Positions 1-64,000 of a DNA stretch of 64,000 nt are shown here, piece after piece. The translations under genes were made by a program, and so were the position numbers. The stretch is from positions 186,001 to 250,000 of the forward strand of contig NZ_BJTG01000007.1 in NCBI RefSeq assembly GCF_013340205.1. The letters run 5' to 3'. Within the stretch, counting starts at the first letter, position 1. Each line of letters begins with the position of its first letter. Source of the stretch: Anaeromyxobacter diazotrophicus. Lineage in GTDB: Bacteria; Myxococcota; Myxococcia; Myxococcales; Anaeromyxobacteraceae. The notes beneath the pieces were generated by a model. It saw only the letters and a list, made by a program, of their open reading frames with translations. It did no database searches and was not told the origin of the DNA.

Positions 1-160
1 CGCGGACGAGGTGCTGCGCCTGCTCCGGGAGCTGCCGGAGGAGGAGCGGCGGCGCCTCGGCCAGGCGGCGCGGGCGCGGGTCCTGGGCGAGCACACGGCG
101 GCGCACCGGGCGCGGGCGCTGGAGGGCTACCTCGCCGAGGCGAGCGGCGGAGGAGGGTGA
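1..160 (+). CDS. C-terminal fragment of a CgeB-type glycosyltransferase (5' end outside window)
   Basis: The reading frame is open from base 2 to a TGA at 158-160 and gives about 52 residues. They include ARARVLGEHTAAHRARALE, which closely matches the C-terminal helix of the complete CgeB-like glycosyltransferase at 2272-3345 (ARARVLAQHTAERRAAELV). In this family the segment closes the second Rossmann domain that binds the nucleotide-sugar donor. The stop lies 3 bp before the ugd start, so the two genes are almost certainly co-transcribed. Only the tail is visible, so the acceptor and linkage cannot be judged. Confidence 0.6.
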   Translation, partial: ADEVLRLLRELPEEERRRLGQAARARVLGEHTAAHRARALEGYLAEASGGGG

Positions 161-163
161 CGG

Positions 164-1462
<1,299 letters not shown>

Positions 1463-1464
1463 CC

Positions 1465-1485
1465 CCCGGCCGCGCCGCGGCCGGG
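1465..1485. terminator. Shared hairpin between convergent genes
   Basis: A perfect 9-bp stem (CCCGGCCGC / GCGGCCGGG) with a 3-nt loop fills the 27-bp gap between the ugd stop and the convergent gene ending at 1490. There is no clear T-run on either side. It is probably a bidirectional terminator of the GC-stem type. Confidence 0.55.
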
Positions 1486-1489
1486 CCGC

Positions 1490-2272
1490 TCACGGCTCCG
1501 GCGGCGCCGCCGGTTCCTCCCGCTCCGCCTCCTCGCGGACGTGGCGCGCGGCCTCCTGGCCGCGGAGGATCTGCAGGGCCTCGTGGTAGCCGTGCAGCGT
1601 GCCCACGTCCACGTACGCCTCGCCGGCCCGGAGCGCGTGCGCGTGGCCGCCGCGGCCCAGCCACGCGTTCACGAGCGTCCCGAAGTACTCGTCGCTCCGG
1701 GCGCGCTCGATCCACAGCAGGTGGAGCTGGGCCAGCACCTCCCCGGAGAGCCGGAACGCGCCCCAGATCCAGCGCGTGGAGGGGTGCTCCGCCTTCACCT
1801 CGATGGCGCGCACCTCCCCGCCGGCGCCGGTCACCACCGCGTCGAACAGGTCGGGGCGCGCCACCGGGAAGAGCAGGAAGGAGAAGTCGCCGCCGAGGCG
1901 CGCCAGCCCGTCCGCCGGGAACCAGACCGTGTCCGGCAGCCCGACCAGCACCTCCTCGTGCGGCGCGATCCAGGGCAGGGCGCGGAAGAGCGCGTCGCAC
2001 AGCCCGGCCGGCCGCGGCTGCACCGTGTAGCAGACGTGGGCCGGGCCGATCTGGCCGCCGTAGTACTCGACGATGTCGCTCTTCCCGGGCGACACGACGA
2101 AGCAGAGCTTGCGCGCTCCGGCGCGGAGCATGCGCTCGACGAGGTACTCCGAGACCGCCTTGGGCCGCTCGGTCCCGTCCACGAGCTGGCTCCCCACCGG
2201 GAGCAGCTCCTTCGAGAAGGCGAGCGGCTGGATGCGGCTCCCCACGCCGGCGGCCGGGATGACGCCCCACAT
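1490..2272 (-). CDS. Nucleotide-sugar pyrophosphorylase (RfbA/GalU-like nucleotidyltransferase)
   Basis: The 260-residue cytoplasmic protein has the N-terminal signature GVIPAAGVGSRIQPLAFSKE followed by LLPVG, the nucleotide-binding loop of enzymes that join an NTP to a sugar 1-phosphate. Further on are a GLPDTVWFP segment, at the usual place of the metal-binding aspartate, and a late DVGTLHGYHEAL that matches the DxGT sugar-site motif. The ATG at 2272 shares one base with the TGA of the upstream glycosyltransferase, so translation is probably coupled. At 260 residues it is shorter than typical thymidylyltransferases (about 290). Sugar and nucleotide specificity cannot be read from the sequence. 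The neighbours suggest polysaccharide precursor supply. Confidence 0.8.
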   Translation of the reverse strand: MWGVIPAAGVGSRIQPLAFSKELLPVGSQLVDGTERPKAVSEYLVERMLRAGARKLCFVVSPGKSDIVEYYGGQIGPAHVCYTVQPRPAGLCDALFRALPWIAPHEEVLVGLPDTVWFPADGLARLGGDFSFLLFPVARPDLFDAVVTGAGGEVRAIEVKAEHPSTRWIWGAFRLSGEVLAQLHLLWIERARSDEYFGTLVNAWLGRGGHAHALRAGEAYVDVGTLHGYHEALQILRGQEAARHVREEAEREEPAAPPEP

Positions 2273-3345
2273 CAGCCGGCCCTCCCGGCGCCCTCGATGG
2301 CCGCGACGAGCTCCGCCGCGCGCCGCTCCGCCGTGTGCTGGGCGAGGACCCGCGCGCGGGCGGCGCGCCCGACGCGGGCGAGCTCCCCGGGCGGCAGGTC
2401 GACCGCGGCCAGCGCCTCCTCCGTGTCGCGGGCGACCAGGATCTCGCGCCCGGGCTCGAAGAACGCGGAGAGGCCCTCCCAGGCGTCGGAGAGCACCGGG
2501 GTGCCGCAGGCGGCCGCCTCGAACAGCCGGCCGGAGGGGCAGTAGCCCATGGCCGCCATGGGCCCGCGGGTGACGTTCACGGTCAGCGGAGAGGAGCAGT
2601 AGAAGGCGGGGTGGTCGGAGGGCGGGAGGTGCCGCACGTAGCGGATGTTGTCGCGCCAGGGGAAGTCGCGCCCGTACTGGGCGCCGCCCAGCACGAACGT
2701 GCGCTCCGGCCGCCGGCGCGCCGGCTCGACGAAGAGCTGCTCGAGCGCCGCCTGGCGGCTCGGGGCGTAGGTCCCGAGGTACGACAGGTCGGCGCGGAAG
2801 GCGGGCGCCGCGGCGGTGGGCCGGTGCACCTCCGGGTCGACGCTGCCGTAGAGCGGCACGACCCGCCGCGCCCCGAACGCCCGCGCCAGCTCGGAGAGCG
2901 CGGCGCCGCCGGTGAAGGAGAGCACCAGGTCGTAGCCGCCCAGCCCGCGCGGCCCGATGTAGTCGACCGCCTCGCCCCGCCGCGCCCGGTCGAGCGTGAC
3001 CGGCGTGTCGAGGTCGTAGAAGGCGCGGACCGGCGCGCGCGACTCGAGCACGAGCTCGGCCGCGGCCGCGCCGTCCGGGCAGTAGGAGGTGACCATGGCG
3101 CAGTCGGCCTCGGCGAGCGCCCGGCGCGCGGCCGGGAGCGCGTCGCCCCAGGCCGCGTAGAGCCACAGCGCGCCCCCGGGCAGCGCGGTGAGGTCGCGGG
3201 CCGCGGCGTAGTACGGGACGTCGCGCTCGAAGAAGGTGAGGTGGTGGCCCCGCCGCGCGAGCGAGCGCGCGAGCCCTCGCCAGAGCGTCGCGTGCCCGTT
3301 GCCCCACGACGAGCTGATGGTGAGCCCGAACACGACGAGCCGCAT
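2272..3345 (-). CDS. CgeB-like glycosyltransferase
   Basis: The 357-residue GT-B-fold protein opens with MRLVVFGLTISSSWGNGHAT, typical of the CgeB/DUF3880 group that adds sugars to spore-coat, capsule or LPS-like structures. The second half holds SGRLFEAAACGTPVLSD and EPGREILVARDTEEAL, the donor-binding region of the glycosyltrans_1_2 domain. The ATG at 3345 is preferred over in-frame ATG 3381 because GGGAGG lies just upstream and the conserved beta strand starts immediately. It overlaps the pyrophosphorylase gene by one base. The C-terminal helix resembles the fragment at 1-160, so the locus carried at least two related transferases. The acceptor is unknown. Confidence 0.8.
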   Translation of the reverse strand: MRLVVFGLTISSSWGNGHATLWRGLARSLARRGHHLTFFERDVPYYAAARDLTALPGGALWLYAAWGDALPAARRALAEADCAMVTSYCPDGAAAAELVLESRAPVRAFYDLDTPVTLDRARRGEAVDYIGPRGLGGYDLVLSFTGGAALSELARAFGARRVVPLYGSVDPEVHRPTAAAPAFRADLSYLGTYAPSRQAALEQLFVEPARRRPERTFVLGGAQYGRDFPWRDNIRYVRHLPPSDHPAFYCSSPLTVNVTRGPMAAMGYCPSGRLFEAAACGTPVLSDAWEGLSAFFEPGREILVARDTEEALAAVDLPPGELARVGRAARARVLAQHTAERRAAELVAAIEGAGRAG

Positions 3346-3464
3346 GCGCCTCCCAGGCGAGGCGCCGCCGCGCCCCTGCACGGAAGGTAACGCGCGCCGC
3401 CCGGGACCCGCAGCCCCCGCGCTGGCGGCGTCGCCGCCGGCGTGCCGGGGCCGTCCGCCCGCGC

Positions 3465-3797
3465 TCAGCGGCGGGCGTCGCCGCCGGCGGAGAGCTCCCA
3501 GCCGAGCGGGTTCCAGCCCTGGAGCACGAGCCGCCGCAGGCCGAGGAACGACGCCACCCCGAGCGTCAGCGCCCGCCCGTCCGGCAGGGCCCGGGGCACG
3601 TGCACGGTGATCCCGTCCACCGTCGACTCGCGGTACGCGTCGCGCTCGGCCGCGGGCGGCGCGCCGAACCGGACGGAGGGCCGCTCCTGGAGCGGGGGCA
3701 CGCCGCAGCCGCCGTGCACCACGCGGGCGAGCTCGAGCCGGACCGCCACGCCCTTCGCCAGGATGAGCTCGCGCGCCGCGGGGGTGAGGGAGATCAT
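3465..3797 (-). CDS. Small HesB/IscA-like protein of the CC/Se-motif type
   Basis: The 110-residue protein starts MISLTPAARELILAKG and continues VRLELARVVHGGCGV, the opening of HesB/IscA-like folds. The pattern PSVRFGAP...Y...VDGITVHVP...L..L.WNPLGW fits small proteins often labelled CC/Se motif family (seleno)proteins. In those the active site is Cys-Cys or Sec-Cys. Here the first position reads Gly (codon GGC) and only the second Cys remains, so the usual redox pair is not complete. Start 3797 is chosen over 3833 because the conserved fold starts there, although no good ribosome-binding site is visible. The gene stands alone. The role (metal or sulfur handling) is uncertain. Confidence 0.55.
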   Translation of the reverse strand: MISLTPAARELILAKGVAVRLELARVVHGGCGVPPLQERPSVRFGAPPAAERDAYRESTVDGITVHVPRALPDGRALTLGVASFLGLRRLVLQGWNPLGWELSAGGDARR

Positions 3798-3846
3798 GGG
3801 GGAGGGTGTGGCCCGGCGGCGGGGCGGGCGCAACGCCCCCGCCGAG

Positions 3847-4632
3847 CTAGCCGGCGTCCTCCGGCGGCGGCTCCTCGTCGCCGGTCGATCGGTCGAGGTA
3901 CCAGGCGAGCTCGCGCGCGGCGGCGGCGTGGGCGGCCTCGTCGAGCCGGCCGGCCGCGAGCATCCGGTCGAGGATGCGGCGGGCGCGCCGCGCCAGCCAG
4001 CGCGAGGGGTGGTCGAGGTCGGCGCGGCGCGGCGCGGGCAGCATGGCGGCGAGCAGCGCCGCCTGCGCGGGCGAGAGGGCGGCGGCCGGCACGCCGAAGC
4101 GCGCCCGGGCGGCGGCCTCGATCCCGAACACCCCCTCGCCCCACTCCGCCACGTTGAGGTAGAGGGCGAGGATGCGGCGCTTCGGCACCGCGCGCTCGAG
4201 CTTCACCGCCAGCACCGCCTCCTTCGCCTTGCGCCAGGCGGAGCGCTCGGTCCCGAGCCAGAGGTTCTTCGCCAGCTGCTGGGTGAGCGTGGAGGCGCCG
4301 CGGAGCGCCCGGCCGGAGCGCAGGCTGTCGTCGGCGGCCGCCTCGACCTCGGCCCAGTCGAACGCGCCGTGGCCGTAGAAGCGCGCGTCCTCGGAGACCA
4401 GCACCGCCTGCACCAGCGCGGGCGCCACGCGGTCGAGGCCGACCCAGCTCTGGTGGACCCGCAGCGTCCGGCCGTGCGCGCGCGCCTCGGCGCGGCGCTG
4501 CTCGATGACGGCGGTGGTCCGCGGGTTCTTCGTCTTCACCTCCGAGGGATCGGGCAGGACGACCCACAGCCCCGCGTAGAGCGCGAGGAGGGCGAGGGCG
4601 GAGAGAGTGACCAGCGCGGCGAGGCGTCGCAC
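3847..4632 (-). CDS. mtgA: Monofunctional peptidoglycan glycosyltransferase
   Basis: It polymerises lipid II into glycan strands on the periplasmic face of the inner membrane. The 261-residue product has one N-terminal membrane anchor (about residues 4-26), then the GT51 signatures VSEDARFYGHGAFDW with catalytic Glu81, and GASTLTQQLAKNLWL at 112-126, followed by AVKLERAVPKRRILALYLN and EWGEGVFGIEAAA. There is no transpeptidase domain, so it is the monofunctional type. The GTG at 4632 is preferred because a -10-like TAAGGT sits 7 nt upstream. The other GTG at 4641 would overlap that box. The gene is divergent from the MFS transporter. Confidence 0.92.
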   Translation of the reverse strand: MRRLAALVTLSALALLALYAGLWVVLPDPSEVKTKNPRTTAVIEQRRAEARAHGRTLRVHQSWVGLDRVAPALVQAVLVSEDARFYGHGAFDWAEVEAAADDSLRSGRALRGASTLTQQLAKNLWLGTERSAWRKAKEAVLAVKLERAVPKRRILALYLNVAEWGEGVFGIEAAARARFGVPAAALSPAQAALLAAMLPAPRRADLDHPSRWLARRARRILDRMLAAGRLDEAAHAAAARELAWYLDRSTGDEEPPPEDAG

Positions 4633-4639
4633 GGCGGGC

Positions 4640-4645
4640 ACCTTA
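4640..4645 (-). promoter_or_regulatory. Possible -10 box of mtgA (leaderless arrangement)
   Basis: TAAGGT on the minus strand ends 7 nt before the GTG at 4632, so a transcript would start at or next to the start codon. The -35 region (TCGAAG at a 17-nt spacing) is poor, so this rests on the -10 alone. Confidence 0.35.
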
Positions 4646-4680
4646 GCACCGCTCACGCTAAGCTTCGACGCGGGGGCGCG

Positions 4681-5898
4681 ATGCGGCGGCCACGGTCCGG
4701 CGGACTTCCACGCGTGGTGTGGCTGCTCGGCTTCGCGAGCTTCGCCAACGACGTCTCGAGCGAGGCGATCTTCCCGCTCCTGCCGCTCTACCTGGCCGAG
4801 CTGGGCGGGGGCGTCGGGCTGCTCGGCCTCATCGAGGGCAGCGCCGACGCCGTCTCGAGCGGCGTCAAGGTGCTGGCGGGGCGGTGGTCCGACCGCGGGC
4901 CGCGGCGGCTCCTGGTGGTGGGCGGCTACGGGCTCCCGGCGCTGGCGCGGGCGGGCATCGCGGCCGCGCTCGCGCCCTGGCACGTCCTTTTGGCGCGCCT
5001 GACCGACCGGGTGGGGAAGGGGATCCGCTCCGGGCCGCGCGACGCGCTCCTGGCCGACGCGGTGGCGGAGGAGAGCGCGGGCCGCGCCTTCGGCGTCCAG
5101 CGCTCGCTCGACCACCTGGGGGCGGCGGTGGGGCCGCTCGTCGCCTCGGGGCTGCTCCTGGCCCTCGCGGCGCTGCCGCAGGAGCGCGCGCTGCGCGCGA
5201 CCTTCGCGGTCGCGGCGGCGCTGGGGCTGGTGGCGCCGGCGCTGGTGCTGCTCGGGTTGCGGCCGGGGGGGAGCTCGACCTCGACCGCGACCGCGACCGG
5301 CAAACGCAACGCGAACGCGGACGCGGCGGACAGGCCGCTCTCGGGGGCGTTCTGGAGGTACCTCGCCTGCGCGGCGATCTTCGCGCTCGCGAACTCCTCC
5401 GACGCCTTCCTGCTCCGGAAGGCGCACGACGTGGGGTACACGGCGGCGCAGGTGCCGCTGCTCTGGTTCGGGCACCACCTCGTGAAGGCGCTGGCGGGGG
5501 CGCCGGGCGGCGCGCTCTCGGACCGGCTGCCGCGCGCCTGGGTGGTCGCGGGGGGATGGGTCGCCTACGGGCTCGCCTACCTCGGCTTCTCGGCGGCGAA
5601 CGCCCGCTGGCAGGTGGCGGCGCTCTTCGGGTTCTACGCGCTCTACCACGGCCTGGCCGAGGCCGCGGAGCGCGCGCTCGTGGCCGACGCGGCGGATCGC
5701 GGCGCGCGCGGCCGGGCCTACGGGTGGTATCACGGGGTCACCGGCGCGGTGGCGCTCCCGGCGAGCGTGCTGACGGGCTGGCTGTGGAGCACGCGAGGCG
5801 CGGGCGAAGCGCTGGCCACCTCCGGGGCGCTGGCGCTCCTGGCTGCGGGGGTGCTCACCCTGAGTGCATGGGGCGGGCGCCTCGGGAGGGCCGCCTGA
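4681..5898 (+). CDS. MFS transporter
   Basis: The 405-residue inner-membrane protein has about 11-12 hydrophobic helices in two halves. The first half carries FASFANDVSSEAIFPLLPLY and LTDRVGKGIRSGPRDALL, which mark a widespread but poorly characterised MFS branch (often annotated as drug/sugar permeases). The second half has ALSDRLPRAWVV, the equivalent loop between helices 8 and 9. The central cytoplasmic linker contains STSTATAT at residues 199-206, encoded by the hexamer repeat found elsewhere in the window. That suggests repeat growth in a tolerant loop. ATG 4681 is the first start after the divergent mtgA promoter region. The substrate cannot be inferred. Confidence 0.85.
   Translation: MRRPRSGGLPRVVWLLGFASFANDVSSEAIFPLLPLYLAELGGGVGLLGLIEGSADAVSSGVKVLAGRWSDRGPRRLLVVGGYGLPALARAGIAAALAPWHVLLARLTDRVGKGIRSGPRDALLADAVAEESAGRAFGVQRSLDHLGAAVGPLVASGLLLALAALPQERALRATFAVAAALGLVAPALVLLGLRPGGSSTSTATATGKRNANADAADRPLSGAFWRYLACAAIFALANSSDAFLLRKAHDVGYTAAQVPLLWFGHHLVKALAGAPGGALSDRLPRAWVVAGGWVAYGLAYLGFSAANARWQVAALFGFYALYHGLAEAAERALVADAADRGARGRAYGWYHGVTGAVALPASVLTGWLWSTRGAGEALATSGALALLAAGVLTLSAWGGRLGRAA
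5275..5298 (+). repeat. GCGACC/TCGACC hexamer tract inside the MFS gene
   Basis: There are four hexamers, TCGACC twice then GCGACC twice, encoding Ser-Thr-Ser-Thr-Ala-Thr-Ala-Thr in the linker between the two transporter halves. The same hexamer on the opposite strand (GGTCGC/GGTCGA) builds the tracts at 6722, 7178 and 34421, and the coding tract at 38422 reads in this orientation. Confidence 0.8.
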
Positions 5899-6035
5899 CC
5901 GCGGCGGCCGCGGCTCGCGGCTCCGCGGACCCAAGCCCTTTTGGTTCCTTGATCCACCCGGGGCGTGCCGGTAAGCCCCGCGCAATCCGAAACGGTGAAG
6001 CTTTCTCGAGCGGCCAGTCAGGCCAGGAGGCAGTG

Positions 6036-6644
6036 ATGGCGGACGTGAAGAAGTACGCGGAGCACGACTTCTCGAAGGTGCGCGGGCTCACCGGCATCTC
6101 CGACAACCAGATCGCCGAGCACCTCAAGCTCTACGCGGGCTACGTGAAGCGCACCAACACGCTCACCGAGAAGCTCTTCGCCCTGTGCGGCGACGGGAAG
6201 GCCTCGGGCGCCGACCCGGTCTACGCCGAGCTCACCCGCCGCATGGGGTTCGAGTACAACGGCATGGTCCTGCACGAGTACTACTTCGGGAACCTCACCG
6301 GCGGCGCGCAGGCCGAGCCGCCGGCGGGCGGCAAGCTCCGCAAGGCCATCGAGGCCTCGTTCGGCGGCAAGTACGAGACCTGGCTGGCCGACTTCCGCGC
6401 GGTGGCGACCATGCCGGGCGTGGGCTGGGCCATCCTGTACCAGGACCCGAACACCGGCTGGCTGTCGAACCACTGGATCACCCTGCACAACGACGGCAAC
6501 CCGGCGGGCTTCAAGCCGATCCTGGTGATGGACGGCTGGGAGCACGCCTTCATGCGCGACTACCAGGCCACGGAGCGCGCCAAGTACGTCGACGCGTTCT
6601 TCAAGAACGTGAACTGGCAGACCTGCGAGAGCCGGCTGAAGTAG
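6036..6644 (+). CDS. sodB: Superoxide dismutase, Fe/Mn family
   Basis: It converts superoxide to oxygen and peroxide. The 202-residue length is normal. The four metal ligands can be placed: His29 (AEHLKLYAGYV), His80 (VLHEYYFGNL), Asp166 and His170 (MDGWEHAF). There is no signal peptide, so the enzyme is cytoplasmic. DGWEH replaces the commoner DVWEH, and the first ligand region lacks the usual HH pair, which places it in a less typical branch. Fe versus Mn cannot be decided by eye. AGGAGG lies 6 bases before the ATG. It is a single gene followed by a strong stem-loop. The symbol is given by family only. Confidence 0.9.
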   Translation: MADVKKYAEHDFSKVRGLTGISDNQIAEHLKLYAGYVKRTNTLTEKLFALCGDGKASGADPVYAELTRRMGFEYNGMVLHEYYFGNLTGGAQAEPPAGGKLRKAIEASFGGKYETWLADFRAVATMPGVGWAILYQDPNTGWLSNHWITLHNDGNPAGFKPILVMDGWEHAFMRDYQATERAKYVDAFFKNVNWQTCESRLK

Positions 6645-6668
6645 CGCGCACCCGCCCACGCTGACAGT

Positions 6669-6707
6669 GACACGCGGCCCGGGTCATGCGGCCCGGGCCG
6701 TCGTGTC
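6669..6707 (+). terminator. Terminator-like hairpin after sod
   Basis: GACACG-CGGCCCGGG pairs with CCCGGGCCG-T-CGTGTC, leaving one unpaired base and an 8-nt loop, 25 bp after the sod stop. No T-run follows, which is common in very GC-rich genomes. Confidence 0.6.
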
Positions 6708-6721
6708 TCCGGAGTCCAAAG

Positions 6722-6782
6722 TTCGCGGTCGAAGGTCGCGGTCGAAGGTCGCGGTCGAGGTCGAGGTCGAGGTCGCGGTCGC
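6722..6782. repeat. GGTCGC/GGTCGAA repeat tract
   Basis: About nine units mix GGTCGC, GGTCGA and GGTCGAA. The alternation of GGTCGAA and GGTCGC matches the tract at 34421-34506 closely, which points to a shared origin rather than chance low complexity. Confidence 0.85.
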
Positions 6783-6994
6783 CCACCGGGTGCCGCTCCC
6801 CTCGCCCCGCGCAGCCAGGGAGAGGGGTGGGGGAGAGGGGCCTCTCATCCACGCTTCATTCACGGTCGGGGGCGCCATGCGCAACCCAGCCGCCCCGCGC
6901 CCGCGCGCGCGTCGGCGCCCGTGCTCCGCGCCGCAAGGGGTGCCCCTCGGCCGGAACGCGCACCTCGGTTCCCGCGACGCGGCTGCGGAACCTT

Positions 6995-7022
6995 GATCCG
7001 CGCCGCCTGCGCGGCGCGGATC
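6995..7022. other. Perfect 12-bp inverted repeat with 4-nt loop
   Basis: GATCCGCGCCGC, loop CTGC, then GCGGCGCGGATC. It lies mid-gap between sod and mutY with no T-run and no gene ending nearby, so its role (terminator remnant, mobile-repeat end or protein site) is open. Confidence 0.6.
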
Positions 7023-7177
7023 TTCGAGCAGTCCTCGCCGCGGTCGGTGTCCACTCGGCGCGTTCCGGCGAACGTGGCGCCCGCGGCGGCGCTTCGCAAT
7101 GGCGCCTCGTGCGCGCGCGGGCGCGGGGCGGCGCGTCCGGGGCGCGCGTGAGCGACGAGGTGGCCCCGGGACTCGGG

Positions 7178-7215
7178 TTGCGGTCGAGTTCGCGGTCGAG
7201 TTCGCGGTCGCGGTA
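7178..7215. repeat. GCGGTCGAGTTC repeat tract upstream of mutY
   Basis: Units GCGGTCGAGTTC occur twice and then run into GCGGTCGCGGT, ending 16 bp before the chosen mutY ATG. It is a variant of the same hexamer family and occupies the place where a mutY promoter or ribosome-binding site would be expected. Confidence 0.75.
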
Positions 7216-7231
7216 GATCGTGGTGCTCCCG

Positions 7232-8347
7232 ATGCCCGTCCTCCCCTCCGCCCGCCGCTCCGCCCTCCGCCGCCGACTCCTCGCCTGGTGGGACGCGGGG
7301 CACCGCGAGCTGCCCTGGCGCTTCCCGACGGGCGAGGCGGATCCCTACCGCGTGTGGATCTCGGAGGTCATGCTGCAGCAGACGCAGGTGGCGGCGGTGG
7401 TGCCGTACTACCTCCGCTTCCTCGAGCGCTTCCCGACGCTCGAGGCGCTCGCCGAGGCGTCCGAGGACGAGGTGCTCGCGCGCTGGAGCGGGCTCGGCTA
7501 CTACGCGCGCGGGCGGCGGCTTCGCGCGGCGGCGCGGGAGATGCTCGCGCGGCACGGCGGCGTCCCGCGCTCGCGCGAGGCGCTGGCGGCGCTGCCGGGC
7601 TTCGGCCCTTACACGGCCGGCGCGGTGGCGAGCATCGCCTTCGGCCTGGAGGAGCCCTGCGTGGACGGGAACGTGGCGCGGGTGCTGGCGCGCCTCGGCT
7701 GCGTCGAGGGCGCGCCGGAGGCTCCGGCCACGCGGGCGCGGCTGTGGGCGCTCGCGGCGGAGCTCGTGCGCGGGCCGCGGCCGGGCGAGCTCAACCAGGC
7801 GCTCATGGACCTCGGCGCGACCGTCTGCGGGAAGGCGGCGCCGCGCTGCGCGCGCTGCCCGGTCGCCCCCTGCTGCGCGGCGCGCGCCCGCGGCCGGGAG
7901 CGCGAGCTGCCGCCGGCGCGGGCGCGCCGGGCGCCGCGCCGGCTCGAGGTGGCGTGCGCGGTCGTCGTGCAGGGCGGCCGGCTGCTGCTCGAGCGCCGGC
8001 CGCCGGGCGGCCTCTTCGGGGGGCTTTGGGAGCTGCCCGGGGCGGAGGTCGCACCTGGGGCGACCGCGCCCGCCGCTCTCGCGGAAGCCCTGGCGCTGCG
8101 GGGGTTGCGGGTGAGGGTGGGGAAAGAGCTGGCGCGCGTGGAGCGGGTGCTGACGCACCGGCGCCTGGCGCTCACGGCCTTTCGCGGCAGCGTCGCGCGG
8201 CTGCCGCCTCCGGGGGGGCAGCTCCGGCTGGCCGCGCCCGAGGAGCTGCCGGCGCTCGCGCTCTCCGCGGCGACCCGGGCCCTGGTGGAGGCGCTGCCGG
8301 CGAGCGGCCGTCCCGCCGCGCGCCGCAGAATTCGTGAGGAAGAATGA
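7232..8347 (+). CDS. mutY: A/G-specific adenine glycosylase
   Basis: It removes adenine mispaired with 8-oxoguanine. The 371-residue protein has the helix-hairpin-helix [14 protein letters not shown] (121-134), catalytic Glu45 in [10 protein letters not shown], catalytic Asp145 in CVDGNVARV, and a [4Fe-4S] loop with Cys199, Cys206, Cys209 and Cys215 (C-x6-C-x2-C-x5-C). A C-terminal NUDIX-like 8-oxoG-recognition domain follows from about residue 235 ([20 protein letters not shown]). ATG 7232 is preferred. GTG 7220 or 7223 would add up to four residues. No clear Shine-Dalgarno is visible because the hexamer tract sits upstream. It stands just before the str-operon promoter. Confidence 0.93.
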
Positions 8348-8418
8348 AGATCGCGCTTGGCGCCGGGCCGCGGTGCGAGTACCTTGCGCGCCGCCGGAAG
8401 AAGCGCGCGAATCCCTGC

Positions 8419-8446
8419 TTGACAGCAGGCGGTGGAACCGTATAAT
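8419..8446 (+). promoter_or_regulatory. Consensus sigma-70 promoter of the str operon
   Basis: A perfect TTGACA (8419-8424) and a perfect TATAAT (8441-8446) are separated by 16 bp. It is the only full-consensus promoter noticed in the window, 92 bp before rpsL, and fits very strong growth-linked expression of the ribosomal block. Confidence 0.93.
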
Positions 8447-8486
8447 TCGCGCCCCTTCGACGGATGGGTCTGTCGATGTTCACGGG

Positions 8487-8514
8487 CGCCCCACTGCAGC
8501 GAGCGGGGCGTTTT
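8487..8514 (+). terminator. Leader hairpin with T-run before rpsL (possible attenuator)
   Basis: CGCCCC pairs with GGGGCG across a 12-nt loop and is followed directly by TTTT, between the promoter and rpsL. It has intrinsic-terminator form, yet it lies in the leader of the operon, so it may tune read-through. A similar element precedes rpmJ. Confidence 0.6.
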
Positions 8515-8537
8515 CATTGAAGGAAGCTCTTTCAAGC

Positions 8538-8909
8538 ATGCCGACGATCAGCCAGCTGGTGCGCCAGGGCCGCGAGCAGCTCCAGGTGAAGAAGAAGGCG
8601 CCCGCGCTTCGCGAGTCGCCGCAGAAGCGCGGCGTGTGCACGCGCGTCTACACGACGACGCCGAAGAAGCCGAACTCGGCGCTCCGCAAGGTCGCCCGCG
8701 TCCGCCTCACCAACGGCTTCGAGGTGACGAGCTACATCCCCGGGGTCGGGCACAACCTGCAGGAGCACTCGGTGGTCCTCATCCGCGGGGGCCGCGTGAA
8801 GGACCTCCCGGGCGTGCGCTACCACATCATCCGCGGGACCCTCGACGCCGTCGGCGTGCAGGGCCGCAAGCAGAGCCGCTCCAAGTACGGCGCCAAGCGC
8901 CCCAGCTAA
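8538..8909 (+). CDS. rpsL: 30S ribosomal protein S12
   Basis: S12 sits at the decoding centre and controls accuracy. The 123-residue protein is normal in length. [14 protein letters not shown] (40-53) and [11 protein letters not shown] carry the wild-type lysines whose change gives streptomycin resistance, so the sequence predicts a sensitive allele at these sites. AAGGA precedes the ATG at a rather long distance. It is the first gene of the str operon, behind the consensus promoter at 8419 and the leader hairpin at 8487. Unlike in many bacteria, rpoBC is not immediately upstream. Confidence 0.98.
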
Positions 8910-8930
8910 TTTTTCCAAGGACCAGCCTCG

Positions 8931-9401
8931 ATGCCTCGTCGTCGCGAAGTCGAGAAGCGGAAGATCCTCCCCGATCCCAAGTTCCAGGACCGGCTGGTGG
9001 CGAAGTTCGTCAACAACCTGATGCGGAAGGGCAACAAGTCCGTGGGTGAGCGGATCATCTACGGCGCCTTCGACCAGGTGGAGCAGAAGCTCAAGGACGA
9101 CCCGCTCAAGATCTTCAAGAAGGCGCTCGACAACGTGAAGCCGGTGGTCGAGGTGAAGAGCCGCCGGGTCGGCGGCGCCACCTACCAGGTGCCGGTCGAG
9201 GTCCGCCAGGATCGCCGCACGGCGCTTGCCATGCGCTGGCTCATCGACTATTCGAAGGCGCGCGGCGAGAAGACGATGGTGGACAAGCTCGCCGGCGAGA
9301 TCATGGACGCCGCCTCCAACCGCGGCAACGCCGTGAAGAAGCGCGAGGACACGCACAAGATGGCGGAGGCGAACAAGGCCTTCGCGCATTACCGCTGGTA
9401 G
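8931..9401 (+). CDS. rpsG: 30S ribosomal protein S7
   Basis: S7 nucleates assembly of the 30S head and contacts E-site tRNA. The 156-residue protein has the usual start [17 protein letters not shown], the central [14 protein letters not shown] and the C-terminal [16 protein letters not shown]. It follows rpsL by 21 bp with an AAGGA site and belongs to the str operon. In other bacteria S7 represses str translation by binding the rpsL-rpsG gap. This gap is too short to show that structure. Confidence 0.98.
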
Positions 9402-9536
9402 ACGTGAAGAGCGGTGCGGCGGGCTCGGCTCGCCGCGGTCGGTACGCTGCTCTTTGACAGCTCGGAAGAGGTCGTCAACGCCGCGAGGCGACGAAGGTCC
9501 GCATTCAACGTCGCAAGGGAAGAGACCGAGAGACAC

Positions 9537-11627
<2,091 letters not shown>

Positions 11628-11677
11628 GCGGTCCCGCGCAACCACTTTCGAGCCGCAGACCAGAGAGGACAGGAGCC

Positions 11678-12868
<1,191 letters not shown>

Positions 12869-12890
12869 AAGGACGCCGCGGCGGACGGCA

Positions 12891-12911
12891 CCGCCCGCGA
12901 CCCGCGGGCGG
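12891..12911 (+). other. Hairpin in the tuf-rpsJ gap
   Basis: A perfect 9-bp stem CCGCCCGCG/CGCGGGCGG with an ACC loop lies 23 bp after tuf and 36 bp before rpsJ. There is no T-run. It could be a partial terminator or an S10-leader structure that lowers read-through from the str genes. Confidence 0.5.
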
Positions 12912-12946
12912 CGCGCAGCGCCGAGGATCGAGACAAAGGCTCTTCA

Positions 12947-13248
<302 letters not shown>

Positions 13249-13252
<4 letters not shown>

Positions 13253-13269
13253 GGGCCCCGGGCCCCTAC
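13249..13269. other. 21-bp palindrome at the rpsJ-rplD junction
   Basis: GTAGGGGCCC, one central C, then GGGCCCCTAC: a perfect 10-bp inverted repeat that includes the rpsJ stop codon. It occupies the point where rplC normally sits. As RNA it would form an almost loop-free stem, which is disfavoured, so a DNA-level origin such as a deletion scar is as likely as a regulatory hairpin. Confidence 0.7.
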
Positions 13270-13281
13270 TGAGGAACCACC

Positions 13282-13902
13282 ATGGCCAAGTTCGACGTCT
13301 ACGACCTCGAGAAGAACAAGGTGAGCGAGATCGAGCTCGCCGACGCCGTGTTCGCCGGTGAGGTGAACGAGCACCTCTTCTACGAGGTGGTCAAGGCGAA
13401 GCTCGCCTCCGACCGCTCCGGCACCCACGCCGTCAAGAACCGCTCGCTGGTGTCCGGCGGCGGCAAGAAGCCCTGGAAGCAGAAGCACACCGGCCGCGCC
13501 CGCCAGGGCTCGACCCGCGCCAGCCAGTGGGTCGGCGGCGGCAAGGCCATGGGGCCGAAGCCGCGCGACTACGGGTACGAGGTGCCGAAGAAGGTCCGCA
13601 AGGCGGCCCTCCGCTCGGCGCTGGCGCTGCGCAACCGCGACCAGAAGCTGCTCATCGTCGAGAAGTGGGCCCCCGACGCCCCCAAGGCCAAGGCCGCCGC
13701 CCAGGTGCTGAAGAAGCTGGGCCTCGCCAAGGTGCTGGTGGTGGACGCGGCCGCGAACGTCGCGCTCGAGCAGAGCGTGCGCAACCTCCGCGGCGCCGAC
13801 TTCCTCGCCGCCGAGGGGCTCAACGTCTACGACATCCTGAAGCACGACGCGCTCGTGCTGACCGCCGAGAGCGCCAAGAAGCTGGAGGCCTCCCTGTCAT
13901 GA
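13282..13902 (+). CDS. rplD: 50S ribosomal protein L4
   Basis: L4 lines the exit tunnel and in many bacteria represses the S10 operon. The 206-residue product has [19 protein letters not shown] in the extended loop that reaches the tunnel, and the C-terminal [20 protein letters not shown] precedes the ATG. It begins only 29 bp after rpsJ, leaving no room for rplC, which lies between these genes in most bacteria. Its end overlaps the rplW start by ATGA. Confidence 0.98.
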
Positions 13903-14192
13903 TGCTCGCCGATCAGGACGTGGTGAAGCGTCCGCTCATCACCGAGAAGTCCGAGCGCGGCCGCGAGGCGGCGCAGCAGTACGCCTTCGAGGTGCACCGC
14001 GACGCGACCAAGATCCAGGTGAAGGGCGCGGTCGAGAAGCTCTTCGGCGTCCACGTGACCGCCGTCCGCACCTCGATCGCCCGCGGCAAGAACAAGCGCG
14101 TCGGCCGGAACCTCGGCCGCCGCCCCAACTGGAAGAAGGCCATCGTGACCTTGAAGGAAGGCGAGACCATCTCGCTCTTCGAGGGCGCGTAG
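13899..14192 (+). CDS. rplW: 50S ribosomal protein L23
   Basis: L23 sits at the tunnel exit and docks trigger factor and SRP. The product is 97 residues, or 96 if the second of two tandem ATGs is used. The signature [11 protein letters not shown] is followed by [19 protein letters not shown] and the loop [20 protein letters not shown]. The first ATG is chosen because GGAGG is 10 nt upstream and it overlaps the rplD stop, which favours coupled translation. Confidence 0.97.
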
Positions 14193-14208
14193 CGCAAGGG
14201 AACGGACC

Positions 14209-15057
<849 letters not shown>

Positions 15058-15081
15058 CGCTCACGGGACGAGGACAACGAC

Positions 15082-15381
15082 ATGGCGCGTTCCATCAAGA
15101 AGGGCCCGTTCGCCGACAAGCACCTCGCCAAGAAGGTCGAGGACGCGAACAAGGGCAACAAGAAGTCGGTCATCAAGACCTGGTCGCGGCGGAGCACCAT
15201 CCTGCCCGACTTCGTCGGCCACACCTTCGCGGTCCACAACGGCCGCAAGTTCGTGCCGGTGTTCGTGACCGAGAACATGGTCGGGCACAAGCTGGGCGAG
15301 TTCGCCCCGACGCGCACCTTCCACGGCCACTCGGCCGAGAAGAAGGTCGCGGCGGCGCCCGCCCCCGCCCCGAAGAAGTAA
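15082..15381 (+). CDS. rpsS: 30S ribosomal protein S19
   Basis: S19 forms the A-site finger contact of the 30S head with S13. The 99-residue product has [19 protein letters not shown] and the conserved [20 protein letters not shown] and [16 protein letters not shown] short Ala/Pro/Lys tail ([10 protein letters not shown]) extends the C-terminus. GAGGA precedes the ATG. Confidence 0.98.
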
Positions 15382-15393
15382 GGAGCCACCGAC

Positions 15394-15798
15394 ATGGCCG
15401 AGACCGAAAAGAAGCAGAAGGCCGCGCCCGCCAAGCGCGCGGCGAAGGCGCCGGCGGGGCCGCACGCCAGCCTCTCGTTCCTGCGGGTCGCGCCGCGCAA
15501 GGTGCGGCTCGTCGCCGACCACGTGCGCGGCATGCCGGTGGGCGAGGCGCTCGCGATGCTCCGCTACACGCCGCAGTCCGCGGCGAAGCCCCTCGCGAAG
15601 CTGCTGCGCTCCGCGGTGGCGAACGCCGAGCAGAAGGGCGGCCACGTCGACGTGGACGCGCTCTTCGTGAAGACGCTCACCGTGGACGGTGGCCCCAAGA
15701 TGCGGCGCTTCATGCCCCGCGCCATGGGCCGCGCCTTCCGCATCGAGAAGCGCACCAGCCACGTCTACGTCGAGCTCGGGACCGGCGCTCGCGCCTGA
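15394..15798 (+). CDS. rplV: 50S ribosomal protein L22
   Basis: L22 lines the exit tunnel, and its beta-hairpin tip affects macrolide binding. The product is 134 residues against the usual 110-115. The extra length is an N-terminal Lys/Ala-rich extension (about residues 1-22) before the conserved [20 protein letters not shown]. The hairpin region reads [24 protein letters not shown] precedes the start. Similar charged N-terminal extensions occur in other ribosomal proteins here (S11). Confidence 0.97.
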
Positions 15799-15818
15799 GA
15801 GAACGAGGAGAACTGCTC

Positions 15819-16487
<669 letters not shown>

Positions 16488-16505
16488 CACCTCCGGGAGA
16501 ACGAC

Positions 16506-16922
16506 ATGCTTCAGCCGGCGCGAACGAAATATCGGAAGATGATGAAGGGCCGCATGCGCGGGAAGGCGTACCGCGGCTCCGAGCTCAACCAGGGCGAGTA
16601 CGGCCTGCAGGCGACCGAGTGCGGGTGGCTGACCAGCCGCCAGATCGAGGCCGCCCGTGTCGCCATGACCCGCTTCGTGAAGCGGGGCGGCAAGATCTGG
16701 ATCCGGGTCTTCCCGGACAAGCCCATCACCAAGAAGCCCGCCGAGACGCGCATGGGCACCGGCAAGGGCAACGTGGAGTACTACGTCGCCGTCGTGAAGC
16801 CGGGCCGCATCCTCTACGAGATGGAGGGCGTCACGGACGAGATCGCCAAGAAGGCCTTCCACCTCGCCGCTCACAAGCTGCCGATCGCGACCAAGGTCGT
16901 GAAGCGCGGCGCCACGCTCTAG
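16506..16922 (+). CDS. rplP: 50S ribosomal protein L16
   Basis: L16 positions A-site tRNA on the 50S subunit. The 138-residue product shows [40 protein letters not shown] and [20 protein letters not shown], all diagnostic. It is in the S10 operon, 18 bp after rpsC, with GGGAG upstream. Confidence 0.98.
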
Positions 16923-16933
16923 GAGCCGACGAC

Positions 16934-17158
16934 ATGGCCACCGCCAAGGAGCTGAAGGAGCTGCAGCCGCAGGAGCTCGCCGAACGGGCGAAGGAGCTCA
17001 AGCGGTCGCTCTTCGAGATGAAGTCCAAGCACAACACCGGCGTGCTCGACTCCACCGCCGACCTGAAGAAGGCGCGCAAGGACGTGGCGCGCTGCTTCAC
17101 GGTCAAGCGGCAGCAGGAGCTCGCGGCGCAGGCGGCCGGGAAGAAGGAGCAGGCATGA
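16934..17158 (+). CDS. rpmC: 50S ribosomal protein L29
   Basis: L29 binds at the tunnel exit next to L23. The 74-residue product is a two-helix hairpin: [32 protein letters not shown] and the conserved [24 protein letters not shown] lies 8 nt before the ATG. The stop overlaps the rpsQ start by ATGA, so translation is likely coupled. Confidence 0.96.
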
Positions 17159-17427
17159 CGACGGAGACGGAGCGCGGGAGCCGCAAGACCCGCATCGGCG
17201 TGGTCGTCTCGAACAAGATGACGAAGACGGTCGTCGTCAAGGTCGAGCGCCGCGTGGCCGATCGGAAGTACGGCAAGATCGTGATGAAGGCCACCAAGTT
17301 CAAGGCGCACGACGAGAAGCAGGAGTGCCAGCCGGGCGACAAGGTGCGCATCGAGGAGACCCGGCCGCTCTCGAAGGACAAGCGCTGGCGGGTGGTCGAG
17401 ACGCTCGAGAAGGCGGCGGAGGTCTAA
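17155..17427 (+). CDS. rpsQ: 30S ribosomal protein S17
   Basis: S17 is an early-assembly OB-fold protein of the 30S body. The 90-residue product has [20 protein letters not shown] and the conserved [35 protein letters not shown]. It overlaps rpmC by 4 bp and is the last gene of the classical S10 operon. Confidence 0.97.
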
Positions 17428-17430
17428 GCC

Positions 17431-17799
17431 ATGATCCAGCAGCAGACGATGCTCGACGTGGCCGACAACTCCGGCGCGAAGCGCGTCATGTGCATCAAGG
17501 TCCTGGGCGGCTCGCGCCGCCGCTACGCCTCCATCGGCGACGTCATCGTGGTCGCCGTCAAGGAGGCCATCCCGGCGGCCAAGGTGAAGAAGGGCGAGGT
17601 GGCGCGCGCCGTCATCGTCCGCACCAGCCGCGAGGTGAAGCGGCCGGACGGCAGCTACATCCGGTTCGACGGCAACTCGGCGGTCCTCATCAACAAGGAC
17701 CTCGAGCCGATCGGCACCCGCATCTTCGGCCCGGTGGCCCGCGAGCTCCGCGCCCGCAAGTTCATGAAGATCATCTCGCTCGCGCCGGAGGTCCTCTAG
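17431..17799 (+). CDS. rplN: 50S ribosomal protein L14
   Basis: L14 contributes to inter-subunit bridges and binds the silencing factor RsfS in other bacteria. The 122-residue product has [20 protein letters not shown], and the C-terminal [20 protein letters not shown]. It starts 3 bp after rpsQ, so the S10 and spc operons are continuous. Confidence 0.98.
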
Positions 17800-17802
17800 G
17801 TC

Positions 17803-18117
17803 ATGCAGATCCGCAAGGGCGACACGGTCAAGGTCATCGCCGGCAAGGACAAGGGCAAGTCGGGCAAGGTGCTCGAGGTCCTGCGCGAGAAGGGCCGGGT
17901 CCGGGTGGACAAGGTCCAGGTCGTGAAGCGGCACCTCAAGAAGGGCCGCAACCCCTCGAACCCCGAGGGCGGCATCATCGAGCAGAACGGCACCATCGCC
18001 ATCTCGAACGTGATGGTGGTGGGCGCGGGCGACAAGCCGGCGCGCAAGGAGAAGATCGCCCGCGAGCACGGCGCCAAGGAGAAGGCGCGGCGCGAGAAGC
18101 GGGCGGCCGCGAAGTAG
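17803..18117 (+). CDS. rplX: 50S ribosomal protein L24
   Basis: L24 starts 50S assembly. The 104-residue product has a KOW motif, [20 protein letters not shown], then [15 protein letters not shown] and the Lys/Arg-rich tail [16 protein letters not shown]. It starts 3 bp after rplN. A 100-bp gap with a strong hairpin follows. Confidence 0.97.
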
Positions 18118-18132
18118 ACGCGGCGCCGATTC

Positions 18133-18153
18133 CGGGGGAGACAGGCTCCCCCG
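18133..18153 (+). other. Hairpin between rplX and rplE
   Basis: CGGGGGAG, loop ACAGG, CTCCCCCG: a perfect 8-bp stem in the only large gap inside the spc block. In enteric bacteria S8 represses spc by binding mRNA at the start of rplE, so a regulatory role here is conceivable, though the S8-site sequence is not recognisable. Confidence 0.45.
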
Positions 18154-18217
18154 TCACCGCAGCAACGACGCATCGCCCGGCAGGAGCTGGCGCCGGCCGA
18201 AGGCAAGGAGAGTCGAG

Positions 18218-18760
18218 ATGGCAGCACGGCTGAAGGAGCGGTTCGAGAAGGAGATCCGCCCGGCGCTCATGAAGGAGTTCGGGTTCAAGAACCCGATGCA
18301 GGTGCCGCGGGTGGACAAGGTCGTCGTGAACATGGGCCTCGGCGAGGCCATCAACAACGGCAAGATCATCGACGCCTCGGTGGAGCAGCTCGCCCAGATC
18401 GCCGGCCAGAAGCCGGTCATCACCAAGGCGCGCAAGTCCATCGCGAACTTCAAGCTGCGCCAGGGCCAGTCGATCGGCGCCATGGTCACGCTGCGCGGCG
18501 ACCGCGCCTACGAGTTCCTGGATCGCCTCCTCACGGTCGCGCTGCCGCGGGTCCGTGACTTCAAGGGCGTCTCGCCGAAGGCGTTCGACGGCAAGGGCAA
18601 CTACACGCTCGGCGTACGCGAGCAGATCATCTTCCCCGAGATCAACTACGACAAGGTCGAGAAGATCAAGGGCATGAACATCACCGTGGTGACGACGGCC
18701 CGCAACGACGAGGAAGGCCGCGCGCTGCTCCGGTCGCTCGGCATGCCGTTCCGCCAGTAG
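18218..18760 (+). CDS. rplE: 50S ribosomal protein L5
   Basis: L5 binds 5S rRNA and contacts P-site tRNA. The 180-residue product has [37 protein letters not shown] and [25 protein letters not shown] precedes the ATG. A 100-bp leader with a hairpin separates it from rplX. Confidence 0.98.
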
Positions 18761-18784
18761 CGGAAGAGCCCAGGAGATTCACGA

Positions 18785-18970
18785 ATGGCGAAGCTTTCAA
18801 AGATGGCGCAGGCGAAGCGCAAGCTGAAGTTCCCGGTCCGCCAGTACAACCGCTGCGAGCTCTGCGGCCGCCCGCGCGCGTTCCTGCGCAAGTTCCAGAT
18901 GTGCCGCATCTGCTTCCGCAAGCGCGCGCTGCAGGGCGAGATCACCGGCGTCATCAAGTCGAGCTGGTAG
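18785..18970 (+). CDS. rpsN: 30S ribosomal protein S14, zinc-binding type
   Basis: The short 61-residue form keeps a zinc ribbon with CELCG and CRICF (C-x2-C...C-x2-C), unlike the longer zinc-free S14. It sits in the 30S head near S19 and S10. It is in standard spc order between L5 and S8. No zinc-free paralogue is in the window. Confidence 0.97.
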
Positions 18971-18982
18971 GAGACCTCACCC

Positions 18983-19381
18983 ATGTCCATGACCGATCCC
19001 ATTGGCGACATGCTGACGCGCATCCGCAACGCGTCGTCGGCCCGGCACGAGAAGGTGGTCGTCCCCGCTTCCGGCCTCAAGGCGCGCATCGCCGAGGTCC
19101 TTCGCGAGGAGGGCTACATCAAGGAGTTCGTCCGGCACGACGACGGCGCGCAGGGCGCCATCACCATCACGCTCAAGTACAGCGCGGACCGCGAGCCGGC
19201 CATCAGCGACATCAAGCGGGTGTCGAAGCCGGGCCTGCGCCGCTACGTCCCCACCGACTCCATCCCGCGGGTGCTGAACGGGATGGGGATCGCCATCCTC
19301 TCCACGTCGAAGGGCGTGCTGGTGGATCGCGAGGCCCGCAAGCAGAAGGTGGGCGGCGAGCTCATCTGCACCGTCTGGTAG
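18983..19381 (+). CDS. rpsH: 30S ribosomal protein S8
   Basis: S8 organises the 30S central domain and represses spc in some bacteria. The 132-residue product has [20 protein letters not shown] at the start and the conserved C-terminal [20 protein letters not shown] then GGELICTVW. It starts 12 bp after rpsN. Confidence 0.98.
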
Positions 19382-19389
19382 GAGAAGCC

Positions 19390-19932
19390 ATGTCCCGAGT
19401 CGGCAAGATTCCGGTCAAGATCCCGGACAAGGTCAAGGTCGCCGTCGCGAACGGCGACATCAAGGTCGAGGGGCCGAAGGGGAAGATGCACTTCCCGTTC
19501 AACCCGCGCGTCAAGGTCGAGGTGACGGGCAAGGAGGTGCACGTCACGCGGCCCGACGACTCCCGCGAGTCGAAGGGCCTGCACGGCCTCACCCGCACGC
19601 TCGTCAGGAACGCCATCGACGGCGTCGTGAAGGGCTACGAGCGGGCGCTCGAGATCAACGGCGTCGGCTTCAAGGCGGAGCTGAAGGGGAAGGACATCAA
19701 CTTCACCCTCGGCTTCTCGCACCCGGTCGTCTTCCGGCTCCCCGAGGGGGTGACGGCGGAGATCGACGCGAAGCAGACCCGCCTGGTCGTCCGCGGCGTG
19801 GACAAGCACCTGCTCGGCCTCACCGCCGCCAAGATCCGCGCGCTGCGCCCGCCCGAGCCGTACAAGGGCAAGGGCATCAAGTACGCGGAGGAGACCATCC
19901 GTCGCAAGGAAGGCAAGACCGGCGCGGCCTAG
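19390..19932 (+). CDS. rplF: 50S ribosomal protein L6
   Basis: L6 supports the GTPase centre near the sarcin-ricin loop. The 180-residue product starts MSRVGKIPVKIPDKVKV. It has two similar beta-alpha domains and the C-terminal signature PEPYKGKGIKYAEETIRRKE. ATG 19390 follows the rpsH stop by 8 bp with GGAGAAG upstream. Longer in-frame extensions run through rpsH and are not real. Confidence 0.98.
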   Translation: MSRVGKIPVKIPDKVKVAVANGDIKVEGPKGKMHFPFNPRVKVEVTGKEVHVTRPDDSRESKGLHGLTRTLVRNAIDGVVKGYERALEINGVGFKAELKGKDINFTLGFSHPVVFRLPEGVTAEIDAKQTRLVVRGVDKHLLGLTAAKIRALRPPEPYKGKGIKYAEETIRRKEGKTGAA

Positions 19933-19986
19933 GCCGCCCCAGCTCATGCGCCGGCTGCTCCTGCGCCGGCGCACGGAGGAACCACC

Positions 19987-20346
19987 ATGGCGAAGCACAC
20001 CACCGCACGCGAGAAGCGCAAGGCCCGCATCCGGAAGAAGCTGAGCGGCACCACCGAGCGTCCGCGGCTCACCGTCTACAAGAGCCTGAAGCACATGTAC
20101 GCGCAGATCGTCGACGACACGACCGGGGCGACCCTGGCCGCCGTCTCGACCGGCTCGAAGGCGCTCAAGGGCGAAGTGAAGGAGGACGACAAGACGGCCG
20201 CCGCCAAGAAGGTGGGGACCGCCATCGCGGAGGCTGCCAAGGCGAAGGGCATCCAGCGCGTCGTCTTCGATCGCAACGGCTTCGACTACCACGGCCGCAT
20301 CGCGGCCGTCGCTCAGGCGGCCCGCGAGGCCGGCCTCGAGTTCTAG
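19987..20346 (+). CDS. rplR: 50S ribosomal protein L18
   Basis: L18 binds 5S rRNA with L5. The 119-residue product includes [20 protein letters not shown] and the C-terminal [33 protein letters not shown] precedes the ATG. The 54-bp gap before it contains an inverted repeat (GCGCCGGC...GCCGGCGC). Confidence 0.98.
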
Positions 20347-20355
20347 AGGATACGC

Positions 20356-20859
20356 ATGCCTGCACCCATCAACGCGAACGATCTCGACCTGCAGGACAAG
20401 GTCGTCCACATCAACCGCGTCGCCAAGGTCGTGAAGGGCGGCCGCCGCTTCAGCTTCTCGGCCCTCATCGTGGTCGGCGACGGCCAGGGTCACGTCGGCG
20501 TCGGCCTCGGCAAGGCGAACGAGGTCCCCGAGGCGATCCGCAAGGGTGGGGAGCAGGCGAAGAAGCACCTGTTCAAGGTGCCGCTCGTCGGCACCACCAT
20601 CCCGCACGAGGTGCTCGGCCACTTCGGCGCCGGCCGCGTGCTGCTCAAGCCGGCCGGGGAGGGCACCGGCGTCATCGCCGGCGGCTCCGTCCGCGCCGTG
20701 CTCGAGGCGGCCGGCATCCGCAACGTGCTCACCAAGTGCCAGGGCTCGCGGAACCCCCACAACGTCATCAAGGCGACCGTGGCCGGCCTCAAGCGGCTCC
20801 GCTCCGCCGACGACAACGCGCGCCTGCGCGGCAAGCAGCTGGCCGAGCTGCAGGGCTAG
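20356..20859 (+). CDS. rpsE: 30S ribosomal protein S5
   Basis: S5 supports decoding accuracy and mRNA entry. The 167-residue product has [20 protein letters not shown] in the dsRBD-like N-domain and [11 protein letters not shown]-type residues at the end ([15 protein letters not shown]). The [20 protein letters not shown] loop is the region where spectinomycin resistance arises in other bacteria. It starts 9 bp after rplR. Confidence 0.98.
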
Positions 20860-20871
20860 CCGGAGGAAGAC

Positions 20872-21105
20872 ATGTCCGCCATTCGCGTGAAGCTCGTCAG
20901 CGGTCTCGCGGGTTGCCCGGCTCCGCACCGCGTCGTGGTGCAGGGCCTGGGCCTCAAGAAGATGAACTCGACGAAGCTGCTGCCCGACACCCCGCAGACG
21001 CTGGGGATGATCGACAAGGTGCGGTACCTCGTCACCTGGGAGCGCGTCGACGCCGCGCCGCCCCTCGGGCGCAAGGCCCGCAAGCAGGCGGCCGCCAAGT
21101 CGTAG
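20872..21105 (+). CDS. rpmD: 50S ribosomal protein L30
   Basis: The 77-residue protein is longer than the usual about 60 because of a basic C-terminal extension (PLGRKARKQAAAKS). The core IRVKLVSGLAGCPAPHRVVV and LGLKKMNSTKLLPDTPQTLG with MIDKVRYLV is typical. GGAGGAAGA precedes the ATG. It lies between rpsE and rplO as usual. Confidence 0.96.
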   Translation: MSAIRVKLVSGLAGCPAPHRVVVQGLGLKKMNSTKLLPDTPQTLGMIDKVRYLVTWERVDAAPPLGRKARKQAAAKS

Positions 21106-21174
21106 CGCCGCCGCGACCAGCCGCCGCAGGCGGGACAACGGTCGCCCATCTGGGTTAAAAGGGAGATTCCGACG

Positions 21175-21678
21175 ATGTCACTCAGCCAGCTCAAGGCGCC
21201 CAAGGGCGCGAACCGCGAGCGCAAGCGGGTCGGCCGCGGCCAGGCCTCCGGCCTCGGCAAGACGGCCGGCCGCGGCGGCAAGGGCCAGAAGGCCCGCAGC
21301 GGCAACATGCACTTCGAGGGCTTCGAGGGCGGCCAGATGCCGCTCCAGCGGCGCCTGCCGAAGTTCGGCTTCACCAACGTCTTCCGCCGCGACTTCGACG
21401 AGGTCCAGGTGGCGAAGCTCGCGGCGCTGCCCGCGGGCTCGGTGGTGGACCAGGCGGCGCTCGCCCAGGCCGGCCTCATCCGCAAGAACGCCGAGGGCGT
21501 GGTGGTGCTCGGGCAGGGCGAGCTCACCGGCGCCTACACCGTGAAGGCCGACCGCGTCACGGCCGGCGCCCGCGCGGCCATCGAGAAGGCGGGCGGCAAG
21601 GTGGAGGTGCTCCCCAAGCCGCAGACGATGTACCAGAAGGCGAAGGCCGCCAAGGTCGCCGCCAAGAAGAAGGCGTAA
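21175..21678 (+). CDS. rplO: 50S ribosomal protein L15
   Basis: L15 is a late-assembly 50S protein. The 167-residue product has the glycine-rich N-terminus KRVGRGQASGLGKTAGRGGK and KARSGNMHFEGFEGGQMPL, and ends in a basic tail. A 69-bp gap follows rpmD, longer than others in the block. GGGAGA lies upstream. Confidence 0.98.
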   Translation: MSLSQLKAPKGANRERKRVGRGQASGLGKTAGRGGKGQKARSGNMHFEGFEGGQMPLQRRLPKFGFTNVFRRDFDEVQVAKLAALPAGSVVDQAALAQAGLIRKNAEGVVVLGQGELTGAYTVKADRVTAGARAAIEKAGGKVEVLPKPQTMYQKAKAAKVAAKKKA

Positions 21679-21750
21679 CCGCGGGCCACGGCCCGCCGTG
21701 GATGACGCAGGGCGGGGCGCGTCTCCGCCGGAACGTTGAGAGGCGTGCGC

Positions 21751-23088
<1,338 letters not shown>

Positions 23089-23127
23089 CGCCCGCGCGCC
23101 GGCCAGCGCCGGCGCCTGGAGACCTCC

Positions 23128-23778
23128 ATGATCCTCATCCTCCTCGGTCCCCCCGGCGCGGGGAAGGGCACGCAGGCGAAGCTGCTCGCGCGCGAGTACG
23201 GCATCCCGCACATCTCGACCGGCGACATGTTCCGCGACCACAAGGCGCGGGGCACCGAGCTCGGCAAGAAGATCCAGGCCATCATGGACGCGGGCGGCCT
23301 CGTCACCGACGACGTGACGAACGCGCTCGTGAAGGACCGCCTGGGCCGCCCGGACGTCGGGCCCGGCTTCATCCTCGACGGCTATCCCCGCACCACCGCC
23401 CAGGCCGAGTACCTCGAGGCGCTGCTCCAGTCGATGGGGCGGCACATCGACCGCGTGCTCTCGTACGAGGTGGCGGAGGAGCTCGTCGTCGAGCGCATCA
23501 GCGGCCGGCGGAGCTGCCCGAAGTGCGGGGCGGTCTACCACGTGTCGGCGAACCCGCCGCGCGCGCCGGGCGTCTGCGACCGGGAGGGCGCCGCCCTCGT
23601 CCAGCGCGACGACGACCGCCCCGAGAACGTCAAGAAGCGGATGCAGGAGTACGCCGACAAGACCTGGCCGCTCAAGCGCTTCTACCAGGAGCGCGGCAAG
23701 GTGGCCGAGATCGAGGGCGTCGGCACGCCGGACGGCATCCTCGCCGCCACGAAGCTCGCGCTGGGCGCGGCGCGATGA
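23128..23778 (+). CDS. adk: Adenylate kinase (long, zinc-LID type)
   Basis: It interconverts ATP + AMP and 2 ADP. The 216-residue product has the P-loop LLGPPGAGKGTQAKLL, the AMP-binding HISTGDMFR and DGYPRTTAQA. Its LID carries CPKCG and VCDREG, so the zinc site would be Cys-Cys-Cys-Asp. It is cytoplasmic, 39 bp after secY. The order secY-adk-map is conserved in many bacteria. Confidence 0.97.
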   Translation: MILILLGPPGAGKGTQAKLLAREYGIPHISTGDMFRDHKARGTELGKKIQAIMDAGGLVTDDVTNALVKDRLGRPDVGPGFILDGYPRTTAQAEYLEALLQSMGRHIDRVLSYEVAEELVVERISGRRSCPKCGAVYHVSANPPRAPGVCDREGAALVQRDDDRPENVKKRMQEYADKTWPLKRFYQERGKVAEIEGVGTPDGILAATKLALGAAR

Positions 23779-23821
23779 TCGGGCGGAGCCCCGCCGACGG
23801 CGGGGAGGCCGCCGCGCTGGC

Positions 23822-24592
23822 ATGAGGGAGCACCTGGAGCTGAGGAGCGCTGCCGAGATCGCCCGCATCCGCGAGGCGAGCCTCGTCGTGCACGACGTGC
23901 TGGCCGAGGTGGCCGCGGCCGCCGTGCCGGGGGTGACCACCGGCGAGCTCGACCGGCTCGCCGCGCGGGCCACCGCGGCCCGGGGCGCGACGCCGGCCTT
24001 CCTCGGCTACCACGGCTACCCGGCCGTCATCTGCATTTCGGTGAACGACGAGGTGGTGCACGGCATCCCCTCCGACCGGCGGGCGCTGGTCGAGGGCGAC
24101 GTGGTCGGGCTCGACTTCGGCGTCTCGCTCGGCGGCTGGTTCGGCGACGCGGCGCGCACCGTGCCGGTGGGCCGGGTCTCGCCGGCGGCGGCGCGCCTGC
24201 TCCAGGTGGGGGCGGAGGCGCTCAGGCGCGGGGTGGCGGCGGCGGTGCCGGACGCCCGGCTCGGGGACGTGGGGTTCGCGGTGCAGCAGTACGTGGAGGG
24301 GGAGGGCTGCTCGGTCGTGCGCGACTTCGTCGGGCACGGCATCGGCCGCAAGCTGCACGAGCCGCCGCAGGTCCCGAACTACGGCGCCCCCGGGACGGGG
24401 CTCAGGCTCCGGCCCGGCATGGTGCTCGCCATCGAGCCCATGGTGAACGCGGGCGGGTTCGAGGTGAGGACGCTGGACGACGGCTGGACGGCGGTGACGG
24501 CGGACGGCAGCCTCTCCGCCCACTTCGAGCACACGGTCGCCATCACGGAGGACGGGCCGGTGGTGCTGTCGGAGCCCCCGAAAAGAGGTTGA
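23822..24592 (+). CDS. map: Methionine aminopeptidase, type I
   Basis: It removes the initiator methionine from nascent proteins. The 256-residue product shows the dimetal ligands: Asp pair in DFGVSLGGWFGDAARTVPVG, His in VGHGIGRKLHEPP, Glu in AIEPMVNAGG and Glu in HFEHTVAITEDG. There is no N-terminal zinc/SH3 extension, so it is the short bacterial form. GGGGAGG precedes the ATG. In many bacteria infA follows here. The next gene is instead rpmJ behind its own promoter. Confidence 0.96.
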   Translation: MREHLELRSAAEIARIREASLVVHDVLAEVAAAAVPGVTTGELDRLAARATAARGATPAFLGYHGYPAVICISVNDEVVHGIPSDRRALVEGDVVGLDFGVSLGGWFGDAARTVPVGRVSPAAARLLQVGAEALRRGVAAAVPDARLGDVGFAVQQYVEGEGCSVVRDFVGHGIGRKLHEPPQVPNYGAPGTGLRLRPGMVLAIEPMVNAGGFEVRTLDDGWTAVTADGSLSAHFEHTVAITEDGPVVLSEPPKRG

Positions 24593-24607
24593 AGCGCGCG
24601 GCAGACG

Positions 24608-24636
24608 TTGCAGGGGCGGAATGCCTGTGTTATAGG
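24608..24636 (+). promoter_or_regulatory. Promoter of the rpmJ-rpsM-rpsK-rpsD-rpoA-rplQ operon
   Basis: TTGCAG (24608-24613) and TATAGG (24631-24636) are spaced by 17 bp in the 199-bp gap after map. It gives the alpha-operon genes their own start, with a leader of about 150 nt. Confidence 0.7.
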
Positions 24637-24722
24637 GCGCCCTTCGCAAACTGCCCGAGGTGGGGGAGGGCGGTGCGAGAGCTTTGAAGTGACGGCGCTC
24701 CGGGACATCCCCGGTCGCCAGT

Positions 24723-24749
24723 CCCGCCGGAAGCCGCGGCGGGGCTTTT
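24723..24749 (+). terminator. Leader hairpin with T-run before rpmJ (possible attenuator)
   Basis: CCCGCCG pairs with CGGCGGG over a 7-nt loop, then GCTTTT. A second small stem, CGAGA/TTCTCG, follows close to the GGGAGG ribosome-binding site. The layout parallels the rpsL leader. Confidence 0.6.
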
Positions 24750-24791
24750 CGTCTGGACGAGCGAGATTTTTTCTCGGGAGGCAGTGGCATC

Positions 24792-24908
24792 ATGAAGGTC
24801 CGCGCGTCGGTCAAGAAGATTTGCGACAAGTGCAAGGTCATCAAGCGCAAGGGCGTCGTGCGGATCATCTGCCCCGCCAACCCGCGCCACAAGCAGCGCC
24901 AGGGCTAG
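24792..24908 (+). CDS. rpmJ: 50S ribosomal protein L36
   Basis: The 38-residue zinc-ribbon protein reads [20 protein letters not shown], with Cys11, Cys14, Cys27 and His32 as the likely zinc ligands (CDKC...CPANPRH). It is the C+ (zinc) form. GGGAGG lies upstream. It heads the alpha operon behind its own promoter and leader. Confidence 0.97.
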
Positions 24909-24945
24909 CCCCGGCGCACCGCCAGGAACCAGGAGAACAGCGAAG

Positions 24946-25338
24946 ATGGCCCGTATCGCAGGCGTCGACCTCCCCCGCGAGAAGCGCATCGAGATCTCGC
25001 TCCAGTACATCTACGGAATCGGCAGGACCTCCGCGAAGAAGATCTGCGGGAACGCCGGCGTCTCCGTGACGACCCGGACCAAGGATCTCACCGACGACGA
25101 GGTGCGCCGGCTGCGCGAGACCATCGAGCAGTCGTTCAAGGTCGAGGGCGACCTCCGCCGCGAGATCTCCATGAACGTGAAGCGGCTCATGGACCTCGGC
25201 TGCTACCGCGGCCTGCGCCACCGCAAGGGCCTGCCGGTCCGCGGCCAGCGCACGCACACCAACGCCCGCACCCGCAAGGGCCCGAAGCGCGGCCTCGTCC
25301 GGAAGCCGGCCGCCGCCGCCCCGGCCCCCAAGGCCTAG
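24946..25338 (+). CDS. rpsM: 30S ribosomal protein S13
   Basis: S13 forms bridges B1a/B1b and contacts P-site tRNA. The 130-residue product has [32 protein letters not shown] and the conserved [20 protein letters not shown]. The tail ([11 protein letters not shown]) is a short low-complexity extension. AGGAG precedes the ATG. Confidence 0.98.
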
Positions 25339-25452
25339 CCGACCGAACCCGACACGCGCCGGGCGGGGGTCGAACCTCCGCCGAAGCGGGCGCGACGAAC
25401 TCGTAGGGCAGGGGGCCTGGTCCCCCGCCGCCAGAGAACCGAGGAGAACAGA

Positions 25453-25956
25453 GTGGCCGACGAGAAGCAGAACGCCGAGAAGAAGCCCGCCGCGGCGGCG
25501 CCCAAAACCGAGGAGCCGACGGCGCCGGCCATGCCCAACCTGGGCGGCATCGAGCCCGTCACCGCCTCGCCCGTCGTCCCCAAGAAGGGGAAGAAGCGGG
25601 TGAAGAAGAACATCGCGGCCGGGATCGTCCACATCGCGGCCAGCTTCAACAACACCCAGATCACCATCACCGACGTCACGGGGAACGTGATCTCGTGGTC
25701 CTCGGCCGGCGCGCGCGGGTTCAAGGGCTCGCGCAAGTCGACGCCGTTCGCGGCCCAGGTCGCCGCGGGCGACGCCGCCGCGAAGGCGATGGAGCACGGC
25801 CTGAAGAGCGTCACGGTGCAGGTCTCCGGTCCGGGCGCCGGCCGCGAGTCGGCCCTGCGGGCCCTCTCGGCCGCCGGCCTCAAGATCTCGCTCATCCGCG
25901 ACGTCACCCCCATCCCGCACAACGGCTGCCGGCCCCCCAAGCGCCGCCGCGTCTGA
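25453..25956 (+). CDS. rpsK: 30S ribosomal protein S11 with N-terminal extension
   Basis: S11 lies on the 30S platform near the E-site mRNA. The 167-residue product is about 38 longer than usual. Residues 1-45 are Lys/Glu/Ala/Pro rich ([19 protein letters not shown]) before the conserved core [20 protein letters not shown]. The C-terminal [20 protein letters not shown] is normal. GTG 25453 has GAGGAG upstream. No good start lies nearer the core, so the extension looks translated. Confidence 0.95.
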
Positions 25957-25971
25957 GACCAGGAGAACCAC

Positions 25972-26598
25972 GTGGCTCGTTACACCGAAAGCGTCTGCCG
26001 GCTCTGCCGCCGCGAGAACCTCAAGATGTACCTGAAGGGTGATCGCTGCTACACGGACAAGTGCGCCATCGAGCGCCGTCCCTACCCCCCGGGCCAGCAC
26101 GGCCAGGGCCGCATCAAGTTCTCCGAGTACGGCGTCCAGCTCCGCGAGAAGCAGAAGGTCAAGCGGATGTACGGCATGCTGGAGGCCGACTTCCGGCACG
26201 CCTACGCCAACGCGGCGGCGGCGAAGGGCAAGACCGGCGACAACCTCCTGCAGACGCTCGAGCTCCGGCTCGACAACGTCGTGTTCCGGCTCGGCTTCGC
26301 CGACACCCGCAACGAGGCGCGCCAGCTCGTCCGCCACGGCCACTTCCGCGTCAACGGCCGCAAGGTCAACATCCCGTCCTTCCGCCTGAAGATGGGCGAC
26401 AAGGTCGAGCTGAAGGACCGGTCGAAGAAGGTGGTGCGCATCAGCGAGGCGCTCGAGACCGTCGACCGCCGCGGCGTGCCGCAGTGGCTCGAGCTCGACA
26501 AGGGCGGCTTCAAGGGCACCGTCAAGACGCAGCCGGCCCGCGAGGACATCACCATGCCGATCCAGGAGCAGCTCATCGTCGAGCTCTACTCCAAGTAA
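25972..26598 (+). CDS. rpsD: 30S ribosomal protein S4, zinc-binding type
   Basis: S4 nucleates 30S assembly and in enterics represses the alpha operon. The 208-residue product has an N-terminal zinc knuckle, [12 protein letters not shown] and [11 protein letters not shown] (C-x2-C...C-x4-C), then the S4 RNA-binding domain around [20 protein letters not shown]. The start is GTG at 25972 with AGGAG upstream. Confidence 0.98.
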
Positions 26599-26703
26599 TC
26601 GGCCCGTTCACTTCACGTTCAACACGGCCGCGCGCCTCACGGCGCCTCGCCTCCGCTCGGCTGGCGGAGGCGGGGAGGGGGCGGCGGCACGAGGAGACAG
26701 CCC

Positions 26704-27720
26704 ATGGCAGACGCCATCGTCACGAAGAACTGGCGCGACCTCATCAAGCCTCGCGGCCTGCAGGTCGACCAGGACAGCCTCACCAACACCTACGGCAAGT
26801 TCGTGGCCGAGCCGCTGGAGCGCGGCTTCGGCATCACGCTCGGCAACTCGCTGCGCCGCGTGCTCCTCTCGAGCCTGCAGGGCGCGGCCATCACCTCGGT
26901 CAAGATCGAGGGGGTGGAGCACGAGTTCATGACCATCCCCGAGGTGGCCGAGGACGTCACCGACGTCATCCTCAACCTCAAGGAGGTCCTGCTCCAGATC
27001 CACACCAACGAGGTGAAGACGGTGCGGATCGAGGCCGAGGGGCCGAAGGAGATCAAGGCCGGCGACATCATCACCGACGGCCAGGTCGAGATCCTGAACC
27101 CCGGGCACCACCTCCTCACCATCAGCGAGGGCGGCCGGGTCCGGATGGAGCTCACCGCGCGCCGCGGCCGCGGCTACGTCCCGTCGGAGCGCAACAAGGT
27201 GGCCGGGCAGCCCATCGGCACCATCCCGATCGACGCGCTCTTCAGCCCCATCCGCAAGGTGAACTACCAGGTCACCAACGCGCGCGTCGGGCAGCAGACC
27301 GACTACGACAAGCTCACGCTCGAGGTGTGGACCGACGGCTCGGTCGCGCCGGCCGACGCGGTCGCCTACGCGGCCAAGATCGTGAAGGAGCAGCTCTCGA
27401 TCTTCATCAACTTCGACGAGACCGAGGAGCCCAGCGTCGAGCCGGTCGCCATCGAGGAGACGAAGCTCAACGAGAACCTGTTCCGCTCCGTGGACGAGCT
27501 CGAGCTCTCGGTCCGCAGCGCGAACTGCCTGCAGAACGCGAACATCAAGAGCATCGGCGACCTCGTGCAGAAGACCGAGGCCGAGATGCTGAAGACGAAG
27601 AACTTCGGCCGGAAGTCGCTCAAGGAGATCAAGGAGATCCTGGCCGAGATGGGCCTCTCCCTCGGGATGAAGCTCGAGAACTGGCCGCCCAAGACCGCGC
27701 CGCAGGCCCCCAAGGCCTAG
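26704..27720 (+). CDS. rpoA: RNA polymerase alpha subunit
   Basis: Alpha dimerises to start RNAP assembly, and its C-domain binds UP elements and activators. The 338-residue protein has the N-domain [20 protein letters not shown] (dimer interface) and, after an acidic linker ([13 protein letters not shown]), the C-domain with [20 protein letters not shown] and [31 protein letters not shown] site precedes the ATG. It is in alpha-operon order between rpsD and rplQ. Confidence 0.98.
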
Positions 27721-27750
27721 CGTCGCACGGACACCTGAGGAGATATCCCC

Positions 27751-28191
27751 ATGAAGCACCGCGTCGTCGGCCGCAGGCTCGACCGCACCACCGAGCACCG
27801 CACGGCCATGTTCCGCAACATGGTGACCAGCCTCTTCCGCCACGAGCGGATCGTCACCACCACGCCCAAGGCGAAGGAGATGAAGCGCTTCGCCGACAAG
27901 TTCATCACGCTCGCCAAGCAGGGCACCGCGCACGCGCGGCGGCAGGCAAACCGCGACGTCCGTGACGTCGAGGTGCTGAACAAGCTGTTCGACACGCTCG
28001 GGCCCCGCTTCAAGGCGCGCGCCGGCGGCTACACCCGCATCATTCACATGGGCCGCCGCGCCGGCGACGCCGCCGACATGTCCATGATCGAGCTCGTCGA
28101 GCGCAGCGCGCCCGCCGCGGCCGAGGGCGAGGGCGAGGAGCCGAAGGCCAAGAAGAAGGCGAAGGCCCCCGCGGCCGAGAAGTCCGCCTAG
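27751..28191 (+). CDS. rplQ: 50S ribosomal protein L17
   Basis: L17 binds near the tunnel exit. The 146-residue product reads [40 protein letters not shown] and [18 protein letters not shown]. After residue about 118 there is a Glu/Lys/Ala tail ([20 protein letters not shown]) not needed by the fold. It ends the operon and a strong hairpin follows. Confidence 0.98.
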
Positions 28192-28218
28192 GGCTTCACG
28201 CACGTCGAGGTCTTCGAG

Positions 28219-28244
28219 CGCCGCCCCGGTCCGCCGGGGCGGCG
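28219..28244 (+). terminator. Terminator of the alpha operon
   Basis: CGCCGCCCCGG, loop TCCG, CCGGGGCGGCG: a perfect 11-bp stem followed only by TT. It lies 27 bp after rplQ. Confidence 0.75.
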
Positions 28245-28296
28245 TTCGCGTCTCCGGTGCGCGCGCGCCGCGCGGCCCTGGTAGAACCGGAGGCCG

Positions 28297-28884
28297 ATGC
28301 CGCCGCTCTACGCGCACGACCCCTTCCTGGCGGTCCACCACGCGCTGCAGCGACCCTGGCTCGACCTGCCCGCCGCCGTCCTCTCCGTCGCGTGCGAGGG
28401 CTGGGCGCAGGCGCTGCTCGGGCTGGCGCTCTTCGCCTGGCTCGAGCGCGACCTGCGGCGGCTCGCCGTCGCCTACCTGCCGGTCGCGCTCGGGCTCGCC
28501 GCCGGCGGCGCGGCGGTCCAGCAGCTCAAGGAGCTCTTCGCGACGCCCCGGCCGCTCGCCATCTATGGCCCGGCCCAGGTCAGGGTGGGGCTCGAGCCGC
28601 TCTTCCAGCTCGGATTCCCGAGCGGCCACGCGAGCGCCGTCGCGACCCTGGCCGCCTGCGCGCTCCTCGCCTACGGGCGGCGGGTGAGGTGGGTGCTGGT
28701 CCTCGCCCTTCTGGGGGGACTGTCCCGCGTCTACCTGGGCGCGCACTGGGTCGCGGACGTCGCGGGCGGCTGGGCGCTCGGCGCGCTGGTCGGCGCCTCG
28801 ACGCACCTCCTGTGGCACCGCGCGGCGCGGGTGCTCCTCGCGCTCGGGGCGGGTCGCGAGTCGGACGGGTGCGCCGGTCCTTGA
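28297..28884 (+). CDS. PAP2-family membrane phosphatase
   Basis: The 195-residue inner-membrane protein carries the three PAP2 motifs: KELFATPRP (K-x6-RP), LGFPSGHASA (PSGH) and SRVYLGAHWVADVAGG (SR-x5-H-x3-D). It has about five hydrophobic segments. The family removes phosphates from lipid phosphates such as undecaprenyl-PP or phosphatidate. The exact substrate cannot be inferred. A TAGAAC box lies 9 nt before the ATG, but GGAGG is also present, so the promoter is unclear. Its stop codon overlaps the -35 box of the rpsP promoter. Confidence 0.88.
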   Translation: MPPLYAHDPFLAVHHALQRPWLDLPAAVLSVACEGWAQALLGLALFAWLERDLRRLAVAYLPVALGLAAGGAAVQQLKELFATPRPLAIYGPAQVRVGLEPLFQLGFPSGHASAVATLAACALLAYGRRVRWVLVLALLGGLSRVYLGAHWVADVAGGWALGALVGASTHLLWHRAARVLLALGAGRESDGCAGP

Positions 28885-28909
28885 CTTGACAGGCTAGCTC
28901 CCGTAAAAG
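28881..28909 (+). promoter_or_regulatory. Promoter of the rpsP-trmD operon
   Basis: TTGACT (28881-28886), 17-bp spacer, TAAAAG (28904-28909). A second -35 candidate, TTGACA (28886-28891), overlaps it. The box overlaps the stop codon of the PAP2 gene. Confidence 0.72.
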
Positions 28910-28930
28910 AATCCGCTTTTTCGAGGGACG

Positions 28931-28961
28931 GCCGAGGGCCGCGGCGGCGCCGCGGTTCGGC
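28931..28961 (+). other. Leader hairpin before rpsP
   Basis: Nested stem: CCGCGGC/GCCGCGG with a 3-nt loop, extended by GCCGA/TCGGC. A TTTT lies 8 nt beyond it. It is the third leader hairpin found downstream of a ribosomal promoter in this window. Confidence 0.55.
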
Positions 28962-28998
28962 GTTCCGTATTTTCCAAAGGTTTCAGAGGAGGCAGCAC

Positions 28999-29271
28999 AT
29001 GGCAGTGGTCCTGCGGCTGAGCCGAGCCGGTACGCACAAGGCGCCCTTCTATCACGTGGTCGCGACCGACTCGCGCAACGCCCGCGACGGCAAGTACCTC
29101 GAGGACGTGGGCGTGTACGACCCCACGCAGCGCCCGGAGCGCATCGAGCTCAAGACCGAGCGCATCGAGCACTGGCTCAAGGTCGGCGCGAAGCCCAGCC
29201 AGACGGTGGCGATGGTGCTGAAGCGCGCCAAGAAGGCGGCGCCCGCCGCCGGCGCGGCCGCGTCCAAGTAG
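28999..29271 (+). CDS. rpsP: 30S ribosomal protein S16
   Basis: S16 stabilises the 30S body. The 90-residue product has VVLRLSRAGTHKAPFYHVVA and LEDVGVYDPTQRPERIELK, with conserved KVGAKPSQTVAMVLKRA. GAGGAGG lies upstream. It is the first gene of the rpsP-khpA-rimM-trmD-rplS operon. Confidence 0.98.
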   Translation: MAVVLRLSRAGTHKAPFYHVVATDSRNARDGKYLEDVGVYDPTQRPERIELKTERIEHWLKVGAKPSQTVAMVLKRAKKAAPAAGAAASK

Positions 29272-29287
29272 CCCGCGCGGAGCCGTC

Positions 29288-29518
29288 ATGCGCGACCTCG
29301 TCGTCTGGCTCGCCCAGCAGCTCGTCCAGGACAAGGGCGCCGTGAAGGTCGACGCCCTCGAGCGCGATCGCTCGACGGTGCTCGAGCTGACGGTGGCCCC
29401 CGACGACCTCGGCCGCGTCATCGGCCGCGGCGGCCGCACCGCCAAGGCGCTGCGGACCGTGGTCGACCTGGCGGCGCGCCGCGAGGGGCGGCGGGCCGTG
29501 CTCGACATCCTCGACTAG
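29288..29518 (+). CDS. khpA: KH-domain RNA-binding protein
   Basis: The 76-residue protein is a single KH domain with the GxxG loop in GRVIGRGGRTAKALRTVV. KhpA-type proteins bind RNA with KhpB/Jag partners and affect division and sRNA action in Gram-positives. Between rpsP and rimM is its standard place. It is 16 bp after rpsP. Confidence 0.93.
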   Translation: MRDLVVWLAQQLVQDKGAVKVDALERDRSTVLELTVAPDDLGRVIGRGGRTAKALRTVVDLAARREGRRAVLDILD

Positions 29519-29521
29519 CGC

Positions 29522-30061
29522 GTGGAGCCGGTCCGCATCGGGAAGGTGGTCCGGGCGATCGGCCTCGACGGGCTGGTGGGCGTGGCCGGGTCGGAGGGCG
29601 CGCTGGGCGGCCTCGAGCGCGTGGCGCTGCTGCGCGGCGACGGACCGGCGCAGGAGCGCCGGGTGGTGCTGGCCCGGCCGCAGGGGCGGGTGTGGGCGGT
29701 GCAGCTGGAGGGCGTCCGCGGCCGCGACGCCGCGGAGGCGCTGGTCGGGTCGGTGGTGCTCGCGTGGCGCGAGGACCTCGGCGAGGCGGGGCAGGATCGG
29801 CACTTCTGGGCCGATCTGGAGGGCCTGCCGGTGGTGACGGTGGGTGGAGAGGCGGTCGGGACGGTCACCGGCCTGTACGAGACGGGCGCGGTGGACGTGC
29901 TGGTGGTGACCGGGCGGCGCGGCGAGGTGCTCCTGCCGCTCGCGCCCTACGTCACGGTGGACCGCGCGGCGGGGCGGGTGGTGGTGGATCCACCGGAGGG
30001 GCTCTTGGAGCTGGCAGGCGAGGGACGCGAGCCGGAGGGAGGTCCCGGGCGAGGCGAGTGA
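29522..30061 (+). CDS. rimM: 16S rRNA processing factor RimM
   Basis: RimM binds S19 and helps mature the 30S head. The 179-residue product has the N-terminal beta-barrel ([17 protein letters not shown]) and a C-terminal PRC-barrel ([38 protein letters not shown]). The GTG at 29522 comes 3 bp after the khpA stop, so coupling is likely. It ends 1 bp before trmD. Confidence 0.93.
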
Positions 30062-30062
30062 C

Positions 30063-30806
30063 GTGGCGAAGCTGGAAGTCGAGATCCTGACGCTGTTCCC
30101 CCGCATGTGCACGGGGTACCTGGGGGAGAGCATCCTCGGGAAGGCGCAGGAGAGCGGCCTCCTCGCGGTGCACGTGGCCGACGTGCGCGACCACGCCTCG
30201 GGCAAGCACCGGGTGGCCGACGACGCGCCCTACGGGGGCGGCGCCGGGATGGTGATGAAGCCGGAGCCGCTCATCGCCGCCGTCGAGGCGGCCCGCGAGC
30301 GGTTGCCGGGCGCGAGGGTCTTCCTCACCAGCCCGCGCGGCGTCCGGCTCGACCAGGCGCTGGCGCGCCAGGTGGCGGAGGAGGGCAGGGCGATCGTCGC
30401 CTGCGGACGTTACGAGGGCGTCGACGAGCGGGTGCGGTCGGTGGTGGACGTGGAGGTGTCGCTGGGAGACTTCGTGCTCACCGGCGGAGAGCTGGCGGCG
30501 CTGGCGCTGGTGGACGCGGCGGCGCGGTTCATCCCGGGGGTGCTCGGCAACGCGAGCTCCGCCGGGGAAGAGAGCTTCTCGGGAGAGGGCGGGCTGCTCG
30601 AGCACCCGCACTACACCCGGCCCCCTTCGTACCGGGGGATGAAGGTTCCGGAGGTCCTGCTGTCCGGGGATCACCGGCGGATCGAGCGGTGGCGGCGGCG
30701 CGAGGCGCTGCGCGTCACCCGCGAGCGGCGGCCGGACCTCTTCGCGAGGCTGACGCCGACGGAACAGGACCTCCGCCTCCTCGAGGCGGCGGACGACGAG
30801 CTGTAA
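30063..30806 (+). CDS. trmD: tRNA (guanine-N1)-methyltransferase
   Basis: TrmD methylates G37 of tRNAs to prevent frameshifting, using SAM bound in a trefoil knot. The 247-residue product has [23 protein letters not shown], the knot [11 protein letters not shown], and [15 protein letters not shown]. The GTG start lies 1 bp after the rimM stop. A GAGG (30050s) lies upstream. Confidence 0.97.
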
Positions 30807-30816
30807 GGAGAGAGCG

Positions 30817-31230
30817 ATGCTGCGCAAGGCGATCAGCGACATCGAGGCGAAGTACCTGCGGAAGGACGTGCCGGAGTTCCGGTCCGGCGACACGGTGCGC
30901 GTGCACACGAAGATCAAGGAAGGCGACAAGGAGCGCATCCAGGTCTTCGAGGGCGTCGTCATCCGCCACAAGAAGGGCGACGCGCGCGCGATGTTCACCG
31001 TGCGCAAGGTCAGCTACGGCGTCGGCGTGGAGCGCATGTTCCCCGTCCACAGCCCCCGCATCGACCGGATCGAGGTCCTCGGCCACGGCGAGGTCCGCCG
31101 CTCCCGCCTGTACTACCTGCGCGAGCTGCAGGGGAAGGCCGCCCGCCTCCACCAGGAGGAGGGCCCGCTCGGCGCCGCCGCTGGCGCGGCCGCCGCGAGC
31201 GCGCCCGCCGCGCCCGCTCCCCAGGCCTGA
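30817..31230 (+). CDS. rplS: 50S ribosomal protein L19
   Basis: L19 forms bridge B8 at the subunit interface. The 137-residue product has the conserved [31 protein letters not shown] and [20 protein letters not shown] with [15 protein letters not shown]. It carries an Ala/Pro tail. AAGGAGAG lies upstream. It ends the trmD operon before a strong hairpin. Confidence 0.97.
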
Positions 31231-31236
31231 TCGGCC

Positions 31237-31266
31237 GCGGCCGCGGTGCTTTCGCGCCGCGGCCGC
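31237..31266 (+). terminator. Terminator of the trmD operon
   Basis: GCGGCCGCGG and CCGCGGCCGC form a perfect 10-bp stem with a 10-nt loop, 7 bp after rplS. No T-run follows. The loop overlaps the -35 candidate of the next gene. Confidence 0.65.
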
Positions 31267-31278
31267 AGCGGGTAACAT
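31250..31278 (+). promoter_or_regulatory. Possible promoter of the SMC-like gene (leaderless)
   Basis: TTTCGC (31250-31255), 17-bp spacer, TAACAT (31273-31278), then 9 nt to the GTG start at 31288. The -35 is weak and lies inside the terminator loop. Confidence 0.35.
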
Positions 31279-31287
31279 CGCGCGGTC

Positions 31288-33159
31288 GTGCTGCTCCTCG
31301 AGATCGCGGCCCAGGGCGTGAAGGGTGTCTCGCCGTCCGGCGGGAGCGCCCGGCTGCGCCCGGGGTACAACCTCGTCCCGTTCGACGGCGCCTCGCTGCG
31401 CCGCCTGCTCGAGGCGCTGTTCCGCCCCGCGCCCGGCGACGCCGAGGCGCTCTGCGGCAGCGCCCCCGGGCGCGGCGCGCTGCGCGCCGGCGCGACGGTG
31501 CTCGGCGACGACGGCGGCACCTGGCGGCTCGTGCGCGACTTCGCCGCGGGCTTCCAGCTCCAGCGGCTGGATCCCCAGCGGCGCGCCTTCGCGCTGGTGG
31601 CCCAGGAGCCGGCCGCGGTGGCGCGGGCGCTCGCCGAGCGGGTGGGGCTGCCCGGGCCCGCCGAGGCGCGCCTGCTCACCCTCGCCCTCTCCGACCTGCC
31701 CTCGCGCCGGGGCGCGCCCGCCCCCGCGGCCGTGCCCGCCGCGGCGCCCGCCCCCCGGCGGGCGCTCGACCCCGCCCAGGCGAGCCGGCGCCTGGCCGAG
31801 CTCCGCGCCGAGCTCGCCCGCGCCGAGCGGGCCGAGAAGCTCCAGTACCAGCTCGACGGACTGCAGAGCCGGCTCTTCAAGGCGGAGGAGGCGCTCCGCG
31901 AGGGGGCGCGCCTGCGCGACGCGGTGGCGGCGGCCGAGGCGCAGGTCGCCGGCAACGCGCCGGCGGCCGCGGTCGCGGAGAAGCTCGGCGACGTCGAGGC
32001 CAAGCTCGCCGCGCACGGGCGGGCCACCGCGCGGCGCGACGAGGGGCTCGCCAAGGTGGAGGCGGACCGCGCCGCGCTGGCCGACGCGGAGGCGGTGGGC
32101 GCTCCCCGGCCCCCCTGGGCCGATCCGCGCTGGTGGGCGGGCGTCGTCGTGGGGCTGGGCGCCGTCGCGGCCGGGATCGCGCTCCGGCGCAGCGCGGAGC
32201 TCCGCTACCTGGCCCTGCTCGACATCCCAGCGTTCGGCTGGGCGGCCTGGGTCGCCCTGGGCTGGGTGCAGGCGCTCGAGGGGCGCGGCCGCCTGGGCCG
32301 GCGTCGGCAGCTCGTCGACGAGCACGAGCACAAGGTCCAGGAGGCGTTCGAGCGGGAGTCGGCCGAGGTGCGGGAGGCGCTGGCGGCGCTGGGCGTCAGC
32401 GGCCTCGGGGAGCTGAGGGACGCCCTGCAGCGGCTCGCCGACGCCCGGGGCGCCGCCGAGGCCGCCCGGGCGCGCCTGGCGGAGCTGGAGTCGAGCGAGG
32501 CGACCCGCTCGGCCGAGCAGGAGCGCGCCGCCGTGGAGTCGGAGCTGCGCGGGGTCGAGCACGCCCTGACCGAGGTGGCGGGCGGGTTCGTCCGCGACCC
32601 GCGCTCCATCGAGATGGAGATCTCCCGCATCGAGGCGGAGGCGGCCGCGCCGGCCGCGCCGGCGCCGGCCCCGGCGGGCGCGGCGACCCCGGCCACGGCC
32701 ACGGCCGCGCCCGAGGCGGCGGACCCCTTCCCGGAGGTCCTCGCGTGCGCCGCCGCAGCCCTGGGCGGCAGCCCGGAGGCGGCCGTCGAGGCGATCCGGC
32801 CGCGCGGGTCGCAGCTCCTGGCGGCGCTCTCCGGCGGGCGCCTGGGGGCGTTTGCGCTCGACCGCGGCGGCCGGGTGGTGGCGCAGGCCGGGACGCGCGT
32901 CACCCCGGCGGACCAGCTCCCGGCGCTCGATCGCGACCTGCTCTTCCTCTCCGTGAAGCTGGCCTTCCTGGAGCGCGCGCTCGCCGGGGGGCGGCGGGTG
33001 GCGCTGGTCGACGACGTGTTCGCGCCGCTGCCGGAGGCGGCGCGCCGGCTGGCGGGCCGGCTGCTCAAGCAGCTGGCGCGGCCGGGGCAGCTCCTGCACG
33101 CCACGAACGACCCGGCCTGCCGCGAGGCGGCCGACCACGTGGCGCAGGCGGCGCCGTGA
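31288..33159 (+). CDS. Membrane-anchored SMC/YhaN-like protein lacking a Walker A motif
   Basis: The function is not known. The 623-residue protein has SMC-like architecture. The N-terminal head starts LLLEIAAQGVKGVSP and continues LRPGYNLVPFDGASLRRLLE where GxNGxGKST would stand, so the P-loop is missing. Two coiled-coil arms (about 168-270 and 345-445) flank a pair of membrane helices (about 284-330). The C-terminal head keeps VALVDDVFAPL, like a Walker B, and LLHATND, like the switch region. In active SMC-like ATPases both heads are needed, so this one may bind no ATP. The long Ala/Pro linker (about 452-475) is low complexity. GTG 31288 has no Shine-Dalgarno. Its stop overlaps yraN (GTGA). 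Confidence 0.6.
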   Translation: MLLLEIAAQGVKGVSPSGGSARLRPGYNLVPFDGASLRRLLEALFRPAPGDAEALCGSAPGRGALRAGATVLGDDGGTWRLVRDFAAGFQLQRLDPQRRAFALVAQEPAAVARALAERVGLPGPAEARLLTLALSDLPSRRGAPAPAAVPAAAPAPRRALDPAQASRRLAELRAELARAERAEKLQYQLDGLQSRLFKAEEALREGARLRDAVAAAEAQVAGNAPAAAVAEKLGDVEAKLAAHGRATARRDEGLAKVEADRAALADAEAVGAPRPPWADPRWWAGVVVGLGAVAAGIALRRSAELRYLALLDIPAFGWAAWVALGWVQALEGRGRLGRRRQLVDEHEHKVQEAFERESAEVREALAALGVSGLGELRDALQRLADARGAAEAARARLAELESSEATRSAEQERAAVESELRGVEHALTEVAGGFVRDPRSIEMEISRIEAEAAAPAAPAPAPAGAATPATATAAPEAADPFPEVLACAAAALGGSPEAAVEAIRPRGSQLLAALSGGRLGAFALDRGGRVVAQAGTRVTPADQLPALDRDLLFLSVKLAFLERALAGGRRVALVDDVFAPLPEAARRLAGRLLKQLARPGQLLHATNDPACREAADHVAQAAP

Positions 33160-33557
33160 CGGCGCGGCCCCGGGGCGCCGCCCCGGCGGAGCGCGGCGCC
33201 CGCGGGCGCGAGGCCGAGGCGCTCGCGGCCGCCTTCCTGGAGGGGCAGGGCTACCGCGTGCTGGCGAGGAACCACGCCACCCGCCGCGGCGAGGTCGACC
33301 TCGTCTGCCGCGAGGGCGCGACCCTCTGCTTCGTCGAGGTCCGCAGCCGGACCCGGGGCGACTACGGCCCGCCCGAGGAGTCGGTGACGGTGGCCAAGGC
33401 GCGCCGGGTGGTGGGCGCGGCCACCGACTGGGCGCTGCGCCACGGCGGGCTCTCGCAGCCCATGCGCTTCGACGTGGTGGCGGTCGACCTCTCCGGCCCC
33501 GCCCCGCGCTGCACGCTCTTCCGTGGCGCCTTCGACGCCGACGGGCGGTGGACGTGA
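33156..33557 (+). CDS. yraN: YraN/UPF0102 family nuclease-fold protein
   Basis: The 133-residue protein has the restriction-endonuclease-like core: RNHATRRGEVDLVCREG and LCFVEVRSRTRGDYG, with the E-D-ExR pattern of the family. YraN-type proteins are linked to DNA uptake and processing, but their reaction is unproven. GTG 33156 overlaps the previous stop as GTGA, as its own stop does with rsmI, so the three genes form a coupled chain. The first about 20 residues (ARPRGAAPAERGARGREAE) are variable. Confidence 0.88.
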   Translation: MTARPRGAAPAERGARGREAEALAAAFLEGQGYRVLARNHATRRGEVDLVCREGATLCFVEVRSRTRGDYGPPEESVTVAKARRVVGAATDWALRHGGLSQPMRFDVVAVDLSGPAPRCTLFRGAFDADGRWT

Positions 33558-34411
33558 GCGAGCCCTCCGCCGGGCGCGGCACGCTGTACGTGGTGGCGAC
33601 GCCCATCGGCAACCTGGGCGACCTCACCCCCCGCGCCGCCGAGGTGCTGCGCCGCGTCCGCGCGGTGGCCGCCGAGGACACCCGGCGGACGCTGCAGCTC
33701 TTCGCCCACCTGGGCGCGCCCGCGCCGCAGCTCCTCGCGCTGCCCGCCTTCGACGAGCGCGGGCGGCTCGGGCCGGTGCTGGCGCGGCTGGCCGCGGGCG
33801 AGGAGGTGGCCCTCTGCACCGACGCGGGCACCCCCGGCGTGTCCGACCCCGGCCAGCAGCTCGTGGCCGCCGCCTGGGAGGCGGGCGCGCGGGTGGTGCC
33901 GCTCCCCGGCCCGTGCGCCGCGGTGACGGCGCTGGTGGCCTCGGGGCTCCCCTCCGACCGCTTCTTCGTGCAGGGCTTCCTCCCGCGCAAGGGCGGCGGC
34001 CGGGCGGAGGCGCTGGCGCTCCTGCGCCAGCTCCCGGCCACGCTCGTGATCTACGAGGCCGGCAACCGCACCCCGGAGACGCTCTCCGACCTGGCGGCGG
34101 CGCTGGGCGACCGGCCGGCGGCGGTGGCGCGCGAGCTGACCAAGCTCCACGAGGAGCTCGCGCGCGGCACGCTGCGCGAGCTGGCGGAGCGGTTCGCGGC
34201 CGGCGCCCGGGGCGAGGTGACGCTGGTGGTGGCGGGCGCCGCCCAGGGGACGCCGGCGGAGGAACCCGCGCCCGAGCCACTGGAGGACGCGCTGCGCCGC
34301 CGGATGGCGGCCGGCGAGGCGCCGAGCGCGATCGCACGCGAGGTGGCGAAGGCGCGCGGCCTGAAGCGCGCCGACGTCTACGCGGCGCTGGAGCGCCTCA
34401 AGGGCCGGTAG
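33554..34411 (+). CDS. rsmI: 16S rRNA 2'-O-methyltransferase RsmI
   Basis: RsmI methylates the ribose of C1402 in the decoding site. The 285-residue product has the tetrapyrrole-methylase-like fold: LYVVATPIGNLGDLTPRAAE, VAAEDTRRTLQLF, CTDAGTPGVSDPGQQLV and LPGPCAAVTALVASGLPSDR, with ARELTKLHEELARGTL. GTG 33554 overlaps the yraN stop. GTG 33548 is an alternative, adding two residues. The C-terminal 40 residues form the extra helical domain. The hexamer tract begins 10 bp after its stop. Confidence 0.95.
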   Translation: MSEPSAGRGTLYVVATPIGNLGDLTPRAAEVLRRVRAVAAEDTRRTLQLFAHLGAPAPQLLALPAFDERGRLGPVLARLAAGEEVALCTDAGTPGVSDPGQQLVAAAWEAGARVVPLPGPCAAVTALVASGLPSDRFFVQGFLPRKGGGRAEALALLRQLPATLVIYEAGNRTPETLSDLAAALGDRPAAVARELTKLHEELARGTLRELAERFAAGARGEVTLVVAGAAQGTPAEEPAPEPLEDALRRRMAAGEAPSAIAREVAKARGLKRADVYAALERLKGR

Positions 34412-34420
34412 GCTCGCGGA

Positions 34421-34506
34421 CGCGGTCGCGGTCGCGGTCGCGGTCGAAGGTCGCGGTCGCGGTCGAAGGTCGCGGTCGAAGGTCGCGGTCGCGGTCGAAG
34501 GTCGAC
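34421..34506. repeat. GGTCGC/GGTCGAA repeat tract between convergent genes
   Basis: About 14 units of GGTCGC and GGTCGAA fill most of the 112-bp gap between rsmI and the convergent response regulator. It is the longest intergenic tract in the window and its unit order resembles 6722-6782. No classical terminator is visible in the gap. Confidence 0.9.
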
Positions 34507-34523
34507 GAGGTCGCCCCCGCCCC

Positions 34524-35918
34524 TCACTCCTCCCCTTCGCCCCCCCGCAGCCCCAGCTCCTTCATCTTCACCTGCAGCGACTTGCGGCTGATCTGGAGCC
34601 GCTTCGCCGCGCGCGTGACGTTCCCGCCCGTCTCCTCCAGCGCCCGGCCGATGAGCTCCTTCTCCAGCTCCGCCTGCGCCTGGCGCACGATCTCCTTCAT
34701 CGAGGCGCCGCTCGGGGCGGCGATGGCGCCGAGCGGGCCGACCGCGGCGATGGGGGTGGCCGCCCCGGGCGTGCGCTCGCGCAGCGCGTCCGGCAGCGAG
34801 GCGCCCTCGATGACCGGGCCGTCGGCGAACAGCACCGAGCGCTCCATCAGGTTCTCGAGCTCGCGGATGTTGCCGGGCCACCCGTAGGCGAGCAGCGTCT
34901 GCAGGGCCTCGTCGTCGACCCGCTCCACCTTCTTGCCGAGCCGCTGGTCGTACTTCGCGATGAAGTGCTCGACCAGGAGCGGGATGTCGTCCTTGCGATC
35001 GCGCAGCGGCGGGAGCCCGACCGGCACCACCGCCAGGCGGTAGTACAGGTCCTCCCGGAACCGGCCGTCGGCGATGAGCGCCTTGAGGTCGCGGTTGGTG
35101 GCCGCGATGAGCCGCACGTCCACCTTCAGCGTCCGGATGCCGCCCACGCGCTCGAACTCGGACTCCTGCAGCGCGCGGAGGAGCTTCACCTGCATCTCGA
35201 CCGGGATCTCCCCGATCTCGTCCAGGAAGAGCGTGCCGCCGTCGGCGAGCTCGAAGCGGCCCGGCTTGGAGCCGACCGCGCCGGTGAAGGCGCCCTTCTC
35301 GTAGCCGAAGAGCTCGCTCTCGACGAGGTCCTTGGGGATGGCGGCGCAGTTCACCTTGATGAGGGGCTTGTCGCGGCGGGAGGAGCGCCGGTGGATCTCG
35401 CGGGCCACCAGCTCCTTTCCGGTGCCGCTCTCGCCGGTGATGAGCACGGTCGAGGGCGAGTCGGCCACCTTGGCCACGATCTCGTACACCTGGCGCATCG
35501 AGGGCGAGGCGCCCACCAGCGGCGCCGCGGCCGCGTGCACGTTCTGGCGCTCGAGCTCGTGGGCCCGGGCCGCCTTGGCGATGACCTTCTTCAGCTCCTC
35601 CTGCTCGAAGGGCTTGGTGATGTAGTCGAACGCGCCCGCCTTGAGCGCCTGGACGGCGCTGTCCACCGTGCCGTGGGCGGTGATCATGATGACCGGGACG
35701 TCCGGGAACTCGGCCTGCGCCCGCTCCAGCAGGACGAGCCCGCTCATCCGCGGCATGACGAGGTCGGTCACCACCACGTGGACCGGCGTCTTCTGCAGCA
35801 CGGCCAGCGCCTGCTCGCCGTCGGCGGCGGTGGTGACCTCGTACCCCTCCCGCTTCAGCATGGCCGCCAGCACCCGGCGGATGTTGAGCTCGTCGTCGAC
35901 GATGAGGACGTGGGGCAC
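34524..35918 (-). CDS. Sigma-54-dependent response regulator (NtrC family)
   Basis: The 464-residue activator has a receiver domain (1-120) with Asp8/Asp9, phospho-acceptor Asp52, Thr80 and Lys102. The AAA+ domain has Walker A GESGTGKE (162-169), the sigma-54-contact loop GAFTGA (209-214) and Walker [13 protein letters not shown]-terminal Fis-type HTH follows ([20 protein letters not shown]). All key residues are present, so it should be active on sigma-54 promoters. It lies 65 bp downstream of the kinase gene on the same strand, so the pair forms a two-component system. The target genes are not apparent here. Confidence 0.95.
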
Positions 35919-35983
35919 GGGGCGTGATTACCACGGGGTGACGCGAAAGGGCAGCGGCGGGGTTGGTGTGGCTGCAGGCCCCG

Positions 35984-38227
35984 CTACACCGACTTGGGAG
36001 CGGGCCGGCGCCGGCGTCGCCGCCGCACGCGCCGCTCCGGCTTGGGCGCGGGCGTGGACGTGGACGGCTCGGTCTTCTCGGGCCGGCCCTCCCAGAGCGC
36101 GGGCAGCGCGATCACGAACTCCGCGCCCTCGCCCGCCGCCGAGCGCACGCCGATGGTCCCGCCGTGCGACTTCACGATGCGCTGGCAGATGGCGAGGCCG
36201 AGCCCGGTGCCCTTCTCCTTCGTGGTGTAGAACGGCACGAAGATGTGGTCGCGCGCCTCCTCGGGGATGCCGGGCCCGGTGTCGCGGAACCGCACCTCCA
36301 CCAGGTCGCTCCGCCGCGGGGTGTCGCGCCAGAGCGCGACCTCGTCGCGGGCCAGCCGGGTGGAGATGCGCAGCTCGCCCCCGTGCGGCATCGCCTGCAC
36401 CGCGTTGAGGGCGAGGTTGAGGAACACCTGCCGCAGCTGCTCCGGATCGCACGACACGCGCGGCAGCTCGGGCGCGAGCTCGACGGCGAGCTTCACCGCC
36501 GGCGGCAGGTCGGCCTGGAGCAGCGCCAGGGTCCGGCCCAGCACCTCGTTCACGTCGCCGGGGGCGAGCGCGGCGCGCGCCGGGCGCGAGTAGTCGAGGA
36601 ACTGCGTCACCACCGCGTTGAGCCGCTTCACCTCGTCGGCGATGATGCCGAGGAACTCGCTCGCGCCCTCGGCCAGCGGCTCGCCCGGCCTGGGCGCGCC
36701 CTGCGGCAGGAGCAGCTGGATGGCGCCCTGGATGGCGGCGAGCGGGTTGCGGATCTCGTGCGCCAGGCCGGCCGCCATCTCGCCCAGCGCCGCCAGGCGG
36801 TCGCGCTCCTTCATCTGCTGGTACAGCTTGGAGTTCTCGATGACGAGGGCGGCCCGGTCGGACACCTCGATGAGGGCGGCGATCTCGTTCGAGGCGAAGG
36901 CCTCCGGCACCCGCTCGTCCCAGCAGGCGAGGAACCCGACCACGCGATCGCTGGCGGTGAGCGGCATGGCGATGCCGGCGCGCATGGTGGCCATCGCCCC
37001 CTTGGCGTCGCCGAGCCGCTTCAGCTCCTCCGCCACCGCCGCCGGGGCGCCGCGCCCCTCCGCGTCGGTCGGCCCCGGCGGGAGGTAGGCGCGCAGCTCG
37101 GCGAGCCGGCGCTCGATGTTCTCGAGGAGGATCGCCTTCTGCCCGCTGCCGGCGGCGCCGAGCAGGGCCCGCGCCACCGCCGGCTCGAGGAACGGCGCCG
37201 GGGGCGGGCCGCGGCTGTCGAGGAGCCGGAAGCCGGGGCGGTCCTCCGCGAACAGCCACAGGGAGGCGTGGGTCACCCGCCGGGTCTCGGCCAGGCCGTC
37301 GAGCAGCACGGTCGCGAGGCGCGGCGGGTCGATGACGGTGGCGATCCGGTCCCGCAGCTGCTCGAGGTGCCGCACCAGCTCGTACCGCTCGCGGAACAGC
37401 GTCACGATCACCCACTCCTCGACCTTCTCCCGCAGCGGCTCGAAGAGCGAGAGGATGACGAAGGAGGCGACGAGGGTGTTGAAGTAGAAGAGCTCGGGCC
37501 GGTTGCCGACCCAGGAGACGAGCCCGCCGTAGATCGCGACCAGCACCAGGCCGAGCGCGGTCACCACCACGATCTTCCCCAGGAACTCGTGCAGGTCGAG
37601 CAGCCGGTGCCGCAGGAGCGTCTGCGACAGGAAGAACATGAAGACGGTGAGCGTGATGGCGCCGAGCCCCTCGAGCGGGTAGGGCAGGCCGAAGCGGGGC
37701 AGGACGTCGAGGGTGGAGAGGGCGACCGCGACGCACGCGCCGATGAAGAGGTACAGGAGGCGGGCCCGCTCCACCCGCGTCGGGGCGCCGTGGAGGCGGT
37801 TCCACAGGACGGTCAGCACCGCCATCATCCCGCCGACCACGTAGAGCGTGACGGCGAGCTTCGCGACGGCGACGTGGACGAGCGGCGACGCCGCCACCAC
37901 CAGGCCCGAGACCGAGCCCGCCAGCATCGCGTTGCGCGCGCGGCGGGCGGGCCGCCGCGCCACGCCCAGGAACTCGAGGAAGAAGGCGAGCCCGGTGGTC
38001 GGGAGCAGCGCCCCCATCACCACCGCCACCCGCTCCCAGCCGTCGTAGCCGAGCTCGGCGCCCGGCCAGCGGTGGAAGAAGTCGGCCAGCGAGTAGAGGC
38101 CGAGGTTGGCCGCGAAGAGCGCGAACAGGGTGAAGACCCGCGGGCGGTTGTCGCGCAGCAGGGCCGCGCCGGCCAGGGCCAGGGTCACGATCGCCGCGAG
38201 GAGCGAGGCCTGGGTGCGGATGTCCAC
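35984..38227 (-). CDS. Membrane sensor histidine kinase with GAF-like domain
   Basis: The 747-residue protein has about eight N-terminal membrane helices (1-255), a GAF-like region (about 300-460), a dimerisation/phospho-acceptor domain with GLAHEIRNPLAAIQ (His490) and an ATPase domain (VFLNLALNAVQAMPHGG, DTGPGIPEEARDHIFVPF, GTGLGLAICQRIVKSHGG). The tail is very basic (RRVRRRRRRRPAPKS). It should phosphorylate the NtrC-type regulator encoded downstream. The multi-helix sensor suggests a lipid, quinone or membrane-state signal, but this is inference. It is divergent from slt. Confidence 0.93.
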   Translation of the reverse strand: MDIRTQASLLAAIVTLALAGAALLRDNRPRVFTLFALFAANLGLYSLADFFHRWPGAELGYDGWERVAVVMGALLPTTGLAFFLEFLGVARRPARRARNAMLAGSVSGLVVAASPLVHVAVAKLAVTLYVVGGMMAVLTVLWNRLHGAPTRVERARLLYLFIGACVAVALSTLDVLPRFGLPYPLEGLGAITLTVFMFFLSQTLLRHRLLDLHEFLGKIVVVTALGLVLVAIYGGLVSWVGNRPELFYFNTLVASFVILSLFEPLREKVEEWVIVTLFRERYELVRHLEQLRDRIATVIDPPRLATVLLDGLAETRRVTHASLWLFAEDRPGFRLLDSRGPPPAPFLEPAVARALLGAAGSGQKAILLENIERRLAELRAYLPPGPTDAEGRGAPAAVAEELKRLGDAKGAMATMRAGIAMPLTASDRVVGFLACWDERVPEAFASNEIAALIEVSDRAALVIENSKLYQQMKERDRLAALGEMAAGLAHEIRNPLAAIQGAIQLLLPQGAPRPGEPLAEGASEFLGIIADEVKRLNAVVTQFLDYSRPARAALAPGDVNEVLGRTLALLQADLPPAVKLAVELAPELPRVSCDPEQLRQVFLNLALNAVQAMPHGGELRISTRLARDEVALWRDTPRRSDLVEVRFRDTGPGIPEEARDHIFVPFYTTKEKGTGLGLAICQRIVKSHGGTIGVRSAAGEGAEFVIALPALWEGRPEKTEPSTSTPAPKPERRVRRRRRRRPAPKSV

Positions 38228-38338
38228 GGACCCCGATCCTAACCGCGATCGGGGGAGCGGCGCGACGCGTGAAATGACGAGCGCCCGCCGGCTGTTCCCG
38301 GGCTGCAGCGCCCCGCGGCCGGGAAGCCGGACGCACCC

Positions 38339-38367
38339 TTGACCACCTGGCGAACCCGGCGCACCGT
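38339..38367 (+). promoter_or_regulatory. Possible promoter of slt (leaderless)
   Basis: TTGACC (38339-38344), 17-bp spacer, CACCGT (38362-38367), 9 nt to the ATG. The -35 is good and the -10 is weak. Confidence 0.4.
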
Positions 38368-38376
38368 GCCCGACCG

Positions 38377-40770
38377 ATGACGACGCTCGTACTCAGCCTG
38401 CTGCTCGCAACGACCGCGAATCCGACCGCGACCGCGACCGCGACCCCGACCGCGACCGCGACCCCGACCGCGACCGCGACCGCGACCGCGACCCCGACCG
38501 CGACCGTGGCGACGACGAACGCGGCCGCGGTCCCGAAGGCGGCCTCGACCCCGGCTGCGGTGGGGCCGGCGCCGTTCACCGAGGCCGACGCGGCGCCGCT
38601 CTTCGCGGCCGGGCCGCTGGCGAAGGCGCGCGCCGACCTCGACGCGGGGCGCTTCGACGCGGCCGCGAAGGGGTTCGAGCGCGCCACCGCGCCGGAGGCG
38701 CGCTACCTGCGTGCGGCGGCGCTCGTCCAGGGGCACCGCGGGGCGGAGGCGCTGAAGGCGCTCGACGGGCTCGAGGAGAAGCTCCCGGAGGTCGCCGACC
38801 GCGTCGCCTTCTGGCGGGCGCGCGCCCGCGAGGCGGCGGGCGCGCCGCGCGCGGCCGCGGCCGACTACGCCGCGGTGGGGGAGGGCTCGCTCCTGTGGGC
38901 CGAGGCGCAGCTCGCCCGCGCCCGCGCGCTGCACGCCGCCGGCGACCGCGCCGCCGCGCTCGACGCGCTCGCGCCCATCCTCTCCCTCCCCGCGCCGGAC
39001 GAGGTCACGAAGGGCGACTTCGCGGCCGAGGCGCTGCTCCTCGACGGGCGGCTGCGCGCGGCCGGGAAGACCTCGGCCGAGCTGGCCTGGGCGCGGCGCG
39101 CCTACGTCGACTGCTGGGCGGGCCACCCGCTCGCGGGCGAGGCCGCCACCTGCCTCGCCGAGCTGCGGCGCCTGCCGAAGCCGGCCGGGGCTCCTCCCGC
39201 GACCGAGGACGCGCTCCGCCGCGCGGAGGCGCTGCTCGACGCCAACCGGAACGCGCCGGCGCTGGCGGAGCTGCAGAAGCTCGTGCCCGGCCTGCCCGGC
39301 CCCGGCCCCGGGGAGCCGGTCGCGTGCCGCGCGCGCTTCGCGCTCGGCAAGGCGTACCGCAAGGAGCGCCAGCACACGAAGGCGATCGAGATCCTGAAGC
39401 CGGTGGTCGAGCGCTGCGAGGATCCGCAGCTCCGGGTCCGCGCCGTCTACGTCCTCGCCAGCGCCGCCTCCATCGCGGCGCCCGAGGAGGGCGTCACCTG
39501 GTACCGCGTGCTGGCGCGCGACTACCCGGCCCACCCGTTCGCCGACGACGCGCTCTTCTACGCCGCCGACCTGCTCGCCCGCGCCGGCCACACCGACGAG
39601 GCGCTGGCCGCGCTGGCCGACCTGTCGGAGCGCTACCCCAAGGGCGACTTCCGGGCCGAGGCGCTCTTCCGCATCGCCTGGATCGAGCGGCAGGCGGGCC
39701 ACGCCGCGGGCGCGCTCGCCTCGCTGGCGCGGATCGAGCGCGACTACGAGGCGAGCGATCCGTACGAGCACGCCCGGGCCGTCTACTGGCGCGCGCGCCT
39801 CCTGTGGGACCGCGCCGCCGACGGCGACCGCGAGGCGGCGCTGGAGGCGTGGCGCGCGCTCGCCGGGCGCTACCCGGCCGACTACTACGGCCTCCTGGCG
39901 CGGGCGCGGGTGGAGGAGGCGAAGCCCGGCTCCGCGCCGCCGTGGGTGCGGGTGGAGGCGGCCGCGGAGGAGGGCCTGCGCTACCAGCCCGGCCCGCTCG
40001 CGCGCGACCGCCACTTCCGGGCCGGCGTGCTGCTGCTGCGCCTGGGGCTCTCGCGCGCGGCGGCGGAGGAGCTGGGCGCCGTGGACCGGAAGGCGCTCTC
40101 CCAGGGCGAGCCGCTCCTGCTGGTGGCGGAGCTGCTCGACCGCGCCGGCGACCACAAGGCCTCGCACCACCTCATCCGCTCGCTGGGCCGGGCGGCGCTC
40201 CGGCAGAAGCCCGAGGGCGCGGCGTTGCGCGTGTGGCGGGTCGCGTACCCGCCCGCCTACCGCCAGGAGGTGGAGCGGTGGGCGCCGCCGAACGGCGTCC
40301 CCCCCGACCTCCTGCTCGCGCTCATGCGCGAGGAGAGCGGGCTCGACCCGACGGTCATCTCGGGCGCCGGCGCGGTGGGCCTCACCCAGCTCATGCTCCC
40401 CACCGCCCAGGGCGTGGCGAAGCGGCTCAAGCTGGGGCGAGTGCGGCAGGCGGACCTCATGAGGCCGCCGCTGGCGATCCGCATCGGGGCCACGTACTTC
40501 GGGGGCCTCCTGCGGCGCTACGACGGCTCGGAGGCGCTGGCGCTCGCCGCGTACAACGTCGGCGACGGCCCGGTGAAGCGCTGGCTCGAGCAGCGCGGGA
40601 CGCTGCCGCTCGACGCGTTCGTCGAGGAGATCCCGGTGCAGGAGACGCGGGGGTACGTGAAGCGCGTCCTCCGCTCGTACGCCGCGTACCGGTTCCTCTA
40701 CGGCGGCCGCGACGGGAAGCCGGTCCACCTGGCGCAGCCGCTGCCGAAGCTCGCGCAGGGAAGCCCGTGA
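38377..40770 (+). CDS. slt: Soluble lytic murein transglycosylase with N-terminal repeat tract
   Basis: It cleaves peptidoglycan glycan strands to 1,6-anhydro ends in the periplasm. The 797-residue protein has a short hydrophobic N-terminus (TTLVLSLLLATTA) with no basic residues before it, then residues 16-43 made only of Ala-Thr and Pro-Thr dipeptides from 14 DNA hexamers. A long TPR-like helical region follows (about 80-600). The C-terminal lysozyme-like domain has PPDLLLALMREESGLDPTV with catalytic Glu653, then GAVGLTQLMLPTAQGVA and LAAYNVGDGPVKRWL. The weak n-region leaves export route uncertain. The repeat may change length by slippage without frameshift. Confidence 0.9.
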   Translation: MTTLVLSLLLATTANPTATATATPTATATPTATATATATPTATVATTNAAAVPKAASTPAAVGPAPFTEADAAPLFAAGPLAKARADLDAGRFDAAAKGFERATAPEARYLRAAALVQGHRGAEALKALDGLEEKLPEVADRVAFWRARAREAAGAPRAAAADYAAVGEGSLLWAEAQLARARALHAAGDRAAALDALAPILSLPAPDEVTKGDFAAEALLLDGRLRAAGKTSAELAWARRAYVDCWAGHPLAGEAATCLAELRRLPKPAGAPPATEDALRRAEALLDANRNAPALAELQKLVPGLPGPGPGEPVACRARFALGKAYRKERQHTKAIEILKPVVERCEDPQLRVRAVYVLASAASIAAPEEGVTWYRVLARDYPAHPFADDALFYAADLLARAGHTDEALAALADLSERYPKGDFRAEALFRIAWIERQAGHAAGALASLARIERDYEASDPYEHARAVYWRARLLWDRAADGDREAALEAWRALAGRYPADYYGLLARARVEEAKPGSAPPWVRVEAAAEEGLRYQPGPLARDRHFRAGVLLLRLGLSRAAAEELGAVDRKALSQGEPLLLVAELLDRAGDHKASHHLIRSLGRAALRQKPEGAALRVWRVAYPPAYRQEVERWAPPNGVPPDLLLALMREESGLDPTVISGAGAVGLTQLMLPTAQGVAKRLKLGRVRQADLMRPPLAIRIGATYFGGLLRRYDGSEALALAAYNVGDGPVKRWLEQRGTLPLDAFVEEIPVQETRGYVKRVLRSYAAYRFLYGGRDGKPVHLAQPLPKLAQGSP
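38422..38505 (+). repeat. In-frame GCGACC/CCGACC hexamer tract in slt
   Basis: Fourteen hexamers in a row encode (Ala/Pro-Thr)14 at residues 16-43. Ten are GCGACC and four are CCGACC. Because the unit is 6 bp, gain or loss keeps the frame. The opposite strand reads GGTCGC, the unit of the intergenic tracts. Confidence 0.95.
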
Positions 40771-40852
40771 GGGCTCGCTCGCCGCGCGCGGGTGACGCCC
40801 CTGGCAGGGGCGCCGCTCGCGGAGCCGCCGTGCGAGCCGGCTCGGGCGTGAC

Positions 40853-40858
40853 TACGAT
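40853..40858 (+). promoter_or_regulatory. Possible -10 box of the HNH gene
   Basis: TACGAT ends 9 nt before the ATG at 40868, the same box as upstream of 43530. The -35 region is not recognisable. Confidence 0.35.
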
Positions 40859-40867
40859 CTCGCCAAG

Positions 40868-41467
40868 ATGCTCGAGACCGGCGTCCTCGTCCTGAACCGG
40901 GTCTACCAGCCGGTCCACATCACCTCGGTCCGGCGGGCCTTCTCGCTGCTCTACCAGGGCGCGGCCAAGGCCATCGACGAGGAGTTCCAGCTCTTCGACT
41001 TCGACAGCTGGCGGGCGCTCGCGGTGGCGGTGCACCAGGACGCGGTGGGCACCGTGGGCCGGCGCATCCGCGTGCCGCGGGTCATCGTGCTCATGGCCTA
41101 CGAGCGGATGCCGAAGACGCGCATCCGCTTCTCGCGCTTCAACATCTACGCCCGCGACGAGAACACCTGCCAGTACTGCGGCGCGCGCCTGCCGCGGGCG
41201 GAGCTCAACCTCGACCACGTCGTGCCGCGCTCCCGCGGCGGCGCCACGAGCTGGGACAACGTGGTGTGCTCGTGTGTGCCGTGCAACCTGCGCAAGGGCG
41301 GGCGGACGCCCGAGGAGGCGCACATGCGGCTCCTCCGGCACCCGGCCCGGCCGCGCTGGACCCCGATCTTCCGCTCCGCGGCGCGGCGCGCCTTCTACCG
41401 CGAGTGGCGGCCGTTCCTCTCGCTCGCGGACGCCGCCTACTGGAACGCCGAGCTGCTCGCGCATTGA
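40868..41467 (+). CDS. HNH endonuclease family protein
   Basis: The 199-residue protein has an N-terminal segment typical of stand-alone HNH proteins (LVLNRVYQPVHITSVRRAF), then an HNH core: Cys101 and Cys104 (CQYCG), LNLDHVVPRSRGG with Asp116-His117, SWDNVV, and CVPCNLRKGG with Cys136/Cys139 as the second zinc pair. The likely activity is metal-dependent DNA cleavage. No cognate methylase or toxin partner is adjacent, and these proteins are widespread single genes in GC-rich bacteria with unknown roles. No ribosome-binding site is obvious, which fits a leaderless transcript. Confidence 0.88.
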   Translation: MLETGVLVLNRVYQPVHITSVRRAFSLLYQGAAKAIDEEFQLFDFDSWRALAVAVHQDAVGTVGRRIRVPRVIVLMAYERMPKTRIRFSRFNIYARDENTCQYCGARLPRAELNLDHVVPRSRGGATSWDNVVCSCVPCNLRKGGRTPEEAHMRLLRHPARPRWTPIFRSAARRAFYREWRPFLSLADAAYWNAELLAH

Positions 41468-41563
41468 GCGGGGCAGGGGGCGGGCCTCCCCGCCGGCGCG
41501 GGTGGGACTCCGGCGCCGCGCGCGCAGGTCCTCCCACCGCCGCGGGTGCGCCCGGCACCTTCC

Positions 41564-41592
41564 TTGGGAAAGCGGCGGCGCTCGGCTAGGAT
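41564..41592 (+). promoter_or_regulatory. Promoter of the MinD-like gene (leaderless)
   Basis: TTGGGA (41564-41569), 17-bp spacer, TAGGAT (41587-41592), 8 nt to GTG 41601. Transcription would start at or beside the start codon. Confidence 0.55.
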
Positions 41593-41600
41593 CGCGGCCC

Positions 41601-42593
41601 GTGGCGGATGCGCGACCCCTGCAGCTCGTGCCCGCGGACCCCCCCGGCCCGCGGCGCCCGGCCGTGCGCGCGCTGCGCCGGCCCGCGCGCGTGGTGAGCG
41701 TCGGCGGCGGCAAGGGCGGGATCGGCAAGAGCCTCGTCGCCGCGAACCTCGCCATCGCGCTCGCCCGCCGCGGCGAGCGCGTGGTGCTCGTGGACGCGGA
41801 CCTGGCCGGCGCCAACCTGCACACCTGCCTCGGGCTCGAGCTGCCGCGGCGGGGCCTGGCCGACGTGATGGAGCGGCGCGCCGAGCTGGCCGAGGTGGCG
41901 GTGCCGACCGGCGTCGAGAACCTGGGGCTGGTGGCGGGGGCGATGGACCACCCCGACGCCGCGAACCCGAAGCTGTCGCAGAAGGCGCGGCTGGTGAAGC
42001 AGCTGCAGGCCCTCGACGCCGACCGGGTGGTCATCGACCTCGGCGCGGGGACCCACCTGCACGTGCTCGATCTCTTCCTCGTCTCCGAGCACGGCCTGCT
42101 GGTGCTGGTCCCGGAGCCGAGCGCGGTCGAGAACGTCTACCGCTTCGTGAAGGCGGCCTTCTGGCGGCGCGTCCGCCACGCCGTCTCGGCCCACGGCTGC
42201 GAGGCGCAGCTCCGGGCCGTCATCGGCGCGGGGACCTTCCGGAGCCCGGCCGAGATCCTGGGCGCGCTCTCGGCGCGCCACCCGCAGTCGGGCGCGGTGC
42301 TCGCCCGCGAGCTCGCCGCCTTCCGACCTCGCCTGGTGGTGAACCAGGCCCGCACGCCGCAGGACGAGCAGGTCGGGCAGGCGGTGGTCGGCGCCTGGCG
42401 GAAGTTCTTCGGGCTCCGGATGGACTACCTGGGCCACGTGCCGCACGACTCCGAGATGTGGCGCGCCATGCGGGCGCGCCGGCCGCTCCTGGTGCACGCG
42501 CCCGAGGCCGCCGCCGCCCAGAGCTTCGCCCAGCTCGCGGAGGGCCTGGCCGCCCTGGAGACCGCCGAGATCGCCAGCGGGAGAGCCACGTGA
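41601..42593 (+). CDS. MinD/ParA-like P-loop ATPase
   Basis: The 330-residue protein has the deviant Walker A GGGKGGIGKS (Lys38, Lys43), switch DADLAGANLHT and VIDLGAGTHLHVLD, the MinD/FlhG pattern. After the core comes a region with FWRRVRHAVSAHG and the C-terminal FGLRMDYLGHVPHDSEMWRA. FlhG-like proteins with this form regulate flagella or polar placement, but no flagellar genes are near. The stop overlaps the next gene by GTGA, so the J-like/HTH protein is its likely partner. An amphipathic membrane-targeting helix is not obvious at the end. Confidence 0.85.
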   Translation: MADARPLQLVPADPPGPRRPAVRALRRPARVVSVGGGKGGIGKSLVAANLAIALARRGERVVLVDADLAGANLHTCLGLELPRRGLADVMERRAELAEVAVPTGVENLGLVAGAMDHPDAANPKLSQKARLVKQLQALDADRVVIDLGAGTHLHVLDLFLVSEHGLLVLVPEPSAVENVYRFVKAAFWRRVRHAVSAHGCEAQLRAVIGAGTFRSPAEILGALSARHPQSGAVLARELAAFRPRLVVNQARTPQDEQVGQAVVGAWRKFFGLRMDYLGHVPHDSEMWRAMRARRPLLVHAPEAAAAQSFAQLAEGLAALETAEIASGRAT

Positions 42594-43498
42594 AGCCGCT
42601 CGCCGAGCAGAACCTGTACGAGCTCCTGGAGCTGCCGCCCGACGCGCGCGAGGACGACATCGTGAAGGCGTGGGACCGGCTGAACGCGCTCTGCGCGCCC
42701 GGGTCGCTCGCCACGTACACGCTGGTGGCGCAGGAGGACGCGGCCCTGCTCGGGCGCCGCCTCGAGGAGGCCCTCACCGTCCTGCTCGACCCCGTGGCGC
42801 GGGAGCGCTACGACGCGAGCCTCTCGCTCACCCCCGCGCCGCGCGCCGCCAGCAGCGCCGAGGCGTCCGTCTCCGGGCCGGAGTCGCCCTCGCGGCCGCG
42901 GCCGGTCCCGGAGGTCCACCGGCCGCGCGCCCTGCCGCCCATCATCCCGCCGCTGCGCGAGGTCCCGACGCCGAGCGCGCCGGCCACGCCCATCGCCCTC
43001 GAGCGGGTGTCGGCCTCGGCGGAGGCGCCGGCCCCCGCGGAAGCGCCGGCCGCCGGGCCCGCGGCCGCCGCGGCGCCCATCCCGCTCGTGACGCCGCTCC
43101 CCTGCACCCCGCCGTTCGCGGCGGTGACGCCCCTCCCGGCCACCTTGCCGGCGGTGCCGCCCCCGGCCGCGGCGCCGCTCGCGGCCGCCGGCCCCGAGCC
43201 GCTCCTCGGCGAGCCCGGCCGCTACACCGGCGACGCGCTGCGCCGCGCGCGGGAGGCGCGCGGGATCACGCTCCCGCAGCTCTGCGAGCGCACCAAGATC
43301 ACGCGCCATCACCTCGAGAACCTGGAGGCCGATCGCTACGAGCGGCTGCCCGCCGCCGTCTACCTGCGCGGCATGCTGATGGCGCTCTCGAAGGAGCTGC
43401 GGCTGGACGGGCAGAAGGTGGCGCGCAGCTACCTCGACGCGATGGCGGCCGCCGCTCCGCCGGCCCCGCCGCCGCCCCCGCGCGCCACCCAGCGTTGA
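42590..43498 (+). CDS. J-like domain plus RodZ-type helix-turn-helix protein
   Basis: The 302-residue protein has three parts. Residues 1-75 resemble a J domain (NLYELLELPPDAREDDIVKA...LLDPVARERYD) but lack the HPD tripeptide, so DnaK stimulation is unlikely. Residues about 80-205 are Pro/Ala-rich and disordered. Residues about 210-285 form an HTH_25/RodZ-like domain (YTGDALRRAREARGITLPQL, ITRHHLENLEADRYERLPAA). There is no membrane helix after it, unlike RodZ. Translation is coupled to the MinD-like gene by a 4-bp overlap. It is probably a cytoplasmic adaptor or DNA-binding partner of that ATPase. Confidence 0.75.
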   Translation: MKPLAEQNLYELLELPPDAREDDIVKAWDRLNALCAPGSLATYTLVAQEDAALLGRRLEEALTVLLDPVARERYDASLSLTPAPRAASSAEASVSGPESPSRPRPVPEVHRPRALPPIIPPLREVPTPSAPATPIALERVSASAEAPAPAEAPAAGPAAAAAPIPLVTPLPCTPPFAAVTPLPATLPAVPPPAAAPLAAAGPEPLLGEPGRYTGDALRRAREARGITLPQLCERTKITRHHLENLEADRYERLPAAVYLRGMLMALSKELRLDGQKVARSYLDAMAAAAPPAPPPPPRATQR

Positions 43499-43523
43499 CC
43501 CTCCCGGGGCTCTGGCCTACGAT
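43495..43523 (+). promoter_or_regulatory. Promoter of the 88-residue gene (leaderless)
   Basis: TTGACC (43495-43500), 17-bp spacer, TACGAT (43518-43523), then 6 nt to ATG 43530. It is the clearest leaderless arrangement in the window. The -35 overlaps the stop codon of the preceding gene. Confidence 0.7.
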
Positions 43524-43529
43524 CCGCGC

Positions 43530-43796
43530 ATGCCGCTCATCGAGACGCCCGAGCAAGCGATCCGCCTCGCCCGCGCCATCTGCTCCGACGTGTCGCTCTA
43601 CAACGAGGAGAAGATCGTCCGCGGCATCGAGCAGGACACCTTCTTCGACGCGCTCCGGGACGAGCTGGAGGAGGGCCGGGAGCTGTACCGCTCGCGGGTC
43701 TCGCCCGAGCTCTACGCCCGCACGAACTTCTACGATCGGGCCATCGTCGACGTCATCCTGCGCTCCAAGCGGCACGTGAAGTCGCGCATCTGGTGA
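43530..43796 (+). CDS. Small conserved-looking protein of unknown function
   Basis: I do not recognise this 88-residue protein. It is soluble, mostly helical and charged, with DVSLYNEEKIVRGIEQDTFF, LRDELEEGRELYRSRV and the end DRAIVDVILRSKRHVKSRIW. There are no cysteines beyond one (Cys19), no signal peptide and no known motif. Coding bias matches the neighbours and it has its own good promoter, so it is likely a real gene. It sits between the MinD/HTH pair and the pseudouridine synthase. Confidence 0.75.
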   Translation: MPLIETPEQAIRLARAICSDVSLYNEEKIVRGIEQDTFFDALRDELEEGRELYRSRVSPELYARTNFYDRAIVDVILRSKRHVKSRIW

Positions 43797-43806
43797 CGGC
43801 GGCGGC

Positions 43807-44766
43807 GTGCCCGAGACGCGCTCGCTCCTCGCCCCGGCGGCGCTGGCCGGCCTCCGCCTCGACGTCGCCCTCACCCGGCTCGCGCCGGACCTGACGCGCG
43901 CCCGCGCCCAGCGGCTGCTGGAGGGGGGGCACGTGCTCGTGGACGGGCGCGCGCCCAAGGCGGCGGCGCGGCTGCGCGGCGGCGAGCGGCTCGTGCTGAC
44001 GCTCCCGGATCCGGAGCCGTCCGGCCTCGTGGCGCAGGACCTGCCGCTCCAGGTGCTGTTCGAGGACGACGACCTGCTCGTCCTCGACAAGGCGGCCGGC
44101 ATGGTGGTCCACCCGGCCCGCGGCTCGCCACACTCGACGGTCGTGAACGCGCTGCTATACCGGCTCGGCTCCGGCGGCCCCGGCGACCGGCTCGGCCTCG
44201 TGCACCGGCTCGACAAGGAGACCTCGGGCTGCCTGGTGGTGGCGAAGCGCGAGGAGGCGCTGGCGGCGCTGCAGGCCGCGTTCAAGCGGCGCGAGGTGGA
44301 GAAGCGCTACCTCGCGCTGGTCCACGGGGCGATCGCGGCGGAGGGGCGCCTCGACACGCCCTACGGCCGCCATCCGCGCGACCGGACCCGCTACACCTCG
44401 CGGCTGGCGGAGAGCTCCCGGCGGGCGATCACCGCCTGGCGCGTCCGCGAGGCGTTCCCCGGGGCGGCGCTGGTCGAGGTCGAGCTCCACACCGGCCGCA
44501 CGCACCAGATCCGGGTGCACCTCTCCGAGGCCGGCCACCCGCTCCTCGCCGACGCGGCGTACGGCGGCACGCGGCGCGAGGCGCGGCTCGCCGCCGAGGA
44601 TCCGGTGCGGCGGGCGGCGGCGGCCGTGGGGCGCCAGGCGCTGCACGCCTGGCGGCTCGCCTTCCCGCACCCGCGCACGGGAGAGCAGGTCGCCTTCGAG
44701 GCGCCGCTGCCGCGGGACTTCGAGGCGGCGCTGGCGGTGCTCAGGGCCCCCGCTTCACCGCGCTGA
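43807..44766 (+). CDS. rluD: RluD-type 23S rRNA pseudouridine synthase
   Basis: It isomerises uridines in rRNA (RluD targets helix 69). The 319-residue product has an S4 domain near residues 15-65 (LRLDVALTRLAPDLTRARAQ), then the RluA-family catalytic motif LVHRLDKETSGCLVV with Asp136, and LHTGRTHQIRVHLSEAGHPL with DAAYGG. The GTG start has no strong Shine-Dalgarno. RluA or RluC paralogues are alternatives. Its 3' end overlaps the convergent methyltransferase gene by 26 bp. Confidence 0.9.
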   Translation: MPETRSLLAPAALAGLRLDVALTRLAPDLTRARAQRLLEGGHVLVDGRAPKAAARLRGGERLVLTLPDPEPSGLVAQDLPLQVLFEDDDLLVLDKAAGMVVHPARGSPHSTVVNALLYRLGSGGPGDRLGLVHRLDKETSGCLVVAKREEALAALQAAFKRREVEKRYLALVHGAIAAEGRLDTPYGRHPRDRTRYTSRLAESSRRAITAWRVREAFPGAALVEVELHTGRTHQIRVHLSEAGHPLLADAAYGGTRREARLAAEDPVRRAAAAVGRQALHAWRLAFPHPRTGEQVAFEAPLPRDFEAALAVLRAPASPR

Positions 44767-45328
44767 AGCGCCGGAACAGCCCCCGGGTGCGCCGGCCCTC
44801 CTGCTCGAGCCGGAAGCCGGCCGCCTCCACCGCCGCCTCCGTGTCGCGGTTCGGGCGGCAGCCGCCGCTCACGTGCGTCCAGGCGGGCTGGACCGCGTCC
44901 TGCAGCCGCGCCTGCCAGCCGCGCGCGCGGACGTGCTCCACCGCGCGCAGCGCGCCGCCGGGCGCGAGCACCCGGCGGACCTCGGCCAGCGCGCGGGGCG
45001 GGTCGTCCACGCTGCACAGCACGAGCGCGGCCACCACGGACTCGAAGGCGCCGTCGCGGAAGGGCAGGGCCTCGGCGCGCGCCTGGACGAGCGGCACGCC
45101 GGGGGCGCGCCGCCGGGCGCGGGCCAGGTTCTGCGGGTGGGGGTCCACCGCCACGAGCGCCGCGCCGGGCGGGTACCGCGGCAGGTTGCGCCCGGTCCCG
45201 CAGCCGAGCTCGAGCACCCGCCCGCGCGCGCCGCCGGCGAGCCAGTCGCGCCAGCGCGCCAGCCAGCGCCGATCGGCGAGCGCCATGCCGGCGTCGTACA
45301 GCCAGGGGATCTGCTCCAGGCCGCGCAT
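44741..45328 (-). CDS. Class I SAM-dependent methyltransferase
   Basis: The 195-residue protein has motif I VLELGCGTGRNLPRY, motif II-like ALVAVDPHPQNLARARRRA, and LPFRDGAFESVVAALVLCSV with VLAPGGALRAVEHVRARGWQ, which resemble the UbiE/phospholipid N-methyltransferase group. The end DAVQPAWTHVSGGCRPNRDT...VEAAGFRLE matches methyltransferase type 11 proteins found in bacteria and animals. The substrate is unknown. The ATG at 45328 is 2 bp downstream of the ABC transporter stop, so the two are co-transcribed. It overlaps rluD at the 3' end. Confidence 0.85.
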   Translation of the reverse strand: MRGLEQIPWLYDAGMALADRRWLARWRDWLAGGARGRVLELGCGTGRNLPRYPPGAALVAVDPHPQNLARARRRAPGVPLVQARAEALPFRDGAFESVVAALVLCSVDDPPRALAEVRRVLAPGGALRAVEHVRARGWQARLQDAVQPAWTHVSGGCRPNRDTEAAVEAAGFRLEQEGRRTRGLFRRFSAVKRGP

Positions 45329-45330
45329 GG

Positions 45331-47199
45331 TCAGTCGAGGTAGCCCTGCGCCTGCAGCCGGAAGAGGTGCGCGTACCGGCCGTCCTTCTCCAGCAGCTCG
45401 CGGTGGCTGCCCAGCTCGACGATCCGGCCGCCGTGGAGCACCGCGATCCGGTCGGCCATGGTGCGCACGGTCGAGAACCGGTGGGAGATGACGATGGCGG
45501 TCCGGTCGGCGGCCAGCGCGCGGAAGCGCTCGAACAGCTCGTGCTCCGCCTCGGCGTCGATGGCGGCGGTGGGCTCGTCCAGGATGAGCACCTCCGGCCG
45601 CTCGCGCATGAAGCCGCGCGCGACCGCCAGCTTCTGCCACTGGCCGGCCGAGAGCTCCTGGCCCGCCTCGAACCAGCCGCCGAGGACCGTGTCGTAGCGG
45701 CGGGGCAGCGCCTCCACCACCGCCGCCGCGCCGCCCCGGCGCGCCGCCTCCTCGATGCGCGGCCGGTCCTCCAGGTGGGGCGGGCTGCCGAGGCCGATGT
45801 TCTCCGCGGCCGTGAACTGGTAGCGCACGAAGTCCTGGAACACCGCCCCCATCCGCTGCCGGAGATCGTCGGCGTCTAGGTCGCGCAGGTCCACGCCGCC
45901 GTAGCGGATCGCCCCGCGGGTGGGCTCGTACAGCCGGAGGAGCAGCTTGACGAGCGTGCTCTTCCCGGCGCCGTTCTCGCCCACCAGGCCGAGCTTCTCG
46001 CCCGGCGCGATCGTGAGCGTCACGTCCTCGAGCGCCCACTCGGCCCGCCCCGGGTAGCGGAAGGACAGGTGGTCGAGCTCGATGGGGAGCGGGTCGCCGC
46101 GGGGCAGGGTGGGCGCCGCGGGCAGGCGCGCGCGCTCCTGGCCGGTGGGGATGGCCAGGTAGGCGAACAGGTTCGACATGTAGAGCGCGTCCTCGTAGAG
46201 CGCGCCGATGGCGGAGAGGATGTTCTGCACCGCCCCCTGGCCCTGCCGGAAGACCGCCAGGTACAGGGTGAGGTCGCCGAGCGAGATCTCGCGCCGGGCC
46301 GCGCGGGCGGCCACCAGGGCGTACATGGCGTAGAACGCCGCCAGCGAGACGAGGCCGAACGCGACCCCGAACGCCATCCGCCGCACCGCCAGCCGCCGGT
46401 CCTCCCCGTAGAACTTGGTGAAGAGCGCCCGGTAGCGGTCGAGGACGAGCGGCCCCAGCCCGAACAGCTTCACCTCCTTCACGTGGCTGTCGCGGGTGAG
46501 GATCCACTCGAGGTAGTTGAGGCGGCGCCCCTCCGGCGCGCGCCAGGAGTTGAGGCGGAAGGAGGCGGCGGCCAGCCGGGCCTCGGCCAGGAAGGCGGGG
46601 ATGGAGGAGGCCACCACCACCAGCACGCTCCAGGGCGAGAGCCGGGCGAGCAGCGCCGAGAGCGCCGCCAGCGTGACGGCGTTCTGGGCGATGGCGAAGG
46701 CCTGCATGACGAGCGAGAGCGGGCGCGCCGAGGCCTCGCGGCGCGCGTTCTGCATCTTGTCGTAGACCTCGGCGTCCTCGAAGTGTCGCAGCTCGAGGTC
46801 GAGCGCCTTCTCCAGGATGCGCTCGTTCACGGCGTTGCCGAGCCGCGCCCGGAGCAGCTCGCGCTCGAGCCCCAGCAGGCGCCCGGCGGTCAGCGAGAGG
46901 GCCATCAGCCCGAGCTCGACGAGCACCAACGCCGTGACGCGCCCCGGCGGCCCCTCGCCGCGGCCGGCGGCCACCACCGCGTCCACGATGAGCTTCCCGA
47001 CCCAGGCGATGCCGGCCGGCAGCACCGCCGCCACCGCGGTCAGCGCCGCCAGCAGCACCGCGCCGCTCGCGTCCGCCCGCCAGACGAGCGCGAACGTGCC
47101 GGGGACCTGGCGCGCGGCGGCGCCGAGAGCGCGCGCGCGCTCGCGCCAGGGGAGGCGCTCCGATGGCGGTCGAGGAGGGGGCGGGTGGGAGGCGGGCAC
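45331..47199 (-). CDS. ABC exporter (fused permease and ATPase)
   Basis: The 622-residue half-transporter has six membrane helices (about 45-330) and a nucleotide-binding domain: Walker A GLVGENGAGKSTLVKLLL, Q-loop, signature LSAGQWQKLAVARG (Ala replaces the usual Gly), and Walker B EVLILDEPTAAID. H-loop IVISHRFSTVR. It should work as a homodimer exporting a lipid, drug or peptide. The GTG at 47199 has no good Shine-Dalgarno. The first about 20 residues are Pro-rich and variable. It is upstream of, and nearly touching, the methyltransferase gene. Confidence 0.9.
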   Translation of the reverse strand: MPASHPPPPRPPSERLPWRERARALGAAARQVPGTFALVWRADASGAVLLAALTAVAAVLPAGIAWVGKLIVDAVVAAGRGEGPPGRVTALVLVELGLMALSLTAGRLLGLERELLRARLGNAVNERILEKALDLELRHFEDAEVYDKMQNARREASARPLSLVMQAFAIAQNAVTLAALSALLARLSPWSVLVVVASSIPAFLAEARLAAASFRLNSWRAPEGRRLNYLEWILTRDSHVKEVKLFGLGPLVLDRYRALFTKFYGEDRRLAVRRMAFGVAFGLVSLAAFYAMYALVAARAARREISLGDLTLYLAVFRQGQGAVQNILSAIGALYEDALYMSNLFAYLAIPTGQERARLPAAPTLPRGDPLPIELDHLSFRYPGRAEWALEDVTLTIAPGEKLGLVGENGAGKSTLVKLLLRLYEPTRGAIRYGGVDLRDLDADDLRQRMGAVFQDFVRYQFTAAENIGLGSPPHLEDRPRIEEAARRGGAAAVVEALPRRYDTVLGGWFEAGQELSAGQWQKLAVARGFMRERPEVLILDEPTAAIDAEAEHELFERFRALAADRTAIVISHRFSTVRTMADRIAVLHGGRIVELGSHRELLEKDGRYAHLFRLQAQGYLD

Positions 47200-47239
47200 G
47201 CCGCTCGCTCACTAACTCGCGGCGGCGGGCGTGGCGACC

Positions 47240-47268
47240 TTTCTTTCTCGCGCCCAGCGATCTAGAAG
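47240..47268 (+). promoter_or_regulatory. Possible promoter of speA
   Basis: TTTCTT (47240-47245), 17-bp spacer, TAGAAG (47263-47268), 9 nt to the ATG. A GAGG overlaps the gap, so either a leaderless start or a normal ribosome-binding site is possible. Confidence 0.3.
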
Positions 47269-47277
47269 AGGTCCGCC

Positions 47278-49290
47278 ATGGCGACCCCCGAGACGCGGTT
47301 CCCACAGCACCCGAGCGACGCCACGGCGGCCACGCCGGCCTCCGACTGGTCCGTGGAGAAGGCGGCCCAGCACTACAACGTGCCGGGGTGGGGCGCCGGG
47401 TACTTCTCGGTGAGCGACAAGGGGCACCTCGTCGTACATCCGCACGGCCAGCCCGGCCCCACCATCGACATCATGGACGTGGTGGAGGACATCCGGGAGC
47501 GGAACCTCGGCTTCCCCTGCGTGGTCCGCTTCCAGGACGTGCTGCGCGCGCGGGTGAAGGCCATCAACGAGGCCTTCGGCAAGGGGCTCGTCGAGCAGGG
47601 CTACGGGGGCAAGTACTTCGGCGTCTACCCCGTCAAGGTGAACCAGATGCGCGAGGTGGTCGAGGAGATCCTCGACGCGGGCGCGCCCTACCACTACGGC
47701 CTCGAGGCCGGCTCGAAGGGCGAGCTCCTCATCGTGCTCGGCCACAACACCGACCCGGAGGCGCTCACCGTCTGCAACGGCTACAAGGACGAGGAGTTCC
47801 TGCGGCTGGCGCTGCTCGGCCGCAAGCTCGGCCGCAAGGTGATCGTCGTCATCGAGAAGCTGTCCGAGCTGCCGCACCTGCTGCGCCTCGGCGACGAGAT
47901 GGGCGTCGAGCCCCTCATCGGGCTCCGCTCCAAGCTCACCACCCGCGGCACCGGCAAGTGGGAGGGCAGCTCGGGCGACTTCGCCAAGTTCGGCCTGACC
48001 GTCCCGGAGCTCATCCACGCGGTCCGCATCCTCAAGGAGCAGAAGAAGGAGCACTGCGCGCGGCTCCTCCACTTCCACGTCGGCTCGCAGCTCACCGACA
48101 TCCGGGTGGTGAAGGACGCCATCAACGAGGGGGCGCGCGTCTACGCCAAGCTGCGGAAGATGGGGCTGCCCATCGAGTACTTCGACGTCGGCGGCGGGCT
48201 GGGCGTCGACTACGTCGGCTCCCACGGCGGGAACGGCAACGGCAACAACGCGGCGCCCGGCGTCACCATCGCCTCGACCGTGAACTACACGCTCGAGGAG
48301 TACGTGGGCGACGTCGTCTACAACCTGCAGCGCGTCTGCCAGAACGAGCAGGTCCCGGAGCCGCACATCGTCTCCGAGTCCGGCCGCGCCGTGACCGCCC
48401 ACCACTCCTGCGTGGTGATGAACGTCTTCGGCCACATCGAGATCGGCTCGCAGGAGCAGATCACGGCCGCCTCGGTGGCGGACCCGAACGAGTCGAAGGT
48501 CGTGCGCGAGATGCGGGAGATCGTGACCGGCCTCACCCCGCGCAACAAGGCCGAGGCCTACCACGACGCGGTGGCGAAGAAGGAGGAGGCCCTGCAGATG
48601 TTCAAGCTGGGGCTCCTCGGGCTCGAGGAGCGGGCCATGGTGGAGAGCCTGTTCTGGAAGCTCTGCCGCGACCTGGTGGCGCTGAACCGCGGCAAGAAGC
48701 GGCTGCCCCGCGACACCCGCGACCTGGGGGACAAGATCGCCGACCAGTACATGGCGAACTTCTCGCTCTTCCAGAGCGCGCCGGACCACTGGGCCTTCGA
48801 CCAGCTCTTCCCCATCGTGCCGCTGCACCGGATGGACGAGCCGCCCACCCGCGACTGCACCATCGTCGACATCACCTGCGACTCGGACGGGAAGATCGAC
48901 CGGTTCATCGAGGGGGAGGGCGTCGACGAGACGCTGTCCCTGCACGCCCTCGAGCCGGGCCAGCCCTACTACCTCGGGCTCATGCTCACCGGCGCCTACC
49001 AGGACGTCATGGGCGACATGCACAACCTCTTCGGCCGGGTGAACGAGATCCACGTGTTCGTGGACGACGAGGACCCGGAGGACTTCTACATCGAGGAGGT
49101 CATCCCGGGCGACCGCATCGAGCAGGTGCTCTCGCGCATGCAGTACGGACCGGGCGACCTGGCCCGCCGCGTCAAGAACGCGCTCGACCAGAAGGTGAAG
49201 GACGGCGCCATCCGGCCGAAGGAGGGCGTGCAGCTCGCCGACTTCTTCGAGCAGGTGATGCGCGGGTACACGTACCTCGCGGGCGTCTGA
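47278..49290 (+). CDS. speA: Biosynthetic arginine decarboxylase
   Basis: It converts arginine to agmatine, the first step to putrescine and spermidine. The 670-residue length is typical of the large PLP enzyme. VYPVKVNQMREVVEE holds the PLP lysine Lys120. LLHFHVGSQLTDIRVVKDAI and YFDVGGGLGVDYVGS carry the histidine and glycine loop of the alanine-racemase-fold barrel, and SESGRAVTAHHSCVVMNVFG is also conserved. GDMHNLFGRVNEIHVF marks the C-terminal domain. The downstream agmatine-processing genes are not in the window. Confidence 0.96.
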   Translation: MATPETRFPQHPSDATAATPASDWSVEKAAQHYNVPGWGAGYFSVSDKGHLVVHPHGQPGPTIDIMDVVEDIRERNLGFPCVVRFQDVLRARVKAINEAFGKGLVEQGYGGKYFGVYPVKVNQMREVVEEILDAGAPYHYGLEAGSKGELLIVLGHNTDPEALTVCNGYKDEEFLRLALLGRKLGRKVIVVIEKLSELPHLLRLGDEMGVEPLIGLRSKLTTRGTGKWEGSSGDFAKFGLTVPELIHAVRILKEQKKEHCARLLHFHVGSQLTDIRVVKDAINEGARVYAKLRKMGLPIEYFDVGGGLGVDYVGSHGGNGNGNNAAPGVTIASTVNYTLEEYVGDVVYNLQRVCQNEQVPEPHIVSESGRAVTAHHSCVVMNVFGHIEIGSQEQITAASVADPNESKVVREMREIVTGLTPRNKAEAYHDAVAKKEEALQMFKLGLLGLEERAMVESLFWKLCRDLVALNRGKKRLPRDTRDLGDKIADQYMANFSLFQSAPDHWAFDQLFPIVPLHRMDEPPTRDCTIVDITCDSDGKIDRFIEGEGVDETLSLHALEPGQPYYLGLMLTGAYQDVMGDMHNLFGRVNEIHVFVDDEDPEDFYIEEVIPGDRIEQVLSRMQYGPGDLARRVKNALDQKVKDGAIRPKEGVQLADFFEQVMRGYTYLAGV

Positions 49291-49432
49291 GCAACGCGCC
49301 CGCGGCTCGGCACGCCCGCGGCCCGGTCAGGGCCGGTGGCGCTCCCGTCGGGGGCGCACCGCCCGAATGTGACCCTCCGTCACGAGCGGCCGCGTTAACT
49401 GCAAGGTCCCACCTCCGGGGAAAGGGACCTCC

Positions 49433-49636
49433 ATGTCCGGCACGTACAAGAAGATCGAGATCGTCGGCACCTCGCCCACCAGCTTCTACGAGGCCGTGAA
49501 GGCGGGCATCGCCGAGGCCTCGAAGACCGTCCGCCACATGGACTGGTTCGAGGTGGTCGAGGAGCGCGGCGCGATCAAGGACGGCAAGGTGGCCGAGTTC
49601 CAGGTCACGCTCCGCATCGGCTTCAAGCTGGAATAG
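49433..49636 (+). CDS. Dodecin family flavin-binding protein
   Basis: The 67-residue protein matches dodecins: YKKIEIVGTSPTSFYEAVKA, IAEASKTVRHMDWFEVVEER, GKVAEFQVTLRIGFKLE. Dodecins form dodecameric shells that store and shield flavins, and the conserved Trp in MDWFEV stacks on the isoalloxazine. GGGGAAAGGGACC precedes the ATG. It stands alone, just upstream of the flavin-rich acyl-CoA dehydrogenase/ETF operon. That position is suggestive but not proof of a link. Confidence 0.93.
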   Translation: MSGTYKKIEIVGTSPTSFYEAVKAGIAEASKTVRHMDWFEVVEERGAIKDGKVAEFQVTLRIGFKLE

Positions 49637-49717
49637 CAGCGGGCAGGCGCGGCGTATTGCCGCGGTCCGATCCGACGCAACGCGGCGAGACTACGGGCAA
49701 AACACCGCGCGGGGCGC

Positions 49718-49747
49718 TTGATCGCGCGTCACGGCAGGTGCTAGCGT
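49718..49747 (+). promoter_or_regulatory. Possible promoter of the acyl-CoA dehydrogenase/ETF operon
   Basis: TTGATC (49718-49723), 18-bp spacer, TAGCGT (49742-49747), about 90 nt before the ATG at 49838. Confidence 0.35.
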
Positions 49748-49837
49748 CCCCGCGCTGTTTCGCCCGCGGAGGCTGCGACGCTCCGTCCAAGCTCGCCGGG
49801 CGCGCCCTCGCGGCCGCGCCACGGGAAAGGATTGCCC

Positions 49838-52066
49838 ATGGCCGTCCCCGCCGCCCTCGTCTCCGAGACGCTCAGCACCCTGCCGGGCGACGACGTCCGC
49901 TCCGTCATGTGGCGCCTGGAAGGGCGCTACGACCTGCAGATGCTGATCCAGTCGGTGCGCCAGGTGGCGCGCGGGCCGGTGGCGCGGCTGGTGGCCGAGG
50001 GGGCGCGCAGCTCGCACGACTGGACGGAGCAGAAGAACGCGCTCCTCGAGCACTACGACGCCTGCGGCGCGACCGGCGTCTTCATGGAGCCGCACCAGGG
50101 CGGGTTCCTCGAGGGGCCGAAGAACCTGGCCATGGCGCTGGTGGCGTTCGAGCTCGCCTGGGTGGACGCCGGGGCGGCGACCGGGGCGCTGGCCGGCCAC
50201 CTGGGGCTCTCCCCCATCCACGAGCGGGGCACCCAGGAGCAGCAGGACCGCTACATGAGCCTCTCGGCGCCGGCCGCGCCGGGCGAGGACCGCAAGCCGT
50301 GGCGCGGCGCCTTCGCGCTCACCGAGCCCATTCCGTACGTCGGCGTCGACACCGGCATGCTGGGCGGCAAGGTGAGCGTGGCGCGCTGGGAGCCGGGGCA
50401 GGAGCCGGTGCTCAAGGTGGAGAAGCGCGGCCGCTTCATCACCAACATGGGGTTCGCGAACTTCGTCACGGCCGCGGTGGACTCGGCCGACGAGCGCATC
50501 AAGGGCACCTGCATGGTGATCCTGGAGGAGGGCGACCCGGGCACCTTCGACCGCGGCACGCCCACCAAGAAGCTCGTCCACCAGCTCTCCTCGACCAGCG
50601 ACCCCATCTTCTCGCTCGAGGTGCCCGCCTCGCGCATCGTCGGCGGCTACAGCGTGAAGGACGGGGTGATCGTCCCCCGCTGGTCGCACGACGAGATCAT
50701 CGCCGCGGTCTTCAAGCACACCCGCGTGCCGGTGGGCGTCATGACCGCCGCCAAGCTCCTCAGCGCGGTCGAGCCGGTCATCCGCTACCAGCGCGGCCGC
50801 TTCCGCGGCGCGCAGCAGGCGCGGCCCGGCTCGCCCCGCTACGACCTCGGGCTCCAGGTGCGCGAGGACGTGCTGCACCGGCTGGTGGACGTGTGGGCCA
50901 CCGGCGAGGCGGCCGCCTCGCTCGGCTTCTCCACCTCGCGCCTCTTCGACGAGCTCGACCCGCTCGAGAAGGTGAAGTTCCAGACGCTGCAGGAGAAGGG
51001 CATCACCGGGCGCGCCGAGCTGCGCTACTTCAAGGACGTGAACGCCCGCGCGGTCGAGCTGGTGAAGCTGCGCGCGAAGCCCGAGGCCGAGCGCGACGCC
51101 GCCCGCGTCGCCGAGCTCGAGGCCGATCCGCTCGTCCGCTACGCCATCCTCGACTCGGCCGGCGCCGTGCTGTGCCCGGCCACCAAGCTGTGGAACACCG
51201 GCCACGGCGCCACCGTCATGCGCGAGGCGGTCGCCCTCATGGGCGGCTACGGCATCACCGAGGACTGCCCCGGCTTCCTCGGCCACAAGTGGATGGACGC
51301 GCAGCTCGAGGCCACCTACGAGGGGCCGGAGGCCGTCCAGCGCCGGCAGCTCTCGGTCTGCATGCAGAACGAGGTCTTCCTCGCCCAGCTCGACGCCTGG
51401 ACGAAGGAGCTCCGCCACATCGCCTCGGAGCGGCCCGACACTGGCGCCTGCAACCTCGCCTCCGCCTTCGTGCTCTGGCGCTACACCTACGACCACCTGC
51501 AGGTGGCGACCGACGCCACGGGCCAGAAGCTCTACCAGGGGCCGCGGCAGGGCGTGACCTTCGCGCTCTCCGACGCGCTCGCCTGGCTGATGGCGGCGCG
51601 CAGCCTCGTCCTCGACGTGGTCGAGCTGGAGCAGAAGGGCGCCGAGAACGCCGTGCTGGCCGAGGGCCTGCCGGGGCTGGTGCGTTTCTACCAGGACCTG
51701 TCGCACGTGCAGTGCGCGCGCGCCTCGGGGGAGGTGGGCCGCATCTGCGCCGAGCTGGTCTACGGGTACAACAAGCACCCCGAGTGGAACGCGGACGCGC
51801 AGCAGGCCTGCTGGGAGGCGCGCGAGCTGGACGAGCTCGAGGACCTCATCCCCGGCATCGGCAGCTGCGCCAAGGACGTCATCGAGGCCGGCGGCGGCCA
51901 CCCCGACAAGGCGGGCCCCTGCGCCCACTGCTCGAGCGTGGCCGACTTCGCCGCGCTCCGCATGAAGCTCGACCAGTGCCTCACCGGCGCGCGCCTCGCC
52001 AAGGACCGCGCCGCCGAGGCGCTCTCCAAGGTCATGATCCCCGAGGCGCTCGACTACCCGGTCTAG
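49838..52066 (+). CDS. Acyl-CoA dehydrogenase family protein with Cys-rich C-terminal extension
   Basis: The 742-residue flavoprotein has the ACAD fold: GVFMEPHQGGFLEGPKN, AFALTEPIPYVGVDTGM (FAD/substrate loop) and NTGHGATVMREAVALMGGYG with ITEDCPGFLGHKWMD near the C-domain. It is far longer than the usual about 380 residues. The last third adds helical domains and a tail rich in Cys and His, including IGSCAKDVIEAGGGH and GPCAHCSSVADF, which could bind a metal or cluster. It lies upstream of ETF-QO, etfB and etfA, so electrons should pass to ETF and then quinone. The acyl substrate is unknown. ATG 49838 with GGAAAGG upstream. Confidence 0.82.
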   Translation: MAVPAALVSETLSTLPGDDVRSVMWRLEGRYDLQMLIQSVRQVARGPVARLVAEGARSSHDWTEQKNALLEHYDACGATGVFMEPHQGGFLEGPKNLAMALVAFELAWVDAGAATGALAGHLGLSPIHERGTQEQQDRYMSLSAPAAPGEDRKPWRGAFALTEPIPYVGVDTGMLGGKVSVARWEPGQEPVLKVEKRGRFITNMGFANFVTAAVDSADERIKGTCMVILEEGDPGTFDRGTPTKKLVHQLSSTSDPIFSLEVPASRIVGGYSVKDGVIVPRWSHDEIIAAVFKHTRVPVGVMTAAKLLSAVEPVIRYQRGRFRGAQQARPGSPRYDLGLQVREDVLHRLVDVWATGEAAASLGFSTSRLFDELDPLEKVKFQTLQEKGITGRAELRYFKDVNARAVELVKLRAKPEAERDAARVAELEADPLVRYAILDSAGAVLCPATKLWNTGHGATVMREAVALMGGYGITEDCPGFLGHKWMDAQLEATYEGPEAVQRRQLSVCMQNEVFLAQLDAWTKELRHIASERPDTGACNLASAFVLWRYTYDHLQVATDATGQKLYQGPRQGVTFALSDALAWLMAARSLVLDVVELEQKGAENAVLAEGLPGLVRFYQDLSHVQCARASGEVGRICAELVYGYNKHPEWNADAQQACWEARELDELEDLIPGIGSCAKDVIEAGGGHPDKAGPCAHCSSVADFAALRMKLDQCLTGARLAKDRAAEALSKVMIPEALDYPV

Positions 52067-52179
52067 CCCTCGCCGCCGCCGCGCGCGGCCCTCGCACGTA
52101 GGTGGGCCTCGCCCGCCGCTGGTCCCGAGCCGTAGGGCGGGGGCTCGTCCCCCGCCGCTTCCCTGGAGAGGAGCACGCC

Positions 52180-54051
52180 TTGTCGAACGCGCCTGACGAG
52201 ACCTCGCCGCAGCCCGACCGCCAGAGCATGGAGGTCGACATCGCCTGCGTCGGCTTCGGCCCGGCCATGGGCGGGTTCCTCACCACGCTCGCGCGCGGGC
52301 TCACGAACCCGGACGGCACGCCGGCGGTGGAGAGCGCGGTGTCGCCCGGGCTGCCGCCGCAGGTGGTGTGCTACGAGCGCGCCGACGGCCTCGGCTTCGG
52401 CGTGTCGGGCGTGGTCACCCGCGCCCGCGGGCTCCGCCAGAGCTTCCCGGACCTCGACCCGGCGCAGATCCCCATGGCGACCGCGGTGAAGGAGGAGAAG
52501 GTCGTCTACCTCCTCGACCCCCACGGCGCGAGCCGCCGCTCGGCCACGCTCCAGGCCGCGGACGCCACCTTGCAGGCGCTCCGGCTGGTGCTGCCGCTGC
52601 GCGACCACGCCCTCGAGCTGCCCTACACCCCGGAGTTCCTGCACAAGCGCGGCGGCCTCGTCCTCTCGCTCGGGCAGCTCAACCAGTGGGTGGGCGAGCA
52701 GCTCATGGCGGGCGGCCAGGTGCAGCTCTGGCCGGCGACGCCGGTGGACGGGCCGCTGGTGGAGGGCGGCAAGGTGACCGGTGTGCGCCTGCTCGACCAG
52801 GGCGTGCAGAAGGACGGCCGCCCCGACGCAGGGTACGTGGCGGGCCTCGACGTGCGGGCGCGCCTCACCGTGGTGGCGGACGGCCCGGTGGGCGCGGTCG
52901 GCCGCGCGCTCGACGAGCGGTTCGGCCTGCCCGAGGGGCACCACCAGCGGGAGTGGGCGGTGGGCATGAAGGTGGTGGTGGACCTGCCCGAGGGCTGCGC
53001 GCTCCCGGAGGGCACGGTCCTCCACACCATCGGCTACCCCGAGCCGGAGATCTTCGGCTTCCTGTACGTGCACCCCGGCCGCGTGGCCTCGGTCGGCATC
53101 TTCGTCCCCTCGTGGATGGGGAGCCCGGTCCGCACCTCCTACCTCTACCTGCAGCACTTCCTGCAGCACCCGTACCTCTGGAAGCACCTCCAGGGCGGGA
53201 AGCTGCGCTCCTGGGGCGCCAAGTCGCTGCAGGAGTCGGGGCGGCGCGGCGAGCCGCAGCTCGTCGGCGACGGGTTCGCCCGCATCGGCGAGGGCTCCGG
53301 CACGACCAACGTCCTCACCGGCTCCGGCGTGGACGAGGCGTGGACGAGCGGGACCCTGCTGGCGGAGGGCGTGCTGGAGCTCCTGCGCGCCGGCAAGCCC
53401 TTCACGAAGGAGAACCTCGACGCCGCCTACGTGGCGCGGCGCCGCGCGAGCTGGCTGGAGGAGGAGGGGAGGGTGGCGGAGAAGGCGCGCGACGGGTTCG
53501 GGCGCGGCTTCGTGACCGGCCTCCTCGGGATGGCGCTCTCCGGGATGACGAAGGGGCTGGTGAACCTCGGCTCGGAGCCGGTCCCCTCGCACGAACGCTT
53601 CGAGAGCCTCGAGGAGTGGTACGCGGGCAAGATCCCCGGCACCGAGATCGACCGGCTGCGGGCCGAGTGCAAGGCGAAGAACACCTCGCTCCACGCCGCG
53701 CTCATGAAGGCGGCGGGCTGGCCGGACATCGTCTACGACGGCCAGCTGCTCGTCTCGCACCAGGACGCGCTCCTCATGGGCGGCAAGGTGCAGGCGCCCG
53801 CCGGCTACGCCGACCACGTCGTCTTCCGGCAGCCGGCCGTCTGCGCGCGCTGCGGGAGCCGCACCTGCATCGAGATCTGCTCGGCGCAGGCCATCGCGCC
53901 GGGCGAGCCGGGGCAGCCGCCCGCGTTCGACCGGGAGAAGTGCGTGCACTGCGGCGCCTGCCTTTGGAACTGCACCCAGGTGCTGGAGGGCGAGACGACC
54001 AACCTCGCCTTCCGCGCCGGCGCGGGCGGGCTGCACTCGGCCGAGAACTAG
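52180..54051 (+). CDS. ETF-quinone oxidoreductase-like (FixC-FixX fusion) flavoprotein
   Basis: The 623-residue protein starts with an FAD dinucleotide-binding segment (VDIACVGFGPAMGGFLTTLA), runs through a FixC/ETF-QO body (GRVASVGIFVPSWMGSPVRT, IGEGSGTTNVLTGSGVDEAW) and ends with a ferredoxin-like domain: VCARCGSRTCIEICSAQAIA and CVHCGACLWNCTQ. That gives eight cysteines, more than the four of classical ETF-QO, so one or two clusters are possible. It should move electrons from ETF to membrane quinone. TTG 52180 is chosen for the strong GGAGAGGAG site. ATG 52228 is the alternative. Confidence 0.82.
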   Translation: MSNAPDETSPQPDRQSMEVDIACVGFGPAMGGFLTTLARGLTNPDGTPAVESAVSPGLPPQVVCYERADGLGFGVSGVVTRARGLRQSFPDLDPAQIPMATAVKEEKVVYLLDPHGASRRSATLQAADATLQALRLVLPLRDHALELPYTPEFLHKRGGLVLSLGQLNQWVGEQLMAGGQVQLWPATPVDGPLVEGGKVTGVRLLDQGVQKDGRPDAGYVAGLDVRARLTVVADGPVGAVGRALDERFGLPEGHHQREWAVGMKVVVDLPEGCALPEGTVLHTIGYPEPEIFGFLYVHPGRVASVGIFVPSWMGSPVRTSYLYLQHFLQHPYLWKHLQGGKLRSWGAKSLQESGRRGEPQLVGDGFARIGEGSGTTNVLTGSGVDEAWTSGTLLAEGVLELLRAGKPFTKENLDAAYVARRRASWLEEEGRVAEKARDGFGRGFVTGLLGMALSGMTKGLVNLGSEPVPSHERFESLEEWYAGKIPGTEIDRLRAECKAKNTSLHAALMKAAGWPDIVYDGQLLVSHQDALLMGGKVQAPAGYADHVVFRQPAVCARCGSRTCIEICSAQAIAPGEPGQPPAFDREKCVHCGACLWNCTQVLEGETTNLAFRAGAGGLHSAEN

Positions 54052-54069
54052 AGTTCACCAGGAGGCTAC

Positions 54070-54879
54070 ATGAGCGGTTACCACGTCGTCGTCTGCGGAA
54101 GCATCGTCCCCGACCCGCTGCAGACCCTCGAGCCGATCACGGGCCCGACCGGCCCGTCGCTGAAGAACGAGATGATGCTGCCGGCCGTGCTCGACCCGTG
54201 GGCGGCGCAGGCGCTCTTCGAGGCGGCCGCCCTGGCGCAGAAGGCGCCCGGCTCCAAGGTGTGGCTGGTCGCGCTCGGCCCCAAGGCGAAGCTGCAGCAG
54301 GTGATGATGGCGGTGGGGCAGAAGGTGCCCTTCGAGCTGGTGGCGGTGGACGGCCCCGCGGGCGGGTTCGTGGACGCGCACGAGACCGCGGCCGCGCTGG
54401 CGGAGGCGGTGCAGGCGATCCCGGGGCTCGACCGCGCCCGCCTGCTGCTCTTCGGCGGCTGGGAGTCGGGCTCGCGCGGCGCCGGCGTCACGCTCCAGCT
54501 CGTCGGCGAGCGGCTCGGCCTGCAGGACCAGTTCCAGGGCGTCGACCAGCTCACCCCGCAGCCGGACGGCTCGCTCGAGATCCTGGAGCGCGTCGAGGGC
54601 GGCAAGCACCAGGTGTCGGTGGTGGCCGGCCCGCCGGCGCTGCTCGGCTGGGCCACCGGCAACCTGCCCGAGCCGCGCAACAACCCGCAGGTGGGCATGG
54701 CCAACATGAAGGGCATCATGCCGGCGCTGCAGAAGGCGAAGCCGGCCAAGGTCGGGGCGGCCGACGCCCAGTACCTGGCCGTGCAGCTGCCGAAGCAGCA
54801 GCGCGAGACGCGCGTGGTGAAGGACCTGACCCCGGACGCGATCGCGGCCGAGCTGGTCGAGTGGATCTCGAAGGACTAG
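54070..54879 (+). CDS. etfB: Electron transfer flavoprotein beta subunit (divergent)
   Basis: The 269-residue subunit fits EtfB/FixA: an N-terminal VVVCGSIVPDPLQTLEP, central LLLFGGWESGSRGAGVTLQL and the signature region TGNLPEPRNNPQVGMANMKG with PALQKAKPAKV. It binds a flavin or AMP and pairs with EtfA. It diverges from the standard (GSxxD-type loops altered) but keeps NLPEPR. AGGAGG lies 7 nt before the ATG. It is in order between ETF-QO and etfA. Confidence 0.8.
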   Translation: MSGYHVVVCGSIVPDPLQTLEPITGPTGPSLKNEMMLPAVLDPWAAQALFEAAALAQKAPGSKVWLVALGPKAKLQQVMMAVGQKVPFELVAVDGPAGGFVDAHETAAALAEAVQAIPGLDRARLLLFGGWESGSRGAGVTLQLVGERLGLQDQFQGVDQLTPQPDGSLEILERVEGGKHQVSVVAGPPALLGWATGNLPEPRNNPQVGMANMKGIMPALQKAKPAKVGAADAQYLAVQLPKQQRETRVVKDLTPDAIAAELVEWISKD

Positions 54880-54893
54880 GACCGGAGCCGACC

Positions 54894-55928
54894 ATGGAGA
54901 CCATCCTCTTCCTCAGCCACACCGAGCCGGACGGCGCGCTCCCGCGCGCCGCCCTCGAGGCCTTGACCGCCGCGCGGGCGCTGGCGCAGGGCACGAAGGG
55001 CCAGCTCGTCCTGGGCGTCTTCGGCGCCGAGACCGCCGGCGCCGCCGCGCAGCTCGCCGGCGCCGGGGCGCAGCGCGCCCTGGCGGTGACGAGCCCCGAG
55101 CTCGCCGCCGCGCGCTACGCCAGCGACGCCGCCGCCGCCGAGGCGCTGGCGCGCGCCGCCGGGGCCACCGTCGTGGTGGCGCCCTCCACCTCCCGCCTGG
55201 CGCGGGTGCTGGCGGGCGTCTCGCACCGGCTCGGCGGCAAGATCGACACCCACGCCACCGGCGTCGCCGCGCAGGACGGGGCGCCCACCGTCACGCGCTG
55301 GTTCTACCGGCAGCGGATGGAGGCGACGCTGCGCCGCGCCGCCCGCCCCTGGTTCGTCACCGTCGACGCCGGCACCCAGCCCGCCTTCCGGGCCGAGGGC
55401 GCCGCGCCGGCCCTCGAGGCGGTGCCGCTCGCGCTCGCCGACGCGCAGCGCCGCACCCGGGTCACCGGGTTCCGGGCGCCGGAGGCGCAGGCGCAGACCA
55501 TCCGGCCCGACGCGAAGCTGCTCTTCGTGGCCGGCGCCGGCTGGACGAAGAAGCAGGCCGACGGCAAGCCGCACCTCGACCAGGCCGAGCAGCTCATCCT
55601 CGGCTTCCTCGGGAAGGCGAAGGCGTCGCTGGGCTCGTCCAAGTCGATGACCGACCTCGCCACCGAGGGGCACGGCGTCATGGGGTTCATGACGCACCTC
55701 AACCAGGTGGGCCAGACCGGCTCCACGCCGCGCCACGCCAAGGGGCTCGCCACCTGCTGCCACGGCGAGGAGCCGCACGTGGTCGGCTGGCGCTTCATCA
55801 ACGAGCGGCGCGCCGTGAACCTCGACCCGAACTGCGGCTGGGCGCGGGGCAAGGCCGACGTGGTCTACGTCGCCGACGCCTTCGCGGTGATGGAGAAGGT
55901 CAACGCGCTGCTGGCGTCGCGCGGGTAG
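54894..55928 (+). CDS. etfA: Electron transfer flavoprotein alpha subunit (divergent)
   Basis: The 344-residue subunit carries an N-terminal Rossmann-like domain (METILFLSHTEPDG) and a C-terminal FAD domain. VNQVGQTG appears in modified form (LNQVGQTGSTPRHAKG). The canonical SGAIQH signature of EtfA is absent. CCHGEEPHVVGWRFINE and VNLDPNCGWARGKADVVYVA stand in its place. This subfamily therefore may bind FAD differently. It ends the four-gene operon, 14 bp after etfB, and is convergent with the MCP-like gene. Confidence 0.78.
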   Translation: METILFLSHTEPDGALPRAALEALTAARALAQGTKGQLVLGVFGAETAGAAAQLAGAGAQRALAVTSPELAAARYASDAAAAEALARAAGATVVVAPSTSRLARVLAGVSHRLGGKIDTHATGVAAQDGAPTVTRWFYRQRMEATLRRAARPWFVTVDAGTQPAFRAEGAAPALEAVPLALADAQRRTRVTGFRAPEAQAQTIRPDAKLLFVAGAGWTKKQADGKPHLDQAEQLILGFLGKAKASLGSSKSMTDLATEGHGVMGFMTHLNQVGQTGSTPRHAKGLATCCHGEEPHVVGWRFINERRAVNLDPNCGWARGKADVVYVADAFAVMEKVNALLASRG

Positions 55929-55934
55929 CCCCGG

Positions 55935-56771
55935 CTACTCCTTCGCCAGCTCCGCCACCGCGCGCTGGAGGCCCTCCACCACCTGGCGGACCTCCGCCAG
56001 CGCGGCCGTCTGCCCGCGCGCGAGGGCCGCGCTGCGGTCGATGGCGCCGCCCAGCCGGCCCATCGACTGGTGCGCGTCGGAGAGGGTGACCTGGATCTCG
56101 TTGGCGGCGGTGCGGGCGCCCTCGGCGAGCGCGAGCATCTCGCGCGCCACCACCGCGAAGCCGCGCCCCTGCTCGCCGGCGCGGGCGGCCTCCACCGAGC
56201 CGTTGATGGAGAGGATGCGGCTCTTCTGCGCGATCTCCTGCACGGTCCGGACGACGAGGTCGGTCCGCTCCACCTGGGCGGCCGCGTCCTTCGACGCCGC
56301 CACCATCACCCCCACCACCTGCTCCGACTCGGCCGAGGCCTCCGCCGCCTTGCCGGACACCGCCGCGACCCCGGTGAAGACCTCCGCCGCGGCGCCCTTC
56401 AGCGCCGAGCGCTGCCGCTCCTCCTGCGCCCACGACACCACCACCGCCGCCGCGATCCGCGCCAGCGGCCGCGCGATCTCGAGCGAGCCGGCCAGCCCGA
56501 ACGTCCCCACCCGCTGGCCGTCGAGCACGATGACGCAGTTGCACCCCTCCTTCATCCGGGGGTCCTGCGCGACGTCCTCGGCGGTGACGAACAGCTCGTC
56601 CGCCTCGCCCGCCAGGATCCGCTTCGCGAAGGCGTGGGACGTCCCGATGCGGCGGCGATCCACGCTCTCGACGATGGTCCCGGTCTCGTCGCACACCATC
56701 ATCGGCAGCCGGGTCGCGGTGTGCACGAAGTCGACGAAGCGCCGGGCGACGCGGCGGAGGTCCTCGTTCAC
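55935..56771 (-). CDS. Soluble diacid-recognition plus MCP-like signalling protein
   Basis: The 278-residue cytoplasmic protein joins an N-terminal domain resembling sugar-diacid recognition ([20 protein letters not shown] then [15 protein letters not shown]) to a C-terminal methyl-accepting chemotaxis-like helical hairpin with [20 protein letters not shown] and [15 protein letters not shown]. There is no membrane segment. The tip differs from the canonical QTNLLALNAAIEAARAGE, which may alter CheA contact. GTG 56771 is chosen because the conserved diacid fold starts at once. It shares a 6-bp stop-codon palindrome with etfA (55925-55938). It may sense diacids in the cytoplasm. Confidence 0.75.
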
Positions 56772-56961
56772 GCGCGGGCTCCCGGGGCGGTGGACATCCC
56801 GCCCGGCGAGTGCGGCTCCTGAAGGTCGCGGTCCACCCCCGATCCCCGTGCAGGAAGCGTGCGCCCCGGGCCGGTGCGCCGGCGCGGCCCCCGGCGCGCG
56901 GGACACGCCGCGGCGCGGCGGGGTGTCGCGGACCCCGGGTCGAGAAGGAGAGCGGGCCGCG

Positions 56962-56999
56962 ACCCTGTCCGGCGCTGTCAGACAGGTCCGCTACAGGGT
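56962..56999 (+). promoter_or_regulatory. Nested inverted repeats upstream of the nucleobase permease
   Basis: Outer arms ACCCTGT (56962-56968) and ACAGGGT (56993-56999) enclose the perfect palindrome CTGTC-A-GACAG (56975-56985). This lies 66 bp before the permease ATG. It could be an operator or an RNA switch. No known purine or PRPP motif is recognised. Confidence 0.5.
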
Positions 57000-57065
57000 G
57001 AGCCCGCGCCGGGCTCGCCGCCCGGTCGGTCGCCCGCGCGCGCGCGGGCAGGGAGAGGGACCTTC

Positions 57066-58385
57066 ATGAGCCAGCCGAGGACCGTCGACGTCGGGGAGCG
57101 CTTGCCGCTCCTGCAGAGCATCCCGCTCAGCCTGCAGCACCTGTTCGCCATGTTCGGGGCGACCGTGCTCGTCCCGTATCTGGTCGGGCTCGACACGTCG
57201 GTGACGCTCTTCTCGAGCGGCGTCGGCACGCTGCTCTACATCTTCATCACCAAGGGGAAGATCCCGGCCTACCTCGGCTCCTCCTTCGCGTTCATCGGCG
57301 CGCTGACGGTGCTGCTGGGCGTGAAGCCGGGCCAGCTCGCCGACGCGTCGCACATCGCCGTCGCGATGGGCGGCTGCGTGGTGGTGGGGCTCATCTACAT
57401 CGCGGTGGCGGCGGTCATCGCCCGCTTCGGCACCCGCTGGATCGACCTCCTCCTCCCGCCGGTGGTGATCGGCTCGGTGGTGGTGGTGATCGGCCTCGGC
57501 CTGGCGCGCGTCGCGGTGGACATGGCGACCGGCGCGGCCGTGGGCGGCTACAGCGCGAGCTCGTTCGCGGTGGCGCTCATCGCGCTCGCCATCGCCATCT
57601 GCGCGGCCACCTTCCTGCGCGGCTTCCTGGGCGTCATCCCCATCCTCATCGGCATCGCCGGCGGGTACGCGGTGGCGCTCGCCATGGGCAAGGTGGACTT
57701 CTCGCCGGTGGCGGGGGCGCAGGCCTTCGCGGTGCCGCAGTTCGTCCTCCCGCGGCTGACCTGGGGCGCGGTGCTGGCGCTCGGCCCCATCTCGCTCGTG
57801 GTCATCACCGAGCACATCGGCCACCTCATCGTGACGAACCGGGTCTGCAACCGCGACTTCTTCAAGGAGCCGGGCCTGCACCGCTCCCTGGCCGGCGACG
57901 GCGTGGCGACCGCGGTGGCCGGAATGATCGGCGGCCCCCCGAACACCACCTACGGCGAGAACATCGGCGTGATGGCCATCACCCGCGTCTTCAGCGTGTG
58001 GGTCATCGGCGGCGCGGCGGTGCTCGCCATCGTGATGTCCTTCATCCCGAAGATCGGGATGCTCATCCACACCATCCCGGTGCCGGTCATGGGCGGCATC
58101 TGCATCCTGCTCTTCGGGATCATCGGCTCGCAGGGCGTGCGCATGCTGGTCGAGGCCGGCATCGACTTCTCGCAGAAGCGCAACCTCATCATCGCCTCCG
58201 TCATCCTCGTCATCGGGATCGGCGGGGCGCACGTCCAGCTCGGCGGCGTGGAGTTCTCCGAGATGCCGCTCGCCACCTACGTGGGCATCCTCCTCAACCT
58301 CGTGCTGCCGCGCTCGAAGGAGCTCGAGGGGAACGGGGAGGGCAACGGCCTGCCGGCCGCCGCGCTCGACGCGCCGGACGTGTAG
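57066..58385 (+). CDS. uraA: Uracil/xanthine permease (NCS2 family)
   Basis: The 439-residue inner-membrane protein has about 14 hydrophobic segments and the NCS2 features SLQHLFAMFGATVLVPYLVG (with the QH motif), ITEHIGHLIVTNRV (substrate-site Glu) and GGPPNTTYGENIGVMAITRV. In NCS2 the TTYGEN pattern fits the uracil branch rather than the NxGxxxLTR-type xanthine branch, so uracil is the likely substrate. A GGGAGAGGG site precedes the ATG. The nested inverted repeat upstream is a candidate regulator. A strong terminator follows. Confidence 0.9.
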   Translation: MSQPRTVDVGERLPLLQSIPLSLQHLFAMFGATVLVPYLVGLDTSVTLFSSGVGTLLYIFITKGKIPAYLGSSFAFIGALTVLLGVKPGQLADASHIAVAMGGCVVVGLIYIAVAAVIARFGTRWIDLLLPPVVIGSVVVVIGLGLARVAVDMATGAAVGGYSASSFAVALIALAIAICAATFLRGFLGVIPILIGIAGGYAVALAMGKVDFSPVAGAQAFAVPQFVLPRLTWGAVLALGPISLVVITEHIGHLIVTNRVCNRDFFKEPGLHRSLAGDGVATAVAGMIGGPPNTTYGENIGVMAITRVFSVWVIGGAAVLAIVMSFIPKIGMLIHTIPVPVMGGICILLFGIIGSQGVRMLVEAGIDFSQKRNLIIASVILVIGIGGAHVQLGGVEFSEMPLATYVGILLNLVLPRSKELEGNGEGNGLPAAALDAPDV

Positions 58386-58394
58386 CGCCCCGGC

Positions 58395-58429
58395 GGGAGG
58401 CGGGGACGGCGCACCGTCCCCCGCCTCCC
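58395..58429 (+). terminator. Terminator after uraA
   Basis: GGGAGGCGGGGACGG and CCGTCCCCCGCCTCCC form a 15-bp stem with one bulged base and a 4-nt loop, 9 bp after the stop. It is followed by CCCTACAG, with no T-run. Confidence 0.7.
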
Positions 58430-58604
58430 CCTACAGCGGCCGACATGTAGTTACCCAGGGTAAAAAGAGACCTGCGGCCGGATTGCTTCACTTGCTCGGG
58501 TGTCGTGTATCGTGGCGGCTGGCGGATTTCCGGCGCGGGGGGCGACGGAACGCCGGCTGCACGGAGAGTGAGCCCCGGCGCGCGAGCGCCAGCAAGAGGA
58601 GCGC

Positions 58605-60443
58605 ATGGCCCTGATCGGTGACTTCAACGACACCCCCTTCGCCGACCTGATCCAGCTGTACGCGGGCAGCGGTCAGACCGTCGCGGTGACGATCAACCTC
58701 CCCGACGGCAAGGGGGAGGACGGCGTCTTCTACGTCGAGAACGGCGACGTGGTGGACGCGTGGCTCGGCGACGCGCACGGGCGCGACGCCGTGCGCCAGG
58801 CGCTGCGGCTCGACCGCGGCTCGTTCATCGTGGAGCAGGACGTCCGCGCCGCGGAGCGCACGCTCTCCATGCCCTGGCGCCAGCTCCTCATGGAGGAGGT
58901 GGTGCGCATGGACGAGGAGCGCCGGCGCGGCGGTGCGGCCGCGCGCAGCGGCCGCGGCGCGGGGCAGGCCTCCGGGGCCACCCCCGGCGCGTCCGGGGCG
59001 CTGCCGCTCCCGGGCGCGACTCCGCGCACGCCCCCGGCCATCCCGCTGCAGGCGGCGTCCGGCGCCGGCTCGGTCCCGCGGCTGACGCCCACCAGGCCCT
59101 CCGCTCCGCCGTCCGCCACGCCCGCCTCGCCGGCGCGCCCCACGGCGGCTGGCGCCACGCCGGCGCCGGGCCGGCCCGCCTCCGGCGGCGGCGGGCTCCG
59201 CGCCGGGGCGATGGTGGCCATCGCCGCGGTGGTGGTCGGCGCCGCGGGCGCCGGCTTCTTCCTCCTGCGCGGCCGCGGGAGCGCCACGGTCGAGGCGCGC
59301 CCCGCCCCCGCCGCGGGGGCTGCCCAGGCGGCCGCGGAGGTCCCCACCCTGACCTTCGGGATGGTCTCGCCGCTCTCCGGGCCCGACAAGGATCTCGGCC
59401 GCGGCATGAAGGCCGGCGTCGAGCTCGCGTTCGCCGCCGCCAACGAGGCGGGCGGCGTGCACGGCCGCCGGCTGGCGCTCGTCGCGGTGGACGACGGCAA
59501 CGACCCCGCGCGGGCCGCCGAGGCCATGCGGGAGCTCACCGAGCAGCGCAAGGTCTTCGCGGTGGTGGGCAACGCGGGCACCGCCACCGCGGGCGCCGCC
59601 GTGCCGGTGGCGCTCGAGCGCAAGGTCCCGTTCATCGGCGCGCTGGGCGGCGCCCCCGCGCTGCGCAGCGACCCGCCCCAGCACGACGTGTTCGTCTACC
59701 GGCCGAGCCTCAGCGAGGAGGCGGCCGCGGCGGTGCGCTACCTCGTCGAGGTGCGGCGGCTCGACCCGGGCGACATCGCGGTCTTCGCCCAGGACGACGA
59801 GTCGGGCCAGGCCGGGTGGACCGGGGCGGCGCAGCAGCTCAAGAGCTACGGGCGCGACCCCGCGCAGACGGTGCGCGTGAGCTACCGGCGCAACACCGCC
59901 GAGGTCGACGGGGCCGTGGAGCGGCTCCGCGCCATGGGCGCGCACCTCAAGGGCGTGGTGATGGTCGCCGCGCACCGGCCGGCGGCGCGCCTGGTGGAGA
60001 AGGTCATCGCGTTCGCGCCCGGGACCGTCTTCACCGACACCTCGTCGGTCGACGTGGCGCAGCTGGGTGAGGAGCTGGTCGGCTCGCGCGTGGGCCTCGC
60101 CGACAACGTCGTCGTGACGCAGGTGGTGCCGCTCCCCACCTCGCGCTCCTCGGCCGTGATGCGCTACCGCGCGCTGCTCGAGAAGTACGCGCTGGGCGAG
60201 ACGCCGGGGGCGCTCTCGCTGGAGGGCTGGATCGTCGGCACCCTGGTGGTGAAGGCGCTCGAGGCGGCGGGCCGGGACGCGGATCCCGAGAAGCTCGTGG
60301 CGGCGCTCGAGGGCTTCCAGAACCTCGACATCGGCATCGGCGCCCCGCTGACCTTCTCCCGCGCGGACCACCAGGCCTCGCACAAGGTCTGGGGCACCGC
60401 CCTCGACCGCAGCGGCGCCTGGCGCCAGGTCGACCTGGAGTGA
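58605..60443 (+). CDS. DUF4388 - membrane helix - periplasmic binding domain fusion
   Basis: The 612-residue protein has a DUF4388 domain (1-105: LIGDFNDTPFADLIQLYAGS, GVFYVENGDVVDAWLGD), a Pro/Ala/Thr-rich linker (about 110-200), one membrane helix (about 202-224) and a C-terminal branched-chain amino-acid-type ligand-binding domain from residue about 245 (LTFGMVSPLSGPDKDLGRGM, LVAVDDGNDPARAAEAMREL). With the DUF4388 end inside, the ligand domain lies in the periplasm. No ABC permease is nearby, so signalling is more likely than uptake. The rest of any pathway is not visible. AAGAGGAG lies upstream. Confidence 0.8.
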   Translation: MALIGDFNDTPFADLIQLYAGSGQTVAVTINLPDGKGEDGVFYVENGDVVDAWLGDAHGRDAVRQALRLDRGSFIVEQDVRAAERTLSMPWRQLLMEEVVRMDEERRRGGAAARSGRGAGQASGATPGASGALPLPGATPRTPPAIPLQAASGAGSVPRLTPTRPSAPPSATPASPARPTAAGATPAPGRPASGGGGLRAGAMVAIAAVVVGAAGAGFFLLRGRGSATVEARPAPAAGAAQAAAEVPTLTFGMVSPLSGPDKDLGRGMKAGVELAFAAANEAGGVHGRRLALVAVDDGNDPARAAEAMRELTEQRKVFAVVGNAGTATAGAAVPVALERKVPFIGALGGAPALRSDPPQHDVFVYRPSLSEEAAAAVRYLVEVRRLDPGDIAVFAQDDESGQAGWTGAAQQLKSYGRDPAQTVRVSYRRNTAEVDGAVERLRAMGAHLKGVVMVAAHRPAARLVEKVIAFAPGTVFTDTSSVDVAQLGEELVGSRVGLADNVVVTQVVPLPTSRSSAVMRYRALLEKYALGETPGALSLEGWIVGTLVVKALEAAGRDADPEKLVAALEGFQNLDIGIGAPLTFSRADHQASHKVWGTALDRSGAWRQVDLE

Positions 60444-60553
60444 CCGGCCGCCCGCCGGGGGGCGGCCCCGCCCGGTCGGCGAGTCGAGAACTGGCGCGAC
60501 GGCCGGGACGTGCGTAGTCTGTTTTCAGGCTCGGTCCTGGCGACCGGGTCTTG

Positions 60554-60599
60554 AGAGCGGCCAGGGCAACGGGAGTTGCCCGGTCGCTCTTTGTTTTTT
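60554..60599 (+). terminator. Strong intrinsic terminator upstream of msrA
   Basis: AGAGCGGCCAGGGCAAC pairs with GTTGCCCGGTCGCTCT over a GGGA loop, followed by TTTGTTTTTT. It is the most canonical terminator in the window. It lies 111 nt after the previous stop and only 11 nt before msrA, so it may be an attenuator or the end of a short RNA. Confidence 0.85.
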
Positions 60600-60610
60600 A
60601 GCGATCCGGC

Positions 60611-61273
60611 ATGCTCGGACGATCGAAGCTGCTCGCTCTCCCGCGGCCGGAGGAGGCGCTCCCTGGGCGCACCGAGGCGATGCCCGTCCCGGAGCGCCAC
60701 GCGGTGCTGGGGCACCCGCTCGCGCCGCCCTTTCCCCCGGGGCTCGAGCGCGCCGTCTTCGGGATGGGGTGCTTCTGGGGCGCCGAGCGGAAGTTCTGGA
60801 CGCGTCCGGGCGTCTACACGACCGCCGTCGGCTACGCCGGCGGGTCCACGCCCCACCCGACGTACGAGGAGGTCTGCACGGGCCGGACGGGCCACGCCGA
60901 GGTGGTGCTGGTCGTCTACGACCCGCGCCAGGTCGGCTACGGCGAGCTCCTGCGCATCTTCTGGGAGTCGCACGATCCGACCCAGGGCATGCGGCAGGGG
61001 AACGACGTGGGGACGCAGTACCGCTCCGCGGTGTACGCCTTCGGCGAGGCGCAGCGCCGGGCCGCGGAGGCGTCGCGCGAGGCGTACCAGGCCCGGCTGG
61101 CCGAGGCGGGGCACGGCGCCATCACGACCGAGATCCGCGACGCGCCCGAGCTCTACTACGCCGAGGGGTACCACCAGCAGTACCTGGCGAAGAACCCGGA
61201 CGGCTACTGCGGGCTGGGCGGGACGGGCGTCGCCTGCCCCTCGTCGGTCTTCTCGTCGCCGCCGGCGGCCTGA
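60611..61273 (+). CDS. msrA: Peptide-methionine (S)-S-oxide reductase
   Basis: MsrA repairs methionine-S-sulfoxide in oxidised proteins. The 220-residue product has the active-site [13 protein letters not shown] with Cys54, [40 protein letters not shown] and [18 protein letters not shown] with a probable resolving Cys in CGLGG or in GVACP near the end. The first about 45 residues form a variable N-terminal extension with no signal peptide. The start is taken at ATG 60611, just after the terminator T-run. No MsrB is fused. Confidence 0.93.
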
Positions 61274-61306
61274 GCCGCCTTCCCGGGATCCGCGCGGAGG
61301 GGCGCC

Positions 61307-62452
61307 TCACCGGCGCATGCGCCGGCCGAGCTCCACCAGCCGGCAGACGCGCGCCGCGGCGGCCTCCACCAGCTCGGCGCCGCGCGCCATCGCCTCGTCG
61401 AGCGGCATCGCCTGGGCGACCGCGGCGGCGAGCCCGTCGATCCCCTGCGCCAGCACGTCGTCGGCCCCGTCGCCGAGCCCGCCGGCCAGGCACACCACCG
61501 GGACGCCGTGGCGCTTGGCGGCCTGGGCGACCCCGACCGGCGCCTTCCCCATGGCGGTCTGGAAGTCGGTGCGCCCCTCGCCGGTCAGCACCAGGTCCGC
61601 GCCCTGGACGAGCGCGGCGAAGCCGGTGGTCTCGAGGACGATCTCGACCCCGGGCCGCAGCCGGGCCGGGGTGAAGAAGAGCAGCCCCGCGCCGAGCCCG
61701 CCCGCCGCGCCGGCGCCGGGGAGGCGGGCCACGTCGCGGCCGGTGGCCGCCTGGGCCACCCGGGCGTAGTGGCCGAGCGCCGCGTCGAGCTCCTGCACCA
61801 TCTCCGGGGTCGCGCCCTTCTGCGGCCCGTAGACGGCGGAGGCGCCGCGGGGGCCGGTGAGCGGGTTGTCCACGTCGCAGGCGACAAGCACCTGGGCCGA
61901 GGCGAGGCGCGGGTCCAGGCCGGAGAGGTCCACCCGCGCGAGCCGCGCCAGGGCGGCACCGCCCTCGGGCAGCTCGGCGCCCGCATCGTCGAGGAAGCGC
62001 GCGCCGAGCGCGCGCGCGAGGCCCGCCCCGCCGTCGTTGGTGGCGCTGCCGCCGATGCCGACGACCAGCTTGGAGAGCCCCGCGTCGAGGGCCGCGCGCA
62101 CGAGCTCGCCCGTCCCGTAGGTGGTGGTGACGCGCGGGTCGCGCCGCTCCTTCGGCACGAGCGGCAGGCCGGAGGCGGCGGCCATCTCGATGACCGCCGT
62201 CGCGCCGTCGCCGAGGACGCCCCAGCGCGCCCGCACCGGCTCCCCGAGCGGACCGCGGACGGTCCGCTCCTCGAGCCGGCCCTGGGTGGCGGTCACCAGC
62301 GCCGCCACGGTCCCCTCGCCCCCGTCGGCGATGGGGACCTTGCGCACCTCGGCGTCCGCCCAGACGGCGCGGGCGCCGCGCTCCATCGCCTCCGCCACCG
62401 CCAGGGCGGAGAGGCTGCCCTTGAACGAGTCGGGCGCGATGACGATCCGCAT
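61307..62452 (-). CDS. glxK: Glycerate 2-kinase (GlxK/GarK family)
   Basis: It phosphorylates D-glycerate, feeding glyoxylate/glycolate carbon into glycolysis. The 381-residue product begins MRIVIAPDSFKGSLSALAVA and has VPIADGGEGTV, TYGTGELVRAALDAG, VGIGGSATNDGGAGLARALG and DVDNPLTGPRGASAVYGPQK with LTGEGRTDFQTAMGKAPVGV, all diagnostic of the family. It follows the permease gene by 28 bp on the same strand, which suggests joint use of an imported 2-hydroxy acid. GGCGGACC lies just before the ATG. It is convergent with msrA. Confidence 0.92.
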   Translation of the reverse strand: MRIVIAPDSFKGSLSALAVAEAMERGARAVWADAEVRKVPIADGGEGTVAALVTATQGRLEERTVRGPLGEPVRARWGVLGDGATAVIEMAAASGLPLVPKERRDPRVTTTYGTGELVRAALDAGLSKLVVGIGGSATNDGGAGLARALGARFLDDAGAELPEGGAALARLARVDLSGLDPRLASAQVLVACDVDNPLTGPRGASAVYGPQKGATPEMVQELDAALGHYARVAQAATGRDVARLPGAGAAGGLGAGLLFFTPARLRPGVEIVLETTGFAALVQGADLVLTGEGRTDFQTAMGKAPVGVAQAAKRHGVPVVCLAGGLGDGADDVLAQGIDGLAAAVAQAMPLDEAMARGAELVEAAAARVCRLVELGRRMRR

Positions 62453-62480
62453 GGTCCGCCTCCAGGCGCGCCGGCGCGCG

Positions 62481-64000
62481 CTACGGCACGAGCTGCGGCG
62501 CCGCGAAGGCGCAGAGCCACACCATCGCGGCGACCACCACCAGGTAGACCACGGTGTACTTGATGGTCTGCCGCATGATCCGGCCCTCCTGGTTGAGGAG
62601 GCCCACCGCGGTGGCGGCGATGACGATGCTCTGCGGCGAGATCATCTTACCGGCCGGGCTGCCGGCGTTGCCGCCCGAGGCCATGAGGACGTCCGAGAGG
62701 CCGAGCCCGTGCGCCGTGAGCTTCTGCAGGTTCCCGAAGAGCGCGTTGGAGGAGGTGTTGGACCCGGTGAGGAAGACGCCGATGGTGCCGAACACCGGCG
62801 AGAGCACCGGGTAGACGTGCGCCGAGACCACGCTGACGATGCTGTTCGCCATCGTGTTCACCATCGAGATCTGCTTCACCCCGAGCGTGCCCCACACGGC
62901 GAGCTTGGTCTTGGGGTCCACGATGGGCAGCGCCAGGTTCATCACCTCGGAGATGGAGAGGATCGAGGCGACGGCGATGAAGGACGGGATCATCTGCTTG
63001 AAGGTCTTCCCGAACTGCTCGCCGTAGCGGCGCATCGGGATGCCGAGGAAGGGGAACGCGAGCAGGCCCGCGATGAGCATGATGGTGCCGGGCGTCTGCA
63101 GCCAGGCGAACTTGTAGAGCTTGCCCGGGTTGTAGAGCTGCGCCTGCACCAGCATCCACTCGAAGCCCTTGGCGCTGCCGTTGAAGTAGCGCTTGGTGGC
63201 GTCGAGGTTCACCAGGATGACGAGCACCGCCAGGAGCAGGTACGGCAGCCAGGAGAGGAACAGCTCGCGGGGGTGGAACTCGCGCGGGCGGGACGTGGCC
63301 GCGCTCTCGCCCGGGAAGAGCCAGGGGTCCTTCTTCATGGCGCGGGAGAGGTAGAGCGCGGTGGCGGTGAGGCAGACGAGCGAGGCGATGACGTCGGTGA
63401 GCTCGGCGCCGACCCAGTTCGAGACCACGAGCTGGGTGGCGGCGAAGCTCAGGCCGGTGACCAGGACGGCCGGCAGCGCGCCCTTGAGGCCGCGCCCGCG
63501 CGACATGGCGAAGACGGTGAGGAAGGCCATGAGGAACGACATCGGGGCCATGAGGCGGCCCGACATGGCCGAGAGCTTCATGAGGTCGAGCTGGGTGGTG
63601 CCCGCCAGCGTGACGGTCGGGATGGCGAGCGAGCCGAACGGCACCGGCCCGGTGTTGGCGACGAGGCACACCAGCGCCGCCATCATCGGGTCGTAGCCGA
63701 GGCCGACCAGGATGCTGGCCGGGATCGCGACCGGCGCGCCGAAGCCGCAGATGCCCTCCAGGAAGGCGCCGAACCCGAAGCCGATGAGGAGCGCCTGCGC
63801 CCGCCGGTCGACGGTGAGGTTCGCCATGGCGCCCTGCATCTTGTCCATCCAGCCGGTCGCCTTGAGCGTGTTGTAGACGACCAGGGCGCCGAACGGGATG
63901 TACATGATCGGGAAGATCCCGAAGAGCGCGCCCTGCAGCGCCGCGAGCAGCGTCACCCCCAGCGGAAGCTGGAAGACCGCGATCGCGACGAGCACGGTGA
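62481..64000 (-). CDS. lctP: L-lactate/glycolate permease (5' end outside window)
   Basis: The visible 506 residues of this LctP/GlcA-family inner-membrane carrier contain FQLPLGVTLLAALQGALFGI, ALLIGFGFGAFLEGICGFG with APVAIPASILVGLGYDPMMA, and VFLTGSNTSSNALFGNLQ, all typical of the family. About a dozen hydrophobic segments are present. Family members are about 550 residues, so roughly 40-50 N-terminal residues lie beyond the window edge. The GTG at 63995 is internal. It lies upstream of glycerate kinase in the same operon, which favours glycolate or lactate uptake. Confidence 0.92.
   Translation of the reverse strand, partial: TVLVAIAVFQLPLGVTLLAALQGALFGIFPIMYIPFGALVVYNTLKATGWMDKMQGAMANLTVDRRAQALLIGFGFGAFLEGICGFGAPVAIPASILVGLGYDPMMAALVCLVANTGPVPFGSLAIPTVTLAGTTQLDLMKLSAMSGRLMAPMSFLMAFLTVFAMSRGRGLKGALPAVLVTGLSFAATQLVVSNWVGAELTDVIASLVCLTATALYLSRAMKKDPWLFPGESAATSRPREFHPRELFLSWLPYLLLAVLVILVNLDATKRYFNGSAKGFEWMLVQAQLYNPGKLYKFAWLQTPGTIMLIAGLLAFPFLGIPMRRYGEQFGKTFKQMIPSFIAVASILSISEVMNLALPIVDPKTKLAVWGTLGVKQISMVNTMANSIVSVVSAHVYPVLSPVFGTIGVFLTGSNTSSNALFGNLQKLTAHGLGLSDVLMASGGNAGSPAGKMISPQSIVIAATAVGLLNQEGRIMRQTIKYTVVYLVVVAAMVWLCAFAAPQLVP

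Follow-up and report, generated by a model that had tools for sequence, protein, structure and literature searches.

A Rad50-like protein without a P-loop and with a predicted membrane hairpin, encoded between rplS and yraN in Anaeromyxobacter diazotrophicus and related Myxococcota

SMC and Rad50 proteins are ATP-driven DNA machines, and one of the closest described relatives of the protein analyzed here, the Rad50-like ATPase YhaN, has a membrane segment in its coiled coil and a neighbouring partner, YhaO, which is SbcD-like. In a window of 64,000 nucleotides from Anaeromyxobacter diazotrophicus (positions 186,001-250,000 of contig NZ_BJTG01000007.1, the whole stretch of DNA analyzed) we have studied a gene, in the following called X, whose product resembles Rad50 and SbcC in having an ABC head of two lobes separated in the sequence by an antiparallel coiled coil, and whose best PDB profile and fold matches point in the same direction. 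In contrast to Rad50 and SbcC, X of the window has no Walker A motif, no LSGG signature, no switch histidine and no CXXC hook, and its apex is a predicted membrane hairpin. The surroundings differ as well, with X flanked by rplS and yraN and not by an Mre11/SbcD-type nuclease, where it should be added that the neighbour survey of the relatives' loci looked for known neighbours only. X shares with YhaN the likeness to Rad50-type ATPases, but it has neither a match to the YhaN model AAA_27 nor a Walker A motif, and no YhaO-type partner is found among its flanking genes in the window. The likeness to SMC proteins lies in the head architecture (SMC3 8roh_A against the X model, Z 10.8), the difference being that no SMC hinge is seen between the arms of the model, where approximately 60 residues with two hydrophobic stretches are found. 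A weak profile similarity also connects the family to Lamassu LmuB and other SMC-like ATPases of defence systems, since 15 of 29 members match the LmuB model, at best with E 1e-9, but X of the window has no PADLOC hit and its recurrent rplS neighbour (see below) is a housekeeping and not a defence context. Nothing recognisable as the X family was found, at the level of search results, in the literature on YhaN/SbcC, Rad50-like and myxobacterial SMC-like proteins.

X is a GTG-started open reading frame encoding 623 amino acids, the coordinates of which were confirmed (Table 1), and it is the single protein-level match to X in the 4.83 Mb genome. The genes rpsP-rimM-trmD lie upstream, followed by rplS, X, yraN and rsmI, with gene names checked against Pfam and NCBIfam. 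The names of the last two, given earlier from the letters of the DNA, were upheld by the UPF0102/YraN and the 16S rRNA 2'-O-methyltransferase models. The three genes had also been described as chained by 4-bp overlaps; this holds for the X stop codon and the yraN GTG, which share 4 bp (33156-33159), but for yraN and rsmI it depends on the start codon, the overlap measuring 10 bp if the listed GTG (33548) is used and 4 bp with an in-frame GTG at 33554. The X protein alone gave no match in Pfam, NCBIfam or PADLOC, and a plasmid search with it gave no match either.

Table 1 Features of X and its neighbouring genes, with positions counted from the first letter of the window.
Feature	Position	Strand	Basis
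rplS (L19), upstream neighbour	30817..31230	+	Pfam Ribosomal_L19
Hairpin in the rplS-X gap, perfect 13-bp stem and 4-nt loop	31237..31266	+	folding z -3.1
TAACAT, -10-like element (TANNNT), 9 nt before the start codon	31273..31278	+	position-fixed in relatives
X, predicted membrane-hairpin P-loop-less Rad50-like protein	31288..33159	+	ORF, orthologues, fold and profile matches
N-terminal head lobe, residues 1-140	31288..31707	+	weak Rad50 3qf7 alignment; four model strands
Degenerate Walker A segment PGYNLVPFDGAS, residues 25-36	31360..31395	+	aligned with GxxxxGK[ST] of P-loop orthologues
Coiled-coil arm 1, residues 162-269	31771..32094	+	model helices 162-222, 224-233 and 236-269; block pLDDT 85-94
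Predicted transmembrane hairpin at the coiled-coil apex, stretches 281-299 and 309-327	32128..32268	+	Kyte-Doolittle scan, model helices
Coiled-coil arm 2, residues ~330-455	32275..32652	+	model helices
C-terminal head lobe, residues 481-620	32728..33147	+	1f2u_D structural match; Rad50 profile matches
ABC signature position, LPALDRD (544-550), where 3qf7 Rad50 has LSGGER	32917..32937	+	A1/A4 alignments, column counts
Walker-B-like strand VALVDDVF (571-578)	32998..33021	+	Rad50 alignment, column counts
HATND (604-608), with conserved H604; switch-His column is N607	33097..33111	+	P. furiosus Rad50 alignment, column counts
yraN (UPF0102)	33156..33557	+	UPF0102/YraN model match
rsmI	33548..34411	+	16S rRNA 2'-O-methyltransferase model; alternative in-frame GTG 33554

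When the PDB was searched with the single X sequence, Rad50 appeared at E 0.17, beside two dihydrolipoyl dehydrogenases at 0.4. The profile A1, built from 34 P-loop-less members, matched Rad50 C-lobes at E 1e-8 and left the N-lobe unmatched (-2.2 bits to 3qf7), and the mixed profile A4, with 29 members of which 7 carry the P-loop, matched Rad50 3qf7 at E 2e-13 with collinear segments scoring 16.2 bits in the N-lobe (17-140), 1.5 bits in the arm and 31.3 bits in the C-lobe. An AlphaFold model of X, made from five sequences, had a mean pLDDT of 72, with residues 1-70 below 50 and therefore unreliable. Comparison of structures, which the sequence-only reading had proposed as a check, gave Rad50 and SMC heads as the best matches of the model: 4ncj_A (Z 11.5, rmsd 5.6, 230 residues, from residue 36) and 1f2u_D for the C-lobe alone (Z 11.2, rmsd 2.6, 121 residues). 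The ten Foldseek matches at E <=0.001 were Rad50, Smc, JetABC and MukBEF-MatP entries, where the lists are to be read such that a family missing from one of them carries no meaning. The Z values alone are weak evidence, because coiled coils of unrelated proteins (chemoreceptors) score up to Z 10.5 in that structural list, and it is the profile matches and the column-by-column motif positions that we take to decide the placement with Rad50. X has a Rad50-type two-lobed ABC head, of which the C-lobe is firmly placed and the N-lobe weakly, the best structural alignments beginning at residue 36 or later.

The earlier label of X as SMC/YhaN-like thus stands for the type of head but not for membership of the YhaN family, since none of ten orthologues passed the cutoff of Pfam AAA_27 (PF13514, YhaN), the best score being 17.3 against 22 bits. 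YhaN proper was also sought elsewhere in the A. diazotrophicus genome and rejected: PF13514 gave only four matches of approximately 40-55 residues, which coincide with the P-loops of four frames, one of them DndD-like, one SbcC-like and two resembling ABC transporters. With Pfam AAA_23 (PF13476), X of the window fell below the cutoff and 5 of 8 orthologues with a P-loop (see below) lay above it, so the X family most likely descends from AAA_23-type ATPases.

An anatomy of head, coiled coil, two membrane helices, coiled coil and head had been claimed for X, and the model together with a hydrophobicity scan showed it to be largely right. The model contains four strands between residues 66 and 105, long helices at 162-269, a helix at 280-298, helices at 314-453 and the C-lobe at 481-620. 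A hydrophobic stretch scoring at least 1.4 was present at the apex of 67 out of 67 proteins (X of the window included), and a close pair of stretches above 1.4 was found in 38 of the 67 and in all 8 P-loop members. There is no CXXC zinc hook in the X sequence, the apex holding the hydrophobic pair instead. The second hydrophobic stretch (approximately 32212-32268) carries LLDIPAFG, with an acidic residue and a proline inside the predicted membrane helix, and the same motif is the majority sequence of alignment A1.

It is clear from the alignments that PGYNLVPFDG (residues 25-34) occupies the place of the P-loop in X, just as it had been read before, and the pattern [GA]xxxxGK[ST] is absent from the whole X protein. 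It was found in 0 of the 47 sequences compared at first, the window included; among 20 more distant members, 8 have a Walker A motif exactly at the aligned place (e.g. GGPGSGKS or GPSGAGKS), and a ninth such member is present in genome G162 (locus L126). Counted over distinct N-termini, 85 of 94 are without the motif and 9 of 94 have it, and these nine are all nine genomes of one other class (the class of G089). The question of whether the missing P-loop is family-wide, raised together with the original observation, is thereby answered: the loop is missing in most of the family and kept in one class. All 8 placed loci of P-loop orthologues have rplS upstream of X.

The remaining motifs of the ATP site were analyzed by column counts over 82 other rows and 8 P-loop rows, with gaps set aside and many of the rows being close relatives. 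No row had a serine at 545 followed by a glycine at 546 or 547, as expected of an LSGG-type signature (87 rows: 79 others and 8 with P-loop), and the column of the signature serine held proline in 56 and serine in 6 of the 79 other rows, and proline in 5 of the 8 P-loop rows. The Walker-B-like VALVDDVF noted earlier is indeed present in X, and both of its acids are kept in 62/77 P-loop-less and 8/8 P-loop rows. HATND, which had been taken for a remaining ABC switch, did not hold up in this role, since the switch histidine of P. furiosus Rad50 aligns without gaps to N607, and H604 lies three residues earlier. The N607 column was histidine in 0 of 86 rows, P-loop members included. A shifted switch is possible in the 32 of 78 P-loop-less rows that have a histidine one column later, at 608. 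At H604 itself (33097-33099), 65 of the 78 P-loop-less rows and none of the 8 P-loop rows carry a histidine; H604 lies on a strand (602-605) that in this fold would be the neighbour of Walker B, making a new site possible. The finding that signature and switch are missing even in the P-loop members suggests that ATP cycling was degraded before nucleotide binding was lost, and members of the P-loop class may still bind ATP, though a Rad50-like cycle is not expected of them.

The P-loop class formed one group at 100/100 both in a TrmD/RplS/RpsP tree, rooted on E. coli with its long branch, and in an unrooted tree of X with the first 55 residues left out. In the E. coli-rooted tree the class is nested inside the P-loop-less rows (forks 94/83 and 85/78), and Walker A would therefore have been lost at least three times, if the loss is irreversible. 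In the unrooted X tree one change explains the distribution of Walker A, and given the long E. coli branch another root may allow a single loss. The two trees conflict over L103, which is sister to the Myxococcales in the ribosomal-operon tree (93/88) and sister to the P-loop class in the X tree (98/92).

X is present in 55 of 60 relatives, and matches were obtained in 129 of 144 Myxococcota genomes (minimum completeness 90), at least two of which are doubtful and probably other SMC-like proteins (G063 with E 4e-5, and G066 with a 1169-aa frame). Orthologues in the Anaeromyxobacteraceae are 44-60% identical over the full or nearly full length, and most full-length relatives have open frames spanning nearly the whole X query. 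Outside the order X is patchy: it was found in 5 of the 16 genomes belonging to the G090 class, in all 4 of the G061 class and in all 9 of the G089 class. X without a P-loop occurs in many families and several classes. The distribution refers to the Myxococcota; among the matches listed in a scan that also took in other phyla were four close relatives.

The general gene order is rplS-X-(rnhB)-yraN-rsmI. In a survey of 51 loci, where some of the misses are contig ends, 46 loci had rplS in the vicinity of X and 37 had a same-strand yraN downstream; for the locus L010 X was listed ahead of rplS, since its stop-to-stop frame extends upstream past the true start. Outside the Myxococcales a frame with the RNase HII motif (rnhB) follows X in L101-L106, L108-L111 and L113, and in at least L109, L111 and L113 it lies between X and yraN. 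In the A. diazotrophicus genome RNase HII is encoded on a different contig from X. The P-loop class has rnhB after X in 7 of 8 loci, the eighth (L107) being at a contig end, and none of the 8 has a same-strand yraN downstream, two having it inverted. Eleven genomes devoid of X were examined as well, and trmD was found in nine of them. There, rplS is followed directly by yraN in L171, L174 and L175 and by rnhB and then yraN in L170 and L172, while L168, L169, L173 and L176 were uninformative due to a contig end, a weak rplS match or rplS not being found. Because these five genomes keep rplS-(rnhB)-yraN, X is dispensable in these lineages.

Selection on X was quantified in 62 non-duplicate pairs from other Myxococcales, none from Anaeromyxobacter, with 86-99.5% identity; the median dN/dS was 0.16 (range 0.04-0.33), where pairs sharing species are not independent. 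By region the ratio was 0.14 in the first 60 residues, which include the place of the P-loop, 0.19 in the middle and 0.13 in the last 150 residues. The P-loop-less X in related genera is under purifying selection, and X is more than a chance open reading frame, as shown by orthologues of full or nearly full length, conserved synteny and this selection in related genera.

The -10-like element in front of X (Table 1) recurs at a fixed place, TANNNT starting between -18 and -13 in 51 of 85 distinct upstream regions compared with 0-4 of 85 in shifted control windows; the pattern was seen by eye before it was counted, and sequences from relatives do not count as independent. On visual inspection, each of the 19 rows from the window's family (listed as WIN, L009-L012 and L017-L032) carries the element. 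With this spacing, transcription would begin on the GTG or right beside it, and X therefore probably has its own promoter and heads a putative leaderless X-yraN-rsmI mRNA, apart from the ribosomal operon. The hairpin between rplS and X was considered as a conserved RNA element and rejected, as both sequence and strength vary among nine relatives (z +0.5 to -5.8); when seven relatives of the same family were folded, only L066 had one as strong (z -3.8). At the same place in the Myxococcaceae locus L063 a GC stem followed by a T run resembles an intrinsic terminator.

The evidence fixes the architecture of X and not its activity: the likeness of the head, the hydrophobic apex, the absence of motifs, the conserved locus and the purifying selection in related genera were observed, and membrane insertion and topology, the order of losses, ATP independence, tethering and cargo are inferred. 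The reading to which we give somewhat better than an even chance is that X is a Rad50-derived, membrane-rooted and ATP-independent tether or scaffold. Its ancestor would have been a Rad50-type two-lobed ABC-ATPase, and the tip of the coiled coil would now be a transmembrane hairpin, so placed that both ends of the polypeptide meet in one head approximately 16 nm into the cytoplasm (108 helix residues at 0.15 nm) on a rod rooted in the inner membrane. As signature, switch and Walker A are all missing, the head of the window protein cannot bind ATP, or pair with another head, in the canonical manner. The conserved head lobes may then hold a cytoplasmic partner near the membrane, perhaps nucleoid DNA or a nucleic-acid enzyme. 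Several observations speak against a tether: both Walker B acids are largely kept, which a pure scaffold need not do, the N-lobe is weakly matched, making an unusual nucleotide site possible, a shifted switch is possible in the rows with a histidine at 608, and some lineages do without X. For the phylum as a whole we give about even odds to a history in which a Rad50-type ATPase was relocated to the membrane, shed its signature and switch before its P-loop (the latter at least three independent times, should the E. coli-rooted tree be correct), and persisted under purifying selection as an ATP-independent membrane rod.

The retained Walker B acids would also suit a protein that forms the non-catalytic half of a hetero-complex and engages an intact Rad50/SMC head (SbcC or SMC) in trans, giving regulation or membrane recruitment, and the A. 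diazotrophicus genome does encode intact P-loop heads of the Rad50 type: a 1408-aa frame (L178), which we take to be SbcC-like, and a 682-aa frame (L177) with GDNMRGKT that matches DndD at E 3e-45, below the cutoff of that model. Such a complex nevertheless seems unlikely to us, since the signature that would complete the ATP site of the partner is replaced in all rows counted, and a single X is present in the genome with no P-loop head among its identified neighbours. The same acidic pair could, together with the new H604, line a remodelled pocket for a nucleotide or another small ligand, as the distribution of H604 between P-loop-less and P-loop rows might indicate; with Walker A absent from nine tenths of the N-termini counted above, we find a nucleotide or ligand pocket improbable.

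According to PMC1189080, YraN is a predicted PD-(D/E)XK endonuclease family. X and YraN could form a nuclease module in which X handles the DNA, in analogy to SbcC and SbcD. The 4-bp overlap of X and yraN, the same-strand yraN in most of the surveyed loci and the TANNNT element, which suggests a transcript headed by X, would all fit. A partnership with YraN is weakened because the P-loop class has rnhB and not a same-strand yraN after X, and genomes devoid of X keep rplS-yraN; X and yraN seem to be adjacent as a relic of an earlier rplS-rnhB-yraN order, and the module is in our view improbable. That orthologues with an intact P-loop might expose X as a decaying pseudogene was anticipated in the sequence-only reading, and such orthologues do exist (nine, eight of them placed and syntenic), but they do not make X a pseudogene. 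The frame is open over its full length in the window and nearly so in most full-length relatives, the dN/dS values from other Myxococcales are low, and the P-loop-less state is spread over many families and several classes. Decay is thus rejected at the level of the family, and for X itself we give it practically no weight.

With the tether or scaffold as the favoured reading, X represents a conserved family in which the likeness of the head and the arms have been kept and the ATP site has been discarded, with a sister class that keeps the P-loop at the same locus. By comparing X with this sister class it can be tested directly what the SMC/Rad50 architecture needs ATP for. In myxobacteria X is a candidate for a tether from the membrane to the nucleoid or from the membrane to an enzyme. 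If the phylum-wide history given above is true, the family would show an SMC/Rad50 architecture naturally uncoupled from ATP cycling, with intermediates that still exist.
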